This document shows, piece by piece, positions 1 to 64,000 of a stretch of 64,000 bases of DNA (position 1 is the stretch's first letter; each line of letters opens with the position of its first letter). The DNA is taken from the NCBI RefSeq assembly GCF_015223355.1, contig NZ_JADFFK010000001.1, forward strand, positions 310,001 through 374,000, in the 5' to 3' direction. The DNA is from Salipiger mangrovisoli (lineage in GTDB: Bacteria > Pseudomonadota > Alphaproteobacteria > Rhodobacterales > Rhodobacteraceae). The translations under genes were made by a program, and so were the position numbers. The notes below the pieces were generated by a model. That model was not told the DNA's origin and did not search any database. It worked only from the letters and a program-made list of their open reading frames with translations.

Positions 1-246
1 ATCTTCATGGGCAAGAACGTCGACGGGATCTACGACTGCGATCCGAAGACCAACCCGGACGCCAAGCGCTACGATCGCATCTCCTACGATGATGTGCTGC
101 GCGACAACCTCAAGGTGATGGACGCCTCGGCGATCGCTCTGGCGCGCGACAACAAGATGCCGCTGATCGTCTTCTCGCTGAACGAGCCGGGCGGCTTCCG
201 CGGCATCCTCGCGGGCGAGGGCACCTATACCGAGGTTCACGCCTGA
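1..246 (+). CDS. pyrH: UMP kinase, C-terminal part (truncated by window edge)
   Basis: This is the last 81 residues of uridylate kinase, which phosphorylates UMP to UDP with ATP in the cytoplasm as a step of pyrimidine nucleotide synthesis. The frame is open from base 1, so the gene starts before the window. The residues KNVDGIYDCDPK and the stretch LKVMDASAIALARDN followed by VFSLNEPG are typical of the C-terminal half of bacterial PyrH, an amino-acid-kinase fold distinct from eukaryotic UMP-CMP kinase. In most alphaproteobacteria the next gene downstream is frr, encoding ribosome recycling factor. Here the next gene is xerD on the opposite strand, with a repeat-type hairpin between them. 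Confidence 0.93.
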   Translation: MFMGKNVDGIYDCDPKTNPDAKRYDRISYDDVLRDNLKVMDASAIALARDNKMPLIVFSLNEPGGFRGILAGEGTYTEVHA

Positions 247-290
247 GGCTGAGCCAGACCCGGGCGCGCTGCCGCCACACGCGGGTCAAA

Positions 291-340
291 GCGGGGGCGC
301 TGCCCCCGCGCCCCCGGGATATTTTCGCCTAGAAGAAAGG
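291..340. repeat. Dispersed intergenic repeat, copy 1 (hairpin plus AGAAGAA module)
   Basis: A GC hairpin (GCGGGGGC, loop GCT, GCCCCCGC at 291-309) is followed by CCCCCGGGATATTT and then CCTAGAAGAAAGG. The element lies between the convergent 3' ends of pyrH and xerD. The same two-part arrangement recurs near 4849, 11187, 14843 and 33632, so this is a repeat family rather than a unique terminator. It could end transcription from both sides. Confidence 0.75.
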
Positions 341-395
341 GCGGGGCCTTGGCCCGTTGCAGGCGTCTCGGTTCAAGCGTCTCGGTGCAGGCGTG

Positions 396-1322
396 TCAGT
401 CGCGGGCCATCGGGTGGTGGTCGAGCACCAGTTCGCGCAACCGCTCCTCGAGAACATGCGTATAGATCTCGGTGGTGGCCACGTCCGCATGGCCGAGGAA
501 GGTCTGGATGGCGCGCAGGTCGGCGCCATTGGCCAGCAGATGCGTGGCAAAGGCATGGCGCAGAGTGTGCGGCGTGACCTTGGCGGGAGAGACGCCCGCG
601 GCCACGGCGATGTCCTTGATCATCACGTAGAAGGCATGGCGGGTCAGATGCCCGGCCTTGCCGCGCGAGGGGAAGAGGGCGCTCGAGGCGGGCTTGCCCT
701 CGGCCCGGTTCAACGTCTCCTGCTGGTCGCGCCGGGCCAGCCAGTCGGCCAATGCCAGCCGCGCCGGTCCGGAGAGCGGCACCATGCGTTCCTTGCCACC
801 CTTGCCGCGGATCAGCAGCATGCGCGGATCGCCCCGCGCCGCCGAGAGCGGCAGGGTGACAAGCTCGCTCACCCGCATGCCGGTGGCATAGAGAAGCTGC
901 ATCAGGCAGCTGTTGCGCAGCCGGTCGTCGGCGCTGCGCCCGTGCCGCTCGGCGGCGTCGAGCAGCCGGTCGACCTCTTCGGTCGACAGCGTCTTGGGCA
1001 GGCGCCTGGGGCGGCCCGGCCCGGCGATTTGCACCGCCGGATTGTCGCTGCGCAGAGCTTCCTCGAAGGCGAAGCGGTAGAGCTGCTTGATCGCCGAGAG
1101 CCGGCGCGCGCGGGTCGAGACCGCCAGCCCCTCGGCCTCGCAGCCGATCAGATAGGCCTCGACATCGCCGCGCTGCGCCGTCGCGAGATCGAGGCGGCGC
1201 GCCGCGAGCCAGGCGGTGAAGGCCGAGAGGTCGCGGGCATAGGCGGCCTGGGTGTTCTCCGCCGCGCCACGCTCGGCGACCTGCGCCTCGAGAAAGGCCG
1301 AGACCCAGTTGCCGGCGCTCAC
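396..1322 (-). CDS. xerD: Site-specific tyrosine recombinase XerD
   Basis: A 308-residue tyrosine recombinase which, with XerC, resolves chromosome dimers at dif during cell division. An N-terminal SAM-like core-binding domain (about residues 5-95) is followed by the catalytic domain. All catalytic residues are visible: Arg150 in TGMRVSEL, Lys174 in RGKGGKER, His252 and Arg255 in HTLRHAFATHLL, His278 in LGHAD and nucleophile Tyr287 in IYTHV. The length matches the family. The start is GTG and overlaps the stop of the upstream gene by 4 bases (GTGA), indicating translational coupling. XerD fits better than XerC because of this aroK-linked location, but sequence alone leaves some doubt. Confidence 0.9.
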   Translation of the reverse strand: MSAGNWVSAFLEAQVAERGAAENTQAAYARDLSAFTAWLAARRLDLATAQRGDVEAYLIGCEAEGLAVSTRARRLSAIKQLYRFAFEEALRSDNPAVQIAGPGRPRRLPKTLSTEEVDRLLDAAERHGRSADDRLRNSCLMQLLYATGMRVSELVTLPLSAARGDPRMLLIRGKGGKERMVPLSGPARLALADWLARRDQQETLNRAEGKPASSALFPSRGKAGHLTRHAFYVMIKDIAVAAGVSPAKVTPHTLRHAFATHLLANGADLRAIQTFLGHADVATTEIYTHVLEERLRELVLDHHPMARD

Positions 1323-2902
1323 AGCGGCGCGCCTTCGTCCGAGAGGATGATCTGCTGGATCGCCGCACGGCGCGCGGTGTCCTCGAGGCCGACGTGGCGC
1401 AGCGTCGCCAGCGCCCCGGTCAGGTCGGCGTGGTTGCCCTGCGCGCCCGACTGGAACAGCGCGATGGCGCGCAGGATCGCCTCGCCCAGCTTGTCCGCGC
1501 GCAGCAGCGCGGCCAGGTCGGGCGGCACCTCGGCATCGGGACGCCAGGCCTCGGCCACGGCCTGCGCGGCGGGGGTAAGCGGGATGGCCTCTGGCATGTC
1601 GCCCTGGGCCACCGCAGCCACGGCGCGCATCAGGCCGCTGCGTGCGGGCAACTGGCGGGCGGCGGCCTCGTAATCCGGCGAGAGCAACGCGGCGCGCTGC
1701 GCCAGTGCCGCGGCGCGCGGGTCGAGGTCGAGCCCCTGCAGGCGCGGCGCGTAAAGCTCGGAGAAGGGCACCAGCAGGCCGGCGCTGCGCATCTGCGGCC
1801 AGGCGGCGAGCAGGGCAGGGCCGATCAGATCGGCGCGGCCCGCTGTGAGCGCCGCCTCGAGCTCCTGTACCGCGGCGACCCGGTCCCAGACGCCGCCCGA
1901 GGCCGCGGGCTCACGGTCGGTGTAGATGCCGAGCAGCCGGTTCTCGGACAGCGTCCCACGCCGTGCCAGCCGCTCTGCGGCGAGGATCTGCGCCCGCCAG
2001 CCGCTGTTGCCGGACAGGTCGGCGGCGGCAAACATGCGCGGCAGCGGCTGCGTGGGCAGCGCCTCGCCCACCGCCTCGAAGAGGTGGAATTCCAGCGGCG
2101 TCGGCCGCGCCGGCGGGTTCAGTGGCTCGGAGGCGTCCACCAGCTCGGGATCGAGATAGCGGGCCAGCAGCTCGGCGTCGCGCGGGCCGATCTGGCCGAG
2201 CGCCTCGGCCGAGCCGTAGACGGTGACCGCATGTTCCCAGTTGCCGATGCGCGCGTCGCAGTAGATCCGCGTGGCGATGTCCTCGGTCAGATGCGGCTTG
2301 CGTCCCAGCGCGCGGCAGGCGGGTTCGTCGTCGGCGGCAATCAGCGACAGGTCGAGCCAGCGCGCGAAGATCGCGGCATCGCTGTCGCCGCCGGCCTGTT
2401 CGACGAGCGCCAGCGCGGCATCCACCGCGCCCTCGTCCATCAGCCGGTCGATGCGCGCCACCAGCAGCGAGCCGGAGCCGCCGGGTGCATCCGCCTCGGC
2501 GAGCAGCAGCGTCAGCAGCTGCGCCGAGAGCGCCGGCACCGCGGGCTCGACCCGCTCGATCAGCGCCGCGAGCTCGGCCGCGTCAGAGGCTGACCAGAGC
2601 GTGCGCGGCAAGCCGGTGAGGGCGCTCGACAGCAGCCCCGCCGCCTCGGCGCTGGGGGCGTCGAGTGGAGCGCTCTGCACGTCCGGCGTGTCGCCCGAGG
2701 TGGCCACAGGCGGCTCGTCGCGCCGGGCGCGTTCGACCTGCGGCACGGCCAGACCGCCCGCGGCCGGGGCGCCGGGAAGGGGCAGGGCTGCGCTCACGCC
2801 GGGGCCGCGCTTGAGCCAGTCGATGGCGGCAAGCGGGGCCTCGGCGGCAACCGCCGTCGGCGCGCCCAGGGCAAGGGCGCAGAGAAGAAGCCTAGTTCGC
2901 AT
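1319..2902 (-). CDS. Conserved hypothetical secreted protein
   Basis: A 527-residue protein with a signal peptide: MRTR, a hydrophobic stretch, then cleavage around AVAAEA near residue 20. I recognise no enzymatic motif. The body is rich in Ala, Leu and acidic residues with a periodic helical pattern, which would suit a periplasmic alpha-solenoid or TPR-like scaffold; that is inference. I chose the ATG at 2902 because the signal peptide begins there; the frame stays open another 90 bases upstream but encodes Arg/Ser-rich sequence. The start overlaps the 3' end of the 49-residue gene by 11 bases, and its stop overlaps the xerD start, so the three minus-strand genes look like one operon. Confidence 0.75.
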   Translation of the reverse strand: MRTRLLLCALALGAPTAVAAEAPLAAIDWLKRGPGVSAALPLPGAPAAGGLAVPQVERARRDEPPVATSGDTPDVQSAPLDAPSAEAAGLLSSALTGLPRTLWSASDAAELAALIERVEPAVPALSAQLLTLLLAEADAPGGSGSLLVARIDRLMDEGAVDAALALVEQAGGDSDAAIFARWLDLSLIAADDEPACRALGRKPHLTEDIATRIYCDARIGNWEHAVTVYGSAEALGQIGPRDAELLARYLDPELVDASEPLNPPARPTPLEFHLFEAVGEALPTQPLPRMFAAADLSGNSGWRAQILAAERLARRGTLSENRLLGIYTDREPAASGGVWDRVAAVQELEAALTAGRADLIGPALLAAWPQMRSAGLLVPFSELYAPRLQGLDLDPRAAALAQRAALLSPDYEAAARQLPARSGLMRAVAAVAQGDMPEAIPLTPAAQAVAEAWRPDAEVPPDLAALLRADKLGEAILRAIALFQSGAQGNHADLTGALATLRHVGLEDTARRAAIQQIILSDEGAPL

Positions 2903-3041
2903 CAAGCTCCACGGGCTGGCGGATCTCCGTCTGCGGCGGCGAGAAGTCCGCGCCGAAGTAGGGGCCGATATAGGCGTAGGCCACCAGCGCAATCACCGCC
3001 AGCAGGAGAAGGATCAGAAGGGGTTTGAACAGTCGTCCCAT
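2892..3041 (-). CDS. Small single-pass membrane protein, 49 residues
   Basis: A short gene beginning MGRLFKPLL, followed by an uninterrupted hydrophobic segment (about residues 7-24), then YIGPYFGADFSPP and an acidic tail ending ELDAN. This fits a single N-terminal transmembrane helix with a short periplasmic tail. Its stop codon overlaps the start of the secreted-protein gene (ATG at 2902), a coupling that supports both calls. It is too short to be found by length alone. The function is unknown; membership of the same transcript suggests it works with the secreted protein. It is divergent from aroK, with about 94 bases between the two starts. Confidence 0.7.
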   Translation of the reverse strand: MGRLFKPLLILLLLAVIALVAYAYIGPYFGADFSPPQTEIRQPVELDAN

Positions 3042-3135
3042 ATGCTCAGTAGTCCTGCCTCATGTTTTTTGTCACTTATACCTAGCCTTTTCGGCAGTGA
3101 CACGTCATTCACGGCCTCAGGAGGCAGAATTGGCG

Positions 3136-3705
3136 ATGCAGGGCCGAGAAACAAGGGGATTGAACCCGAAGTTGAAAAAGACAGTTGTGCTTGTGGGCAT
3201 GATGGGAGCGGGGAAATCGGCCGTTGGCCGGGCGCTCGCCTCTGCCCTGAACGTGCCGTTCCGCGATTCGGATGCCGAGATCGAGAAGGCGGCCAACATG
3301 ACCATCGCCGAGATCTTCGCCCGCGACGGCGAGGCCTTCTTCCGGCGCAAGGAATCGCAGGTGATCGAGCGGCTGCTCGACGCCCGCCCGGCGGTGCTGT
3401 CGACCGGCGGCGGCGCCTATATGGCCGAGGGCAACCGCAGCATGATCACCGAGAAGGGCGTCGCGGTCTGGCTCGATGCCGATCTCAAGGTGCTCTGGGG
3501 GCGGGTTCGTCACAAGGACACGCGGCCGCTGCTGCGCACGCCCGACCCGCTTGCCACGCTGAGCGAGATCTATGACCGCCGGGTGCCGGTCTACGCGCTG
3601 GCCGATCTGGCGGTGAAATCGGAGCAGGGCCTGTCCATCGACGCCATGGCCCGCAAGGTGATCGAGACGCTGAAGACGCGTCCGGACGTGTTGGAGGAAA
3701 ACTGA
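3136..3705 (+). CDS. aroK: Shikimate kinase
   Basis: A 189-residue enzyme that phosphorylates shikimate at O3 in the pathway to chorismate. The P-loop GMMGAGKSAV lies at residues 21-30. The shikimate-binding Asp is in FRDSDAEIE (residues 42-50), Arg70 lies in FFRRKE, and the GGG turn is at 91-93. The lid contains RHKDTRPLL. I chose ATG 3136 because AGGAGG lies at 3119-3124; an in-frame TTG at 3130 is nearer to that site and cannot be excluded. The longer upstream reading frame has no similarity to the family. The gene overlaps aroB by one base (TGATG), so the two are co-translated. Confidence 0.95.
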   Translation: MQGRETRGLNPKLKKTVVLVGMMGAGKSAVGRALASALNVPFRDSDAEIEKAANMTIAEIFARDGEAFFRRKESQVIERLLDARPAVLSTGGGAYMAEGNRSMITEKGVAVWLDADLKVLWGRVRHKDTRPLLRTPDPLATLSEIYDRRVPVYALADLAVKSEQGLSIDAMARKVIETLKTRPDVLEEN

Positions 3706-4835
3706 TGAGCGATGTGATGCAGCCACGGCCCGTGCACGTGGACCTGGGCGCGCGCGCCTATGACGTGCGGATCGGGTCGGGGCTTCTGGCGCGCGCCGGG
3801 GCCGAGATCGCGCCGCTGCTCGGCGGGCGCAGACGGGTCGTGGTGGTCAGCGACGAGACCGTCGCCGCCGCGCATCTCGAAGCGCTGAAGGCGGGTCTCG
3901 CTGCCGAGGGCATCGCCTGCGAGGCGCTGCTGCTCACCCCCGGCGAGGCCACCAAGTGCTGGCGCGAGCTCGAGCGGGTCACCGAATGGCTGCTGGCGCA
4001 AAAGGTCGAGCGGCGCGACATCGTGGTGGCGCTCGGCGGCGGGGTGATCGGCGACCTGGTGGGTTTCGCCGCCGCCATCCTGCGCCGCGGCGTGCGCTTC
4101 GTGCAGATCCCGACCTCGCTTCTGGCGCAGGTCGACAGCTCGGTCGGCGGCAAGACCGGGATCAACTCGCCGGCGGGCAAGAACCTGATCGGTGCCTTCC
4201 ACCAGCCCTCGCTGGTGCTGGCGGACATCGAGGTGCTGCAGACGCTCACCCCGCGCGACTTTCTCGCCGGCTACGGCGAGGTGGTGAAATACGGGCTGCT
4301 CGGCGACGCGCAGTTCTTCACCTGGCTCGAGGCGAGCGCCGGGGACCTGCTGGCCCGCCGCCCCGCGGCGCTCGCCCATGCGGTGACCCGCTCGGTGGAG
4401 ATGAAGGCCGAGATCGTGGTCCGTGACGAGACCGAGCAGGGCGACCGTGCGCTGCTCAACCTCGGCCACACCTTCTGCCACGCGCTTGAGGCGGCGACGG
4501 GCTATTCGGACCGGCTGCTGCACGGCGAGGGGGTGGCGATCGGCTGCGCGCTGGCCTTCGAGCTCTCTGCGCGGCTCGGGCTCTGCCCGCAGGAGGATCC
4601 GTCGCGGCTGCGCGCGCATCTTGGCGAGATGGGCATGAAGCGCGACTTGTCGGACATCCCCGGCTCGCTGCCTTCGGCGGAGCGGCTCTACGAGCTGATG
4701 GGCCAGGACAAGAAGGTGCTCGATGGCGCGATCCGCTTCATTCTCGCGCATGGCATCGGCCGCGCCTTCGTCACCGCCGACGTGCCGCGCGAGGCGGTCC
4801 TGGCGCTGCTGCGCGACGGTCTCGCGGGGCGCTGA
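3705..4835 (+). CDS. aroB: 3-dehydroquinate synthase
   Basis: A 376-residue NAD+- and divalent-metal-dependent enzyme that converts DAHP to 3-dehydroquinate, the second step of the shikimate pathway. The NAD-binding loop GGGVIGDLVG is at residues 111-120, DSSVGGKTG at 144-152, the metal-ligand Glu and catalytic Lys in GEVVKYG at 191-197, and the two metal histidines in GHTFCHALE and LLHGEGVAIG. The length is normal. The aroKB pair is classical: the two enzymes serve the same pathway and the ATG overlaps the aroK stop. Confidence 0.96.
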   Translation: MSDVMQPRPVHVDLGARAYDVRIGSGLLARAGAEIAPLLGGRRRVVVVSDETVAAAHLEALKAGLAAEGIACEALLLTPGEATKCWRELERVTEWLLAQKVERRDIVVALGGGVIGDLVGFAAAILRRGVRFVQIPTSLLAQVDSSVGGKTGINSPAGKNLIGAFHQPSLVLADIEVLQTLTPRDFLAGYGEVVKYGLLGDAQFFTWLEASAGDLLARRPAALAHAVTRSVEMKAEIVVRDETEQGDRALLNLGHTFCHALEAATGYSDRLLHGEGVAIGCALAFELSARLGLCPQEDPSRLRAHLGEMGMKRDLSDIPGSLPSAERLYELMGQDKKVLDGAIRFILAHGIGRAFVTADVPREAVLALLRDGLAGR

Positions 4836-4848
4836 CGGCGCGGCCGGA

Positions 4849-4969
4849 GGGGGCTCTGCCCCCGCGCCGCTGCGCGCCGCTCCCCCGGGATATTTGACCC
4901 TAGAAGAAGACGGCATGACGCCCGGCGGTCTGCGGACCTCCGGGCTTCTTCTCTTTCCAAATACGCCGG
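4849..4969. repeat. Dispersed intergenic repeat, copy 2 (two module types, inverted)
   Basis: After aroB comes GGGGGCTCTGCCCCC (4849-4863), then CCCCCGGGATATTTG (4882-4896) and CCTAGAAGAAG (4899-4909). About 35 bases later the other module type appears in opposite orientation: CTTCTTCTCTTTCC then AAATACGCCGG (4945-4969). The two modules can pair imperfectly into a long hairpin. The locus is convergent between aroB and the DUF1127 gene, so the element may end both transcripts. Confidence 0.75.
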
Positions 4970-4984
4970 CATGCCGTCGTCACC

Positions 4985-5010
4985 CGTGCGGCGTGCGGCG
5001 TGCGGCGTGC
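4985..5010. repeat. Short tandem repeat of CGTGCGG
   Basis: Three complete copies of the heptamer CGTGCGG plus five further bases run head to tail. This is a small slippage-prone tract in the intergenic region between aroB and the DUF1127 gene, with no evident role. Confidence 0.7.
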
Positions 5011-5037
5011 AGCTGGGGGCGGGGAGGGGCGGGCATG

Positions 5038-5067
5038 AAAAAAGGCGCGAGGGGATGCCTCGCGCCC
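5038..5067 (-). terminator. Rho-independent terminator of the DUF1127 gene
   Basis: Read on the minus strand, the stem GGCGCGAGG (arms 5058-5066 and 5044-5052, loop of five) is followed by a run of six T (5043-5038). It lies about 30 bases past the stop of the DUF1127 gene. Confidence 0.85.
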
Positions 5068-5096
5068 AGGGGAAGAGGTCCTGTCAGGTCCGGGGA

Positions 5097-5324
5097 TCAG
5101 CCCTGCCAGAACTTGCGGCGCGCCTCCCGCAGGGCGACGTGCCGTTCCAGTCCGACGTCGCGCAGCAGATGGTCGTCGAGGTCCATCAACGCACGGCGGG
5201 TACGGCGACGCTCTGACCATTGCGCGGTCACCACCGCCACGCGGAGCGCCAGCGCGGCAAACGGCGGCAGCGGGTGCTGCGCGTCGAGATAAGCGATTAG
5301 CGGGGCGTGTGCGGCAGGTGCCAT
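5097..5324 (-). CDS. DUF1127 domain protein (YjiS-like), 75 residues
   Basis: A small basic protein. The C-terminal half carries the DUF1127 signature: RRRTRRALMDLDDHLLRDVGL, a helix-turn with LRDVGL, then an Arg/Lys-rich tail ending RRKFWQG. Longer members of this family in alphaproteobacteria bind RNA and affect small-RNA processing and phosphate or stress responses; for this copy that is inference. I chose ATG 5324 because GGAG lies about 8 bases upstream. An upstream in-frame ATG at 5354 would place the N-terminus inside the regulatory palindrome. The gene is divergent from the MocR-type regulator and shares its operator region, so it is a good candidate target. Confidence 0.85.
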   Translation of the reverse strand: MAPAAHAPLIAYLDAQHPLPPFAALALRVAVVTAQWSERRRTRRALMDLDDHLLRDVGLERHVALREARRKFWQG

Positions 5325-5339
5325 CGGTGTGTCTCCAGT

Positions 5340-5430
5340 ATTGTATCGGTACAATTATCTTGATCTCATGGGTATATTGATACATTGTGCCAAGATGACC
5401 GTCGAGCAAAACATTGTGACCGATACAATT
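5340..5430. promoter_or_regulatory. Shared operator region of DUF1127 and MocR-type genes
   Basis: A palindrome ATTGTATCGGTACAAT spans 5340-5355. Its left half ATTGTATCGGT reappears exactly as the reverse complement ACCGATACAAT at 5419-5429, inside the first codons of the regulator. A partial match TGATACATTG lies between them at 5378-5387. Spaced inverted and direct half-sites are usual for MocR/GabR regulators. Binding by the adjacent regulator is inferred. Confidence 0.6.
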
Positions 5431-6822
5431 TTCGAGCTGTTCGAAAATCAGGCGTCGGGGCCGAAATATCGTGTTCTCGCAAGCGCTTTGCGGGAGGGGG
5501 TGACGCAGGGGCAGCTGGTGTCGGGCACGCGGTTGCCGCCGGTGCGCGAGCTGGGATGGCGACTCGGCATGACGCCCGGAACGGTGGCGCGGGCCTATAC
5601 AATCCTCACCGACGAGGGCGTACTGGTCGCCGAGGTCGGGCGCGGCACCTTCGTGCGCGGCGAATTGAAGCTGGCGGCGCCGCTGCTGATCGAGAGCGCC
5701 CCGCGCGAGGTGACCGAGACCGGCGACCGGATGGTGAGCCTTTTCACCGGGCGCATTCCTGACCTCGGGCAGGTGGGACTGGTGCGCGAGGCGCTGGCGC
5801 GCATCGCGGCGCGCCCGGCGCCGGGCCTCATGGATTATCCCACCCCCCGTGCTTTCGCGCCGGCGCGGCAGGCGGCGCTCGACTGGCTGTCGGACGTGCC
5901 TCTGGGGCAGGTGCATCACGAGGATCTCGTGCTGAGCCACGGGGCGCAGAACGGCATCTCGCTGGTGATGCAGGCGGTGCTGCGCGGGCGGCGTCCGGTC
6001 GTGCTGGTCGAGGAGCTGTGCTATCCCGGTTTTCGGCGCGCCGCCGAGCTGCTGCGGGCCGAGCCGGTGACTGTGCCGATGGACGAGAAGGGCATCCGTC
6101 CCGACGCGCTTCGCGACCTGGCGCGCCGGCACGAGGCGCAGTTGCTCTGCACCTCTCCGGCGATGCACAACCCCACCACCATCGTCACGCCGCCCGAGCG
6201 GCGGCGCGAGATCGCCGAGGTGGCGCGGAGCTGCGGGCTGCATATTCTCGAAGATGACAGCACCTTCCTTGGCCAGGCGCGCTGCGAGACCTACCGGGCG
6301 ATGCTGCCCGAGCAGGGCTGGTTCGTCTCGTCGATCTCGAAGACGCTGACCCCCGGCCTGCGGGTCGGCTTCGCCATCGCGCCGAGGGCGCGGCGCGGCG
6401 ACCTGCGGCGCGCGGCGGAATACGGTTTCTTCGGATTGGCCCTGCCGCTGGCCGAGCTGGTGGCCGATGTGCTGGCGCGGCAGGAGACCAGGCAGATTGT
6501 CCGAGCCGTGCGCGAGCGCAATGCGCTTTACGTGCGCAGCACAGTCAATTTCCTCGGCGGGCACGAGCTGCGCTGGAGCGAGGAGGCGCCCTTTGTCTGG
6601 CTGCGGCTGCCGCCCGGCTGGCGCGCCGCCGCCTTCTGCATGGCGGCTGAGGCGCAGGGCGTGCAGGTGCGCCCCGGCGAGGATTTCGCCCTGCGCGACG
6701 CCTTCGCGCCGCACGCGGTGCGCATCGGGATGAACGGGCAGGTGCCGCTCGCCGAGTTCGAGCAGGCGATCCTGCGGCTGCGCCGGCTTCTGGACGATCC
6801 GCCTGAACAGATGATCGTCTGA
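5395..6822 (+). CDS. MocR-type regulator (GntR wHTH fused to aminotransferase fold)
   Basis: A 475-residue fusion. The N-terminal winged helix (about residues 10-90) contains TRLPPVRELGWRLGM and TVARAYTILTDEGVL, typical of GntR DNA-binding domains. The rest is a class I aminotransferase fold with Asn259 (HNP), Asp287 (LEDD) and the PLP-binding Lys316 in SISKTLTPGLRVGF. MocR proteins usually sense PLP with an amino compound and control one or a few adjacent genes. I start at ATG 5395; in-frame starts at 5329 and 5368 would run through the operator. The divergent neighbour is a DUF1127 gene rather than a metabolic gene, so the ligand cannot be guessed from context. Confidence 0.88.
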   Translation: MTVEQNIVTDTIFELFENQASGPKYRVLASALREGVTQGQLVSGTRLPPVRELGWRLGMTPGTVARAYTILTDEGVLVAEVGRGTFVRGELKLAAPLLIESAPREVTETGDRMVSLFTGRIPDLGQVGLVREALARIAARPAPGLMDYPTPRAFAPARQAALDWLSDVPLGQVHHEDLVLSHGAQNGISLVMQAVLRGRRPVVLVEELCYPGFRRAAELLRAEPVTVPMDEKGIRPDALRDLARRHEAQLLCTSPAMHNPTTIVTPPERRREIAEVARSCGLHILEDDSTFLGQARCETYRAMLPEQGWFVSSISKTLTPGLRVGFAIAPRARRGDLRRAAEYGFFGLALPLAELVADVLARQETRQIVRAVRERNALYVRSTVNFLGGHELRWSEEAPFVWLRLPPGWRAAAFCMAAEAQGVQVRPGEDFALRDAFAPHAVRIGMNGQVPLAEFEQAILRLRRLLDDPPEQMIV

Positions 6823-6907
6823 GCGGGAGGGGGGCCGAAAATTGGGGTATTTAGATACCGTTTTTTTAAGTATCTGTTTTACATAGATAAATGCAAGGAT
6901 AAGGCGC

Positions 6908-6935
6908 TTGACTGTGCTGCGCGCGGGCTTATAAC
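6908..6935 (+). promoter_or_regulatory. Promoter of rplM-rpsI
   Basis: TTGACT (6908-6913) and TATAAC (6930-6935) are separated by 16 bases, close to the housekeeping consensus. The start of transcription should fall near 6942, leaving a leader of about 55 bases that contains GGACCC (6952-6957) and GGGTCC (6965-6970), a hairpin that might serve autogenous control. Confidence 0.7.
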
Positions 6936-6997
6936 CCGCCCATCGGAATTCGGACCCCCCAGGCGGGTCCTCTTTGAACAGCTCAAGGGCACCCACG

Positions 6998-7456
6998 ATG
7001 AAAACCTTCTCTGCGACTCCTGCAGACATCGAGAAGAAATGGATCGTGATCGACGCGGAAGGCGTCGTTCTCGGCCGTCTCGCCTCGATCATTGCCATGC
7101 GTCTGCGCGGCAAGCACATGGCTACCTTCACCCCGCACATGGACATGGGCGACAATGTCATCGTCATCAACGCCGACAAGGTGCAGATGACCGGCAAGAA
7201 GCGTGAAGAGCACTTCTACTGGCACACCGGCCACCCGGGCGGCATCAAGTCCCGCACCAAGGCCCAGATCCTCGAGGGTGCACACCCCGAGCGCGTCGTG
7301 TTCCAGGCCGTCAAGCGCATGCTGCCGGGCAACCGTCTGTCGCGCAAGCAACTGACCAACCTGCGCATCTACGCAGGCGCGGCGCATCCGCACGAGGCAC
7401 AGTCGCCGGAAGTGCTGGACGTCAAGTCGATGAACAAGAAAAACACCCGGGTGTAA
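6998..7456 (+). CDS. rplM: 50S ribosomal protein L13
   Basis: A 152-residue ribosomal protein L13 with the family's diagnostic stretches [34 protein letters not shown] and [14 protein letters not shown] followed by [14 protein letters not shown]. The C-terminal extension ending in SMNKKNTRV is slightly longer than in E. coli. It precedes rpsI by 2 bases, the conserved L13-S9 pair. I chose ATG 6998 over an upstream in-frame ATG at 6974 because the N-terminus [15 protein letters not shown] is the conserved one in alphaproteobacteria. Confidence 0.97.
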
Positions 7457-7458
7457 TC

Positions 7459-7947
7459 ATGGCCGATCAGATCAACTCCCTGGAAGAGCTCGGCGCCGCA
7501 GCCGGCATCGAAACTGCACCCGCAGTCGTTGAAACCCCGCGCGAGCCCGTCCGTGACGCGCTTGGCCGCTCCTACGCGACCGGCAAGCGGAAGGACGCGG
7601 TTGCCCGCGTCTGGATCAAGCCGGGCTCCGGCAAGGTCGTGGTGAACGGCAAGGAACAGTCCGTCTACTTCGCCCGCCCGGTGCTGCAGATGATCCTGCG
7701 CCAGCCCTTCACCATCGCCGGTGTGGAAGACCAGTTCGACGTCTACGCCACCGTCAAAGGCGGCGGTCTCTCGGGTCAGGCCGGTGCGGTCAAGCACGGC
7801 ATCTCGAAAGCCCTGCAGCTCTACGATCCGTCGCTGCGCAGCGCGCTGAAAGCCGCAGGCTTCCTGACCCGCGACAGCCGCGTCGTCGAGCGTAAGAAGT
7901 TCGGTAAGCGCAAGGCACGCCGCAGCTTCCAGTTCTCGAAGCGTTAA
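7459..7947 (+). CDS. rpsI: 30S ribosomal protein S9
   Basis: A 162-residue S9 protein. After an acidic N-terminal extension of about 35 residues (usual in alphaproteobacteria), [20 protein letters not shown] begins the conserved domain. The C-terminus has [17 protein letters not shown]; the final Lys-Arg tail contacts P-site tRNA in the 30S subunit. It is co-transcribed with rplM and followed 32 bases later by a strong terminator. Confidence 0.97.
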
Positions 7948-7979
7948 TCCCTACGCTTTCGCGACAGTGCAAAGATTGG

Positions 7980-8009
7980 AAAAAGCGCAGTTTCGACTGC
8001 GCTTTTTTT
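7980..8009 (+). terminator. Rho-independent terminator of rplM-rpsI
   Basis: AAAAAGCGCAG, loop TTTCGA, CTGCGC and then seven T: a perfect stem with U-tract 32 bases past the rpsI stop. Confidence 0.95.
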
Positions 8010-8157
8010 GCGTTTTCGGAGGGGGCAGGGATCGCCCGTTCTTCTTGCGGGGGGCGGTGTCGCTGCGGCCGGGGACCTCCCTGTCCCGAGTGAGGTCGGA
8101 CGGGGCGTGTCTCGAACCTGCTCATGCTACACGGGAAACGTGGCAATGGGTATGGCG

Positions 8158-9044
8158 ATGGACGACGGCATCGAGCGGTGGACGGCGACGCGGAGCGAGG
8201 ATGCGATCCGCCATTGGTTCGAGGATGCATCCGAACGCGCTGGTGATCGAGATCATCCAGGGCAAGACGACCGTTTCGGAGGCGCGCTGGTCCCTTGACC
8301 TCACACCCACCGAGGCCCGAGGGCTGGGTCGAGGATGCGAAACGCGGCATGGGGAACGCGCTGTGCGCCAACCCGCTCGCTCCGTGAGCAATAGGAGCAG
8401 CAGCTCCGGGCCCTGCTGGACGCGCAGGACGGGGAGTGATCCGTCGCATCCAGCAGGGCCTCTTGGCCGTGGGCGTCGCGGTGTCGATCGCCAAGCTCGG
8501 CACCTGGTTCGGCATTCCACCAGCGGACGGTCTACTGGAAGCCGGTGAAAGCCGCGCCGAAGGTCGAGCCCCGCTTTGCAGATCCGATCAGCAAAAGGAT
8601 CGGGGAGAAGCTGTCCTTCGGCGATTGCAGGGTGGCCTCGCTCCCGGGCTTCAGCAAGAACAGGGAACAGCGGTTCTTCCGGATCGAGGGCTGGCAGCTC
8701 CGCAAGCGCGCCCTGGGCACGCGGACCCGTATCCATGCACTCCGTTCTGTCGCAGATTCGCCGAACGAGAGGGGGATGACCGATCTCGCGCATCTGGACC
8801 GGCAAGGCCATGACCGCCAGCGCTGCCCTGGAGCACGCGCTGATCGGCCGGGTCGAGGCGGAGGTCCCGCCGCGCTTGGACACTGGAGGAGCAAGGCGTG
8901 CTAGAAAGCATCCGACATTCGATGCGCGTGATCGGGGACCGGATCGCCTTCCTCAACAACCGGCGCCCTGATCGGGCGCTTGCGCTGCGCACGCCTGCCG
9001 AGGCATTCAGATTGGCCGCTTTACCTGCGCAGAGTCCGCTGTGT
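8158..9044 (+). pseudogene. Decayed IS3-family transposase (orfA and orfB remnants)
   Basis: Pieces of an IS3-type orfA/orfB transposase can be read, but in changing frames. At 8158 MDDGIERWTATR matches the orfA start. At 8225 PNALVIEIIQGKTTVSEA follows in another frame. Near 8310 GWVEDAKRGM shifts again, then REQ-stop-EQQLRALLDAQ. orfB begins near 8436 (IRRIQQGLL, GTWFGIP), continues as VYWKPVKAAPKVEPRFADPI, and ends with the integrase-core tail RVIGDRIAFLNNRRPDRAL and TPAEAFRLAA near 9023. Most of the DDE catalytic core is deleted between about 8840 and 8898. The remnant is about 0.9 kb against about 1.2 kb expected. I could not identify terminal inverted repeats or a target duplication. 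It must be inactive. Confidence 0.85.
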
Positions 9045-9275
9045 CGATACCGTGCGGCAGAGCGCGAAGCTTCGCGCCTCAGCCGAGCACATGAGGCCCG
9101 CATCAAATGCGGCGCGAATCCCGTTCGGCCGACGCGCGAGGGCCGTCTCTCGAAGGTGCCTTTTTCTTTTTGGGGGCAGGCGCTAGGACTGGCGGTGGAA
9201 TGATGCTCGCTTGGTCTGTCCGCCTCGGGGACCTGCGGCGCGTCGCGGACGGAATGCGCAGAGGGAGGGCCCGGC

Positions 9276-10310
9276 ATGGCTCCATATACGATGGATCGCG
9301 TCGGGGAGCTGGTCGCGAGTGTCTCGCGCCCCGTAGACCCAGGCAAGCTGACGATCTTCTCGACCTTCCGCAACGAGATTGCCTTTTGCCCCGCGTTTTT
9401 CGAGCACTACCGCGGCATCGGCGCCGAGCAGTTCCTGATCATCGACGACGGCTCGGACGATGGCACCGGCGCATGGCTCGAGGCGCAACCCGATTGCTGC
9501 GTGGTGCGCACCCGGCGCGCCTATGGTGACGAGATCGAGATCCAGCTCGAGGGGCAAGGGCCGAAACGTCAGCGTGCGGGGATCTTCTACAAGATCGCCC
9601 TGCCGCACCTGTGGTTCGACGGCGCCTATGTGACCTACGTCGATGCCGACGAGTTCCTCTTCCTGCCGCCGGGTGTCGGCGCGCTGCAGGAGATCGCCGC
9701 ACGGCTCAAGGCAGAAGGCGCGGCGGCCGCGGTCGCCTCGGTGGTCGAGTTCTTCCCGGCCTCGGTGACGGGTCTGTCCGGCCCGCTGCCCGAGAGTTTC
9801 GAGGCATTGCTCGCGGCCTATCCCTATTTCCAGGCCGAGCAGCTTGTCGCGCTGTCACCCGAGGGGGCCGAACTGGTCGGCGAGAGCAAGACCGCGCGGC
9901 TGTTCGAGCGCTACGCCATCACGCCGAAAGTCGAGCGTCGCGGCTGGCACCGGCTCTACATGCCGTCGCGGGTGCGCAAGGCGCAGAGCTTCCAGAAGGC
10001 CGCGCGGCACAAGACACCGATGGTCCTGCGCAGCAGCGAGAGCCGGCTTATCGACACGCATAACGCCAATCTGCCGCCCTCGCAGACGGTGCTGCTGACC
10101 CTGGCGCATTTCGTCTACACCTCGGAATTCGCGGCGAAGATCGACCGGGCGATCGCCTGGGGCGCGCATGCCAATGGCGCTGCCAAGTACCGCTACTACG
10201 CCGAGCTTCTGGCGAAGATGGGCGGGGTGGAAAACGGTTTTCTCGACGAGAACTCGCTGCGCTACGAGCGGCCGGAGCAGCTGGTGGCGCTCGGCCTCAT
10301 GCGCTGGTGA
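9276..10310 (+). CDS. Family 2-like glycosyltransferase (GT-A fold)
   Basis: A 344-residue protein with a GT-A glycosyltransferase N-terminus: IFSTFRNEIAFCPAFFEHY then FLIIDDGSDDGTG (about residues 48-60), and the metal-binding DxD-type motif in YVDADEFLFLP (about 116-126). This variant of family 2 is often annotated as Glyco_tranf_2_4 and occurs in surface-polysaccharide contexts; donor and acceptor cannot be told from sequence. No membrane segment is seen. AGGGAGG about 10 bases before ATG 9276 supports the start. The 3' end overlaps the convergent sulfotransferase by 14 bases. The sulfotransferase neighbour suggests both modify a surface glycan, which is inference. Confidence 0.78.
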   Translation: MAPYTMDRVGELVASVSRPVDPGKLTIFSTFRNEIAFCPAFFEHYRGIGAEQFLIIDDGSDDGTGAWLEAQPDCCVVRTRRAYGDEIEIQLEGQGPKRQRAGIFYKIALPHLWFDGAYVTYVDADEFLFLPPGVGALQEIAARLKAEGAAAAVASVVEFFPASVTGLSGPLPESFEALLAAYPYFQAEQLVALSPEGAELVGESKTARLFERYAITPKVERRGWHRLYMPSRVRKAQSFQKAARHKTPMVLRSSESRLIDTHNANLPPSQTVLLTLAHFVYTSEFAAKIDRAIAWGAHANGAAKYRYYAELLAKMGGVENGFLDENSLRYERPEQLVALGLMRW

Positions 10311-11160
10311 GCGCGTAGGGGGCCGAGGGCCAGAGGTCGCGGACGCGGGGCAGCCGAGCAGCGGCGGCCTCGTAGGCGGGGCGGTAATGCGCCGCGATCT
10401 CGGCCAGCAGAGCCTCGGGCAGGGTGCCCGCCCCCTTGGCCCGTGCGTTGACCGCCTGGCCCCCTTGCGAGGGATCACAGGGCACTTTGGCGAAGCCGGA
10501 AAGGGCGGCGATGCCCTCGGGGCCGAAGAGGTCCTCGAAGAGGCACAGGTATCGGTCCTCGGGTGCGAAGGCTTGCTCGATGGCGGCGATCGTGCGGTCG
10601 TAGCGGCTGCGCGCCGCGGCCTCCTCGGTGGCGTAGAAGGCCCGCAGCGGCGCGGCGTTGCCCTCTTCGGAGGTGAGCCGGTCCTTGGCCATCTCCATGC
10701 GCATGTGCGAGCGCAGCCGGTCCACCGGGTCACGCATGGAGAAGATCGCCTTCACCGTGATGCCGCGGCGGGCGAAGCCGTCGCGGATAAGCGCCAGCGT
10801 CTCGGGCGGCAACGCGGCGTAGGAGGGGGTGATGTCGCCGGTGCGGGTGATGCCCGGCCGCGCCAGCAGCGCGGCGAAATAGTCGAAATAGGTCTCCGGG
10901 TCCGATTGCAGGCGCCAGCGCAGGTGCTGCGCGGGCTCATCGGCCCCCACCGAGGTCTTCAGCCGCGCCCGCAGCCGCTCCTTCAGCGGCGGCTGCGGCA
11001 CCTTGTAGCGGTCGAAGACGCCGCCGAGCTGATGCTCCCAGACCTGGTATTCGCCAAGGCGGCCGAAGTCGCTGCCCTGCTGCCGGTTCAGGTAGGCCTG
11101 GATCCAGGTCGAGCCGCATTTCTGGCCGCCGAGGCCGAGGAAGAAGGTCTTTTGGGTCAT
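10297..11160 (-). CDS. PAPS-dependent sulfotransferase family protein
   Basis: A 287-residue P-loop-like sulfotransferase. The 5'-phosphosulfate-binding loop GGQKCGSTWIQAYL lies at residues 11-24 and the 3'-phosphate-binding motif is in IFSMRDPVDRLRSH, with further helices and FEDLFGPEG typical of the family. It should transfer sulfate from PAPS to a carbohydrate or lipid hydroxyl. No signal peptide or membrane segment is evident, so it is probably cytoplasmic. I chose ATG 11160 because residues before it (Arg/Pro-rich) are encoded by the repeat element upstream. It lies back to back with the glycosyltransferase and shares its 3' end. Confidence 0.85.
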   Translation of the reverse strand: MTQKTFFLGLGGQKCGSTWIQAYLNRQQGSDFGRLGEYQVWEHQLGGVFDRYKVPQPPLKERLRARLKTSVGADEPAQHLRWRLQSDPETYFDYFAALLARPGITRTGDITPSYAALPPETLALIRDGFARRGITVKAIFSMRDPVDRLRSHMRMEMAKDRLTSEEGNAAPLRAFYATEEAAARSRYDRTIAAIEQAFAPEDRYLCLFEDLFGPEGIAALSGFAKVPCDPSQGGQAVNARAKGAGTLPEALLAEIAAHYRPAYEAAAARLPRVRDLWPSAPYALTSA

Positions 11161-11186
11161 GCTGCGGTCCTGGTGGTGGGGTCGAC

Positions 11187-11263
11187 GGGGGCTCCGCCCC
11201 CGCCGCGCGTTGCGCGGCAATTTGTTAGTGAGGGGGCTCCGCCCCCGCCGCGCGTTGCGCGGC
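11187..11263. repeat. Exact 32-base direct repeat, each copy a double hairpin
   Basis: GGGGGCTCCGCCCCC followed by GCCGCGCGTTGCGCGGC occurs twice, at 11187-11218 and 11232-11263, identical over 32 bases and separated by a 13-base spacer. Each copy folds into two small hairpins. This looks like a tandem duplication of the hairpin half of the dispersed repeat family. Confidence 0.9.
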
Positions 11264-11264
11264 T

Positions 11265-11292
11265 CCCCCGGGATATTTGTGCCTAGAAGAAG
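11265..11292. repeat. Dispersed intergenic repeat module, copy 3
   Basis: CCCCCGGGATATTTG then CCTAGAAGAAG, directly after the second hairpin copy and ending 3 bases before the stop of the tetR gene on the minus strand. It is nearly identical to the modules at 311 and 4882. Confidence 0.75.
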
Positions 11293-11294
11293 GC

Positions 11295-11912
11295 TCAGGC
11301 GTCGGGCGGGATGAGGCCGAGGCCACGCAGGTAGATGCCGATGCCGGTCTCGAGCAACTCGTCGGCGGGAAAGGGCGACTGGGTGCCGGGAGAGTTTCGG
11401 GCAAAAAGCTCGACCACGCCGTGACTCATCGCCCAGACATGCGCCGAGAACATCGAGGCGGGCGGGCGCTTTTCCGGGGGGATGTGCTGCGAAAGCTCGG
11501 CAGCGGCCTTTTCCAGCACGCCGCGGGCATGGCGCGAGGCGGCGGCCAGCTCCGGCGAGTGGTTCACCGACACGCCGCTTTCGAACATCGCGATGTAATG
11601 GCCGGGGTAGCGGCGGGCGAAGGCGAGATAGGCGCGGCCGGTCGCTTCGAAGGCCGCCAGCGCCGAGGGCTGGCCGCTGTCATAGGCGTATTGCATGAGG
11701 TCGCCGAAGATCTCGTAGCCCTGCCGCGCCGCCTCGGCGATGAGGTCCTCGCGCCCCGAGAAATGCCGGTAGACCGCGGCGGGGGTGACCCCGGCGCGTT
11801 TCGCCGCCTCCGAGAGGGTGAAGCCCGTCGGGCCCTTCTCCTCGATCAGCAGCAGCGCCGCCTCGACCAGCGCCTGGCGCAGGTTGCCGTGGTGGTAGCC
11901 CTGTTTACCCAT
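11295..11912 (-). CDS. TetR/AcrR-family regulator with WHG-type C-terminal domain
   Basis: A 205-residue repressor-type protein. The N-terminal helix-turn-helix is clear: residues 7-55 with [20 protein letters not shown] and [21 protein letters not shown]. The C-terminal ligand domain contains [13 protein letters not shown], the Trp-His-Gly-like signature of the TetR WHG subgroup. The start overlaps the 3' end of ppk2 by 8 bases, so the two genes are translated from one message. That arrangement suggests control of the ppk2 operon or a linked function; the ligand is unknown. Confidence 0.85.
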
Positions 11913-12774
11913 CCCAGACTTCGGGGCCCCCGGCGATCTTGGGATCGGGCACGCCGACGTTGCGTGCATCCTTGTTGTCGTAGTCGAGGTGGGTCAGCAC
12001 GTGGCGGATCGCCTCGATCCGGGCGCGCTTCTTGTCGTCCGAGCGGATCACCGTCCAGGGCGCTGCGGCGCTGTGGGTGCGGGACAGCGTCTCGTGGATC
12101 GCCGCGCCATACTCGTCCCAGAGCTTCAGCCCGTCGACATCGATGGCCGAGAGCTTCCACTGCTTGAGCGGATCGCTCTCGCGTTCAAGAAAGCGGCGCA
12201 GTTGTTCGGCGCGGCCGACATTGAGCCAGAACTTGAAGAGCTTGATGCCTTCCTCGACCAGCATCTTCTCGAAGTCGGGCACCTGCGCGAAGAAATGCTC
12301 GCGCTGCGCCTCGGTGCAGAAGCCGAAGACCTTTTCCACCACGCCGCGGTTGTACCAGCTGCGGTCGAAGAAGACGATCTCGCCGCCCGCCGGCAGGTGG
12401 TCGATGTAGCGCTGCAGGTACCATTGCGTCGCCTCGGTGTCCGAGGGCTTCGACAGCGCCACCACCCGCGCGCCACGCGGGTTGAGGTTCTCGCGGAAGC
12501 GCTTGATCGTGCCGCCCTTGCCGGCGGCGTCGCGCCCCTCGAAGAGGATGGCGACGCGCGCCCCGCTGGCCTTGACGTGGCGCTGCAGCTTCATCAGCTC
12601 GATCTGCAGCGCCTGCATCTGCTTGTCGTAGGCCTTGCCCTTCATCTCCTCGGAATAGGGGTAGCTCGGCGAGAGGATGTCGTCCTTGTCGGCGCGGCGG
12701 ATCGCCTCGCGGATTTCCTTGGGGGCCTTCTTGTCGAAATAGGCGCTGATCGCGCCGTCGAAGGGCTTGGACAC
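11905..12774 (-). CDS. ppk2: Polyphosphate kinase 2 family protein
   Basis: A 289-residue PPK2, which transfers phosphate between polyphosphate and nucleotides (class I usually NDP to NTP). The Walker A loop [15 protein letters not shown] lies at about residues 79-93, Walker [16 protein letters not shown] at 135-149, and the lid region includes [16 protein letters not shown] prefer the GTG at 12774 because AAGGA lies 9 bases upstream; the frame stays open to a TTG at 12810, but nothing there resembles the family. The C-terminal part continues past the kinase fold in the usual way. It heads a two-gene unit with the tetR regulator. Confidence 0.9.
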
Positions 12775-12828
12775 GGGCTTGGGTCCTTCGTGTTGAAATC
12801 TCACGGTCAATATGCCGTGTCGGAGTGG

Positions 12829-13773
12829 CTAGCGCAAACCCGCGCGCGCGGCGGCGCGGGCGATGGCGGCGTCCATCTGCGCCGGGCTGACGTGCTGCGG
12901 CATGTGGCCGATGCGGGGCAGGGTGACAAGATGCGCGCCGGGGATCTGCGCCGCCGTGGGCACCGAGTGGATCTGCAGCCCGACGGTGGAGTCGGCCTCG
13001 CCGTGGATCAGTTCGACCGGCAGATCGAGTGCCGGGTACCGCGGGGCGAGCGTGCGGATCTCGGCCTTGAGGCTGGCGCGCTGGCGGGCGTTGGCGTCGA
13101 GGCTGGCGCGGCGCAGCGTCAGAGGCGCGCCGATATGCTCGGCGTAGCCCGCGGGTACCGGGTTGGGGGCGAAGACCTCGGTGATCGCCTGCTGCACCTT
13201 GCTGTCGGGCGCAAAGGCGGCAATGGCGGGGTTGGCCAGCGGCGCCAGGGGTCCGGCGGTCAGCTTGTAGAAAAGCGGCAGCCCGCCTTCCCAGGGCTGC
13301 GAGGCCGCGCCCAGCAGGACCAGCGCCGAGACCCGCTCGGGATGGTCTGCCGCCCAGGCCAGCGCCACCGCGCCGCCGTAGGATTGGCCGAGCACGATCG
13401 GGCGCGTCGCGCCGAGCTGCGTGGCGGCGGCGGAGAGCAGGGCGGCCTGCTCGAAGATGCTGTCACCATCCGCTTCGGCCTCGGTATAGCCGAGCCCCGG
13501 GCGGTCGAAGGCGATGACCCGGTAGTCGGGGGCAAGCCGGGAGACGGCGTCGAAGGTCCAGTCCCGCAGGTTGCCGCTGGCGCCGTGGATCAGAACCAGC
13601 GCCGGGCCGGAACCCTGCTCGACGTAATGCACCCGGCGGCCGCCCACCTGCAGGAAGCGGCCCTCGGGCGGAAAGGCGGCCTCTGCGGCGGCTTCCTCTC
13701 TTGCCGCCTTGCTGCCGGCGAGCCCGCAGCCCGCCAGCACCAGCGCGGCAATCGGCAGCAGCGCCTGCCACAT
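12829..13773 (-). CDS. Alpha/beta hydrolase, probable lipoprotein
   Basis: A 314-residue alpha/beta-fold hydrolase. The N-terminus MWQALLPIAALVLAGC is a lipoprotein signal with lipobox LAGC (Cys16), so the mature protein should be membrane-anchored in the periplasm. The catalytic triad is visible: nucleophile Ser in GQSYGG, Asp in HGEADSTVG and His in PRIGHMPQ. The oxyanion loop is HGASGNLRDW. No substrate can be named; esterases, haloalkane dehalogenases and epoxide hydrolases share this layout. It lies 3 bases after metA on the same strand and is probably co-transcribed with it. Confidence 0.85.
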   Translation of the reverse strand: MWQALLPIAALVLAGCGLAGSKAAREEAAAEAAFPPEGRFLQVGGRRVHYVEQGSGPALVLIHGASGNLRDWTFDAVSRLAPDYRVIAFDRPGLGYTEAEADGDSIFEQAALLSAAATQLGATRPIVLGQSYGGAVALAWAADHPERVSALVLLGAASQPWEGGLPLFYKLTAGPLAPLANPAIAAFAPDSKVQQAITEVFAPNPVPAGYAEHIGAPLTLRRASLDANARQRASLKAEIRTLAPRYPALDLPVELIHGEADSTVGLQIHSVPTAAQIPGAHLVTLPRIGHMPQHVSPAQMDAAIARAAARAGLR

Positions 13774-13776
13774 GGC

Positions 13777-14736
13777 TCAGGCCCCGACCTTGGTCGCGGC
13801 GCGCCAGTCGGTGGACTCGGTGCCGATGCGGGTGAGGTCGAAGGGTGTCGTCATGTAGATTTCCGAGATCCAGTTGGTGAAGAGCAGGTGCGCATGGCTG
13901 CGCCAGCGGTTCTGCGGCTTTTTCGTCGGATCGTCGTTCGGGTAGTAGTTGGCGGGAACGTTGATCGGCTTGCCGGCCTCGATGTCGCGGTCGTACTCGT
14001 CCTTCAGCGTGGTGCTGTCGTACTCGAGGTGGTTGAAGATATAGAGTGCGCGATGCGCCTTGTCCTCGACCAGAGCCGGGCCGGTCTCGGGTGAGTCGAT
14101 CAGCACCGGCAGACCCGCCGCCTCGATCTCGGCGCGCTGCATCTCGGTCCAGCGCGACACCGGCATCACCATGTCGTCCGAGAAGCCGCGCAGGAAAGGC
14201 GAGGCGGGGGCGAGGTTCTGGTGGCGCACGCAGCCAAAGGCCTTGTGGCCCAGGATATGCTTCTTCACCCCGTGGAAATAGTTGATCATCGCCATACCGC
14301 CCCAACACACGCCGAAGGTGGCGTGAACATGGGTCTGCGTCCAGTCGAAGACGCGTTTCAACTCGTCCCAGTAGGTCACATCGGCGAATTCGAGATGCTC
14401 GATCGGCGCGCCGGTGATGATCAGCCCGTCGAACTTCTCGCCCGAGGCCTCGACCTCGGCAAAGGGCCGGTAGAAGGCCTCCATGTGCTCGGCGGCGGTG
14501 TTCTTGGTCTGGTGCTCGCTCATGCGGATCAGGCTGAACTCGATCTGCAGCGGCGTCGCCCCGATGAGGCGCGCGAACTGGTTCTCGGTCTGGATCTTCT
14601 TGGGCATGAGGTTCAGGAGCGCGATGCGCAGGGGCCGGATATCCTGCCGCGAGGCGCTGTCCTCGGACATGACCATCACGCCCTCGCGCGAGAGCACGTC
14701 ATAGGCGGGAAGATCTTCGGGCAGCTTGATGGGCAT
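13777..14736 (-). CDS. metA: Homoserine O-acyltransferase (MetA family), probably acetyl-CoA-specific
   Basis: A 319-residue MetA-type enzyme that activates homoserine for methionine synthesis. Catalytic Cys144 lies in [10 protein letters not shown], with the His/Glu partners in the RHQNLAP and HLEYDSTTL regions. The position that decides acyl-CoA choice (Gly in E. coli TGAPLG, Glu in Bacillus TGAPVE) is Glu113 here ([10 protein letters not shown]), which predicts use of acetyl-CoA rather than succinyl-CoA. ATG 14736 is preceded by AGAGGA; the longer frame to 14826 reads through the leader. The adjacent divergent gene is an alcohol dehydrogenase. Confidence 0.93.
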
Positions 14737-14842
14737 GGATACGGTCCTCTTGTCAGGCCCGCAGATGTATCGCCGCAGGGGCAATTGCTCAAGAGGCACG
14801 CGGGGATGGCCCGAACCGCGCGCCACGGGCGCGCTGCCGAGA

Positions 14843-14939
14843 GGGGGCTTTGCCCCCGCCCGCTGCGCGGGCTCCCCCAGGATATTTGCACCTAGAAGAA
14901 GGGCGCGCGGGTTCTTCTAGGTTCAAATATCCCCGCCGG
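14843..14939. repeat. Dispersed intergenic repeat, copy 4: inverted pair of modules
   Basis: GGGGGCTTTGCCCCC (14843-14857) precedes CCCCCAGGATATTTG. Arm 14880-14900 (GGATATTTGCACCTAGAAGAA) is nearly the reverse complement of 14912-14932, with one mismatch over 21 bases and an 11-base loop. Unlike the other copies it lies between divergent genes (metA and the alcohol dehydrogenase), so it cannot simply be a gene-end terminator. Confidence 0.8.
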
Positions 14940-15027
14940 AGGCATCGCAGGCGTGACGGCGGCGCGAGGCTCTTGTGTTTCCCACACGTCTGTCGTTCTG
15001 TGATCGCAGATTCTGGAGGAGACCCCG

Positions 15028-16077
15028 ATGCCTGCGACCATGCGCGCTGCCGTGCTGCGAGAGTATAATTCCGACCTGTCGATCGAGCAGGTGCCGATGC
15101 CCGACTGCCCTGCGGATGGCGTGGTGCTGAAGGTGCTGGCCTGCGGCGTCTGCCGCTCGGATTGGCACGGCTGGTCGGGTGAACATCCGCGGGTGAAGCC
15201 GGGGCAGATCCAGGGCCATGAGTATTGCGGCGAGGTGGTCGAGGCCGGGCCGGGTTCGCAATGGCAGGTCGGCGACAAGCTGGTGGCGCCGTTCATCCTG
15301 GCCTGCGGCACCTGCCCGCAGTGCCGGGAGGGGCAGCAGCACACCTGTTTCGACCAGCGTCTGCCGGGGTTCATCGAGCCGGGCGCCTTTGCCGAATACG
15401 TCGCCGTGCCGCGCGATTTCAACCTTGCCCGGCTGCCCGAGGGCATGTCGCCCACGCTGGCCGCGGGGCTCGGCTGCCGGGTGACCACCGCCTGGCACGC
15501 GCTGACCGGGCGCGCGGCGCTGCAGGGGGGCGAGTGGCTGGCGGTGCATGGCACGGGCGGCATCGGGCTGTCGGCGGCGATCCTCGGCCGCGCGCTCGGC
15601 GCGCATGTGGTGGTCGTGGACGTGGTGACGGAAAAGCTCGACCACGCGCTCTCGCTCGGCATGGATGCGGCGGTGAATGCCGCGACGGAGGATACCGCGG
15701 CCAGGATCAAGGAAATCACCGGCGGCGGCGCGCATGTCAGCGTCGAGGCGCTGGGGATTCCGCAGACCGTCAACGCCTCGATCCGCTGCCTGCGCCCCTT
15801 GGGGCGGCACGTGCAGGTCGGCATGCCCGTGGGACACCATGCCATCCAGGAGGTGGACATGAACGCGGTCTACATGGCCAACCTGGCGCTCTACGGCACC
15901 CGCGGCATGCCCTCGCACCGCTATCCGTCGCTGCTTGGATTGATTACGCGCGGAAAGGTGGATATGAGCCCGCTTATCGCGCGCGAGATTCCCCTCAGCC
16001 TGGCCGGGGCGGAGCTGGCCGCGTTCAACGGGCCGACGCCTCCGGGTGTGGCCGTGATCACCGATTTCACCCGCTGA
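15028..16077 (+). CDS. Zinc-dependent alcohol dehydrogenase family protein
   Basis: A 349-residue MDR-superfamily zinc dehydrogenase. Catalytic zinc ligands are Cys in ACGVCRSD and His-Glu in QGHEYCGEV. The structural zinc Cys cluster is in ACGTCPQCREGQQHTC. The Rossmann NAD(P) motif is GTGGIGLSAAILG, followed by VVDVV whose acidic residue favours NAD+. The upstream GGAGGAGA 8 bases before ATG 15028 is a strong ribosome site. The family covers alcohols, polyols and threonine dehydrogenation; the substrate is unresolved. It stands alone before purQ. Confidence 0.88.
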   Translation: MPATMRAAVLREYNSDLSIEQVPMPDCPADGVVLKVLACGVCRSDWHGWSGEHPRVKPGQIQGHEYCGEVVEAGPGSQWQVGDKLVAPFILACGTCPQCREGQQHTCFDQRLPGFIEPGAFAEYVAVPRDFNLARLPEGMSPTLAAGLGCRVTTAWHALTGRAALQGGEWLAVHGTGGIGLSAAILGRALGAHVVVVDVVTEKLDHALSLGMDAAVNAATEDTAARIKEITGGGAHVSVEALGIPQTVNASIRCLRPLGRHVQVGMPVGHHAIQEVDMNAVYMANLALYGTRGMPSHRYPSLLGLITRGKVDMSPLIAREIPLSLAGAELAAFNGPTPPGVAVITDFTR

Positions 16078-16125
16078 GGCGGGGCGGCGCCGCAGCGCGT
16101 CGCAAGGCCGTTCAGGAGAGTGCCC

Positions 16126-16794
16126 ATGAAAGCCGCCGTCATCGTCTTCCCCGGATCGAACTGCGATCGTGATCTGAAGACGGCCTTCGAACAGGCCGGG
16201 CTCGAGGTCGAGATGGTCTGGCACAAGGACACCTCGCTGCCCAAGGGCATCGACATCGTCGGCCTGCCGGGCGGCTTCTCCTACGGCGACTACCTGCGCT
16301 GCGGCGCCATCGCCGCCAACTCGCCGATCTGCCGGGACGTGAAGGCCCATGCCGAGCGCGGCGGCTACGTCTTCGGCGTCTGCAACGGTTTCCAGATTCT
16401 CACCGAGACCGGGCTGTTGCCGGGCGCGCTGCTGCGCAACGCGAACCTCAAGTACATCTGCCGCACGGTGGGGCTGGAAGTGGCCGAGAGCCAGTCGGTC
16501 TTCACCCGCGGCTACAAGACGGGCGAGCGGATCGGCATTCCGATTGCCCATCACGACGGCAATTACACCGCCGACGCGGCGACGCTCGACATGCTGGAAG
16601 GCGAGGGCCGCGTGGCCTTCCGTTACACCGACAACCCCAATGGCGCGGACCGCGACATCGCCGGGATCCTGTCGGAGAACCGCCGCGTTCTGGGGATGAT
16701 GCCGCACCCCGAGCGGGCCTGCGATCCGGCTCATGGCAACGAGGACGGTGCGCGTCTTTTCGCCAATCTGACGGCGGCTCTCGCCGAGGCTTGA
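16126..16794 (+). CDS. purQ: Phosphoribosylformylglycinamidine synthase, glutaminase subunit
   Basis: A 222-residue class I glutamine amidotransferase that supplies ammonia to PurL in purine synthesis. The start [17 protein letters not shown] and [14 protein letters not shown] are characteristic. The nucleophile Cys is in [10 protein letters not shown] and the His/Glu pair in [11 protein letters not shown] 16126 is supported by AGGAG at 16114-16118; a GTG at 16120 lies too close to that site. The small PurS and the large PurL subunits are not in this window. Confidence 0.96.
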
Positions 16795-16840
16795 CCGGCA
16801 CCGCTTGAGCCGGCCCGGCGCGCAGCGTAAGTTGGGCGCC

Positions 16841-18604
16841 ATGTCGGAGCTCGCGAGTGACAAGAAAGACAGACGGCGTTCGGGCCCGCTGAGTTGGCGG
16901 GTGCGGGCGGCGCTTATCCTTTTGCTGGTGCTTGCGGTCAGCACGGTGTGGATCACCAACGTCCTGCTGACCGACCGCTCCACCGCCTCGACGCGCAACC
17001 GCGCCGAGCTGCGGCTGGCGCTCTACTCCGGCAACATCCTTTCGGAACTGCGCCGCAACGCCATCGTGCCGCAGCTGCTGGCGCGGGACCCGGCGCTGAT
17101 CGGGGCGCTGAACTCGGGCGACTTCAGCCAGTCGACGCAGCGGCTGATTTCCTATGTCGACGAGATCGGCGCGGCCTCGCTGATGCTGCTCGACCGCGAC
17201 GGGCGCACCGTGGCGGCGACCGACCGCAACCGGCTCGGCTCGAACCACCGCTCCGAGGCCTATTACGTCGACGCGCTGCGCGCCAATACCACCGTCTTCA
17301 CCGTGCAGGAGCGCGAGGCGGGAGGCTATGCCTTCACCTACTCGCGCCGCATGGAAAGCCAGAATTCGGCCATCGGCGTGATCATGGTCGAGGTCGATCT
17401 TGCCAAGTTCGAGCGTGCCTGGGCGGGGATCACCGATGCCGTGGCGGTGCTCGACTCCGAGGGGCGGATCATCCTTGCGACCGAGCCGCGCTGGCGCGGG
17501 CTGACCATGGACGAGGCGCTGGCCAAGCAGCCTGCCGAGAACGCCATCGAGCGCGCCATAAAGGCCACCGCCGACTGGACCGCGCTGCCCGCCGACGCCT
17601 ATCTGCGCGGCGAGGCGGTGATGCGCATCGACGGGCGCATCCCGTTCCGTGGCTGGACCATGGCGACCTTCACCACCTACGCCTCGGTGCGCGAGAAGGT
17701 GAACGCGGTGCTGGCGCTGGAGATCATGGCCTTTGCGCTGCTGGCGGCCTCGGCCTTCTACGCGCTGTCGCGCAAGACCGCGCTGCGCATGGCGCTGTTC
17801 CAGCGCGAAAGCGTCGAGCTGCGCGCGCTGAACGCACGGCTGCAGCGCGAGATCGCCGAACGCGAGAAGGTGCAGAAGGACCTCGCGAGCGCCGAGCAGA
17901 CGCTGGAGCAGAGTTCCAAGCTGGCGGCGCTGGGGGAGATGTCGGCCGCGGTCAGCCACGAGCTGAACCAGCCGCTGGCGGCGATGAAGACCTATCTTGC
18001 CGGGGCACGGCTGCTGCTCAAGCGCAACCGCCCCGAGGAGGCGATGACCGCCTTTTCCCGCATCGATGACCTGATCGAGCGGATGGGAGCGATCACCCGC
18101 CAGCTCAAGAGCTATGCCCGCAAGGGGCAGGCGAATTTCGTGCCCGTCGACATGGCCGAGGCGCTGGCCTCGTCGCTGTCGATGATGGAGCCGCAGCTGA
18201 AGGCGCGGCGGGTGCGAATCTCGAAGATCCTGCCCGACCAGCCGGTGATGGTGATGGGCGACCGGATGCGCATCGAGCAGGTGCTGGTGAACCTGCTGCG
18301 CAACGCCATCGACGCGACCAAGTCCGTCGCCAACCCCGAGATCGAAATCCTCCTCGCCAGCGGCGAGACCGCGACGCTGAGCGTGCGCGACAACGGCCAT
18401 GGCATCGAGGATCTCGATGCGCTGTTCGAGCCCTTCTACACCACCAAGCAACCCGGCGACGGCACCGGCCTTGGCCTTGCGATCTCCTCGGGGATCGTCA
18501 GCGACCTCGGCGGGCGGCTCACGGCGCGGAACGGAACCGAAGGGGGGGCTGTTTTCGACATGCAGCTTCCTATCTTGAACCAGAGCCCTGCGGCGGCCGA
18601 GTGA
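16841..18604 (+). CDS. DctB-like sensor histidine kinase
   Basis: A 587-residue membrane kinase. A first transmembrane helix (about residues 22-42: AALILLLVLAVSTVWITNV) and a second near 295-315 flank a periplasmic double-PDC-like sensor domain, the layout of DctB. A coiled coil (QREIAEREKVQKDL) leads to the H box AVSHELNQPLAAMKTY and to N (NLLRNAIDA), G1 (VRDNGHGI) and G2 (GTGLGLAI) boxes. DctB senses C4-dicarboxylates through the periplasmic domain. No dct transporter gene is in the window, so the ligand is inferred from the family. The partner regulator starts 62 bases downstream. Confidence 0.85.
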   Translation: MSELASDKKDRRRSGPLSWRVRAALILLLVLAVSTVWITNVLLTDRSTASTRNRAELRLALYSGNILSELRRNAIVPQLLARDPALIGALNSGDFSQSTQRLISYVDEIGAASLMLLDRDGRTVAATDRNRLGSNHRSEAYYVDALRANTTVFTVQEREAGGYAFTYSRRMESQNSAIGVIMVEVDLAKFERAWAGITDAVAVLDSEGRIILATEPRWRGLTMDEALAKQPAENAIERAIKATADWTALPADAYLRGEAVMRIDGRIPFRGWTMATFTTYASVREKVNAVLALEIMAFALLAASAFYALSRKTALRMALFQRESVELRALNARLQREIAEREKVQKDLASAEQTLEQSSKLAALGEMSAAVSHELNQPLAAMKTYLAGARLLLKRNRPEEAMTAFSRIDDLIERMGAITRQLKSYARKGQANFVPVDMAEALASSLSMMEPQLKARRVRISKILPDQPVMVMGDRMRIEQVLVNLLRNAIDATKSVANPEIEILLASGETATLSVRDNGHGIEDLDALFEPFYTTKQPGDGTGLGLAISSGIVSDLGGRLTARNGTEGGAVFDMQLPILNQSPAAAE

Positions 18605-18666
18605 CGGGCCGTCCTGACCAGTATGAGACCGCGTAAAAAGAACACAACAAAAGGCGACCAGACCGA

Positions 18667-20001
18667 ATGACCAAAGCCATGAAGATCGCCATCGTCGACG
18701 ACGAGAAGGACATGCGCCAGTCGATCAGCCAGTGGCTGGCTCTGTCCGGGTATGACACCGAAACCTATTCCAGCGCCGAAGAGGCGCTCGGCGCCGTTGG
18801 CGCGGATTATCCGGGCATCGTGATCTCGGACATCCGCATGCCCGGCATGGATGGCATCCAGTTCCTCCGCAAGCTGATGGGCAACGACAGCGCGCTGCCC
18901 GTCATCATGATCACCGGCCACGGCGACGTGCCGATGGCGGTCGAGGCAATGCGCATCGGGGCCTATGACTTCCTTGAAAAGCCGTTCAACCCCGACCGCA
19001 TGTCCGAACTGGCCAAGAAGGCCACCAACGCCCGCCGCCTGACGCTCGACAACCGCGTGCTGCGCCGCGAGCTCTCGGACGGCGGCCAGCTGATGAGCAA
19101 GCTGATCGGCCAGAGCCCCGCCATGGAGCGCCTGCGCGAGGACGTGCTCGACCTCGGCCAGGCCGACGGCCACGTGCTGATCGATGGCGAAACCGGCACC
19201 GGCAAGACGCTGATCGCCCACGCGCTGCACGCCGTGGGCTCGCGCGCCGGCAAGAAGTTCGTGCTGATCTCCTGCGCGGCGATGGATGAGGACGCGCTGA
19301 TGCGCCGCCTCTTCGGCCCGATGCAGCCCGAGGACACGCGCCTTCCGGCGATCGAGGAAGCGCGCGGCGGCACGCTGGTGCTGGAAGACATCGAGAGCCT
19401 CTCGGACGCCTCGCAGGCCCGCCTTCTGTCGGTGATCAACGATCAGGGCACCCCGCCCGAGACGCGCATCGTGGCGATCTGCAACCTTCAGGACGAGGGC
19501 CGGACCTGCGAGACCGCGCTGCGCCCCGACCTCTACTACCGGCTCGCGGCGCTGAAGATCACCGTGCCGCCGCTGCGCCAGCGCGGCGAGGACATCCTGA
19601 CGCTGTTCACCCGCTTCTCCGAGCAGTTCTCGGACGAATACGGCTGCGACTCGCCGCAGGTCTCGGCGCAGGAGGCGGCGCAGCTGCTGCAGGCCCCCTG
19701 GCCGGGCAACGTGCGCCAGCTCATCAACCTTGCAGAGCGCGCGGTGCTGCAGTCGCGTCGCGGCACGGGCACCATCGCCTCGCTGCTGATGAACGACCAC
19801 GAGGACATGCAGCCGGTGATGACCACCGAGGGCAAGCCGCTGAAGGAATACGTGGAGGCCTTCGAGCGCATGCTGATCGACAACACGATGCGCCGCCACA
19901 AGGGCTCGATCTCTTCCGTCATGGACGAGCTTTGCCTGCCGCGCCGGACGCTGAACGAGAAGATGGCAAAATACGGCCTCCAGCGCTCGGACTACCTCTG
20001 A
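18667..20001 (+). CDS. DctD-like NtrC-family response regulator lacking GAFTGA
   Basis: A 444-residue regulator: receiver (residues 5-120, phospho-acceptor Asp55 in VISDIRMPG), AAA+ domain with Walker A GETGTGKT, sensor region NVRQL, and a Fis-type C-terminal helix-turn-helix (GSISSVMDELCLPRRTLNEKM). Two things are odd. The GAFTGA loop that contacts sigma54 is missing: where FGHEKGAFTGA is expected there is FGPMQPEDTRLP. Also the Walker B acidic pair reads LVLEDI instead of DE. So it is unlikely to be a normal sigma54 activator. It pairs with the DctB-like kinase and is followed by a strong terminator. Confidence 0.85.
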   Translation: MTKAMKIAIVDDEKDMRQSISQWLALSGYDTETYSSAEEALGAVGADYPGIVISDIRMPGMDGIQFLRKLMGNDSALPVIMITGHGDVPMAVEAMRIGAYDFLEKPFNPDRMSELAKKATNARRLTLDNRVLRRELSDGGQLMSKLIGQSPAMERLREDVLDLGQADGHVLIDGETGTGKTLIAHALHAVGSRAGKKFVLISCAAMDEDALMRRLFGPMQPEDTRLPAIEEARGGTLVLEDIESLSDASQARLLSVINDQGTPPETRIVAICNLQDEGRTCETALRPDLYYRLAALKITVPPLRQRGEDILTLFTRFSEQFSDEYGCDSPQVSAQEAAQLLQAPWPGNVRQLINLAERAVLQSRRGTGTIASLLMNDHEDMQPVMTTEGKPLKEYVEAFERMLIDNTMRRHKGSISSVMDELCLPRRTLNEKMAKYGLQRSDYL

Positions 20002-20030
20002 GCGCGGAGAGGCGTGCCTCGATTGCAAGA

Positions 20031-20058
20031 AACGCCGCCCGAGAGGGCGGCGTTTTTT
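20031..20058 (+). terminator. Rho-independent terminator of the dctBD-like pair
   Basis: AACGCCGCCC, loop GAGA, GGGCGGCGTT and T-tract, starting 30 bases after the regulator's stop. A perfect 10-pair stem. Confidence 0.93.
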
Positions 20059-20126
20059 GTGTGTTGGTGCGTCTCGCCATGGTGGCCACGCACCAACCGC
20101 GTCAGCCTGGCTGTTCGGGAACGTGG

Positions 20127-20141
20127 TTAATAGGATCTTAA
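20127..20141 (+). promoter_or_regulatory. CtrA binding site (TTAA-N7-TTAA)
   Basis: TTAATAGGATCTTAA is an exact match to the full CtrA recognition sequence TTAA-N7-TTAA. It lies 92 bases before the start of the GGDEF-EVL gene, in a promoter position. At this base composition such a match is expected well under once per window. ctrA itself lies 4.3 kb downstream. Confidence 0.75.
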
Positions 20142-20232
20142 TACTTCATTGAAAGTGTGAACGAACCGGCGCCTTTCGGCCGCCGCGATATATTCATTTG
20201 ACGATTTCCTTTGTGCCTGGGGGCTATCAGCG

Positions 20233-22077
20233 ATGATGAGTGACCTGCCAGACCTCGATGCTTTCGGACGCAACGGCGTGCCGGTTTCCGAACTTGACGA
20301 GCTGCTCGACAGGATCGGGGCGGCCTCCCTGCCGCTCAGTGGCGCGGTTGCCTGCCTTGTCGATCTCGCGCCCGAGGTGGTCGGTCCGCGCGGCGTGCGC
20401 ATGGTCGCTCCGCTGCACGGGCCGCTCTCGGAGGCGCTGCAATGCCTGATCGCTCACCGCAAGCAGATGGCTCCCTGCGGCGCGCGCAGCCAGGTCGTCA
20501 GCCGTGCGGTCGCAGGGCGCAGCTATCGCTTCCTGATCGAGAGCATCGGCCCCGACACGGGGTCCGACACAAGACCCGACGCGGGGAGCGACATGGGCAC
20601 GGTGATCCTCGGCTACGAGGCGGACACGAAGACAGCGCACGATATGGAGCGCCGGGCGCGGCCCTTCCTCGACCTGCTGGAAGCCCTGCTGATTGAACGC
20701 TGCACCAAGCTCGCGGTGGTGCGGGACATGGCGGCGCTGGAGCTGGACGCTGCGGAGTTTCGGGAACAGGCCCAGAAGGACGCGCTCACCGGGCTGATCA
20801 ACGCCTGCACCTTCCGCGAGAGGGCGCGACAGACGCTGGCCGAGGCGCACGGCCCCCATGCGCTGGTTCTTCTGGACGTGGATCACTTCAAGCAGATCAA
20901 CGATCTGCACGGCCATCAGTTCGGCGACGTCTATCTCAGCGCCATCGCCGGAGTGTTGCGCGGCAGCTTCGGCCCCGACACGCTGATCGGGCGGATGGGG
21001 GGGGATGAGTTCGCGCTGCTGCTGCCGGAGGATGCGGACGGGGCGCTGGTGCGGGCCACAGAGGCCTGCCGCAAGGCGCTGGCCCGGCTGGGCGTGACCA
21101 TGGGCAAGCCGGAGCTCGGCAGCGTCAGCATGGGCGCGGCGTTTTTCCCACGCCATGGCGAAAGCTATGATGCGCTGTTCGAACTGGCCGACACCGCGCT
21201 CTACGCCGCCAAGGAGAACGGGCGCGGCAGCGTGGTGTCCTTCGACCCGCACCGGCACCTGCGGTTCAGCCTGCGCGAGCTCATGCGCGACTTTTCCGAG
21301 GCGCTTGCGGAAGGCGAGATCAGACCGGTGTTCCATCCGGTCGTCGATCTCGCCACGGGACATTGCTCTGGCTACGAGGTGCTGGCGCGCTGGCGTGGCG
21401 CGTCGGGAGAGACGCTTGGGCCGGAGCGCTTCTCGCCGATCTTCGAGAACGGGGTCCTTGCAGAGCAGCTCACCCGCAGCATGATCACCCAGGCCAGCCA
21501 CCTGCTGCGGTCGCTGCCGCAGCGGACGGCCGCAGGGGGGGCACCGCTGCGCATCGGGATCAACGTGACGGGCTTCGATTTGCTCAACAGCGATTTCGCC
21601 GGAGACCTCGGCGACCTGCTCTCCGAGCTCAGGCTGCCCTGGTCGGCCATCGTGATCGAGGTCCCCGAGACCGTGATGCTGGGCGAGACCGGCGGGCGGG
21701 CGTTCGAAACTCTCCGCGAACTCCGCGGGCGCGGGGCCCGCATCGCGCTCGACGATTTCGGCACAGGCTACGGCAGCCTGCGCCACCTCGAGGACTGGCC
21801 GGTGGACATGCTGAAGATCGATCGCCAGTTCGTGCAGGGGCTGAGCGCCCGCCCGCGCGACCGCGCCGTGGTGGAAGCGATCCTTGGCATTGCCCGCCGC
21901 TTCGGCTTCCGGGTCGTCGCCGAGGGGATCGAGACACCCGGCCAGCTGAGTTACCTTATGGCGATGGGGTGCGATGCCGGGCAGGGGCACCTGCTCTCGC
22001 CTCCGCTGGAGGCGCATGAGCTTGCCACGGCTCCCGCGGTCTACAGGCTGCGCGACAGGGTTGCTGACGAGGATTAG
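20233..22077 (+). CDS. GGDEF and EAL-type c-di-GMP enzyme
   Basis: A 614-residue cytoplasmic protein. Residues 1-170 form an unassigned N-terminal sensor region without membrane segments. The GGDEF domain (about 175-330) has LDVDHFKQIND and an intact GRMGGDEFALLL active loop. The EAL domain (about 345-600) carries EVLARW in place of EAL, which is common in active enzymes, plus the Asn, Glu and DDFGTGYGSL, KIDRQFV and VAEGIET metal and catalytic motifs. Both synthesis and hydrolysis of c-di-GMP look possible. The perfect CtrA site upstream suggests expression tied to the CtrA programme, which governs motility and gene-transfer-agent release in related bacteria. Confidence 0.9.
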   Translation: MMSDLPDLDAFGRNGVPVSELDELLDRIGAASLPLSGAVACLVDLAPEVVGPRGVRMVAPLHGPLSEALQCLIAHRKQMAPCGARSQVVSRAVAGRSYRFLIESIGPDTGSDTRPDAGSDMGTVILGYEADTKTAHDMERRARPFLDLLEALLIERCTKLAVVRDMAALELDAAEFREQAQKDALTGLINACTFRERARQTLAEAHGPHALVLLDVDHFKQINDLHGHQFGDVYLSAIAGVLRGSFGPDTLIGRMGGDEFALLLPEDADGALVRATEACRKALARLGVTMGKPELGSVSMGAAFFPRHGESYDALFELADTALYAAKENGRGSVVSFDPHRHLRFSLRELMRDFSEALAEGEIRPVFHPVVDLATGHCSGYEVLARWRGASGETLGPERFSPIFENGVLAEQLTRSMITQASHLLRSLPQRTAAGGAPLRIGINVTGFDLLNSDFAGDLGDLLSELRLPWSAIVIEVPETVMLGETGGRAFETLRELRGRGARIALDDFGTGYGSLRHLEDWPVDMLKIDRQFVQGLSARPRDRAVVEAILGIARRFGFRVVAEGIETPGQLSYLMAMGCDAGQGHLLSPPLEAHELATAPAVYRLRDRVADED

Positions 22078-22406
22078 CCGCGCAGGAAGCGGCGGCGCGC
22101 CTCCTCGGCCATCGCCTGCTTCATCTGAAGCTCCGCCAGCTTCGCCATGGCTTCCCTGCGCTCGGCGGGATCGGTCAGCGTCGCGAGCAGCTGCCGTTGC
22201 GCCGAAACCTGCTTCTTCAGCGTGATTTCCTCGGGCAGCGCGCCGGCCTCGGCCATGATGCGGAAGCCCATGGCCTCGCCGGGGTCGAGATGCGCCTCGC
22301 CGCTGCGGTCGGGCAGGGGGCGGCCTTCGCCCTCCAGTCCCTGCAGCTTGCCCTCGGCGAGTGACTTCAGAATGCGGCGTTCGGTCAGACGGCTCAGCCA
22401 CGACAT
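22074..22406 (-). CDS. DUF1992 (DnaJ-associated) domain protein
   Basis: A 110-residue protein of the DUF1992 family, sometimes labelled DnaJ family domain. Conserved features are the start LSRLTERRILKSLAEGKLQ, the GEGRPLP motif, and the charged helical C-terminal half (LKKQVSAQRQLLATL). Its function is unknown. The stop overlaps the convergent GGDEF gene by 4 bases. I start at ATG 22406, since upstream residues are encoded by the hairpin between this gene and mnmA. Confidence 0.78.
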   Translation of the reverse strand: MSWLSRLTERRILKSLAEGKLQGLEGEGRPLPDRSGEAHLDPGEAMGFRIMAEAGALPEEITLKKQVSAQRQLLATLTDPAERREAMAKLAELQMKQAMAEEARRRFLRG

Positions 22407-22411
22407 GAGAA

Positions 22412-22440
22412 GGCCCACCCTTTCACAGAAAGGATGGGCC
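22412..22440 (-). terminator. Hairpin after mnmA
   Basis: GGCCCACCCTTTC and GAAAGGATGGGCC pair with a single mismatch around a 3-base loop, between the mnmA stop and the start of the DUF1992 gene. There is no clear T-tract, so it may be an attenuator or RNA-stability element. Confidence 0.55.
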
Positions 22441-22472
22441 ACGTGTCTCTGCGGGGCAAGGGGGTGCGGCGA

Positions 22473-23615
22473 TCAGTAGCCGCGCCAGATCCAGCCGCCG
22501 CCGAAAATACGGCTGCCCTCGGGGGCATAGAACACGCAGGCCTGACCGGGGCTGACGCCTTCTTCCGGGGTCAGCAGCTCTACCTCGGCCGTGGTGTCCG
22601 AGAGCGGACGGATGATCGCATCGCGCGGCGGACGGGTGGAGCGGACCTTCACCTTGAGGTGCCACTCGTCGCGGCTGGTGAAGGGCTCATCGCCGAGCCA
22701 ATTGATCTCGCGCACCGGGATGACGCGGGTCGCCAGCATCTCCTTGGGGCCGACCACCACCTGCTTGGCGTCCACGTCCAGCTTCACCACGTAGAGCGGC
22801 TCTTCCAGACCGCCGATGCCGAGGCCGCGACGCTGGCCGATGGTGTAATGGATCACGCCCTTGTGGGTGCCGAGCTTGCGCCCGTCCGCATGGACGATCT
22901 CGCCCGGCTCGGCCGCACCGGGGCGCAGCTTTTCGATCACCGAGGCGTAGTTGCCGTCGGGCACGAAGCAGATGTCCTGACTGTCGGGCTTGTCGGCGAC
23001 CGACAGGCCGTATTTGGCCGCGAGCTCGCGGGTCTCGGCCTTGCTCTTGAGATGGCCGAGCGGGAAGCGCAGGTACGACAGCTGTTCGGGGGTGGTCGAG
23101 AACAGGAAGTAGCTCTGGTCGCGATTCGCATCCGCCGCCGAATGCAGTTCGGGACCTTCGTCGCCCAGCATGCGCTGGATGTAGTGGCCGGTGGCCATGC
23201 AATCGGCGTCGAGGTCCTTGGCGGTCTCGAGCAGGTCCTTGAACTTCACCCGCTCGTTGCAGCGGATGCAGGGCACCGGGGTGGCGCCGCCAAGATAGCT
23301 CTCGGCGAATTCGTCGATCACCGCGTCCTTGAAGATGTTCTCGTAGTCCAGCACGTAATGCGGGAAGCCCATCTGCTCGGCCACGCGGCGGGCGTCGTGG
23401 ATGTCGATCCCGGCGCAGCAGGCGCCCTTCTTGGCCAGCGCCGCGCCATGATCGTAGAGCTGCAACGTCACACCGACCACGTCATAGCCTTCCTCGGCCA
23501 GCATGGCGGCGACGACGGAACTGTCCACGCCGCCGGACATGGCCACCACCACCCGCGTGTCGGCGGGGGATTTCGCAAAGCCAAGCGAGTTCAGGGTCTG
23601 GGTATCGAGGGCCAT
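22473..23615 (-). CDS. mnmA: tRNA 2-thiouridine(34) synthase
   Basis: A 380-residue enzyme that thiolates U34 in the anticodons of Lys, Glu and Gln tRNAs. The PP-loop SGGVDSSV lies at residues 27-34 and binds ATP. The two catalytic cysteines are Cys116 in the CIRCN motif and the later Cys in [11 protein letters not shown]. The [12 protein letters not shown] segment is typical of the central domain. ATG 23615 has GGAG 7 bases upstream; a TTG two codons earlier is possible. The gene appears to be transcribed alone or with the DUF1992 gene downstream. Confidence 0.95.
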
Positions 23616-23874
23616 CGTCAATCTCCGGGAGTCCGGGGGAATATAGGAAAATGCGTTTTACTAACAAGGGCGCGTTTTAGACAGCGTTAAATCGCGCAAG
23701 GCCAGTATGCGTCACCCCCATAGCTGGGTCGGAGCATTGAGCCCGGTCGCGCGTCGGGGCGCCCTCGGGCCGGAGCGGCCCGCAATGCCGAGAGTATGGC
23801 AGAATCGGCGCCCCTGAGACAGCGGTCCCGCGCTGGTGCCTCGACCCAGGGGGAGGCCACACGGGACGACGACC

Positions 23875-24159
23875 ATGTACCTGAAGAAGATCGATGGCCC
23901 GCGCGCGGTGACGCTGCCAGACGGCTCGATCATGACACGGGCCGACCTGCCGCCGGCGGAGACGCGGCGCTGGGTAGCCTCGCGAAAGGCCGCGGTCGTG
24001 CGCGCGGTGCGTCACGGTCTGCTGACGGAAACGCAGGCGATGGACCGCTACGCTCTCAGCTCCGAGGAACTGGCGGAATGGCTGAATGCCGTTTCGAGCC
24101 ATGGCGAAGAGGCCCTCAAGGCCACGCTGGTGCAGCGTTTCCGCGAAGGTGGGGCCTAA
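23875..24159 (+). CDS. sciP: CtrA inhibitor SciP (DUF1153)
   Basis: A 94-residue DNA-binding protein of the SciP/DUF1153 family. The core PDGSIMTRADLPPAETRRWV, then SRKAAVVRAVRHGLL and an HTH-like YALSSEELAEWLNAV, match Caulobacter SciP, which binds promoter-bound CtrA and blocks RNA polymerase recruitment. ATG 23875 begins at MYLKKIDGP; the frame is open for 13 codons further upstream, but those encode Pro/Arg-rich sequence. It lies 237 bases upstream of ctrA on the same strand, so inhibitor and target are linked. Confidence 0.88.
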   Translation: MYLKKIDGPRAVTLPDGSIMTRADLPPAETRRWVASRKAAVVRAVRHGLLTETQAMDRYALSSEELAEWLNAVSSHGEEALKATLVQRFREGGA

Positions 24160-24212
24160 AGGCACCGGTGCAGGGGCGCGCAAGACCCCCTGCGGATCGT
24201 CTACCCCTAGAG

Positions 24213-24302
24213 GATTCGGCCCGAGTGGCCCAGAAATGTCGCCGAAATGTAGAATATTGCGCGACCTATCCTTATGAGACTCTGTCAAAAGTTGAATGAA
24301 TC
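24213..24302 (+). promoter_or_regulatory. GANTC (CcrM) methylation sites upstream of ctrA
   Basis: GATTC at 24213-24217, GACTC at 24278-24282 and GAATC at 24298-24302 are all GANTC. In Caulobacter the ctrA P1 promoter is controlled by CcrM methylation of such a site. About one site per 300 bases is expected by chance here, so three in 237 bases is mild enrichment. Confidence 0.45.
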
Positions 24303-24332
24303 TCCGTCTCGCTTAGACTGCGCCGGGCTGGG

Positions 24333-24347
24333 GTAAAGAACCATTAA
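24333..24347 (+). promoter_or_regulatory. Near-consensus CtrA site before ctrA
   Basis: GTAA-N7-TTAA (GTAAAGAACCATTAA), one base from the full CtrA motif, 50 bases before the ctrA start. It suggests autoregulation of ctrA. Confidence 0.45.
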
Positions 24348-24396
24348 CTAAATTGGGACAGGCTCGGTGCAGGGGTAGAGATAAGCGGAGACAGCC

Positions 24397-25104
24397 ATGC
24401 GCATCCTTCTGGTTGAAGACGATCCGACCACGTCGAAGAGCATCGAGCTGATGCTGAATCACGCAAACCTAAATGTCTACGCCACCGACCTCGGGGAAGA
24501 GGGCATCGATCTGGCGAAGCTCTATGACTACGACCTGATCCTGCTTGACCTGAACCTGCCGGATATTCACGGACATGAGGTGCTGCGCCAGCTGCGCATG
24601 GCGCGGATCAATACGCCGATCCTGATCCTTTCCGGTGCGGATGACACCGACAACAAGATCAAGGGATTCGGCTTCGGTGCAGATGACTACCTGACCAAGC
24701 CTTTCCACCGGGACGAGCTGGTGGCGCGCATCCATGCGATCATACGCCGGTCCAAGGGGCACTCGCAGTCGATCATCCGCACTGGCAAGGTCTCGGTGAA
24801 CCTCGACGCCAAGACCGTCACCGTGGCGGAACGCCCCGTGCATCTGACCGGCAAGGAATACCAGATGCTCGAGCTGCTCTCGCTGCGCAAGGGCACGACC
24901 CTGACCAAGGAGATGTTCCTCAACCATCTCTACGGTGGCATGGACGAGCCCGAGCTGAAGATCATCGACGTCTTCATCTGCAAGCTGCGCAAGAAGCTTT
25001 CCGAAGCCACCGGGGATGAAAACTACATCGAGACCGTGTGGGGGCGCGGATACGTGTTGCGTGACCCCGAGCCTCCGGTCGGCGCCATGGCGGTGAACGC
25101 CTGA
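24397..25104 (+). CDS. ctrA: Cell-cycle response regulator CtrA
   Basis: A 235-residue OmpR-class response regulator. The receiver has acidic pocket EDDPTTSKS and phospho-acceptor Asp51 ([13 protein letters not shown]). [20 protein letters not shown] is almost invariant in CtrA. The C-terminal winged helix includes [25 protein letters not shown] (split here as MFLNHLYGG, then [11 protein letters not shown]), the DNA-recognition part that sets CtrA apart from other OmpR members. In Rhodobacterales CtrA is usually non-essential and controls motility, gene-transfer agents and c-di-GMP genes. The leader carries GANTC sites and a near-consensus CtrA box. Confidence 0.96.
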
Positions 25105-25154
25105 TACTGGACGTGCCCCGCCGCGCGGCCTATCACGTCTGCCAAAAGGCGTGA

Positions 25155-27443
<2,289 letters not shown>

Positions 27444-27450
27444 CCCAAGC

Positions 27451-29541
27451 ATGAGCCAGCGCCCCGAGGCCCTGTGGCCGCTCTTTGCCGAGCTGAAGAC
27501 GCTGGACGGCGTCGGCCCCAAGACCGCCCTGGCGATGGAGGGGCTGGATGTCGTCGCGCCGCGCGATCTGCTGCTCACCCTGCCGCATTCGGTCATCGAC
27601 CGCCGCCCGCGCGCCTCGGTGCAGGGCGCCGATCTGCCAGGCACGGTGACGGTCGAGGTGCAGGTGCTGCGCCACATGCCGCCCGCCGTGAAGGGGCGAC
27701 CCTACCGCATTCAGGTCGAGGACGCCGAGACCACCTTCCAGCTGGTGTTCTTCCATGGGCGCGCCGATTACCTGACCCGCGTGCTGCCCGAGGGAACGCG
27801 CCGCCTGGTCTCGGGCAAGGTGGAATTCTTCGACGGGCTGGCGCAGATGGTCCATCCCGACCACATGCTGCCGCCCGAGGAGGCGCACACCCTGCCGCTC
27901 TTCGAGCCGGTCTATCCGCTCACCGCCGGGGTGACGCAGAAGCTGATGGCCCGCGCGGTGGCCGGGGCGCTGACCCGCGCCCCCGAACTGGCGGAATGGA
28001 TCGACGGCCCGCTGAAGGAGCGCGAGGGCTGGCCTGACTGGCACGCCGCGCTCGAAGCCGCCCATGCCCCCGATGGCATGGCAGCACTGACCCCCACGGC
28101 CCCGGCCCGCGCCCGGCTCGCCTATGACGAACTGCTGGCGCATCAGCTGACCCTGGGCCTCGCGCGGATCAACCGCCGCCGCGGCAAGGGCCATCCCACC
28201 ATGGGCGACGGGGCGTTGCGCCGCCGCGTGCTCTCGGCGCTGCCGTACCGGCCCACCGGCGCGCAGCTGCGCGCCATGGACGAGATCGCCGAGGACATGG
28301 CCGCCGAGAGCCGGATGAACCGCCTGTTGCAGGGCGACGTCGGCGCGGGCAAGACGCTGGTGGCTTTCATGGCGCTGCTCATCGCGGTGGAAGCGCGCGG
28401 GCAGGGCGTGATGATGGCGCCGACGGAAATCCTCGCCCGCCAGCACATGGAAGGGCTGCAGCCGCTGGCCGAGAGCGCCGGGGTGGTGGTCGAAATCCTC
28501 ACCGGGCGCGACAAGGGGGCTGAGCGCAAGGCCAAGCTGGCGGCGCTGGCGGCGGGCAACATCCACATCCTCGTCGGCACCCATGCGGTGTTCCAGGATG
28601 ATGTGCTGTTCAAGGACCTGCGCCTTGCCATCGTCGACGAGCAGCACCGCTTCGGCGTGCGCCAGCGGCTCGAGCTCGGGCGCAAGGGCGCGGCCGCGGA
28701 CGTCCTCGTGATGACCGCGACGCCCATCCCACGCAGCCTCGCGCTGGCGCAATACGGCGACATGGACGTCTCGGTGCTCGACGAGAAGCCGCCGGGGCGC
28801 AAGCCGGTGCAGACCGCACTTCTCTCCACCGAACGCATGGGCGAGGTGGTCCAGCACCTGCGCAAGGCCGTCGCCGAGGGGCGGCAGGCCTATTGGGTCT
28901 GCCCGTTGGTCGAGGAAAGCGAGGTCTCGGACCTCTCCTCCGCCGAGGAGCGCTTCAAGCGCCTGCGCGCCGAGCTCGGCGAGGGCGTCGTGGGGCTTGT
29001 GCACGGCCAGATGCCGCCCGCCGAGAAGGACGCCGCCATGGCGCGCTTCGTCGCCGGGGAGACCAAGGTGCTGGTCGCCACCACGGTGATCGAGGTCGGG
29101 GTGAACGTGCCCAATGCCTCGATCATGGTGATCGAGCGGGCCGAGATTTTCGGCCTTGCCCAGCTGCACCAGTTGCGCGGCCGCGTCGGGCGCGGCGCGG
29201 CGGCCTCGACCTGCCTGCTGATGTACCAGCCGCCGCTGGGCGAGAGCGGCATGAAGCGGCTCACCACCCTGCGCGAGACCGAGGACGGCTTCCGCATCTC
29301 CGAGGTCGACCTGCAGATGCGCGGCGCGGGCGATCTGATCGGAACGGCGCAATCCGGCCTGCCGCGCTTCAAGGTGGCGGATCTGGAAAGCCAGGCCGGG
29401 CTCATGGCGATCGCCCAGAGCGACGCGCGGCGGCTGCTGGCGGAGGATCCCGACCTCTCGACGGATCGCGGCAAGGCGGCACGGATGCTGCTCTGGCTGA
29501 TGCGGCAGGACGAGGCGATCAAGCTGATCAGCGTCGGCTGA
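27451..29541 (+). CDS. recG: ATP-dependent DNA helicase RecG
   Basis: A 696-residue superfamily 2 helicase that regresses stalled forks and processes Holliday junctions. The N-terminal wedge/OB domain is followed by motor motifs: Q-like RPTGAQLRAMDEI, Walker A GDVGAGKT, DEQH box in IVDEQHRFGV, TATPIPRSLAL, and the C-terminal TRG-type region QLHQLRGRVGRG. The length is normal. It directly follows ligA, and a terminator comes 47 bases after the stop, so the transcript probably ends here. Confidence 0.96.
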   Translation: MSQRPEALWPLFAELKTLDGVGPKTALAMEGLDVVAPRDLLLTLPHSVIDRRPRASVQGADLPGTVTVEVQVLRHMPPAVKGRPYRIQVEDAETTFQLVFFHGRADYLTRVLPEGTRRLVSGKVEFFDGLAQMVHPDHMLPPEEAHTLPLFEPVYPLTAGVTQKLMARAVAGALTRAPELAEWIDGPLKEREGWPDWHAALEAAHAPDGMAALTPTAPARARLAYDELLAHQLTLGLARINRRRGKGHPTMGDGALRRRVLSALPYRPTGAQLRAMDEIAEDMAAESRMNRLLQGDVGAGKTLVAFMALLIAVEARGQGVMMAPTEILARQHMEGLQPLAESAGVVVEILTGRDKGAERKAKLAALAAGNIHILVGTHAVFQDDVLFKDLRLAIVDEQHRFGVRQRLELGRKGAAADVLVMTATPIPRSLALAQYGDMDVSVLDEKPPGRKPVQTALLSTERMGEVVQHLRKAVAEGRQAYWVCPLVEESEVSDLSSAEERFKRLRAELGEGVVGLVHGQMPPAEKDAAMARFVAGETKVLVATTVIEVGVNVPNASIMVIERAEIFGLAQLHQLRGRVGRGAAASTCLLMYQPPLGESGMKRLTTLRETEDGFRISEVDLQMRGAGDLIGTAQSGLPRFKVADLESQAGLMAIAQSDARRLLAEDPDLSTDRGKAARMLLWLMRQDEAIKLISVG

Positions 29542-29588
29542 TCAGGGCAGCCCAGGCTAACCGGCTGAAAAAATTTACGTTCTTCAGG

Positions 29589-29620
29589 AGCCGGAGCACG
29601 CTGACGTGCTCCGGCTTTGT
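29589..29620 (+). terminator. Rho-independent terminator of ligA-recG
   Basis: AGCCGGAGCACG, loop CTGA, CGTGCTCCGGCT: a perfect 12-pair stem followed by TTGTT. It separates recG from the LexA-box gene downstream. Confidence 0.85.
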
Positions 29621-29655
29621 TCGTTCCGCACCTGCATTCTCATGTGTTCACAAAT

Positions 29656-29670
29656 GTTCTCAAAAAGTTC
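29656..29670 (+). promoter_or_regulatory. Putative LexA (SOS) box, GTTC-N7-GTTC
   Basis: GTTCTCAAAAAGTTC matches the alphaproteobacterial LexA consensus GTTC-N7-GTTC exactly. A third GTTC at 29646-29649 is one base off register. The site lies in a non-coding, AT-richer leader between the recG terminator and the 39-codon gene. By composition I estimate about one chance match per 64 kb over both strands, so position rather than rarity is the argument. Confidence 0.5.
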
Positions 29671-29786
29671 TTTACTCGAATCGGATCGCATGAGAACAAA
29701 AGGGCAACAAGAGAACACGCAGATCACGCACCGACATCACACACCGACATCACGCAAAAGACAGCACGCACAGAGGGAACGCCAAG

Positions 29787-29906
29787 ATGATCGACACCAT
29801 CCGCACCACCATGAGCCGCTCGAACACCACCCTGGTCACCGACATGATCGGTGCCGTCTCGCTGATCGTCATCCTTGTCGGGGCGCTGCATCTGCCGCTG
29901 CTCTGA
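29787..29906 (+). CDS. Small membrane protein, 39 residues, possible SOS gene
   Basis: A 40-codon frame with an AGAGGGAA ribosome site about 9 bases before ATG. The protein starts MIDTIRTTMSRSNTTLVTDM and continues as a hydrophobic helix of about 17 residues (IGAVSLIVILVGALHL) ending at PLL-stop. This is a polar N-terminus with one C-terminal transmembrane segment. I recall similar short proteins in other Rhodobacterales, but cannot confirm a family. The LexA-type box 117 bases upstream suggests induction by DNA damage. Caulobacter SidA, a LexA-controlled small membrane protein that blocks division, is a functional precedent only; no sequence similarity is claimed. A terminator follows. Confidence 0.65.
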   Translation: MIDTIRTTMSRSNTTLVTDMIGAVSLIVILVGALHLPLL

Positions 29907-30050
29907 GTTTTCGACTTCCTGCCTGCGGTCTTGCCCCGGGTGCCGCCCGCATCACTGTCCCGATGCACCGCATTGTTTCCCCAGCTCCGGGTCGCCTGAT
30001 CCCCGGACATGCACATCGGCATCCCCTAGGGTTCACAAGACACGCCACTG

Positions 30051-30087
30051 CCGCCGCCTCCCATCCCCGGAGTGCGGCGGTTTTTTT
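30051..30087 (+). terminator. Rho-independent terminator after the 39-residue gene
   Basis: CCGCCGCCTCC pairs with GGAGTGCGGCGG (one bulged base) and is followed by seven T at 30081-30087. It lies about 145 bases after the small gene. Confidence 0.85.
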
Positions 30088-30116
30088 GCTCGGAGTCTGC
30101 GAGGGGGGGACGGCGC

Positions 30117-30581
30117 TCAGGCGCTGCGCGCGGCGGCGATTTCCTCGGCGGCCTCGGTCGCCGCCTCCAGCGCCAGCATGATCGAGGCGTGGCGGTTCTT
30201 GTAGGCCGCCGCCGGGCGCAGCACCTCGAGCCCGTCGAAGGGGGCGGGCGGGGTCGGGCCGTCCTCCTTGAGCATGGCGCGCAGCGCGTCGCGCGCCTGC
30301 GCCAGCTGCGCCGGGGTGCAACCGATGATCGCCTCGCCCACGACCGAGGCGGCCGCCTGACCCAGCGCGCAGGCCTTCACGTCCTGGCCGAAATCGCTCA
30401 CCCGCCCGCCTTCCAGCGCCAGGTCCACGGTCACCGTCGAGCCGCAGAGCGGCGAGCGCTTCTTCACCGTGGCGCCCGGCTGCTCCAGACGCTCGGTCCG
30501 GGGAATATCCGCCGCCAGCGCCAGGATGCGCGAGGAATAGAGCTTGATCAGATCGGTCTCGGCGGAGGTGGTGGCGGTCAT
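30117..30581 (-). CDS. NifU/IscU-like iron-sulfur scaffold protein
   Basis: A 154-residue protein with the three scattered cysteines of IscU-type scaffolds: KRSPLCGSTV (residue about 46), VKACALGQAAAS (about 70) and IGCTPAQ (about 87). It also has the YKNRHASIMLALEAA helix near the C-terminus. Such proteins assemble [Fe-S] clusters in the cytoplasm. This branch is a short, divergent relative found beside hisI in Rhodobacterales, and its client proteins are unknown. ATG 30581 is preceded by AAAGGGAA. The longer open frame to 30980 crosses hisI and is spurious. Confidence 0.8.
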   Translation of the reverse strand: MTATTSAETDLIKLYSSRILALAADIPRTERLEQPGATVKKRSPLCGSTVTVDLALEGGRVSDFGQDVKACALGQAAASVVGEAIIGCTPAQLAQARDALRAMLKEDGPTPPAPFDGLEVLRPAAAYKNRHASIMLALEAATEAAEEIAAARSA

Positions 30582-30650
30582 GGCTTTCCCTTTCGGCTCG
30601 CCCCCCATAGATAGGGTGCGCGCCCGGCGCCTGCAAAAGGGAATTTCAAA

Positions 30651-31016
30651 ATGAACTTCGATCCTGCGACCCTGGTCTATGACGCAAACGGCCTGATCCC
30701 CTGCATCGCGCAGGAGGAAGCGACGGGCGAGGTGCTGATGATGGCCTGGATGAACGCCGAGTCCGTTGCCCGCACGCTCGAAACCGGCCGCGTCACCTAC
30801 TGGTCGCGCTCGCGCCAGAGCTACTGGATCAAGGGCGAAAGCTCGGGCCACGTGCAGGAGCTGGTCGACCTGCGCGTCGATTGCGACCGCGACAGCCTGC
30901 TGGCGCTCGTGCGCCAGACCGGCCCGGCCTGCCACACCAACCGCCGCAGCTGCTTCTACACCGCCCTGCGTGATGGCCAAGAGGTCGAGATCATGACACC
31001 GATGGCAGAGAGCTGA
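30651..31016 (+). CDS. hisI: Phosphoribosyl-AMP cyclohydrolase
   Basis: A 121-residue single-domain HisI that opens the adenine ring of phosphoribosyl-AMP in histidine synthesis. Conserved stretches are AWMNAESVARTLETG, TYWSRSRQSYWIKGE and SGHVQELVDL, then DCDRDSLL with metal-binding Asp residues, and the zinc cysteines in GPACHTNRRSCFY. HisE is not fused to it, as is typical in alphaproteobacteria. AGGGAA precedes ATG. It is divergent from the scaffold gene, and other his genes are elsewhere. Confidence 0.95.
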   Translation: MNFDPATLVYDANGLIPCIAQEEATGEVLMMAWMNAESVARTLETGRVTYWSRSRQSYWIKGESSGHVQELVDLRVDCDRDSLLALVRQTGPACHTNRRSCFYTALRDGQEVEIMTPMAES

Positions 31017-31061
31017 GAGGTCGCGCCATCTGCGTATTTATGAAACGATGAAGGACATGGG

Positions 31062-31122
31062 CCTTCTTCTCTTTCCAAATACGCCGGGGTGAGGCGCGCA
31101 GCGCCGAGGGGCGGAGCCCCTC
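31062..31122. repeat. Dispersed intergenic repeat, copy 5 (AGAGAAGAAG type)
   Basis: CCTTCTTCTCTTTCC then AAATACGCCGGGGTGAGG, followed by GCGCGCAGCGC and GAGGGGCGGAGCCCCTC hairpins. It sits between the convergent ends of hisI and gluQ and reaches the gluQ stop codon. It is the same module as at 4945 and 33714. Confidence 0.75.
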
Positions 31123-31996
31123 AGTCGCCGAGGCCGACCATACGCCGGATGTCCTCGGGGGTCGCGCCGCCCTCTCGGTAGGTCGCGATTGCCCGCGCGT
31201 CGTCGCGCTTCGCCAGCCGCTTGCCCTGCGCGTCGCGGATCAGCTCGTGGTGGTGATAGACCGGCGTCTCCAGCCCCATGATCCGTTGCAGCACAACATG
31301 GATCGCCGTCGCCTCGAAGAGGTCGTGGCCCCGCACCACGTGGCTGACCTGCTGCGCGGCATCGTCCAGGACCACCGACAGGTGATAGGAGCCGGGGAAG
31401 TCCCTGCGTGACAGCACGACATCGCCGACATGGTCCAGCAGCTGCGCGGGGCAGAGCGTGATGCGCCCGGTTTCGCCCGTGGGACCCGCGCCGGTCTCCT
31501 CGAACCACGCTGCGGACCCGATGGTCTCAAGCGCTCGCGCCATATCGAGCCGCAGGGCCGCGCCGCGCGGGCGGGGCGTGGTGCCGTAGCCGGGTGCGCG
31601 AAGAGCGCGGCACGTGCCGGGGTAGACCAGCCCGTCTGGGCCAAAGGCAGGCTCCGCGCCCTCCTGCGGCGCCGAGGCGGCGGCCTGGATGTCGCGGCGG
31701 GTGCACTGGCAGGGGTAGATCAACTCGCGCGCCCAGAGCGCGTCGAGCGCGGTCTCATAGGCGGGCAGCCGGTCCGACTGGCGCATCGGCACCTCGTCCC
31801 AGCAGAGGCCGAGCCAGCGCAGGTCCTCGTGGATCTGCGCCTCCCAATGGGGCCGCGAGCGGGTGCTGTCGATGTCCTCGATGCGCAGCAGGAAGGCGCC
31901 GCCCGCCGCCCGCGCCATTCCCTCGGCCAGCAGCGCCGAATAGGCGTGGCCGAGGTGCAGCGGGCCGGTGGGCGAGGGGGCAAAGCGCGTGCGCAA
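31121..31996 (-). CDS. gluQ: Glutamyl-Q tRNA(Asp) synthetase
   Basis: A 291-residue truncated glutamyl-tRNA synthetase paralogue that attaches glutamate to queuosine at position 34 of tRNA-Asp. The HIGH-like motif is in [19 protein letters not shown] and the KMSKS-like motif reads KRLAKRDDA. The zinc-site cysteines are in [10 protein letters not shown] with a later YPGTC. It lacks the anticodon-binding domain, as expected. The start is TTG, placed directly after the stop of the Pmp3-like gene. The chain trmFO, Pmp3-like, gluQ forms one minus-strand unit, and two of the three genes modify tRNA. Confidence 0.92.
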
Positions 31997-31997
31997 A

Positions 31998-32219
31998 TCA
32001 GTCCTCGCGGCGATAGGCCTTCTCGATGCGGCGTGTGCGGCGCTCCTCGCCGGACTGGTAGATCAGCACCCAGGCCAGCAGGATGAACATCGGATGCGTG
32101 AGCCCGCCCGAGAAGATGATGGCCGGCACCCAGATCACGAAGACCAGGATGCCGAGGATCGGCCGGCCGGTCAGCAGGATCGACAGCGGCGGCAGCAGCA
32201 GGGCGAGCACGTAGTTCAC
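31998..32219 (-). CDS. Small membrane protein, YqaE/Pmp3-like
   Basis: A 73-residue protein with two predicted transmembrane helices: one starting [14 protein letters not shown] and a second around [12 protein letters not shown], with a charged tail [24 protein letters not shown] resembles the Pmp3/YqaE family, small plasma-membrane proteolipids linked to ion homeostasis and stress; the match is partial. GTG is the start and overlaps the trmFO stop by 4 bases (GTGA). Confidence 0.75.
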
Positions 32220-33568
32220 GCGGGCACCTCCTGCGCGGCGAGCCAGTCCTGCCAGACCTCCTTGGCCCGGTCGGTGTAGCCCTTGTAGCGGTCCTTGCGG
32301 CCACGACGGCCGCCGCGCAGCCCCTCAAGCGGGCGGAACAGGCCGAAGTTCACGTTCATCGGCTGGAAGGTCTTGGCCTCGGCGCCGCCGGTGATGTGGT
32401 GGATGAGCGCGCCATGGGCGCTGTCCTGCGGCACGGTCGGCAGATCGCGCCCGAGGATCTCGGCGGCGGCCATGCGGCCTGCAAGCAGCCCCATCGAGGC
32501 GCTCTCGACGTAGCCCTCGACCCCGGTGATCTGCCCGGCGAAGCGCAGGTTGGGGCGCGAGCGCAGGCGCATCTGCGCATCGAGCAGCGTCGGCGAGTTG
32601 AGGAAGGTGTTGCGGTGGATGCCGCCGAGGCGCGCGAAGCTGGCGTTCTCCAGCCCCGGGATGCGGCGGAAGACCTCGGTCTGCGCGCCGTATTTCATCT
32701 TCGTCTGGAAGCCGACGATGTTGTAGAGCGTGCCTAGCGCGTTGTCGCGGCGCAGTTGCACCACGGCATAAGCCTTTTCTTCGGGGTTGTGCGGGTTGGT
32801 CAGGCCGATGGGCTTCATCGGCCCGTGGCGCAGCGTCTCGCGGCCGCGTTCGGCCATGACCTCGATCGGCAGGCAGCCGTCGAAGTAGCCCGCCGTCTCG
32901 CCCTCGTGGAACTCGGTCTTCTCGGCGGCCAGCAGCGCGTCGATGAAGGCCTCGTACTGGTCTTTGGTCATCGGGCAGTTGATGTAGGCCTTCTGCTCTT
33001 CCTCGGTCTCGCCCTTGTCGTAGCGGCTCTGCAGCCAGGCGGTGTCCATGTCGATCGTGTCGAAATAGACGATGGGGGCGATGGCGTCGAAGAAGGCCAG
33101 CGCCTCGGCGCCGGTCTCTTCCTGCAGGGCCTTGCCGAGCGTGCCCGAGGTCAGCGGGCCGGTGGCGAAGATCCAGTGACCGTCCGAGGGCAGCTCGCAA
33201 ATTTCTTCCGCGCTCACCGAGACGTTCGGCAGGGCAAGCAGCTTGGCGGTCACCGCCTCGGAGAAGGGATCGCGATCGACCGCCAGCGCGCCGCCCGCGG
33301 GCAGCCGATGCTCGCCCGCCGTGGTCATGATCAGCGAGCCTGCCTGGCGCATCTCCCAGTGCAGCAGGCCGACGGCGTTCTGCTCGTGGTCATCCGACCG
33401 GAAGGAGTTGGAACAGACCATCTCGGCCAGGTTTCCGGTGCGATGGGCGAAGGTTTCCACCTTGGGCCGCATCTCGTGGATCACCACGTCGACACCCAGC
33501 CGCGCCGCCTGCCAGGCAGCCTCGGATCCGGCCATGCCGCCGCCCACGATATGAAGAGTTTTGTCCAT
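32216..33568 (-). CDS. trmFO: tRNA (uracil-5-)-methyltransferase TrmFO (folate-dependent)
   Basis: A 450-residue flavoenzyme that makes m5U54 in the T loop using methylenetetrahydrofolate. The FAD motif at the start is [15 protein letters not shown] (residues 6-20). Family-specific stretches include [37 protein letters not shown] and [12 protein letters not shown] methyl-shuttling cysteine is in the VCSNS region. The length matches the family. It heads the trmFO, Pmp3-like, gluQ unit. Upstream lies the inverted repeat at 33632-33747. Confidence 0.95.
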
Positions 33569-33631
33569 CTCGGGCAGATAGGCGATCCGCGCGCCGGTGT
33601 TAAGGGGGCGCGGCGGTGGAGAGGGCGAAAA

Positions 33632-33747
33632 GGGGGGGCTGCCGCCCCCTCGGCGCTGCGCGCCTCACCCCCGCGCGTATTTGCAAAGAGAAGAAGTATC
33701 GCGCCGGCCCGCGGCTTCTTCTCTTTCCAAATACGCAAATCCCGCCG
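33632..33747. repeat. Dispersed intergenic repeat, copy 6: long near-perfect inverted pair
   Basis: A GGGGGGCTGCCGCCCCC-like hairpin (from 33632) and GGCGCTGCGCGCC lead to a 22-base arm (33674-33695, GCGTATTTGCAAAGAGAAG...) whose reverse complement reappears at 33714-33735 with one mismatch. The 18-base loop is itself GC-rich. Transcribed, this would make a very stable hairpin between the cytochrome c gene end and the trmFO start. Confidence 0.8.
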
Positions 33748-33769
33748 GTGCCGCAGGCGCGACTTGGCG

Positions 33770-34663
33770 TCAGTCGGGCGCGGGCGCGGGCAGCGCCTTG
33801 ACGTAGGCGGCGACGGCGTCGCGGTCCTCGGCGGGCAACCGCGCGAAGTTGTCGATCACCTCCACCATGTGCCCCCCGGCGCTGTCGTAGTCGGGGGTGA
33901 AGCCCGTCTCGAGGTAGTAGGCGATATCCTCGTGGCTCCAGCTCAGCGCGTCCGGGGTAAGGGCCGGAATCCGCCCGGTGCCGTCCGGCGCGGGGCCGCC
34001 GGAGAGCCAGGCGTCGCGCTGAAGCCCGCCCAAGGCGTCGCGCGGCGTGTGGCATTCGCCGCAATGGGCCAGCGCCTCGACGAGGTAGCGGCCGCGGCGC
34101 AGGGTCTCGTCCTCGGCCGAGGCCAGGACCCAAGCCGGCTCGAGATAGAGCTGTTTCCACAGCCCGAGGCCGCGCCGGAGGTTGAAGGGGAAACGCAGGC
34201 CATGCGGCTGGCTTGCTGCATCCGAGGCGGGCAGGGTGCGGATGTAGCTCCACAGATCGACCACATCCTGCGGCTCCATGCGGATGTAGGACGTGTAGGG
34301 GAAGGCGGGGTAATAGTGCCGCCCCTCGGGCGAGACGCCGCGGAGCAGGGCATTTGCGAAGTCGTGCAGGCTCCAGGCGCCGATGCCCTGCTGCGGGTGC
34401 GGCGAGATATTGGGGGCGGTGAAGGTGCCGAACTCGGAGGGGAAGCGCTGCCCGCCCGCGAGCAGCAGCTTGTCCTCGCTCTCGGGAGCGTGGTGGCAGG
34501 AGGCGCAGCCCGCGGCGGTGAAAATGGTCTGGCCGCGCGCAGGATCGCCGCCCGCATCCGCGGCGAATTCGGCCGCGGGCAAGGGATCGGGGGCGCTGAT
34601 CATCCAGACCGCCCCGGCGGCGAGCAGCGCCACCAGGAGCAGAAAGCCGAACAGGCGGCGCAT
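33770..34663 (-). CDS. Dihaem cytochrome c
   Basis: A 297-residue protein with an N-terminal signal-anchor (FGFLLLVALLAAGAVWM) and two haem c motifs, CASCH near residue 53 and CGECH near 200. Each is followed by a candidate distal Met region (for example SPEGRHYYPAF). This is the layout of the alcohol-dehydrogenase or nicotinate-dehydrogenase type cytochrome subunits, but no dehydrogenase gene is adjacent. It is likely an electron carrier at the periplasmic face of the inner membrane. It starts 6 bases after the cytochrome c' gene, so the two are probably one transcript. Confidence 0.86.
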   Translation of the reverse strand: MRRLFGFLLLVALLAAGAVWMISAPDPLPAAEFAADAGGDPARGQTIFTAAGCASCHHAPESEDKLLLAGGQRFPSEFGTFTAPNISPHPQQGIGAWSLHDFANALLRGVSPEGRHYYPAFPYTSYIRMEPQDVVDLWSYIRTLPASDAASQPHGLRFPFNLRRGLGLWKQLYLEPAWVLASAEDETLRRGRYLVEALAHCGECHTPRDALGGLQRDAWLSGGPAPDGTGRIPALTPDALSWSHEDIAYYLETGFTPDYDSAGGHMVEVIDNFARLPAEDRDAVAAYVKALPAPAPD

Positions 34664-34669
34664 GGGCGT

Positions 34670-35131
34670 TTACTCGGGCGCGCGGAAGGTGTCGTGGCAG
34701 GCCTTGCAGGCGCCGCCGAGTTGGCCAAGCGCCGGGCCAAGCTCTTCCGGTCCGGCTGCCGCGACCTGCTGGAGCTGCGCGGCGGCGCTGCCCAGCCCGG
34801 CCCATTTTTCGGCGAAGCCGTTCCAGTCGTCCCAGATTTCGGCCTTGGCGCGGGTGCCGTTCAGATCCATCTCGGAGGTGCCCTCGCGGAAGAGCGGCGC
34901 CTCGTTGATCATCGAGACCGCGACGATGGTGTCTGCGGCCATCTGCGCGGCCTCTGCGTCATAGGGGGCCTTGTCGCGCGCCATGTCCCCGAGGATGCCG
35001 AGGTTGATGGCGAGAATGTTGAACTGGCCCTGTCGTGCCTTGACCGGTGCGGGCAGCTCCTGGGCAAGCGCGGCGGTGGCGAAGGTGGCGAGGCCGGCGG
35101 TCAGCGCGAGCCCGGTGGCGGTGATCTTCAT
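34670..35131 (-). CDS. Cytochrome c' (c-556 class)
   Basis: A 153-residue periplasmic protein with signal peptide ITATGLALTAGLATFATAALA and a C-terminal haem motif CKACH in GGACKACHDTFR. The four-helix-bundle pattern and C-terminal haem site define class II cytochrome c' / c-556. Members bind NO or relay electrons, and which applies here is not clear. I chose ATG 35131 since GGAG lies 6 bases upstream; an ATG at 35143 would absorb that ribosome site. It is paired with the dihaem cytochrome downstream. Confidence 0.86.
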   Translation of the reverse strand: MKITATGLALTAGLATFATAALAQELPAPVKARQGQFNILAINLGILGDMARDKAPYDAEAAQMAADTIVAVSMINEAPLFREGTSEMDLNGTRAKAEIWDDWNGFAEKWAGLGSAAAQLQQVAAAGPEELGPALGQLGGACKACHDTFRAPE

Positions 35132-35533
35132 GAGCAACTCCATATGGTTCCGAGATCGGATTGGCCGAAGTCGGGGTGTCGTCGAAAACCCTAGTCCGCC
35201 GCGCAGCCTAGCCGAGGGTGGGATTGGATCAAGGGGGCTGTGCGGCGAGCGATGCGGACATGCGCGGCGCGCCCAAGTGGGCTATCGATGTGGAATTCGC
35301 GAAAAAATATTTATTTGCAATGACATGAAAGTCAATTTTCGTGTGTTTCCCGAGGATCCACTGCCGGTCGCTCACGCCGGGGTTCACGCGGTCTGACGGC
35401 ATTGGGAACGCGGCCTGGCCGGGATCGGCAGCGCGCGCCGGGCACTTCGACGCGCCGCAGGCAGAGCGTGTCCTGCGCAGCGCGGGCTTGCGCGGGTCGG
35501 GAGGGTGCCGGGCGGGCACCCTCCGCGATCGGC
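35132..35533. other. Intergenic region between cytochrome c' and hpt
   Basis: About 400 bases without a convincing gene. It holds an AT-rich island (about 35290-35340) that may contain the cytochrome c' promoter, then GC-rich sequence and the hpt terminator-like hairpin at 35500-35524. Open frames here on both strands (for instance 35229-35519 minus) lack a ribosome site and have Arg/Pro-rich shadow composition. Confidence 0.6.
35500..35524 (-). terminator. Hairpin after hpt
   Basis: GGAGGGTGCC and GGCACCCTCC form a perfect 10-pair stem around a 5-base loop, 10 bases past the hpt stop. No T-tract follows, so termination may be weak or Rho-assisted. Confidence 0.6.
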
Positions 35534-36088
35534 TCAGGCCGAGGCGGCCTCTTCGGGGAAACGGACCTTGCCGATGAACGGCAGGTTCCTGTTGCGTTGC
35601 GCGAAGTCGATGCCGTAACCCACGACAAACTCGTCAGGAATCTCGAACCCGATCCAGTCTGCCTTGAGCGGGACCTCGCGCCGCGCCGGCTTGTCCAGCA
35701 GCGCGATGGTGCGCAGCTTGCGCGGCTTGCGGCTCTCCATCAGGTGAATGACGTGGCTGAGGGTGAAGCCGGTGTCGACGATGTCTTCCACCAGCAGCAC
35801 GTCACGGCCCTCGATCGGCGAGCGCAGGTCCTTGAGGATGCGCACCTCGCGGCTCGATTCCATGCCGTCGCCGTAGGAAGAGGCCTCGAGGAAATCCACT
35901 TCCACCGCGAGGTCCAGCTCGCGCACCAGGTCGGCGATAAAGACGAAGCTGCCGCGCAGCAGGCCGACCACGACGAGCTTCTCGGTATCGGCGAATTCCC
36001 GCTCGATCTCGCGTGCGAGGTCCTCGATCTTGGCGGCGATGGTCTTGGCCGAAATCATCTGGTCTACGACATATGGCTTTTCTGCCAT
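35534..36088 (-). CDS. hpt: Hypoxanthine phosphoribosyltransferase
   Basis: A 184-residue purine-salvage enzyme that makes IMP or GMP from hypoxanthine or guanine and PRPP. The PRPP loop is [13 protein letters not shown] (about residues 98-110). The flexible-loop Ser-Tyr pair is in [11 protein letters not shown] and the base-contact region is [10 protein letters not shown]-like ([15 protein letters not shown]). [11 protein letters not shown] at 36088 is the normal N-terminus; the frame extends upstream with no supporting similarity. It is divergent from the COQ10-like gene with 70 bases between starts. Confidence 0.94.
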
Positions 36089-36158
36089 GGTTCTCCCCTT
36101 GAAAATCCGCGCGCAGCATAGGAAATGTGCCGGCATTGTCACGCGATAAAGGGGCGAC

Positions 36159-36605
36159 ATGCCGACCCACTCCGAGACGAAGCGCCTGCCGTACACGGCG
36201 CAACAGATGTATGACCTCGTGGCGGATGTCGCGAATTACCCGAAGTTCCTGCCGTGGACGGCAGCGGCGCGGATCCGTTCGCGCGACGACATGGGGGATC
36301 ACGAGGTGATGCTGGCCGACCTGGTGATCAGCTTCAAGGTGTTCCGCGAGCGCTTCGGCAGCCGCGTCACGCTCTGGCCCGAGGCGAAGAAGATCGACAC
36401 CGAGTATCTCGACGGCCCGTTCAAGCACATGATCTCGAAATGGCACTTCGAGGATTCACCCGAGGGCGGAGTCGACGTGCATTTCTTCGTGGATTTCGAG
36501 TTCAAGAACCGCTTGCTGCAGAGCGCGGCGGGGATGTTCTTCTACGAGGCGATGCAGCGCATCGTGCGCGCCTTCGAGCGGCGCGCGGCGGAGCTCTACG
36601 GCTGA
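36159..36605 (+). CDS. COQ10/RatA-type START-domain protein
   Basis: A 148-residue single-domain START protein. [33 protein letters not shown] is the typical beginning (given here in two parts: [16 protein letters not shown] and [17 protein letters not shown]). [11 protein letters not shown] and [11 protein letters not shown] line the hydrophobic groove. Relatives bind ubiquinone and help respiration (COQ10), or in E. coli inhibit 70S assembly (RatA). The Q-binding role is more likely here, since no RatB partner is adjacent. It is cytoplasmic, with no signal peptide. Confidence 0.88.
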
Positions 36606-36624
36606 GAGGCGCGTGCGCCCCGTT

Positions 36625-37098
36625 TCAGGACAGGGCGTCCAGCAGCAGCCTGAGCGCGTGGCGCGTTGCCGCCGCGCGGACCTTGCCGCGCCCCAATGCG
36701 CCGAACTCGACGGTTTCGGTCCGCGTGCCCGATGCGCTGGCGAGGCCGAAGCAGACCCGGCCCTCGGGCTTATGTTCCGAGCCGCCGGGCCCGGCGATGC
36801 CCGAGATGGACACCGCGAGATCGGCACCGGCCCGCGCCCGCGCGCCTTCCGCCATTTCGGCTGCGACCTCTTCGGAGACCGCGCCATGCGCCTCCAGCGT
36901 GGCGGGCTGCACGCCCAGCAGCTCGACCTTGGCGGCGTTGGAATAGGTCACCACGCCGCGCTCGAAGATGTTCGACGAGCCGGCGATGTCGGTGATCGCG
37001 GCGGCGACCATGCCGCCGGTGCAGCTCTCGGCGGTGGTGAGGGTGAACCCGGCCCCCATGGCGCGGGTCAGAATGTCTCGCGCAAGCTCTTCGGTCAT
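36625..37098 (-). CDS. pncC: CinA C-terminal domain protein / nicotinamide-nucleotide amidase
   Basis: A 157-residue stand-alone CinA C-terminal domain, which hydrolyses NMN to nicotinate mononucleotide in the pyridine nucleotide cycle. Conserved stretches: LTTAESCTGGMVAAAITDIAG, VTYSNAAKVELLGV and SISGIAGPGGSEHKPEGRVC, given here as separate motifs. The N-terminal COG1058 half of full CinA is absent. ATG 37098 begins MTEELARDIL; the frame continues upstream over pgpA and is spurious there. It lies 8 bases after pgpA. Confidence 0.9.
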   Translation of the reverse strand: MTEELARDILTRAMGAGFTLTTAESCTGGMVAAAITDIAGSSNIFERGVVTYSNAAKVELLGVQPATLEAHGAVSEEVAAEMAEGARARAGADLAVSISGIAGPGGSEHKPEGRVCFGLASASGTRTETVEFGALGRGKVRAAATRHALRLLLDALS

Positions 37099-37106
37099 CT
37101 CTGTCC

Positions 37107-37592
37107 TCACATCAGGAAGCCATGCGCGATCCCGGCGAGGACAATGCTCACCAGCGCCGCGAAGATGCCCGCGATCACGTCGTCGAGCATCACGCCCATC
37201 GCGTCGCCGCGGCGGTCGGCCCAGCCCACCAGCCAGGGTTTCCAGATGTCGAACAGGCGGAACAGCAGGAAGCCCGACACCCAGCCCGGCCAGAGCCGCC
37301 AGAAGTCCACGCCCATCATCATCGCGCCGTAGCCGACCGGGAAGAGCGCGATCCACATGCCGACCACCTCGTCGATGACGATCCATGAAGGGTCCTCGTC
37401 CTCGCCATCCGCGGTGAGCTTCTGCGTGGCGATGTAGCCCAGCACGAAGGCGATCACGGTGGCCGCCAGCAGCAGCCAGAAGCCGCCGAGCACCAGCAGC
37501 AGGTAGGCGGCGGGCAGGGCGGCGAGCGAGCCCCAGGTGCCCGGCGCGGGGCGCATCAGCCCGGCGTAGAAGAAGGTCGCGATCAGTCTCAT
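37107..37592 (-). CDS. pgpA: Phosphatidylglycerophosphatase A
   Basis: A 161-residue integral membrane enzyme that dephosphorylates phosphatidylglycerophosphate to phosphatidylglycerol. The motif [19 protein letters not shown] at the start and [14 protein letters not shown] (acidic catalytic site) are the PgpA signatures, with RLFDIWKPW and the [14 protein letters not shown] loop further on. About four membrane segments are visible. The start overlaps the ispDF stop by 4 bases, so ispDF, pgpA and pncC form one operon. Confidence 0.93.
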
Positions 37593-38734
37593 GGCTTCAC
37601 CAGCGTTGCGGTTGCGATGGCGGCGATGCCCTCTTCGCGGCCGGTGAACCCGAGCCGTTCCGAGGTGGTCGCCTTGACCGACACGCGGTCCGCCTCCAGC
37701 CCCATGATCCGGCCCATCTCGGCCATCATGGCCGCCGCGTGGGGGCCGATCTTGGGCTGCTCGCAGACCAGCGTCACGTCGATATTGGAAATGGTGTAGC
37801 CCTTGGACGTGGCAAGCTCGACCGCATGGCGCAGGAAGATTTCCGACGCCGCGCCCTTCCACTGCGGATCGCTGGGCGGGAAGTGGCGACCGATGTCGCC
37901 CTCGGCCAGCGCCCCGTAGAGCGCGTCGGTGACCGCATGCATGCCGACGTCGGCGTCGGAATGGCCCTGCAGCGCGCGCCCGTGCGGCACCTTCACGCCG
38001 CAGAGCATCACGTGGTCTCCGGGGCCGAAGCGGTGCACGTCGTAGCCATTGCCGAGGCGGATATCCATGGCGGTCTCCTGCATGGGGGTCTTGAGGTAGC
38101 GGGCGGCCCGCTCGAAATCATCGGGGCCGGTGATCTTCAGGTTGCGCTCGTCGCCGGGAACGATGGTGACCGAAAGACCCGCGGCACGGGCGACCTCGAC
38201 GTCATCGGCGGCACCGCCGGGATGGGCGGCATGGGCGGCGCGGATGTCTGCATAGCGGAAGCCCTGCGGGGTCTGGGCACGGAAGAGGCCGCTGCGGTCC
38301 TGCGTGCCGGTCACCTGCGCCCCGGCACCGGTCCAGAGCGCGTCGGTCACGGCCAGGGCCGGTGCGGCGCCGGGGGCGGTGTCGAGCGCCGCCAGCACCG
38401 CCTCGATGATCCGGGGCGTGACGCAGGGGCGGGCGACGTCGTGGATCAGCACTTTGGCGGGCGGGTCACCGGCCAGCGCGTCGAGCCCGGCGCGCACCGA
38501 GCCGGCACGGTCCGCCGCCCCCTCGACCAGCGTCACCGGCAGGCCCGCGATGGCCGACTCGGCAAGCGCGCGGTCCTCGGGATGAATCACCAGGATGATC
38601 GGGCAGATCGGCGCGAAGGCCTCCAACGTCCAGCGCGCCACCGGCCGCGCCGCTATGTCGCGCCATTGCTTCGGGCGCCCGCCACCGGCGCGGGTGCCGC
38701 GCCCTGCGGCGACGATGATTGCGGCTGTTTCCAT
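37589..38734 (-). CDS. ispDF: Bifunctional IspD/IspF (MEP isoprenoid pathway)
   Basis: A 381-residue fusion. IspD part (residues 1-225): CTP-binding [21 protein letters not shown], with AQTPQGFRY and the lower-conservation GDERNLKIT. It makes CDP-ME. IspF part (about 226-381): [12 protein letters not shown] with metal-binding Asp-x-His, [15 protein letters not shown], and [17 protein letters not shown]. It makes the cyclic diphosphate MEcPP. The two enzymes catalyse non-consecutive steps, with IspE between them. The fusion is characteristic of alphaproteobacteria and some epsilonproteobacteria. It is divergent from dusB. Confidence 0.95.
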
Positions 38735-38909
38735 AAAGTTGACCTCCGGCGCCTCTCTCTAGGCTCTGCCGATGTGGGGTGCAATCACCGGAGGCGCGCC
38801 GCTTAATTTTTAATCACTCGCGTGTGGCGTGCGTGTATAACGCTCCCAAATGATTGAACACGCGGCGCGCGCGCGTTAACTCCCAAGCATCTGCACAAGG
38901 AATAGGCGC

Positions 38910-39893
38910 TTGAACTTCTCGCTGGGTGACAGACTCATCGACCCGCCGGTCCTGCTGGCCCCGCTCGCGGGAATCACGGATTTGCCCTTCCGCAGCCTCG
39001 TGTCGGGCTTCGGTGCCGGGCTCGTGGTCTCGGAAATGATTGCCAGCGGCGAGTTTCTCACCGCGCGTCCCGGCACCCGCGAAAAGGCGGAACTTGGGGC
39101 CGGCATCGAGAACACTTCGGTGCAGCTGGCAGGCCGTGCGCCCGAGCCCATGGCCGAGACGGCGCGACATGTCGCCGGCATGGGCGCGAAGGTCATCGAC
39201 ATCAACATGGGCTGCCCGGCGAAGAAGGTGACGGGCGGCTGGTCGGGCTCGGCGCTGATGCGCGAGCCGGACCACGCGCTGCGGCTGATCGAGGCGGTGG
39301 TCGCCGCGGTCGATCTGCCGGTGACGCTGAAGACGCGGCTTGGCTGGGACGAGGGCTGCCTCAACGCCGCGCAGATCGCGAAACGGGCAGAGGAGGCGGG
39401 GGTCCGGATGATCGTCATCCACGGGCGCACCCGCTGCCAGTTTTACAAGGGCGCCGCCGACTGGGCGGCGATCAGGGAGGTGGTCGAGGCCGTGTCGATC
39501 CCGGTGGTTGCCAATGGCGACATCGTCGATGCGGCCAGCGCGCGGGCGGCTCTGAGGGCCTCCGGCGCGGCGGGGGTCATGGTTGGCCGGGGGGCGCAGG
39601 GCGCGCCCTGGAAACTGGCGCAGATCGCTGCCGAGCTTTACGGGACACCGGCACCTGACGTGCCGACAGGAAAGGCGTTTTATGAAATGGTCGCAGAGCA
39701 TTACGAAGCGATGCTTAAGTTCTACGGCAAAGAGTTGGGCAGCCGTGTCGCGCGCAAGCACCTCGGCTGGTACATGGATCACGCCGCGCCCGAGGCCGAG
39801 CTGCGCAAGCGCGTGCTGACCTCGCGCGCGCCTGCCGATACGCTGGACCTGCTGCACGAGGCGCTCGGCGACGATCTGCGGATCGCCGCATGA
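38910..39893 (+). CDS. dusB: tRNA dihydrouridine synthase (DusB/NifR3)
   Basis: A 327-residue FMN enzyme reducing uridines in t[33 protein letters not shown] with the catalytic Cys, [10 protein letters not shown] and [13 protein letters not shown]-type lysine region, and VVANGDIVD are all present. TTG is the start, with AAGGAA 7 bases upstream and no suitable ATG. It opens the classic alphaproteobacterial nifR3-ntrBC operon; ntrB follows with a 4-base overlap (ATGA). Confidence 0.94.
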
Positions 39894-40981
39894 GCACCAA
39901 CACCGAACTGCTGACCCAGCTGTGGTCTTCGCTGCCCGTGCCCGCCGTGCTGCTGGATGCCGAGGAGCGCATCGCCGACATGAACCCCGCCGCCGAGGGC
40001 TTCATGAACAACTCGGCGAAATGGCTTGTCGGGCAGCCGATCTGGGATCGCCTCGCGGTGGATGCGCCGCTCGAGGGAAGCCTTGCCCGCGCCCGCGAGC
40101 ACGGCACCCCGCTTTTCGTCAACGACGTGGACGTGGGCACCGGCAATCGCCCGCCGCTGGTGTGCAACCTGCAACTCGCGCCGGTGCAGAATTATCCGGG
40201 CTGGTTTATCATGCTGATCAGCCCGCGCGAACTGGCCGGACGCATGACCCAGAGCCATTCTGTGAAATCCGCCGCCAAGTCCGCCATCGGCATGGCCGAG
40301 ATGTTGGCGCATGAGATCAAGAACCCGCTGGCGGGGATAACCGGCGCGGCGCAGCTGCTGTCGATGAACCTGACGAAGGACGATCTCGAGCTGACCGACC
40401 TGATCGTCGCCGAGACCCGTCGCATCGTGAAGCTGCTGGAGCAGGTCGAGCAGTTCGGCAACCTCTCGGCGCCCGAGCGCAAGCCGGTGAACCTGCACGA
40501 CGTGCTCGACCGCGCGCGCCGCTCGACCCAGCTCGGCGCCGGGGCGCATATGAAGTTCATCGAGGACTACGACCCCTCGCTGCCGCTGGCCTACGGCGAT
40601 CCCGACCAGCTGCTCCAGGTGGTGCTGAACCTGCTCAAGAACGCCGCCGAGGCAGCCGACTCCAAGGAGGGCGGTACCATCCGGCTGCACACCTTCTTCG
40701 AGCACAGCTTCCGCATGCGCCGTCCCGACGGCTCGACGCAGAAGCTGCCGCTGCAGATCGAGGTGATCGACGACGGCCCCGGCCTGCCCGAGGACATCAA
40801 GGGCGACGTCTTCGATCCCTTCGTGTCCGGGCGCGAGAACGGCACCGGCCTCGGCCTCGCGCTGGTGTCGAAGATCATCTCCGACCATGACGGCTGGATC
40901 TCGGTGGATTCCGTCCCCGGCCGCACGGTCTTCCGCATTTCGTTGCCGCGCGCCCCGCGCGAGATTGAGGAGAACAGGTAA
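39890..40981 (+). CDS. ntrB: Nitrogen regulation sensor kinase NtrB
   Basis: A 363-residue cytoplasmic histidine kinase/phosphatase that reports nitrogen status (through PII) to NtrC. A PAS-like domain (about residues 5-110) precedes the H box [19 protein letters not shown], the N box [14 protein letters not shown] and the G boxes DDGPGLPED and GTGLGLAL. No membrane segment is present, in keeping with NtrB. It lies between dusB (4-base overlap) and ntrC (adjacent). Confidence 0.95.
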
Positions 40982-42355
40982 ATGGACGGCACCGTACTTG
41001 TCGCCGACGACGACCGCACCATCCGCACCGTGCTGACCCAGGCGCTGACCCGCGCCGGGTGCAAGGTGCACGCCACCTCGTCGCTGACCACGCTGATGCG
41101 CTGGGTCGGCGAGGGCAAGGGCGACGTGGTGATCTCCGATGTCGTCATGCCCGATGGCAACGGGCTCGAAATGCTGCCGAAAATCCACCAGGACCGGCCC
41201 GACCTGCCGGTCATCGTGATCTCGGCGCAGAACACCATCATGACCGCGATCCAGGCCGCCGAGGCTGAGGCCTACGACTATCTGCCCAAGCCCTTCGACC
41301 TGCCGGACCTGATGAAGCGCACTGCCAAGGCGCTCGACAACCGCAACCGTTCGGCCAAGCGCGAAGAGGCGGCGACGATCGGGGCCGACGGTCCCGACGA
41401 GCTGCCGCTGGTCGGCAAGACGCCGGCGATGCAGGCGCTCTACCGGCTTGTGGCCAAGGTGATGAACACCGACCTGCCGGTGCTGATCTCGGGCGAGAGC
41501 GGCACGGGCAAGTCGCTGATCGCACGTGCCATCCATGATTTCTCGGACCGCCGCACGCTGCCCTTCGTGACCGTCACCGGCGCGGATTTGTCCGACCTCG
41601 AGGGGCCGGCGCGGGTGCTGGCGCGGGTCAAGGGCGGCACGCTGCTGATCGACGAGATCACCGACATCCCCGACGAGATCCAGGCGCGGGTGGTGCGCAT
41701 GATGGACATCCCCGGCGAACATGTGCCGCGCTTCATGGCCACCAGCCAGGGGGATCTGGCACAGGCGATGGACGAGGGCGCCGTGCGCCAGGACCTGTAC
41801 TACCGCCTGTCGGGCGCGACGATCAACGTGCCGAGCCTGCGCGAGCGGGTCGAGGACATCGCCCTGCTGACCGAGCACTTCCTGCAGCGCGCCGAGCGTG
41901 AGGGGGCCTCGAAGCGCTGGCTGTCGAAGGACGCCGCCGAGCTCTTCCGCGCCTACAGCTGGCCCGGCAACGTGCGGCAGCTGGAAAACGCCGTGCGCCG
42001 CCTGAGCCTGACCAGCCGCGCCGAGGAAATCAGCCGCGCCGAGGTCGAGGCGGTGCTGGGCAATCAGCCCGACACCGGCCCGATCCTGCGCGGCGGCGAC
42101 AGCGAGAAGCTCAGCACCTCGGTCGCGCGCCACCTGCGCCGTTACTTCGACCTGCACGGCAACATGCTGCCTGCGCCGGGGCTCTACACCCGCATTCTCA
42201 AGGAGGTCGAAGCGCCGCTGATCGAGATCGCGCTGGAAGCCACCGGCGGAAATCAGGCGAAATGTGCGGATCTTCTCGGCATCAACCGCAATACCTTGCG
42301 TAAGAAAATCACCGATCTTGATATTCGCGTGACACGGCGACGCAAACTGATGTAA
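40982..42355 (+). CDS. ntrC: Nitrogen regulator NtrC lacking GAFTGA
   Basis: A 457-residue response regulator: receiver with Asp53 ([10 protein letters not shown]), AAA+ domain with Walker A GESGTGKS and Walker B TLLIDEI, and C-terminal Fis-type HTH ([20 protein letters not shown]). The GAFTGA sigma54-contact loop is absent: between VTGADLSD and ARVKGGTL only a short link, LEGPARVL, remains. In Rhodobacter capsulatus the NtrC that lacks this loop activates the sigma70 polymerase, so the same is likely here. Start adjacent to ntrB. Confidence 0.95.
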
Positions 42356-42380
42356 AACCGTCACAGGCATGTGGCCAGGT

Positions 42381-42403
42381 TGCGCCGCCCTCGGGGCGGC
42401 GCA
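42381..42403 (+). other. Perfect hairpin between ntrC and ntrY
   Basis: TGCGCCGCCC, loop TCG, GGGCGGCGCA: a perfect 10-pair stem without a T-tract, 26 bases after the ntrC stop. It may attenuate read-through or protect the 3' end of the dusB-ntrBC message, which would set the relative level of ntrYX. Confidence 0.5.
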
Positions 42404-42467
42404 CTTATGAGAAGCCACAGCATATGGCGGCGCTGCCTCGAGCAGCCAATCAGTGTGAGGTGAATCT

Positions 42468-44753
42468 GTGGCCACCCGGGCACGGAGTTCGACTTGGGCG
42501 CGCATGAACAGGCTGCGCCGGCAACGGCGCGTTCAGAACGTGGCGACCCTTGGGCTGGTCCTGCTCGGGCCGGTGCTTGCGGGGCTGACGTTCCTCGTGC
42601 TCGGTCCCCTTGGCAGCGGCGAGCGCGCGACGCAGTTGAGCCTGCGCCTCGTCCTGCTGGCCGACATGATCTACGTGCTGCTGATTGCCACGCTGGTCAT
42701 GGCACGGCTGGTCCGGATGATTTCCGAGCGGCGCGCGCAATCGGCGGGCTCGCGGTTGCACTTGCGGTTGACCGGCGTCTTCGCGCTGATGGCGCTCCTG
42801 CCGACGGTCACCGTCGCCGTCTTCGCGGTGCTGACGATCAACATCGGCCTCGAAACCTGGTTCTCCAGCCGCGTGCAGAACGTGGTGGGGGCCTCGCTGG
42901 CGGCCGCCGAGGCCTATGAGGAAGAGCAGCGCGTGGCGCTGATCGAGGATGTGCAGGCGCTGGCCCGCTTCATCGACGGGGCGCGGCGGGCCAATTTCGC
43001 GCTTGATGACGGCGATGTGCGGCAGGTGCTGGGGCAGGGCCAGGGACAGATCCAGCGCGGCCTGCGCGAAGCTTATGTGATCGACGGTGGCGGCGAGATC
43101 CGCGCGCGCGGCGAACGCTCCTACCTGTTCTACTACGAGCAGCCGACCCGCGAGCAGTTCGTCCGCGCCCGTGCCGAGGGTCTGGTGCTGGTTCCCGACT
43201 GGGACAACCACGAATTGCGCGCGCTGGTGCCGCTCTCGGCCTTTGCCGATCGTTTCCTTTACGTCAGCCGCGTGGTTGACGGCAACCTGCTGAACTTGCT
43301 CGACGAAACCCAGGAGACGGCACGTTTCTACCAGCAGCAGGAAACCGAGCGCGGGCGGCGGCTCTTCGACTTCGCGGTGGTCTATCTTGGTTTTGCGCTG
43401 TTGCTGATCCTTGCTGCGGTCTGGCTGGGCCTGTGGTTCGCCGAGCGCATGGCGCTGCCGGTGGGCCGGCTCACCGGCGCGGCGCAGCGGGTCGGGGCGG
43501 GCGATCTCGACGTGCAGGTGATCGAGGGCGAGGGCGATGACGAGATCGCCATGCTCGGCCGCTACTTCAACCAGATGACCCGCCAACTGAAGGGCCAGCG
43601 CGAGACGCTGCTCGAGAACACTCGCCAGATCGAGCGCCGCCAGCGGCTGTTCGACTCCGTGCTCTCGTCGATCACCTCGGGGGTTGTCGGCCTTGATGCC
43701 GAGGGCAAGGTGACCTTCGTCAACCGCCCGGCCGAGCGGCTGCTCGGCTGGAGCGAGCCGCGCGCCGACGTGCCGCTGACCGTTGCAGTGCCCGAGTTCG
43801 GCCCGCTCTACGAGCGGCTGCGCGACAGCGGGCTCGAGACCGCGCAGGAAGAGGTCAAGGTCAGCCGCGAAGGGCGTCTTGAGCATCTGCTGGCGCGGCT
43901 TTCGGTGCGGCGGCGGCAGGATGGCGCGCTTGAAGGCTACGTGGTGGCCTTCGACGATGTGACCGACCTTGTCAGCGCGCAGCGCATGGCCGCCTGGGGT
44001 GACGTGGCGCGGCGCATCGCGCATGAGATCAAGAACCCGCTGACGCCGATCCGGCTTTCGGCCGAGCGCATCACCCGCAAGTTTTCGCGCCAGTTGCAGG
44101 CCGAGGATGCCGAGAAGCTGGGGCAGATGACCGAGGTCATCGTGCGCCAGACCGAGGATCTGCGCCGCATCGTCGACGAGTTCAGCAAGTTCGCGCGGAT
44201 GCCCGAGCCGCAGCGCAAGCCCGAGGACGTGGTGGCGCTGTTGCGCGGTGCGGTGCTGCTGCAGGAAACCGGACAGCCCGGCATCCGTTTCGTCAGCGAC
44301 CTTCCGGCGCATCCGCTGCCGGCGGAGCTTGATGCCACGATGGTGGGGCAGGCGCTGACCAATCTGATCAAGAACGCCGGCGAGGCCATCGAGAGCCTCG
44401 GCGAGAAGGGCGCCCCCGAGGGGCACAGCCCCGAGATCCGCGTCAGCCTGACCCAGGAGGACGGCCGCGCGGTGATCCGCATCATGGACAATGGCATCGG
44501 CCTGCCCGAGGATCGGGCGCGGCTGTTCGAGCCCTATGTCACCACGCGCGACAAGGGCACCGGCCTTGGCCTGCCCATCGTCAAGAAGATCATCGAGGAG
44601 CACGGCGGAACGCTGGCGCTCGAGGATGCGCCGCTGTTTGGCGGCGCGGACCATGCCGGGGCGATGGCGGTGATCCGCCTGCCGCTCGGCACCGCCGGCG
44701 AGGCGCCGGAGAATTCGGACACGAGCATTTCGGAACTGGAGAGGCAGACATGA
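42468..44753 (+). CDS. ntrY: Membrane sensor kinase NtrY
   Basis: A 761-residue histidine kinase with transmembrane helices near residues 25-45, 60-80 and 100-120, then an extracytoplasmic region and a further helix near 300-325. A HAMP-like linker (RLTGAAQRVGAGDLDVQV), a PAS domain (FDSVLSSITSGVVGLDAEG), the H box [20 protein letters not shown] and the G boxes IMDNGIGLPED and GTGLGLPI follow. NtrYX responds to nitrogen, redox or envelope signals in alphaproteobacteria. The start is GTG with GAGG upstream. It overlaps ntrX by 4 bases. Confidence 0.94.
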   Translation: MATRARSSTWARMNRLRRQRRVQNVATLGLVLLGPVLAGLTFLVLGPLGSGERATQLSLRLVLLADMIYVLLIATLVMARLVRMISERRAQSAGSRLHLRLTGVFALMALLPTVTVAVFAVLTINIGLETWFSSRVQNVVGASLAAAEAYEEEQRVALIEDVQALARFIDGARRANFALDDGDVRQVLGQGQGQIQRGLREAYVIDGGGEIRARGERSYLFYYEQPTREQFVRARAEGLVLVPDWDNHELRALVPLSAFADRFLYVSRVVDGNLLNLLDETQETARFYQQQETERGRRLFDFAVVYLGFALLLILAAVWLGLWFAERMALPVGRLTGAAQRVGAGDLDVQVIEGEGDDEIAMLGRYFNQMTRQLKGQRETLLENTRQIERRQRLFDSVLSSITSGVVGLDAEGKVTFVNRPAERLLGWSEPRADVPLTVAVPEFGPLYERLRDSGLETAQEEVKVSREGRLEHLLARLSVRRRQDGALEGYVVAFDDVTDLVSAQRMAAWGDVARRIAHEIKNPLTPIRLSAERITRKFSRQLQAEDAEKLGQMTEVIVRQTEDLRRIVDEFSKFARMPEPQRKPEDVVALLRGAVLLQETGQPGIRFVSDLPAHPLPAELDATMVGQALTNLIKNAGEAIESLGEKGAPEGHSPEIRVSLTQEDGRAVIRIMDNGIGLPEDRARLFEPYVTTRDKGTGLGLPIVKKIIEEHGGTLALEDAPLFGGADHAGAMAVIRLPLGTAGEAPENSDTSISELERQT

Positions 44754-46168
44754 GCGACATCCTGATCGTCGATGACGAACGCGACATCCGCGAGTTGATC
44801 GGGGACATCCTCGAGGATGAAGGCTATACGACCCGGCTTGCAGGCAACTCCACCGACGCGATGAACGAGGTCAATGCCGAGCAGCCTGCGCTGATGATCC
44901 TCGACATCTGGCTGAAGGACAGCAAGATGGACGGGATCGACATCCTCAAGACCGTCAAGCGCGACAACCCCGACATTCCGATCATCATCATCTCGGGCCA
45001 CGGCAACATCGAGATCGCCGTGGCGGCGATCAAGCAGGGTGCCTACGACTTCATCGAGAAGCCGTTCAACATCGACCAGCTGCTGGTGGTGATCCGCCGC
45101 GCGATGGAGACCTCGCGCCTGCGGCGCGAGAACAGCCAACTGCGCCGCCGCGAGACCGAGGTCGCGCAGATGATCGGCGAGAGCGCCATGTTCCGCGGCC
45201 TCGTCAGCCAGATCGACAAGGTGACCAAGTCCAACGGCCGGGTGATGCTCACCGGTCCGGCGGGCTGCGGCAAGGAGGTGGCGGCGCGCTATATCCACGC
45301 CAATTCCGGCCGCGCTTCGGCACCGTTCATCACCGTCAACTGCGCGGGTGTCGCGCCGGACAACATGGAGCAGATGCTCTTCGGCCGCGAAAGCGCCGAG
45401 CGCGGCATCGAGCCGGGGCTGCTGGAACAGGCGCACGGAGGGGTGATCTATTTCGACGAGGTCGCCGACATGCCGCTTGGCACCCAGTCGAAGATCCTGC
45501 GCGTGCTGGTCGACCAGAGCTTCACCCGCGTCGGCGGGGCGGACAAGGTGCGCGTGGATCTGCGGGTGATCTCTTCGACCAACCGCGATCTCGAGGATGA
45601 GATCGCCCATGGCACCTTCCGGCAGGAACTTTACCACCGGCTCAACGTTGTGCCGATCCATGTGCCCTCGCTCGAGGACCGGCGCGAGGACATCCCGCTG
45701 CTGGCGCAGCACTTCATCGAGACCTTCAACCGCACCCAGGGCCTGCCGCTGCGAGAGCTCTCCGAGGATGCGGTGGCGCTGCTTCAGACGATGATCTGGC
45801 CGGGCAACGTGCGCCAGCTGAAGAACCTGATCGAGCGGGTGCTGATCCTCGGCGACGGCACCGGCCCGATCGAGGCGCGCGAGCTGCCGCAGGACGGCCC
45901 CGCGGGCGAGGACGAGGAGGGCCGCGTGGTGCTTTCGGGCACGCTGGCGACGCTGCCGCTGCGCGAGGCGCGCGAGGCCTTCGAGCGCGAGTACCTGCTG
46001 ACCCAGATCAACCGCTTCGGCGGGAACATCTCGCGCACCGCGGCCTTTGTCGGCATGGAACGCTCGGCACTGCACCGCAAGCTGAAGTCGCTGGGGGTGG
46101 TCACCGGGGCGAAATCCGGCGGTCGCATCGCCTATGTCGACGACGATCAGGTCTCCACGGCCTCCTGA
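44750..46168 (+). CDS. ntrX: Response regulator NtrX lacking GAFTGA
   Basis: A 472-residue NtrC-family regulator: receiver with Asp52 (LMILDIWLKDSKMDG), AAA+ with variant Walker A GPAGCGKE and Walker B VIYFDEV, and C-terminal HTH (NISRTAAFVGMERSALHRKLKSL). As in the other two family members here, the sigma54-contact loop is missing: after MLFG comes RESAERGIEPGLLEQ. It partners NtrY, with ATG overlapping its stop (ATGA). In relatives it regulates nitrogen use, respiration and cell-envelope genes. Confidence 0.94.
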   Translation: MSDILIVDDERDIRELIGDILEDEGYTTRLAGNSTDAMNEVNAEQPALMILDIWLKDSKMDGIDILKTVKRDNPDIPIIIISGHGNIEIAVAAIKQGAYDFIEKPFNIDQLLVVIRRAMETSRLRRENSQLRRRETEVAQMIGESAMFRGLVSQIDKVTKSNGRVMLTGPAGCGKEVAARYIHANSGRASAPFITVNCAGVAPDNMEQMLFGRESAERGIEPGLLEQAHGGVIYFDEVADMPLGTQSKILRVLVDQSFTRVGGADKVRVDLRVISSTNRDLEDEIAHGTFRQELYHRLNVVPIHVPSLEDRREDIPLLAQHFIETFNRTQGLPLRELSEDAVALLQTMIWPGNVRQLKNLIERVLILGDGTGPIEARELPQDGPAGEDEEGRVVLSGTLATLPLREAREAFEREYLLTQINRFGGNISRTAAFVGMERSALHRKLKSLGVVTGAKSGGRIAYVDDDQVSTAS

Positions 46169-46274
46169 GCGCGGCCCTGCCGCTGTGAAGAGAGGCGGCC
46201 AAATTCCGGGTCAGCCTCGCTTTTCCGGCGGGGCTGGGGCTGCAAGATGCGGCGCTCTGCATTGACCGCTGGCA

Positions 46275-46293
46275 CCCGGCATGTCATGCCGGG
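46275..46293. other. Perfect palindrome before trkA
   Basis: CCCGGCATG and CATGCCGGG around a single T, 52 bases before the trkA start. Either a transcript hairpin or a protein-binding palindrome; nothing else marks this 176-base gap. Confidence 0.45.
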
Positions 46294-46344
46294 CGCACTC
46301 CGGGCCTCGCTCGGGAACCTTGGCCAGCAATTTGGACGGACGAC

Positions 46345-47721
46345 ATGAAGGTCATCATTTGCGGCGCGGGCCAGGTCGGCTGGCAGATCGCCCGCCACCT
46401 CTCGGGCGAGCGCAACGACGTCACCGTGGTGGACAGCAATCCCGATCTGGTGCGGCGCGCGACCGACACGCTTGACGTGCAGGGGATCGCCGGCTTTGCC
46501 TCTTATCCCGACGTGCTGGACAAGGCCGGGGCGCGCGACGCTGACATGATCATCGCCGCGACCTATTCAGACGAGGTCAACATGGTCACCTGCCAGGTGG
46601 CCCATTCGATCTTCGCCATCCCGCGCAAGATCGCCCGTCTGCGCTCGCAGAGCTACCTGACGGCGATCTACTCGGACCTCTACCGCCGCGACCACCTGCC
46701 GATCGACGTGGTGATCTCGCCCGAGAAGGAGGTTGCCGAAGCCGCGTTGCAGCGCCTCTCGGCCCCGGCGGCCTTTGACACCGAACGTTTCCTCGAAGGC
46801 GGGGCGCAGCTGCTCGGCCTGACCATCGACGAGCATTGCCCGATCATCAACACGCCGCTGCGGCAGCTGTCGGACCTCTTTTCGACGCTGCGCTCGGTGG
46901 TGGTGGGCATCCGCCGCGAGGGCACGCTTTTCGCGCCCGAGCCGCGCGACCAGATCTTTGCAGGCGATGCCTGCTACGTGCTGGTGCACGCCGACGACAT
47001 CCAGCGCACGCTGGAGATCTTCGGAAAGGCGCAGCGCAAGCAGGAGCGCGTCGTGGTGCTGGGCGGCGGCAACGTCGGCCTTGCCGTGGCGCGGGCGCTG
47101 GAAACCCGTGCCGACCGCATCCGCGCCAAGGTGATCGAGAAGGACCGCGCCGCCGCCGAGCGCGCCGCCGACGCGCTGGAGCGGACCATCGTGCTGCATG
47201 GCGACGCGCTCGACACCGCGCTCCTGCGCGAGGCGGGCATCGGCCGCGCCGATGCGGTGCTCTGCGTCACCGATGACGAAAAGACCAACCTGCTCGCCGC
47301 CGTCCGCGCCAAGGCCGAAGGCTGCCCGATGGCCATCGCGCTGATCAACGATCCGACGCTGGTGCCGCTGATGGAGCCGATGGGGGTCGATGCGCACATC
47401 AACCCGCGCGCCACCACCGTCAGCTCGATCCTGCGCCACATCCGCCACGGCCGGGTGCGCTCGGTCTACTCCATCGGCGACGCCGAGGCCGAGGTGATCG
47501 AGGCCGAGGTGCTTTCGACCTCGTCGATTGCCGGGCGGATGATCCGCGAGATCGAATTCCCCGAGGGCGTGCTGGTCGGCGCGGCGATGAAGGACGGCGA
47601 GGTCGTGAAGATCCGTGGCGACCTGCGGATCGAAGAGGGCGACCGCATCGTGATGTTCGCCCTCGCCAAGGACGTGCCGGAGGTCGAACGGCTCCTGCAG
47701 GTCTCGATCGACTTCTTCTGA
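46345..47721 (+). CDS. trkA: Trk potassium transport regulatory subunit TrkA
   Basis: A 458-residue cytoplasmic protein with two RCK repeats. The first NAD(H) loop is IICGAGQVGWQIARHL (residues 4-19), and the second is VVLGGGNVGLAVARAL (about 237-252). Each is followed by a TrkA_C subdomain, seen as GVLVGAAMKDGEVV and GDRIVMFAL. It gates the TrkH channel in response to nucleotides. trkH starts 3 bases downstream. Location after ntrYX is conserved in this order. Confidence 0.95.
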   Translation: MKVIICGAGQVGWQIARHLSGERNDVTVVDSNPDLVRRATDTLDVQGIAGFASYPDVLDKAGARDADMIIAATYSDEVNMVTCQVAHSIFAIPRKIARLRSQSYLTAIYSDLYRRDHLPIDVVISPEKEVAEAALQRLSAPAAFDTERFLEGGAQLLGLTIDEHCPIINTPLRQLSDLFSTLRSVVVGIRREGTLFAPEPRDQIFAGDACYVLVHADDIQRTLEIFGKAQRKQERVVVLGGGNVGLAVARALETRADRIRAKVIEKDRAAAERAADALERTIVLHGDALDTALLREAGIGRADAVLCVTDDEKTNLLAAVRAKAEGCPMAIALINDPTLVPLMEPMGVDAHINPRATTVSSILRHIRHGRVRSVYSIGDAEAEVIEAEVLSTSSIAGRMIREIEFPEGVLVGAAMKDGEVVKIRGDLRIEEGDRIVMFALAKDVPEVERLLQVSIDFF

Positions 47722-47724
47722 CCC

Positions 47725-49239
47725 ATGCTGACCCTCAGCCGCACGCCCCTTCTGCTGCTGCTGGCGGGCATCGCCAGCGCCTCGATGATCGCCCCCGCCG
47801 CCGTGGCGCTGGCGCATGAGGACTTCCACGACGCGCGCAGCTTCTTCTATGCCGCCATCGTCGGTCTGGTGCTGACCACGCTGATCGGCATCGCGCAGGC
47901 GACACGGGCGCACTACCAATCGGCGCCGCGCCAGCTTCTGGCGCTGCTGGCGGCCTTCCTGCTGCTGCCCGCGATGCTGGCGGTGCCCTTCCACGAGGCG
48001 GTGCGCACCACAAGTTTTCTCAACGCCTACGTCGAAATGGTCTCTAGCCTGACGACCACCGGCGCCACGCTTTTCGCGCCCGAGCGCCTGTCGGCGGCCG
48101 AGCACCTGTGGCGCGCGCAGGTCGGCTGGATGGGCGGGCTGCTGATCTGGGTCAGCTCTGCGGCGCTGCTCGCTCCGCTGACGCTGGGCGGATTCGAGGT
48201 GACCGCCTCGGGCGAGCCCGGCCAGAGCGTCGACGCTGGTGCCGCGCGGCGCGACATCTCGGACCCGGCGCTGCGGCTGGCGGCCTCGGCGCGGGTGCTG
48301 GCCCCGATCTACATCGGGCTGACGCTGGCGCTCTGGGTCATGCTGCTGATGGCAGGCGACCAGCCGCTGGTGGCGCTGAGCCACGCCATGTCGACGCTCT
48401 CGACCTCGGGCATCTCTCCGATCGGCGGGCCGCAGACGGCGCAGAGCGGCATGGCCGGAGAGATGATCATCTTCCTGTTCCTGTTCTTCGCGCTGTCGCG
48501 GCTGACCTTCTCGGGCGACACCAAGGGGCTGACCGGGTCGCGCCTGCGCAACGATCCCGAATTCCGGCTGGGCTTGCTGATCGTGCTGCTGCTGCCCGCG
48601 GCGCTGTTCCTGCGGCACTGGATCGCCTCGTTCGAGATCGGCACGGAGACCAATCTTGGCGCCGGTCTGCGCTCGCTCTGGGGCGGGCTGTTCACCGCGC
48701 TCTCGTTCCTGTCCACCACGGGCTTCCAGAGCGCCGACTGGGGCGCGGTGCGCGGCTGGTCGGGGCTGCAGACGCCGGGCGTGATTCTCATGGGGCTGGC
48801 GATCATGGGCGGCGGCGTGGCGACCACGGCGGGCGGGGTGAAGCTGCTGCGGATCTACGCGCTCTACCTCGCGGGCGTGCGCGAGATGGAACGCCTGGTA
48901 CACCCGCATTCGCTGGGCCGTTCCGGCGTCATGGCGCGCCGCATCCGCCGGCAGGGGGCCTTTGTCGCCTGGGTGTTCTTCATGCTGTTCGCGATGACCA
49001 TCGCGGTCTTCTCGCTGCTCTTCTCGCTGTCGGGGCTGGACTTCGAGAACGCCATGGTCACCACCGTCGCCGCGCTGACCAACTGCGGTCCGTTGATCCG
49101 CGCCGCCGCCGAAACCCCGATCCCGCTGAGCGAGATGAACGATGCCGCCAAGGGGCTTTTCGTGGCGGCCATGGTGCTGGGACGGCTCGAGGTGCTGGGC
49201 ATCATCGTGCTGCTGACCCCCGACATTTGGCGAGATTGA
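47725..49239 (+). CDS. trkH: Trk potassium transporter TrkH
   Basis: A 504-residue integral membrane potassium uptake protein. About ten to twelve membrane segments and four pore-loop repeats are visible, with filter-like glycine motifs SLTTTGATLF, STLSTSGISP, SFLSTTGFQS and ALTNCGPLI. It is directly downstream of trkA (3-base gap), and the pair forms the channel complex. Confidence 0.94.
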   Translation: MLTLSRTPLLLLLAGIASASMIAPAAVALAHEDFHDARSFFYAAIVGLVLTTLIGIAQATRAHYQSAPRQLLALLAAFLLLPAMLAVPFHEAVRTTSFLNAYVEMVSSLTTTGATLFAPERLSAAEHLWRAQVGWMGGLLIWVSSAALLAPLTLGGFEVTASGEPGQSVDAGAARRDISDPALRLAASARVLAPIYIGLTLALWVMLLMAGDQPLVALSHAMSTLSTSGISPIGGPQTAQSGMAGEMIIFLFLFFALSRLTFSGDTKGLTGSRLRNDPEFRLGLLIVLLLPAALFLRHWIASFEIGTETNLGAGLRSLWGGLFTALSFLSTTGFQSADWGAVRGWSGLQTPGVILMGLAIMGGGVATTAGGVKLLRIYALYLAGVREMERLVHPHSLGRSGVMARRIRRQGAFVAWVFFMLFAMTIAVFSLLFSLSGLDFENAMVTTVAALTNCGPLIRAAAETPIPLSEMNDAAKGLFVAAMVLGRLEVLGIIVLLTPDIWRD

Positions 49240-49390
49240 TCTCGCGCTTGGCGAGCACTTGTGCGAAGCCTTGCTGAGGGTGCCGCCGGGGCGACATTTT
49301 TGCTCTGGAAGTTCCGCAACTTGCGATACATACTCGCGCGGACGAGGGAGCGCCTGAGAACGGCTACAGCAAGAAAAAAAGGCTAATTTA

Positions 49391-49630
49391 ATGGCTTCGG
49401 ACAGACAAAATCTACAGGACGCATTTCTTAACCATGTTCGGAAAACCAAGGTTCCGGTTACGGTTTTCCTGATCAACGGTGTAAAATTGCAGGGTGTCAT
49501 CACCTGGTTTGACAATTTTTGCGTTCTTCTCCGCCGCGACGGTCAGTCGCAGCTCGTGTATAAGCACGCGATCTCGACCATCATGCCGTCGCAGCCGATC
49601 AACCTTTATGACGGCGACGATAACGCTTGA
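49391..49630 (+). CDS. hfq: RNA chaperone Hfq
   Basis: A 79-residue Sm-like protein that joins small RNAs to mRNA targets. The Sm1 motif [20 protein letters not shown] and Sm2 motif [11 protein letters not shown] are intact, and N-terminal [15 protein letters not shown] is typical. There is almost no C-terminal tail, as usual in alphaproteobacteria. Base use is slightly lower in GC than the neighbours. The stop overlaps the hflX start (TTGA). The 151-base gap upstream presumably holds its own promoter. Confidence 0.96.
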
Positions 49631-50901
49631 ACGAACATGAACCGCATGTGACCCGCGCCTGGGTCCTGCATCCCGACCTCAAGTCCGACCGTGATCGCCG
49701 CGATGCGGAGATGGCGCTCGAAGAAGGCGTGGCCCTTGCGGCCGCGCTTCCCGACCTCGAGGTCGTGGGCAGTGAAGTCGTGCCGCTGCGGGATCCGCAT
49801 CCCGGCACGCTTTTCGGCTCCGGCAAGATCGCCGAGCTGAAAGAGCGCCTGAAGGAAGCCGAGGTCGAGCTGGTGCTCGTCGACGGCCCGGTCTCGCCGG
49901 TGCAGCAGCGCAACCTCGAAAAAGAGTGGAAGGTGAAGCTGCTCGACCGGACCGGGTTGATCCTCGAGATCTTCTCGGACCGCGCCGCCACCCGCGAGGG
50001 CGTGCTGCAGGTCGAGATGGCGGCACTGAGCTACCAGCGCACCCGCCTGGTGCGGGCCTGGACCCACCTCGAACGTCAGCGGGGCGGGCTCGGCTTCGTC
50101 GGCGGCCCCGGCGAGACGCAGATCGAGGCCGACCGCCGCGCCATCGACGAGCAGCTGGTGCGTCTGCGCCGGCAGCTCGACAAGGTGGTCAAGACCCGCG
50201 AGCTGCACCGCAAGGCGCGGGCCAAGGTGCCTTATCCGATCGTCGCGCTGGTGGGCTACACCAACGCCGGCAAGTCCACGATCTTCAACCGCCTCACCGG
50301 GGCGGACGTGCTGGCCAAGGACATGCTCTTCGCCACGCTCGATCCGACCATGCGCGCCGTGAAGCTGCCGACCGGCATGGACGTGATCCTGTCGGACACG
50401 GTGGGCTTCATCTCGGAGCTGCCGACCGAACTGGTCGCGGCCTTCCGCGCCACGCTCGAGGAGGTGCTGGCTGCCGACATCGTGCTGCATGTGCGGGACA
50501 TCTCGCATCCGGGCACGATGGAGCAGGCCGAGGACGTCTACGCGATCCTGCGCTCGCTCGGCGTGAATGACGACGTGGCGCAGATCGAGGTCTGGAACAA
50601 GATCGACCGGCTTGAGCCCGAGGACCGCGAGGCCGCTCTGGCCCGTGCCTCGCGCGATGAGGGCATCTTCGCCGTCTCGGCGATCACCGGCGAGGGGCTC
50701 GACGGGCTGCTCGAGGCGGTGACAGAACGGCTTCAGGGCGCGGCGGTGGACGAGGATGTCAGGCTCGGCTTCGGCGAAGGCAAGCGCCGCGCCTGGCTGT
50801 TCCAAAAGGGCTTCGTGCTGTCCGAGGAACAGGACGACGACGGTTACCTTCTGCATCTGCGCTGGACGCCCAAGGACCGCGCGCAGTTCGAGACCGTGTA
50901 G
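49627..50901 (+). CDS. hflX: Ribosome-associated GTPase HflX
   Basis: A 424-residue GTPase that splits or rescues stalled 70S ribosomes under stress. The HflX N-domain contains [14 protein letters not shown] and [16 protein letters not shown], then [16 protein letters not shown] with the coiled coil. The G domain has G1 [13 protein letters not shown]3 DTVGF and G4 NKID. TTG start overlaps the hfq stop; a GTG at 49648 is possible. hfq-hflX is a long-conserved pair. Confidence 0.94.
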
Positions 50902-50904
50902 GCC

Positions 50905-50947
50905 AAATCTCTTCGAAGAGATTTGCAATTTCCTTCGAAGGAAATTG
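50905..50947. terminator. Twin perfect palindromes with UUCG loops
   Basis: AAATCTCTTC with its exact reverse complement (50905-50924), one base, then CAATTTCCTTC with its exact reverse complement (50926-50947). In RNA both arms close on UUCG-type tetraloops, which are unusually stable. The pair lies between the convergent ends of hflX (3 bases away) and the APH-like gene, and could end both transcripts. It lacks a T-tract. Confidence 0.7.
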
Positions 50948-50953
50948 CCCCGA

Positions 50954-51892
50954 TCAGAACAACGGATTTTCGGCGGCGAGGATGATCTTCGCCGCCTCTA
51001 GCCGTGCGCGCTGGCGCTGCGAGGGGGCGGCGGGTGTGCGTGCCCAGGTGCCGAGCGCATAGGCTCGCTGCAGGAAGAGCCGCGCCTCGGGGGCGGTGAT
51101 CTGGTCTGCGTAGCCGTGGGCCAGCGCGGCGCCGAAGCGCGGGGCATCGGGCTCGGGGGCCGTGGCGAGCGCGTCGATCAGCAGCGCGGTGAGGTCGCGG
51201 TAGGGCGCGTCGGGCAGGTCATTGTCGAAATCCAGCCCCCAGAGCGCGCCGTCGGCGCTGACCAGGTTGGCGAGATGCAGGTCGCGGTGGGTGACGGCGC
51301 GGGTTGCGGCGGCACCGCGCGCGGCGGGAAAAAGTGCCTCGAGCTCTGCGAGGGCGAGGGAAAAATTCTCGAATTCGGCAAACCCCTCCTCGCTCTCGCG
51401 GGCTTGTCTGAGCTGCGCTGCGAGCCAGTCAAGCTGACCGCGCGGGCGGAGCTTGCGCGGCTCGAGCGTCGGGCGGTGCAGCGCGGCCAACCAGCTTCCC
51501 GCCGCCTCCAGCGGCACGTCGCGCTTGCCCGCGGGCAGGCGGGGCCAGAGTTCGGCCAGGCTCGGACCCGCGGCATAGGCCATGCCGAGCACGAGCCGGC
51601 TCGAGTCGAAGAACAGCACCTGCGGCGCGCGCCAGGGCCCCTCGGCCATCTGCGTCGCGACGGCGCTCTGCCGGTCCGCCTGGGCATGGGCGCGGGCGGC
51701 GATCTCCCGGGCGAAAACCTTGACCACGAGATGCTCGTCCGGATGGGCGGCGCAGAACACCTGTGCGCGCATGGGCCGGTCGATGTTCTTCAGGCAGCCA
51801 AGGCCGAAGGTACGGCCGGGACGGGCCGCGGCAAGTGCCGCGCGCGCCTGCGCCTGCGCCTCGGCGCGGGTCAGCCGCGCGTCTGCGGTCAC
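50954..51892 (-). CDS. Aminoglycoside-phosphotransferase-fold kinase, hypothetical
   Basis: A 312-residue protein with the APH/choline-kinase fold. The catalytic loop is VTHRDLHLANLV with Asp and Asn, and the metal-binding loop is GLDFDNDLP. The N-lobe has HLVVKVFAREI with the ATP-binding lysine. Family members phosphorylate small hydroxyl compounds, and a resistance role is not implied. The start is about 13 bases after the penicillin acylase stop on the same strand, so they may be co-transcribed. No specific substrate can be given. Confidence 0.75.
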   Translation of the reverse strand: MTADARLTRAEAQAQARAALAAARPGRTFGLGCLKNIDRPMRAQVFCAAHPDEHLVVKVFAREIAARAHAQADRQSAVATQMAEGPWRAPQVLFFDSSRLVLGMAYAAGPSLAELWPRLPAGKRDVPLEAAGSWLAALHRPTLEPRKLRPRGQLDWLAAQLRQARESEEGFAEFENFSLALAELEALFPAARGAAATRAVTHRDLHLANLVSADGALWGLDFDNDLPDAPYRDLTALLIDALATAPEPDAPRFGAALAHGYADQITAPEARLFLQRAYALGTWARTPAAPSQRQRARLEAAKIILAAENPLF

Positions 51893-51905
51893 GCGGCCGC
51901 TCCGG

Positions 51906-54371
51906 TCACGGCTTCACCAGCCGCGTCACACCGACCGAGGCGGCACGGGCGAGATCCTCGTCGAGCGACATGGGAAGATATTCGCCGCGCCGCCAGAGCG
52001 TGCCCATGTCATCGTAGTGCCGCGAGAGCAGGTGGCCGGACTCGCCGGTCGAGATGATGAAGACCGAGCTGTCCGGATCGGCAAAATCGTAAACCCCGCG
52101 GTAGGTCGCCCCATGCACATTGGCAAAGGGCGTTGGCCCGGACCCGGCGGTGACCCCGCGCTGTAGGGTGAAATCGCCGCCGGAGGTGGGCTGGCGGATG
52201 TTCACGAAGTAGTTCAGCAGCGGCACGTCGCCCAGCACGCTGTGCTTGTGCGTCGCCTGGTGGGCATCGCCCCAGCGCAGGCTCTCGAGCTGGGTGCCAT
52301 AGGTCTCGCCGATCCAGACCAGCGCGTCATCGAGCGCCATGCGGGCGATGTCGGTGCAGCTTTCCTTCGGCGCCGAGCGCAGCACGTCACACCATTTTCC
52401 CGCGCCGTCGATGTTGCGGAAGACGCGCTCGATGAACAGCGGATCGACATGGGTGTAGGCATCGGCCAGCGGGCCGATCTCGTCGCGGATCAGCCGGTCC
52501 TGCAGCGCCCGCAGCCAGGCGCTGTAGATCAGCGGCTCGGGCAGGTGCTCGTTCATCTCGCCGTTCCATTCGGCCAGCAGGTCGAGCGCCCGGCGGCGCT
52601 GGCGCTCGGGCGTGCCCTCGGCGGCGGCCTCGCCGGTGAACCAGAGGTCGCGGCCGATGAGCGGCAGCAGCGTGCGGGCGGCGGGCGAGACGGTGTCGAG
52701 CTGCGCTTCGATGAAACTGTCGCGGGTGTGCACCTCGCGGCCCTGCATCAGCGCGCTCCAGCGGGTGATCCGCTGGCTGTCGCCCCAGTTGAAGCTGACA
52801 TGCTCGGGGAAGGGGCGGTCGACGATCTTGTTGTTGGTATTGCCGAGGATGCCGCCCTTGGGATCCCGGAAGAGCGGGTTGTCGCCGTCCGGCAGCACGC
52901 CCTGCCAGCGGTTCGTGGCGATCCAGCCGGGGCTCGGCATGCGGCCCTGCGTCTGGTTCTGCGGATCGCGCTTGGGCATGGCGCCTATCAGCTTCATCGC
53001 GACATGCTGATCGTCGATCAGCGTCAGCATCTGCGAGGGTGCGACGAAGCGCGCGCTGGCGTCGAGCGCCGCGTCCACCGTCTGCGCCTTCATCAGGCCG
53101 ATCGCGGCGCTCATCGAGGTGTCGCCGTCAGAGAGCGCGGTCCAGCTCAGGGACACCACGTCGCCCTGCGGCGTGATGCGGTCAAGATCGAAGGCCTTGC
53201 GCGGCAGCACCGGGCCGTTCTCGGTCCAGCGCAGGGTCAGGGTGACCGGCGGCGCGCCCTTGATATCGACGATCGATCGCCGGGTGCGGAAAGGCTTGTA
53301 GCCATCGGGGGTGCGGTAGCGCTCGGGATTCTCGGGGTCGAGTTCCTCGATGTAGAGATCCTGGTCGTCGAGATAGGACGAGGTGAGCCCCCAGGCGATA
53401 TGCTCGGAACGGCCCAGCATCACCGCGGGCACACCGGGGATGGTGCCGCCGATCACGCCGCCGGTCGAGAGCTGGAGCCGCGCGAGATACCAGGTCGAGG
53501 GCGCGGTGAAGCCGAGATGCGGATCGTTGGCCAGCAGCGTGCCGCCGCCCGCGGAGCGCGCCGGCGCGGCCGCCCAGGCGTTGGAGGCCCCGGCCAGGCC
53601 CGGCGGGGCGACCGGCGTCATCGCCGGGGCCGGACGGCTCGCCTCGGCGAAGCGCGGCAGCGGCGTCTCGGGGAACAGCGCGGCGTAATCCGGCAACTCG
53701 GTGATGCCGGGGCCGGGAATGTCGGGCAGGATGTCGCGGATCATCTCGGGATCGGGCAGGGCGAGCGAGGTGCGGGCCCGCAGGATCTCGTCGCGGAACT
53801 GGCCCGAGAGCTGCAACGCCATGAGCTTGACGATGGCCAGGGAATCCGCCGGCTGCCAGGGTGCGATCGGCGCGTTGAACAGGAAGAACTCCGGGGCGCC
53901 GCGGCCGAGGCTCTGGGCATTGATCTCGTCGATGCGCGCGTTGACGCCGGCGGCATAGGCTTCGAGCGCATCCAGCGTCTCGCCGTCCTGCGCCTCTACG
54001 GACATGCGCGCGTGGGTGTAGAGATCGAGGCGGCGCATCAGCGTATCCGTCTCGACGGTGCGGCGCCCGAAGAGTTCCGACAGGCGACCCTGCGCGGTGC
54101 GGCGCAGCAGGGTCATCTGCCACAGCCGGTCCTGCGCGTGCACGTAGCCGAGTCCGAAGTAGACGTCGCGATCCACCGGAGAGAAGATATGCGGCACCCC
54201 GGCGTTGTCCCGGACGATCTCGATGTCGCCCGCGGTGCCGGCGACCGCCAGCGTCTTGTCGTAATCGGGCAGTGAGCGCGAGGCCAGATAATAGGCCAGA
54301 GCCACGCCGAGGATGGTCACCAGGATTGCCGCGCTGGCGAGCCTGAAAAGCCACCTGAAGAGTGTTGCCAT
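51906..54371 (-). CDS. Penicillin acylase family protein (Ntn hydrolase)
   Basis: An 821-residue precursor. A signal-anchor starts the protein (LFRLASAAILVTILGVALAYYLA). The A chain is followed by the autocatalytic site GASNAWAAAP, where Ser263 becomes the N-terminal nucleophile of the B chain. ANDPHLGFTAPSTWYLARL is the typical next segment, and NTNNKIVDRPFPEH and GDAHQATHKHSV are further family regions. Substrates may be beta-lactams or N-acyl-homoserine lactones; the latter would interfere with quorum sensing, but sequence cannot decide. The protein should act in the periplasm. ATG 54371 is the last before the anchor; the longer frame upstream is on the strand opposite the next gene. Confidence 0.88.
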   Translation of the reverse strand: MATLFRWLFRLASAAILVTILGVALAYYLASRSLPDYDKTLAVAGTAGDIEIVRDNAGVPHIFSPVDRDVYFGLGYVHAQDRLWQMTLLRRTAQGRLSELFGRRTVETDTLMRRLDLYTHARMSVEAQDGETLDALEAYAAGVNARIDEINAQSLGRGAPEFFLFNAPIAPWQPADSLAIVKLMALQLSGQFRDEILRARTSLALPDPEMIRDILPDIPGPGITELPDYAALFPETPLPRFAEASRPAPAMTPVAPPGLAGASNAWAAAPARSAGGGTLLANDPHLGFTAPSTWYLARLQLSTGGVIGGTIPGVPAVMLGRSEHIAWGLTSSYLDDQDLYIEELDPENPERYRTPDGYKPFRTRRSIVDIKGAPPVTLTLRWTENGPVLPRKAFDLDRITPQGDVVSLSWTALSDGDTSMSAAIGLMKAQTVDAALDASARFVAPSQMLTLIDDQHVAMKLIGAMPKRDPQNQTQGRMPSPGWIATNRWQGVLPDGDNPLFRDPKGGILGNTNNKIVDRPFPEHVSFNWGDSQRITRWSALMQGREVHTRDSFIEAQLDTVSPAARTLLPLIGRDLWFTGEAAAEGTPERQRRRALDLLAEWNGEMNEHLPEPLIYSAWLRALQDRLIRDEIGPLADAYTHVDPLFIERVFRNIDGAGKWCDVLRSAPKESCTDIARMALDDALVWIGETYGTQLESLRWGDAHQATHKHSVLGDVPLLNYFVNIRQPTSGGDFTLQRGVTAGSGPTPFANVHGATYRGVYDFADPDSSVFIISTGESGHLLSRHYDDMGTLWRRGEYLPMSLDEDLARAASVGVTRLVKP

Positions 54372-54424
54372 GTTCCGCCCCGAGGTTGCCCAGTGTTTGC
54401 CCGCTGCGACGGGCTTACCCAAGA

Positions 54425-54448
54425 CCCGCCCCCTTGCCAAGGGGCGGG
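54425..54448. other. Hairpin in the divergent promoter region
   Basis: CCCGCCCCCTT and AAGGGGCGGG pair with one bulged base, between the divergent starts of the acylase and dehydrogenase genes. It may be an operator or transcript hairpin; its role is unknown. Confidence 0.4.
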
Positions 54449-54497
54449 CGAGCGGCGACAACCTTCCTGAACGACAACGGTAACGGGAGGTTGATCC

Positions 54498-55370
54498 ATG
54501 GCAAAATGTGCATTCCTGGGGCTTGGCGTGATGGGCTATCCGATGGCGGGGCACATGACCAAGGCCGGTCACGAGGTGACGGTCTACAACCGCACCGCCG
54601 CCAAGGCGGACAAATGGGTGAGCGACTTCGGCGGCAAGATGGCCGCGACACCGCGGGAGGCCGCCGAGGGCGCCGAGTTTGTCATGGCCTGCGTCGGCAA
54701 TGACGACGACCTGCGCGCCGTCTGCCTCGGTGCCGACGGGGCCTTTGCCGGCATGGGCGAGGGCGCGGTCTTCGTTGATCACACCACGGTCTCGTCGATG
54801 GTGACGCGCGAGCTCTGGGAGGTCGCCAAGGACAACGGCTTCGGCTTTGTCGACGCGCCGGTCTCGGGCGGGCAGGCGGGGGCCGAGAACGGCCAGCTCG
54901 TCGTGATGTGCGGCGGTGACCAGGGCGACTATGACATGGCCGCGCCGGTGATCGACGCCTATGCCAAGCTGTGCAAGCGGATCGGCGACAGCGGCGCGGG
55001 CCAGCTGTGCAAGATGGTCAACCAGATCTGCATCGCCGGGCTGGTGCAGGGCCTGTCGGAAGGTCTGGCCTTCGCCGAGAAGGCGGGGATCGACGGGCGC
55101 GCGGTGGTCGAGGTCATCGGCGGCGGCGCGGCGGGCTCTTGGCAGATGGTGAACCGCTATGAAACGATGCTCGACGACAAGTTCGAGCATGGTTTCGCGG
55201 TGGACTGGATGCGCAAGGACCTCGGGATCTGCCTTGCCACCGGCAACGAGATCGGCGCCCCGCTGCCGGTGACCGCGCTGGTGGACCAGTTCTACAAGGA
55301 TGTCCAGAAAATGGGCGGAGGCCGCTGGGACACCTCCGCCCTGATAAAGCGCCTGAAGGCGTTTGACTGA
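54498..55370 (+). CDS. 3-hydroxyisobutyrate-dehydrogenase-like NAD(P) oxidoreductase
   Basis: A 290-residue beta-hydroxyacid dehydrogenase. Rossmann motif FLGLGVMGYPMAGHM (residues 6-20), substrate signature FVDAPVSGGQAGAENGQL (about 117-134) and the conserved Lys in GQLCKMVNQI. An Asn follows Tyr at VYNRT, the adenine-ribose site, which points to NADP preference (Arg32 follows). The family includes 3-hydroxyisobutyrate, tartronate-semialdehyde and succinic semialdehyde (GHBDH) reductases. GGGAGG precedes ATG. It ends 3 bases before the convergent aldolase gene. Confidence 0.88.
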   Translation: MAKCAFLGLGVMGYPMAGHMTKAGHEVTVYNRTAAKADKWVSDFGGKMAATPREAAEGAEFVMACVGNDDDLRAVCLGADGAFAGMGEGAVFVDHTTVSSMVTRELWEVAKDNGFGFVDAPVSGGQAGAENGQLVVMCGGDQGDYDMAAPVIDAYAKLCKRIGDSGAGQLCKMVNQICIAGLVQGLSEGLAFAEKAGIDGRAVVEVIGGGAAGSWQMVNRYETMLDDKFEHGFAVDWMRKDLGICLATGNEIGAPLPVTALVDQFYKDVQKMGGGRWDTSALIKRLKAFD

Positions 55371-55373
55371 GCC

Positions 55374-56192
55374 TCAGTAGCTCGCCAGCGGGGCAGACTG
55401 CGTGTCCGCCTCGCCCAGGGCTTCGGCGGCCTGCGCCTTTGCGGCGCGCGCCGCGCCTGCAAGCAGGTGCACGTCGTTCGGGCCGACGATGAAACGGTAG
55501 CCCGCCTCGCGCAGCTCGGCGTAGCCGCGGCCGGGTCCCGCGACGCCGGTGATCGTGCCGAGCAGCAGCCCGCCGTCCAGCGCGGCCTTTTCCGCCTCGG
55601 CGATCTTGGCGCGCACGTCCGGATGTTCGGTCTGCTCCAGCAGTCCCATGGAGGCGGCGAAGTCGTTGGGCCCGACGAAGGCCATGTCGATGCCGTCGAC
55701 CGCGGCGATCTCGGCGACCTCGGCCACGGTGTCGACGTGCTCGACCTGCGCCATGAGCAGCAGCTCTTCGTGCGCGGTGGCACCGTAGTCCGGCATGTTG
55801 CCCCAGTTGGTGGCGCGCACGATGGGGGCCGCATAGCCGCGGCGGCCGCGCGGCGCGTAGAGGCAATAGGAAGCGATGTCGCGCGCCATGGCCGCGGTAT
55901 GCACCATCGGCACCATGATCGAGCGCGCGCCCCGGTCGAGCGCGCGCTTCAGCGTCGCTTCAGAGGAGTCGGGCACCCGGATCACCGCCTCGCCGCCCGC
56001 GCCCTCGACCGCGCGCAGCAGGTTCAGCCCGGCCTCGAGCCCCGCAGATCCGTGTTCGCAATCGATCACCAGCACGTCCCAGCCGCTGTAGACCAGCAGT
56101 TCCGCCACCTCGGGCGAGCCCAGCTCGAACCATGCAGCCGTCACCGTTTCCCCCGCCTGGAGCCGCGCCTTGAGCTTGTTTCGTCCGGTCAT
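55374..56192 (-). CDS. HpcH/HpaI-type class II aldolase
   Basis: A 272-residue metal-dependent aldolase of the HpcH/HpaI family, which cleaves or forms 2-keto-3-deoxy acids. Conserved pieces: FVIDCEHG-like VLVIDCEHGSAGLE, IRVPDSSEATLKRALDRGA, SIMVPMV, VEHVDTVAEVAEIAAVDGID and FVGPNDFAASMG. Glu and Asp metal ligands lie in the VEHVD and GPNDF areas. AGGAGGAA precedes ATG 56192. Together with the hydroxyacid dehydrogenase it could serve sugar-acid or aromatic breakdown, as inferred from proximity only. Confidence 0.88.
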   Translation of the reverse strand: MTGRNKLKARLQAGETVTAAWFELGSPEVAELLVYSGWDVLVIDCEHGSAGLEAGLNLLRAVEGAGGEAVIRVPDSSEATLKRALDRGARSIMVPMVHTAAMARDIASYCLYAPRGRRGYAAPIVRATNWGNMPDYGATAHEELLLMAQVEHVDTVAEVAEIAAVDGIDMAFVGPNDFAASMGLLEQTEHPDVRAKIAEAEKAALDGGLLLGTITGVAGPGRGYAELREAGYRFIVGPNDVHLLAGAARAAKAQAAEALGEADTQSAPLASY

Positions 56193-56278
56193 GAGTTCCT
56201 CCTCGTCTGCGCCCCGTCTCCGTTTTCGGGGCTGTCCGGGCGAGTTGAATACGGCTGGCGACGCAAGGTCAATAAGGA

Positions 56279-56288
56279 TGGTATACCA
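56279..56288. promoter_or_regulatory. Possible GntR/FadR-type operator before the aldolase gene
   Basis: TGGTATACCA is a perfect palindrome, followed after AA by ATGGTAC, a partial repeat. FadR-subfamily operators have the form TGGT-N-ACCA. It lies 87 bases before the aldolase ATG. No GntR gene other than the MocR-type one is in the window. Confidence 0.4.
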
Positions 56289-56461
56289 AAATGGTACTGC
56301 GCGGCCGGCGGAGGCGGGGCGGGGCGCATCGTCGGAAAGAGGAAGGCGCGGACGTCCGGCCCGGACGGCCGGCCAAGACAATGGGTGCGGCGGCGGACAA
56401 GGGTGTCCTTGCCACTGGGGGCAGCCCTGTGGATGAATTCATGCACCGGTCACATTCCATA

Positions 56462-56491
56462 TTGTCATTGGGGCTGCGATGCCCCTATGCT
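56462..56491 (+). promoter_or_regulatory. Probable rne promoter
   Basis: TTGTCA (56462-56467) and TATGCT (56486-56491) are spaced by 18 bases. Transcription from here would give a leader of about 345 bases. Confidence 0.45.
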
Positions 56492-56844
56492 ACTCGTCAG
56501 GCAAGTGCGTTTTCCGCCTCCCGCGGGATGCAATGCCAAAGAGTTTCGCTGCTTCGGAGCCGTCCGCAAAAGGACCCTGGGCAGACCGATCTGGCCGCAA
56601 GGCCAAGCACATTGCCCGGATCGCCCAAGGCGACGGGCCGCAACAAGGCACCGCTCGGCGTATCGCCGTGACGGTGTCGGAGAAGAACCGCGATGAAGCG
56701 CGCGACGCAGATCAGGCACCTGGGCGAAGACAGATTGTCTTCCCGTGCCTGCGCGCCGCTCACCGCCCAGACAAGCCACGCCACTTCGTCCTGCAGCCCG
56801 GCTCCGCCCGGTCCGTTGGCGCATGTGCCGTGCACACGGAAAAC

Positions 56845-59673
56845 ATGGCTAAGAAAATGCTCATCGATGCCACCCACGCGGAAGAGACCCGCGTCGTGGT
56901 GGTTGACGGAAACAAGGTCGAGGAATTCGACTTTGAATCTGAAAACAAGCGCCAGTTAGCAGGTAATATCTACCTGGCGAAGGTCACGCGGGTCGAGCCC
57001 TCGCTGCAGGCGGCCTTCGTGGACTACGGCGGAAACCGCCACGGGTTCCTCGCCTTCTCGGAAATTCACCCCGACTACTACCAGATTCCCGTCGCCGACC
57101 GTCAGGCGCTGATGGAGGAAGAGGCGGCTCTGGCCGCTGAAGAGGACGAGGACGACAAGGAAAAGTCGCGCTCGAAGACCTCGCGCTCCCGCACGCGCCG
57201 GTCGCGTTCGCGCAGCAAGGCCGAGAAGGCGAGCGCCGACGACAAGCTGGTGACCGGCGAGATCGCCGAGGGCGTCCTGGGCGAAGCGTCCGAGGGTATC
57301 TCGGGCATGGAAACGATCGATCTTGGCGACGACGTTCTCGATACGCGCGACGACGAAGGTCTGTCGCCGATGGAGACCGTTGCCGAGACCCCGGTCGAGG
57401 AACCTGCCGAAGGCTCCGCCGCTGATCTCAAGGCGCCCGAAGAGGCGCCCGAGGCCGATGACCACGACGAGCACGAGCTCGACGCGGCCAAGTCCGACGA
57501 CAGCATCGAGTCGGTCGCCGATGACGACACCGAGGAAGACATCCGCCCGGCGCGCAAGCCCCGCGCGCGGAAGTACAAGATCCAGGAAGTCATCAAGGTC
57601 CGCCAGATCCTGCTGGTGCAGGTCGTCAAGGAAGAGCGCGGCAACAAGGGCGCGGCGCTGACCACCTATCTCTCGCTCGCCGGCCGCTACTGCGTGCTGA
57701 TGCCGAACACCGCCCGTGGCGGCGGCATCTCGCGCAAGATCACCAATGCCGCCGACCGTTCGAAGCTGAAGGAAATCGCGCAGAGCATCGACGTGCCGAA
57801 GGGCGCGGGGCTGATCATCCGGACCGCGGGCGCCAAGCGCACCAAGACCGAGATCAAGCGCGACTACGAATACCTGCAGCGCCTCTGGGAGCAGATCCGC
57901 GAGCTGACGCTGAAGTCGGTGGCGCCCGCGAAGATCTACGAGGAGGGCGACCTCATCAAGCGCTCGATCCGCGACCTCTACAACCGCGAGATCGACGAGG
58001 TTCACGTGGAAGGCGAACGCGGCTACCGCAACGCCAAGGACTTCATGAAGATGATCATGCCGTCCCACGCGAAGAACGTGAAACACTACCTTGACCCGAT
58101 GCCGCTCTTCGCGCGCTACCAGGTCGAGACCTACCTCGGCGGCATGTTCAACCCGACCGTGCAGCTGAAGTCCGGCGGTTACATCGTGATCGGCGTCACC
58201 GAGGCGCTTGTGGCGATCGACGTGAACTCGGGCCGGGCCACCAAGGAAGGCTCGATCGAGGAGACCGCGCTGAAGACCAACCTGGAGGCCGCCGAGGAGG
58301 TGGCCCGCCAGCTGCGTCTGCGCGACCTCGCGGGTCTCATCGTCATCGACTTCATCGACATGGAAGAGCGCAAGAACAACGCCGCCGTCGAGAAGAAGCT
58401 GAAAGACAAGCTGAAAACCGACCGCGCCCGCATCCAGGTCGGCCGCATCTCGGGCTTCGGCCTTCTGGAGATGTCGCGCCAGCGCCTGCGTCCGGGCATG
58501 ATCGAGGCCACCACGCAGCCCTGCGCGGCCTGCCACGGCACCGGCCTGATCCGCTCGGATGACAACATGGCGCTGAACATCCTGCGCCAGATCGAGGAAG
58601 AGGGCGTGCGCCGCCGCTCCCGCGAGGTGCTGGTGAAGTGCCCGGTCGGCATCGCCAACTACCTGATGAACCAGAAGCGCGAGCACGTCGCCCAGATCGA
58701 GGCGCGCTACGGTATGGCCGTGCGCATCGAGGGCGATCTGCACCTGGTGAGCCCGGACTTCACCATGGAGAAGTTCAAGACCGCGACGCGCAACGTGCCC
58801 GAGGTGGTCACCCCGGTGGTTTCGGCCACCGCCTCGCTGATGGACCAGGTGGACGAAGATTACGCCGCCGAGGAAGAGGAAGACGAGGACCTGATCGAGG
58901 CGGAAGCCGAAGAGACGTCCGAGGCCGAAGCCGAGACCTCCAACGGTGCAGCCGATGCCGAGGGCGATGGCAAGACCAAGAAGCGCCGCCGCCGCCGCCG
59001 CCGCTCGCGTTCGAAGACCCGCGACGGGCAGAACGGCGAATCCGGCGACGAGGCGATCGGCGATGCCGAAGGCGAGGCGGAGGACATTCCGAGCGAGCCG
59101 CTGACCGAGGCCCCGGCCGAGGCCGAACCCGCCGCGGAAGCGCCGGGCGAGGAAGCGGCAGAGGCGGGTGAGGCCCCCGAGGCGCCCGCAGCCCCCGCAG
59201 CCGAGGAAGCCCCGGCCGAGAAGCCCAAGCGCGCCCGCCGGTCGCGCAGCCGCAAGAAGGCCGAGCCCGAGGCGACCGAAGCCCCGGCCGAGGCCGCAGC
59301 GGTTGCCGAAGCGCCGGCACAGGTCGCTCCGACCGAGGCCGAAGTGCAGCCCGAGCCGGCTGCGGCCGAGGCCGAGGCCCCCGCGGAGGCAGCGGCAGAG
59401 CCGGTGGTCGCCGCAGCGGCAACCCCTGCCGAGGTGATCACAGAGGCCGAGCCCGTCGCCGAGACCCCGGCCGAGGAGCCTGCGGTCGATGCGCCGGTGG
59501 AAGCTCCGGTTGAAACCCCGGTGGAAGCTCCGGTCGCGGAAGCGCCCGTCGCCGCCGAGCCGGTTGCCGAGGAGGCCCCGGCCGAGCCGGAACCCGTGCG
59601 GACGCCGGAACCCGTGGCGGCAGAGGCGGACGACGCCTCGAAGCCCAAGCGCAAGGGCTGGTGGAGCCGCTGA
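56845..59673 (+). CDS. rne: Ribonuclease E (RNase E/G family)
   Basis: A 942-residue endonuclease. MAKKMLIDATHAEETRVVVVD begins the conserved catalytic half (cited as two parts, MAKKMLIDATHAEE and TRVVVVDGNKVE). The S1 domain is interrupted at about residues 80-240 by an acidic, Arg/Ser-rich insert. The DNase-I-like site has AIDVNSGRA and IVIDFIDMEERKN with metal Asp residues. The zinc link is PCAACHGTG, compared with CPRCSGTG in E. coli. Residues 650-942 are Ala/Pro/Glu-rich with an Arg block ([13 protein letters not shown]), probably the degradosome scaffold. It ends KRKGWWSR. A terminator follows. Confidence 0.95.
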   Translation: MAKKMLIDATHAEETRVVVVDGNKVEEFDFESENKRQLAGNIYLAKVTRVEPSLQAAFVDYGGNRHGFLAFSEIHPDYYQIPVADRQALMEEEAALAAEEDEDDKEKSRSKTSRSRTRRSRSRSKAEKASADDKLVTGEIAEGVLGEASEGISGMETIDLGDDVLDTRDDEGLSPMETVAETPVEEPAEGSAADLKAPEEAPEADDHDEHELDAAKSDDSIESVADDDTEEDIRPARKPRARKYKIQEVIKVRQILLVQVVKEERGNKGAALTTYLSLAGRYCVLMPNTARGGGISRKITNAADRSKLKEIAQSIDVPKGAGLIIRTAGAKRTKTEIKRDYEYLQRLWEQIRELTLKSVAPAKIYEEGDLIKRSIRDLYNREIDEVHVEGERGYRNAKDFMKMIMPSHAKNVKHYLDPMPLFARYQVETYLGGMFNPTVQLKSGGYIVIGVTEALVAIDVNSGRATKEGSIEETALKTNLEAAEEVARQLRLRDLAGLIVIDFIDMEERKNNAAVEKKLKDKLKTDRARIQVGRISGFGLLEMSRQRLRPGMIEATTQPCAACHGTGLIRSDDNMALNILRQIEEEGVRRRSREVLVKCPVGIANYLMNQKREHVAQIEARYGMAVRIEGDLHLVSPDFTMEKFKTATRNVPEVVTPVVSATASLMDQVDEDYAAEEEEDEDLIEAEAEETSEAEAETSNGAADAEGDGKTKKRRRRRRRSRSKTRDGQNGESGDEAIGDAEGEAEDIPSEPLTEAPAEAEPAAEAPGEEAAEAGEAPEAPAAPAAEEAPAEKPKRARRSRSRKKAEPEATEAPAEAAAVAEAPAQVAPTEAEVQPEPAAAEAEAPAEAAAEPVVAAAATPAEVITEAEPVAETPAEEPAVDAPVEAPVETPVEAPVAEAPVAAEPVAEEAPAEPEPVRTPEPVAAEADDASKPKRKGWWSR

Positions 59674-59698
59674 GCCCCGCCGCCTTGGATTTGAAGAG

Positions 59699-59727
59699 CG
59701 CCCCGGTCGACAGACCGGGGCGTTTTT
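59699..59727 (+). terminator. Rho-independent terminator of rne
   Basis: CGCCCCGGTC, loop GACA, GACCGGGGCG and TTTTTC, 25 bases after the rne stop. Confidence 0.93.
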
Positions 59728-59850
59728 CTTTGCCCGTCTCGCAACGCCCGGGCACCGCGGGCGTGGCAGGGGCACATCATTTCAGAAGGGGAACGCAGAC
59801 GTGAGAGCGGATCAGGTGACGCGTGGCGCGCGATCGCCTATTCCGAAGGC

Positions 59851-60603
59851 ATGTTCGGAATCGAGATCATCGACGCAAGCCTGCTCCCCGCCATGATCGT
59901 GGCGCTCTTCGGGGGTGTCATCTCGTTCCTCAGCCCCTGCGTGTTGCCCATCGTGCCGCCCTATCTCGCGTTCATGTCGGGCGTCAGCCTCTCCGAGATG
60001 CAGGCAGGCGGCAGCGCCCGCTGGCGCGCCTTCACCGCCGCGCTCTTCTTCGTGCTGGGGCTTTCCACCGTCTTCATCCTGCTCGGTTTCACCGCGTCAT
60101 GGCTCGGCACCTTCTTCCTGCAGAACCAGATCCTGCTGGCGCGCATCTCGGGCGTGGTGGTGATCGTCTTCGGGCTGCACTTCCTGCATGTCTTCCGCAT
60201 TCCCTTCCTCGACCGCGAGGCGCGAATCGACGCGGGCGAGGCAGGGGGCTCGGCGTTTGGCGCCTATCTTCTGGGTCTTGCCTTCGCCTTCGGCTGGACT
60301 CCCTGCATCGGTCCGCAACTCGGGGCGATCCTGTCGCTGGCCGCGACCGAGGCCTCGGTCGCCCGCGGCACGCTGCTGCTGGGGGTCTATGCGCTGGGGC
60401 TGGGGTTGCCGTTCCTGCTGGCGGCGATCTTCCTCAGCCGCGCCATGGGGGTGATGAACCGGCTCAAGCGTCACATGAAGACCATCGAGCGGATCATGGG
60501 CCTGCTGCTCATCGTCGTCGGTCTGGCGCTGCTCACCGGTGCCTTCTCGGCCTTCTCGTTTTGGTTGCTGGAAACCTTCCCGGCGCTCGGCCAGCTCGGC
60601 TGA
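59851..60603 (+). CDS. ccdA: Cytochrome c biogenesis protein CcdA
   Basis: A 250-residue membrane protein with six transmembrane segments that carries reducing equivalents from cytoplasmic thioredoxin to the periplasm for haem-c attachment. The two redox cysteines are in LSPCVLPIVPP (residue about 30) and GWTPCIGPQLG (about 151). It lacks the extra DsbD domains, so it is the short CcdA form. The two cytochrome c genes in this window are possible clients. No Dsb partner is adjacent. Confidence 0.93.
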   Translation: MFGIEIIDASLLPAMIVALFGGVISFLSPCVLPIVPPYLAFMSGVSLSEMQAGGSARWRAFTAALFFVLGLSTVFILLGFTASWLGTFFLQNQILLARISGVVVIVFGLHFLHVFRIPFLDREARIDAGEAGGSAFGAYLLGLAFAFGWTPCIGPQLGAILSLAATEASVARGTLLLGVYALGLGLPFLLAAIFLSRAMGVMNRLKRHMKTIERIMGLLLIVVGLALLTGAFSAFSFWLLETFPALGQLG

Positions 60604-60763
60604 GGCTTTCATCTTTCCGCAAATGTTCCCGCCGGGGGGCGCCTTTCCGGCGCGTGGCACGAGTGCTTGGGGAAAGATGAGACTGCCTGCCGCGCGCTGG
60701 CCACCCTCTTGCCCTTCGTCGCCGCTACGGTCATTTTCCGGGCAGGGGAACGAGGGCCTTGGT

Positions 60764-62011
60764 ATGAGTGAGAGCGGAACGGTGACGCGCAGGCGGGTGG
60801 TCTACATTCCCGGCTATGATCCCATTCACCCGCGCCGTTACCGCGAGCTCTACCGCAAGGAGGGCGCGGCGCAGGCGTCGATCTCGGGCTACGCTCTGGC
60901 GCTCCGCCCCAAGACCGGCGGCGGTCGCTATGGCTGGCATGTCGAGGCGGCGATGGACGGGGCCGAGATCGCGGCGGATGTCGAGGTGCTGGTCTGGTCC
61001 GACATCGTGCGCGCCAGCATGTCGACCTCGATCCTGGCAACCTACCTGCAGCTGCTCCGCACCGCCTGGGAATACATCGTCACGGGGGCGCTCTTCCGGC
61101 TGATGCTTCTGCGCAAGGGGCCGGTGATCGCCGCGCTCTACCCTGTGGGCATGCTGCTGCTGCAGCTGTTGCTGGCGCTGCTGGCGGGCTGGGCCGTCTA
61201 CGCGCTGGCGGCGCTTACGGTGCCGCTGCTCGGCGGCGCGGCGCGGCTGGCCGGCGGCGTCGCGGGGATTCTGGTGGCCTGGGCTCTGCTGCGCTGGTTT
61301 CATGCCAATGACGGCAAGGTATTTGCCTACTACCTGATGCACGATTACGCCTATTCGGCCCGCCACCGTGGCGCCAATCCTCCCGAGCTCGAGGCACGGA
61401 TGGCTGCCTTCGGCGAGACCATCGCCGCGGCGCTTGCCGAGGAGGTCGACGAGGTGCTGGTGGTCGGTCACAGCTCGGGGGCGCATCTGGCGGTCTCGGT
61501 CCTTGCCGATCTCATTCGCGCGGGCCGGGTGCCGCCGCAGGGGCCGAAGCTGGCCTTTCTCAGCCTCGGGCAGGTGGTGCCGATGGTGTCCTTCCTGCGC
61601 GGCGCGTGGCGGCTGCGTGCCGACCTTGCCTATCTCTCGACCCGCGAGGAGCTGACCTGGGTGGACGTGACCGCCCCCGGCGATGGCTGCGCCTTCGCGC
61701 TCTGCGATCCGGTGTCGGTCTCGGGCGTCGCGCCCGCGGGCAAGCGCTGGCCGCTGGTCTTCTCGGCGCAGTTCACCCGCTCGCTCAGCCCGGCGCGCTG
61801 GAAGGAATTGCGCTGGCGCTTCTTCCGGCTGCACTTCCAGTATCTCTGCGCCTTCGATGCGCCGCTGGACTATGACTACTTCCGCATCACCGCGGGGCCG
61901 CTGACCTTGGCCGAGCGCTACGCGCAGCGCCCGCCTTCGGCCAGCCGGCTGGAGGCGCCGGTGAACCGTTTCACCTCGATCACGCCCGACGCCGCGGCCC
62001 GCACCGCATGA
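60764..62011 (+). CDS. Membrane-associated alpha/beta hydrolase
   Basis: A 415-residue protein. After RRRVVYIPGYDPIHPRRY at the start come one or two hydrophobic segments (about 125-180) rich in Leu/Ala. The lipase-type nucleophile elbow is GHSSGAHLAVSV near residue 234. The remaining triad residues are not certain; Asp may lie in WVDVTAPGDG. ATG 60764 is preceded by GAGGG; the longer frame to 60539 has no support. The ATGA overlap with the P450 gene means translation of the two is coupled. Substrate unknown. Confidence 0.78.
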   Translation: MSESGTVTRRRVVYIPGYDPIHPRRYRELYRKEGAAQASISGYALALRPKTGGGRYGWHVEAAMDGAEIAADVEVLVWSDIVRASMSTSILATYLQLLRTAWEYIVTGALFRLMLLRKGPVIAALYPVGMLLLQLLLALLAGWAVYALAALTVPLLGGAARLAGGVAGILVAWALLRWFHANDGKVFAYYLMHDYAYSARHRGANPPELEARMAAFGETIAAALAEEVDEVLVVGHSSGAHLAVSVLADLIRAGRVPPQGPKLAFLSLGQVVPMVSFLRGAWRLRADLAYLSTREELTWVDVTAPGDGCAFALCDPVSVSGVAPAGKRWPLVFSAQFTRSLSPARWKELRWRFFRLHFQYLCAFDAPLDYDYFRITAGPLTLAERYAQRPPSASRLEAPVNRFTSITPDAAARTA

Positions 62012-63366
62012 TCCCGCCGAAACCCAGATCGCGGCCCGACCGGGTCTCGCTGCTGCGCTACCTGCGGCTGTTCCGGGCGGACCTGCTTTCGGCGCAGCCG
62101 GCGCGGCTCTATCGCGCGTGGATGGCCGAGTTCCGTACGCCTTTCTTCCGCTCCTATCTGGTGAACCAGCCGGAGCTGGTGAAGACCGTGCTGAAGGACC
62201 GGCCCATGGATTTCCCCAAATCCGGCCGCATCGCCGAGGGGTTGCGGCCCTTGCTCGGCAACTCGGTCTTCCTGACCAATGGCGAAGCCTGGCTGCGGCA
62301 GCGGCGGATCATCGACCCGGCGTTCGAGGGCGGGCGGCTGCGCGAGAGCTACCCGGCGATGTGGCAGGCGGCGGAGGCGGCGCTGGCCCGTCTCAAGGCC
62401 GAGGCGGGCGAGGGCGCGGTCCTCGAGATCGAGGAGCACACCAGCCATGCCGCCGCCGATGTGATCTTCCGGACGCTTTTCTCGCTGCCGATCGAGCACG
62501 CGCTGGCGCAGGAGGTGTTCCACGAGTTCCGCGCCTATCAGCGCACGCAGCCGATCCTGAACCTTGCCGCCTTCCTGCCTCTGCCGCGCTGGATGCCGCG
62601 GTTCCACCGGCGCGCGACGCGGGCTGCGGCGAAACGCATCCGCGCGCTGATCACCGAGCTGACCGCCGCGCGGCAGGCGGACATCGCCGCGGGCCGGGCG
62701 CCGGATGACCTGGCGACCAAGATCATGACCACGCCCGACCCGCAGACCGGCGCGCGCTTCAGCACCGAGGAGATGGTCGACCAGGTGGCGATCTTCTTCC
62801 TCGCCGGACACGAGACCTCGGCCTCGGCGCTGGCCTGGGCGCTCTGGCTGGTGGCCGCGCATCCCGAGTGGCAGGAGCGGCTCGCGCAGGAGGCGCGGGT
62901 GCTGGGCGATACTGCCGATTTTTCCGACATCGCCCGGCTGCGGCTCTCGCGTGACGTGTTCCGCGAGGCGCTGCGGCTTTACCCGCCGGTGCCGATGATG
63001 GTGCGCGAGACCAGCTGTCCCGAGCGGTTCCGGGATCGCGCGCTGCCGAGGGGGTCGCAGGTGGTTCTGAGCCCCTGGCACCAGCACCGGCACGAGCGGC
63101 TCTGGGACAATCCCGACGGGTTCGATCCCGCCCGCTGGGGCACCGACAACGGCAAGACCTGCGCGCGCGAGGCCTACATGCCGTTTTCGGCAGGACCACG
63201 GGTCTGCACCGGCGCGGGCTTTGCCATGGTCGAGGGGGTGCTGCTGCTCTCGCTGATCCTGCGCGATCTGAAGCTCGAGATCGTGCCGGAGCGGGTGCCA
63301 GAGCCGGTTGCCTTCCTCACGGTGCGCGCACGCGCTGGCATCTGGCTGCGGATTACCGCTCGCTAG
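62008..63366 (+). CDS. Cytochrome P450
   Basis: A 452-residue soluble P450. The I-helix oxygen-activation motif is FFLAGHETSAS (near residue 266), the K-helix ExxR is FREALRLYPP, and the haem loop FSAGPRVCTGAGFA places the thiolate at Cys400. No membrane anchor is present. It resembles CYP4/CYP102-type or bacterial fatty-acid and alkane hydroxylase P450s in the GRIAEGLRPLLGNSVFLTNG area, so a fatty or terpenoid substrate is plausible but unproven. No ferredoxin or reductase gene is adjacent. It overlaps the hydrolase gene by 4 bases. Confidence 0.9.
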   Translation: MIPPKPRSRPDRVSLLRYLRLFRADLLSAQPARLYRAWMAEFRTPFFRSYLVNQPELVKTVLKDRPMDFPKSGRIAEGLRPLLGNSVFLTNGEAWLRQRRIIDPAFEGGRLRESYPAMWQAAEAALARLKAEAGEGAVLEIEEHTSHAAADVIFRTLFSLPIEHALAQEVFHEFRAYQRTQPILNLAAFLPLPRWMPRFHRRATRAAAKRIRALITELTAARQADIAAGRAPDDLATKIMTTPDPQTGARFSTEEMVDQVAIFFLAGHETSASALAWALWLVAAHPEWQERLAQEARVLGDTADFSDIARLRLSRDVFREALRLYPPVPMMVRETSCPERFRDRALPRGSQVVLSPWHQHRHERLWDNPDGFDPARWGTDNGKTCAREAYMPFSAGPRVCTGAGFAMVEGVLLLSLILRDLKLEIVPERVPEPVAFLTVRARAGIWLRITAR

Positions 63367-63441
63367 CGCTAATGGTAGCGATAAAGCGCTGCTTCGACCT
63401 ACCCAATCGCCACGGCTTGGGCTAACTCTTTGGTAAACCAA
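63364..63441 (+). promoter_or_regulatory. Candidate operators before the aldolase gene
   Basis: TAGCGCTA (63364-63371) and TAGCGATA (63376-63383) are direct half-palindromic sites 12 bases apart, of the LacI-operator kind. TTGGTAAACCAA (63430-63441) is a second palindrome, 28 bases before the start. They suggest carbon-dependent control of the glycolytic gene. Confidence 0.4.
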
Positions 63442-63468
63442 TTTTAACGATCTTACAGAGGATCTTTC

Positions 63469-64000
63469 ATGGCACAGGACAAGGCCGTTTTTGCAAAGCA
63501 AAAAGACCAGATGGCATCGGGCAAGGGCTTCATCGCCGCGCTCGACCAGTCCGGCGGCTCGACCCCCAAGGCGCTGCTCCAGTACGGCGTCGAGGAGAGC
63601 GAATACAACGGCGAAGCCGAGATGTACGGCGAGATCCACAAGATGCGCACCCGCATCATCACCGCCCCCGAGTTCACCAATGACAAGGTGCTGGGCGCGA
63701 TCCTCTTCGAGCGTACCATGCGCGGCGAGATCGAGGGCCTGCCGACCGCGCAGTACCTCTGGGAAAAGCGCGGCGTGGTGCCCTTCCTGAAGATCGACAA
63801 GGGCCTCGAGGACGAGGCGAACGGCGTGCAGATGATGAAGCCGATTCCGGGCCTTGCGGAGTTTCTGAACGAGGCGGCGCAGGAGTTCGGCATCTTCGGC
63901 ACCAAGGAGCGTTCGGTGATCCACGAGGCGAACGCAGACGGCATCGAGGCCGTGGTGGCGCAGCAGTTCGAGATCGGCCGCATGGTGATTGCCGCCGGCA
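63469..64000 (+). CDS. fda: Fructose-bisphosphate aldolase class I (truncated by window edge)
   Basis: The first 177 residues of a class I aldolase of the short, archaeal-like FbaB/Fda type, which splits fructose 1,6-bisphosphate in glycolysis. [21 protein letters not shown] is followed by [20 protein letters not shown], and [20 protein letters not shown] contains a lysine candidate for the Schiff base. AGAGGA lies 6-10 bases before ATG 63469. The frame runs open to the window end. Confidence 0.9.

Follow-up and report, generated by a model that had tools for sequence, protein, structure and literature searches.

Downstream of recG in Salipiger mangrovisoli lies a short unit that we read, with a probability of roughly 0.57, as an SOS transcript under LexA control that encodes a SidA-like membrane protein inhibiting late division and carries a structured RNA at its 3′ end. 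The reading builds on an operator whose sequence and arrangement are conserved, coding constraint on the small gene, restriction of the protein to one family, covarying RNA stems and a terminator, together with a single helix predicted for the protein. From these features we infer LexA binding, induction by DNA damage, membrane topology, the divisome target and the role of the RNA.

Layout of the locus

The window, that is, the whole stretch of 64,000 nucleotides that was analysed, contains recG at 27451–29541, with both box A and the small open reading frame (ORF) downstream of it. The first-pass annotation had described a GTTC-N7-GTTC site at 29656–29670, a 39-codon gene and a ribosome site ahead of that gene, and all three are present: the site is an exact match, the gene is an ATG reading frame at 29787–29906, and the ribosome site, read from the sequence, is of the GAGG type. 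It had passed over a further half-site at 29646–29649, a second box at 29694–29708 and a conserved 3′ region at about 29919–30087. The features of the locus are as follows.

29583–29624, forward strand: hairpin, possible recG terminator, with a T-run of only TTT (fold −26.4 kcal/mol, z −5.77)
29646–29649, forward strand: additional GTTC half-site that forms an array with box A, N6 ahead of it (from the sequence; counted at offset −10 in relatives)
29656–29670, forward strand: box A, GTTCTCAAAAAGTTC, an exact GTTC-N7-GTTC and candidate LexA-type operator (present in 84 of 88 loci found by protein similarity and in 1 of 441 control windows)
29671–29676, forward strand: TTTACT, probable −35 element (TTTAC in most relatives)
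29694–29708, forward strand: box B, GAAC-N7-CAAC, candidate second LexA-type operator, one mismatch from GAAC-N7-GAAC
29787–29906, forward strand: small ORF, ATG start, 39 codons plus stop; predicted N-terminal K/R-bearing helix, then transmembrane helix to the C terminus
29919–29927, forward strand: conserved CTGCCTGCG, marking the 5′ boundary of the 3′ RNA (CTGCC(T/C) counted in relatives)
29928–30041, forward strand: 3′ RNA, with stem P1 (29928–29933 with 30036–30041) enclosing hairpin P2 (covariation in relatives)
29949–29953 with 29962–29966, forward strand: P2, within the 3′ RNA, with loop TGTCCC at 29956–29961
30051–30087, forward strand: terminator of the unit, CCGCCGC ... GCGGCGG followed by T7 (z −4.39)

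Of the recG terminator that had been proposed ahead of the box, the hairpin stands; it is strong but is followed by only three Ts, which makes it a plausible yet weak terminator. It is not general among relatives, in which the box usually starts close behind recG. A consensus promoter scan of the same strand gave no promoter and no standard −10 element near TTTACT; in relatives, the −35 element also occurs as TTGAC (G001, G101 and G037) or TTGACA (G085). Box B is a perfect GAAC-N7-GAAC in G001. The terminator at 30051–30087 is absent from the output of a consensus terminator scan for the window.

A composite operator conserved in relatives

The first-pass annotation had allowed that the box might be a chance match and had made its position the main argument. 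Counted by itself, the box is indeed at chance level: the window holds one exact GTTC-N7-GTTC against 1.37 expected, and genome-wide there are 119 exact sites, compared with 104 for a reversed control pattern. The box alone therefore proves nothing, and conservation, which replaces position as the main argument, carries the case. Among 88 loci found by protein similarity alone, 84 have GTTC-N7-GTTC within 260 nt upstream of the ORF, whereas 1 of 441 control windows does, and on this comparison we reject a chance origin. These loci come from 88 different genomes out of 175 with the ORF (30 best single-sequence matches, 16 from the profile search, 3 others and 39 lower-scoring ones). The count leaves aside four further genomes in which the locus lies near a contig end (G028, G147, G159 and G160), and those four carry the box too; it also leaves aside G219 and G448 from the class-wide search. 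The homologue search had been proposed at the outset, with the reading staked on conservation of both box and peptide; both are conserved, the peptide in 175 of 198 family genomes.

The box does not stand alone. It is joined to TT(T/G)AC in 76 of the 88 protein-found loci, a triple GTTC array is present in 72, and a GAAC-N7-(C/G)AAC of the box B type occurs in 75 and in one of the 441 control windows drawn from these loci. Variants account for three of the four box-less loci: G037 has an N6-spaced GTTC array beside TTGAC, G120 an N6-spaced GTTC pair and G085 a TTGACA with GAAC-N6-GAAC. The fourth, G157, a draft in which LexA was not detected, has no box variant.

A scan of named genomes for a longer box, GTTCTNANAAAGTTCTTTAC, gave at least 117 stretches. 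Two of them, L070 and L076 (Muribaculaceae and Butyrivibrio), were dropped as chance matches in other phyla; the remaining 115 listed stretches belong to Rhodobacterales genera or to alphaproteobacterial or Pseudomonadota drafts. The small ORF lies behind the box in 113 of these 115 (78 + 35), and the other two stretches end just past the box. Detailed measurements cover 80 of the at least 117 stretches (78 once L070 and L076 are removed), the other 37 being scored for the ORF and recG only. In the 78 measured loci, the ORF starts 59–119 nt after the start of the box. The consensus of 77 promoters reads GTTC.CaaATGTTCTYAaAAAGTTCTTTACa-N11-a.aTGAGAACAAA...gcAACa, in which positions 0–19 are fixed by the search pattern. 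Extra GTTC half-sites, one helical turn apart, appear at −10 in 65 and at −20 in 23 of the 78 named loci. Three elements make up the operator: an array of GTTC half-sites, a TTTAC or TTGAC element, and GAAC-N7-(C/G)AAC as the second box.

Among the listed named loci, recG lies upstream in 112 of 113 testable cases (75 + 37; two loci begin too near the box). The distance from the end of the recG match to the start of the box is 5–545 nt in those 112 listed loci, and is at most 56 nt in 62 of 75 and 32 of 37 of them. The exception is L126, from Loktanella sp. DSM 29012, in which the promoter, the small ORF and a 3′ region with the same motifs lie beside a holC-like gene rather than recG. This suggests that promoter and ORF can move as a unit.

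Probable control by LexA

The half-sites of the operator are those of the alphaproteobacterial LexA regulon (GTTC-N7-GTTC), shared with the lexA and recA promoters of the family. Of 28 lexA promoters examined (2 of 30 were not orientable), 27 contain GAAC-N7-GAAC and 12 have a third half-site. GAAC-N7-GAAC also occurs in 28 of 30 recA promoters, 27 of which have a GTTC within the preceding 60 nt. The S. mangrovisoli genome itself has an exact box before lexA, in the form GTTC-N6-GTTC-N7-GTTC. In a survey of 20 stretches chosen from its 119 sites, an exact box also lies ahead of an imuB-type polymerase gene, and at two UvrD-type helicase genes such boxes precede or overlap the gene start (L031, L032 and L035); these three genes are usable as SOS controls.

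Two side observations concern boxes elsewhere. In lexA promoters (L169–L198), the third GAAC half-site is spaced by N6 or N7, one helical turn, as in the small-ORF promoter. At L033 (G000:C22:251440) in the S. mangrovisoli genome, a perfect GAAC-N7-GAAC lies 21 nt before an MT-A70 methyltransferase gene, possibly a further SOS member or a prophage gene.

A site matrix trained on 66 sites (28 from recA and 38 from lexA) placed its best site within the roughly 8-kb locus in the small-ORF promoter in 74 of 78 loci, a result that is partly circular for box A because the loci were picked by the box. The score of box B is free of this circularity, and its median is reached by 1.5e-5 of background positions.

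The operator departs from the classical LexA regulon in its N6/N7 array upstream of the −35 element and its inverted second box. The spacing of the extra upstream half-site, N6 in 65 of 78 loci against N7 in the classical box, would suit a different GTTC-repeat regulator, with the gene encoding a membrane protein that is induced by stress but does not belong to the SOS response. The distribution of lexA bears on this reading from both sides. A search of the 198 family genomes found 14 without LexA, one of which, G122, carries a lexA truncated at the end of a contig. Once G122 is counted as having LexA, 5 of 13 LexA-less genomes lack the ORF, compared with 18 of 185 LexA-bearing ones (Fisher p 0.009), a statistic that ignores relatedness and incomplete assemblies and for which two of the ORF-missing genomes were deduced. 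The tendency of ORF and LexA to vanish together, like the shared half-sites in lexA and recA promoters, counts against another regulator. Yet of eight ORF-bearing genomes without detected LexA, seven keep the box (G028, G147, G150, G158, G159, G160 and G196), G157 alone being without it. LexA-less genomes are mostly incomplete drafts, and five of the seven box-keepers have at least 200 contigs or are less than 65% complete, so that lexA may be absent from them by chance. G150 is the harder case: rated 100% complete in three contigs, it has an intact operator and a umuDC-like pair, and a UmuD-like protein is all that was detected in place of LexA (L263, L295 and L303). Its exact recA box is gone, which says little because G184, which has LexA, has lost its exact box too. 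Taken together, we consider a regulator other than LexA distinctly improbable; LexA control of the small-ORF promoter, as judged from sequence, is well supported if not proven.

A family of very short predicted membrane proteins

A single-sequence search of the 198 same-family genomes gave matches in 161 at a loose limit of E 10, and a profile of 73 sequences (A1) raised this to 175 Rhodobacteraceae genomes at E 0.01, seven of these matches lying at E 1e-4 to 1e-2, where they may be noise. In G001, G023 and G101, which were scored as ORF-less, a GTTC box is followed by a small, divergent ORF. A class-wide profile search of 385 genomes gave no credible match outside the family: the five full-length strong matches are all inside it, and those in the other 32 of 37 genomes, which we discarded, are partial (E 0.003–0.1) and mostly in long reading frames. 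The search itemises few of the genomes without a match, so it gives no count of family members among them. The first-pass annotation knew of no family for the protein, in agreement with the absence of any match in Pfam and NCBIfam; PDB likewise gave none, PLSDB plasmids held no copy, and the best match in PHROGs (E 0.054, to a family of unknown function) does not amount to membership.

The proteins are 39–40 residues long. All 73 sequences share D19 and G22, and L26, L34 and P37 are near-invariant. Substitutions fall on the three codon positions as 1115, 661 and 2163, and pN/pS is 0.35 across 105 related, non-independent pairs; the small ORF is under purifying selection. The C-terminal membrane helix proposed by the first-pass annotation agrees with the hydrophobicity of the alignment columns and with structure prediction, which gives one helix over residues 2–35 (mean pLDDT 83.5). 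Two N-terminal positions hold K or R in 65 and 59 of the 73 sequences, and no listed column after D19 contains a charged residue. The positively charged end of a membrane helix faces the cytoplasm (the positive-inside rule), which would place the N terminus there. Column hydrophobicity, charge and the predicted helix together predict a very short protein with a single transmembrane helix, ending a few residues past the conserved proline at the helix end and bearing no LysM or other extracellular domain.

The type I toxin peptides TisB and DinQ are likewise small, single-helix and SOS-induced. The protein could be a depolarising peptide of this kind, lowering the membrane potential and promoting tolerance with no block of the divisome; its size, predicted single helix and SOS-type control all fit, DinQ being reported as an SOS-regulated single-transmembrane peptide of E. 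coli (PMC3567139). The leader of the small ORF is short, however, the 59–119 nt between the start of the box and that of the ORF leaving no room for a long inhibitory leader, and the invariant D19 and G22 with the near-invariant P37 suggest a specific partner. We regard a depolarising peptide as quite unlikely.

Among known SOS proteins, the closest in type is SidA of Caulobacter crescentus, which is LexA-controlled and interacts with FtsW and FtsN. One study describes it as an inner-membrane protein of 29 residues that interacts with FtsW (PMC4211646); filamentation of a Caulobacter lexA mutant depends on sidA, according to another (PMC12700426). Like SidA, the small protein is alphaproteobacterial, stands behind an SOS-type operator and is very short and, by prediction, an inner-membrane protein. 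Unlike SidA, it has about 40 residues, is restricted to one family, lies beside recG and is followed by a structured 3′ RNA. Compared by description, it shares the SidA type and is not assignable to the SidA family. With YneA, SosA and ChiZ, SOS division inhibitors of Gram-positive bacteria, it shares a transmembrane helix and, here, SOS-type control; YneA and ChiZ carry an extracellular LysM domain and SosA an extended helix, whereas the small protein ends with its membrane helix. In one study, YneA binds transmembrane segment 7 (TM7) of FtsW through its membrane helix, and SidA, SosA and ChiZ are modelled, with low confidence, on the same segment (PMC13396833).

A single conserved helix does not by itself point to the divisome, and division inhibition by the small protein is put forward here by analogy. 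The protein might instead be SOS-induced with another membrane target, such as cell-wall elongation, a transporter or a protease: the sequence names no divisome target, and the gene stands alone after recG. We judge this unlikely, given that the analogous one-helix SOS proteins of other phyla act on late division and that literature searches restricted to an open-licence collection showed no other SOS division inhibitor for the Rhodobacteraceae.

A structured RNA behind the gene

The region downstream of the ORF is conserved as well. TGTCCC occurs within 140 nt past the stop codon in 70 of 87 protein-found loci, against 3 of 521 control windows, and CTGCC(T/C) within 70 nt in 66 of 87, against 41 of 521. 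A GC-rich hairpin followed by T4 lies behind the ORF in 74 of 87, a count made without control windows.

From these divergent 3′ regions, automatic RNA alignment produced no usable consensus structure in sets of 68, 30 and 12 sequences or in one set of 14; a second set of 14 yielded mainly the outer stem. For this reason, we used swapped-partner tests, in which the arms of a stem are paired within and between genomes, and a model built from 10 sequences. Five of 79 rows without a complete end were dropped from the 3′ sets, then 6 of 74 that were near-duplicates or contained N; the tests used the 49–67 sequences with both anchors, or 32–35 for P3 and P4. The arms of P2, which has TGTCCC as its loop, scored 5.43 with their own partner against 4.45 with that of another genome (0 of 5,000 permutations, n = 67), and control windows farther out showed no preference for their own partner (4,084 of 5,000). 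The outer stem P1 behaved similarly (6.28 against 5.48, 0 of 5,000, n = 65; control 513 of 5,000), as did P4 (1 of 5,000, n = 35), and hairpin P3 was unsupported (1,513 of 5,000, n = 32). The named loci repeat the result for the first two stems (0 of 2,000 each, n = 52 and 49), as a set that partly shares its genomes with the protein-found one and so is not independent of it.

The covariance model R1, built from 10 similar sequences, matched 42 of 69 other picked sources at E 0.1, all 42 starting between −2 and +77 nt from the ORF stop; it missed 27, among them the window and L001, which is the same locus. Applied to 11 whole genomes with 150 first-look candidates scored in each, it matched five, once each and always at this locus, and missed six; one of the 11, G073, had supplied a training sequence. 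An alignment fitted to the model is biased towards the structure; in it, 85.8% of cells pair, against 70.7% when shuffled and 38–48% when slid. The outer stem has changes on both sides in all 11 pairs, and the share of paired cells in helix 3 is only 46%. The copy in the window is divergent, its fold barely better than shuffles (z −1.04), with the arms of P1 and P2 complementary. Across relatives, the 3′ region (about 29919–30087 in the window) is conserved, with covarying stems and a terminator.

Bacterial small RNAs of the 3′ UTR class form the 3′ end of an mRNA, with conserved stems and their own terminator. The RNA described here has the same three traits, as far as sequence tells. It has no match in Rfam, where searches with six loci and the window gave nothing above noise and scores far below gathering. 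It may regulate its own message or function as a small RNA; any role in trans is a guess.

Proposed mechanism and significance

In the mechanism we favour, LexA would bind the array of GTTC half-sites flanking the promoter, with box A and the extra half-site just upstream of the −35 element and box B downstream, and repress transcription. DNA damage would activate RecA and thereby LexA self-cleavage, releasing a short mRNA that runs from the promoter to the 30051–30087 terminator. This mRNA would encode the inner-membrane protein of 39–40 residues, its N terminus in the cytoplasm, one helix in the membrane and its C terminus at the periplasmic face. On the model of SidA, the protein would stall the late divisome (FtsW/FtsI/FtsN), so that division waits for repair, and the folded 3′ end of the mRNA would either tune the lifetime of the message or act as a separate small RNA. 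A bolder version, which we offer tentatively as a possibility, is a locus with two SOS products, a division-blocking peptide and a 3′ small RNA, imposing arrest at both membrane and mRNA levels; exposed C-rich motifs (CUGCCUG, UGUCCC and UUGCCUC) would then base-pair with mRNAs or bind a protein.

Searches of an open-licence literature collection found no paper that treats this gene or this RNA; subscription journals, supplements or a Rhodobacter LexA study may hold one, and a paper on Dinoroseobacter (PMC6473078) does not mention recG in its main text. The locus is a direct candidate for an SOS division checkpoint of the Rhodobacteraceae, a large and ecologically important family. Its protein offers a natural ligand of roughly 40 residues, in more than 100 variants, for a probable divisome protein, and with the structured RNA that follows the ORF, this would be a dual-function SOS transcript.
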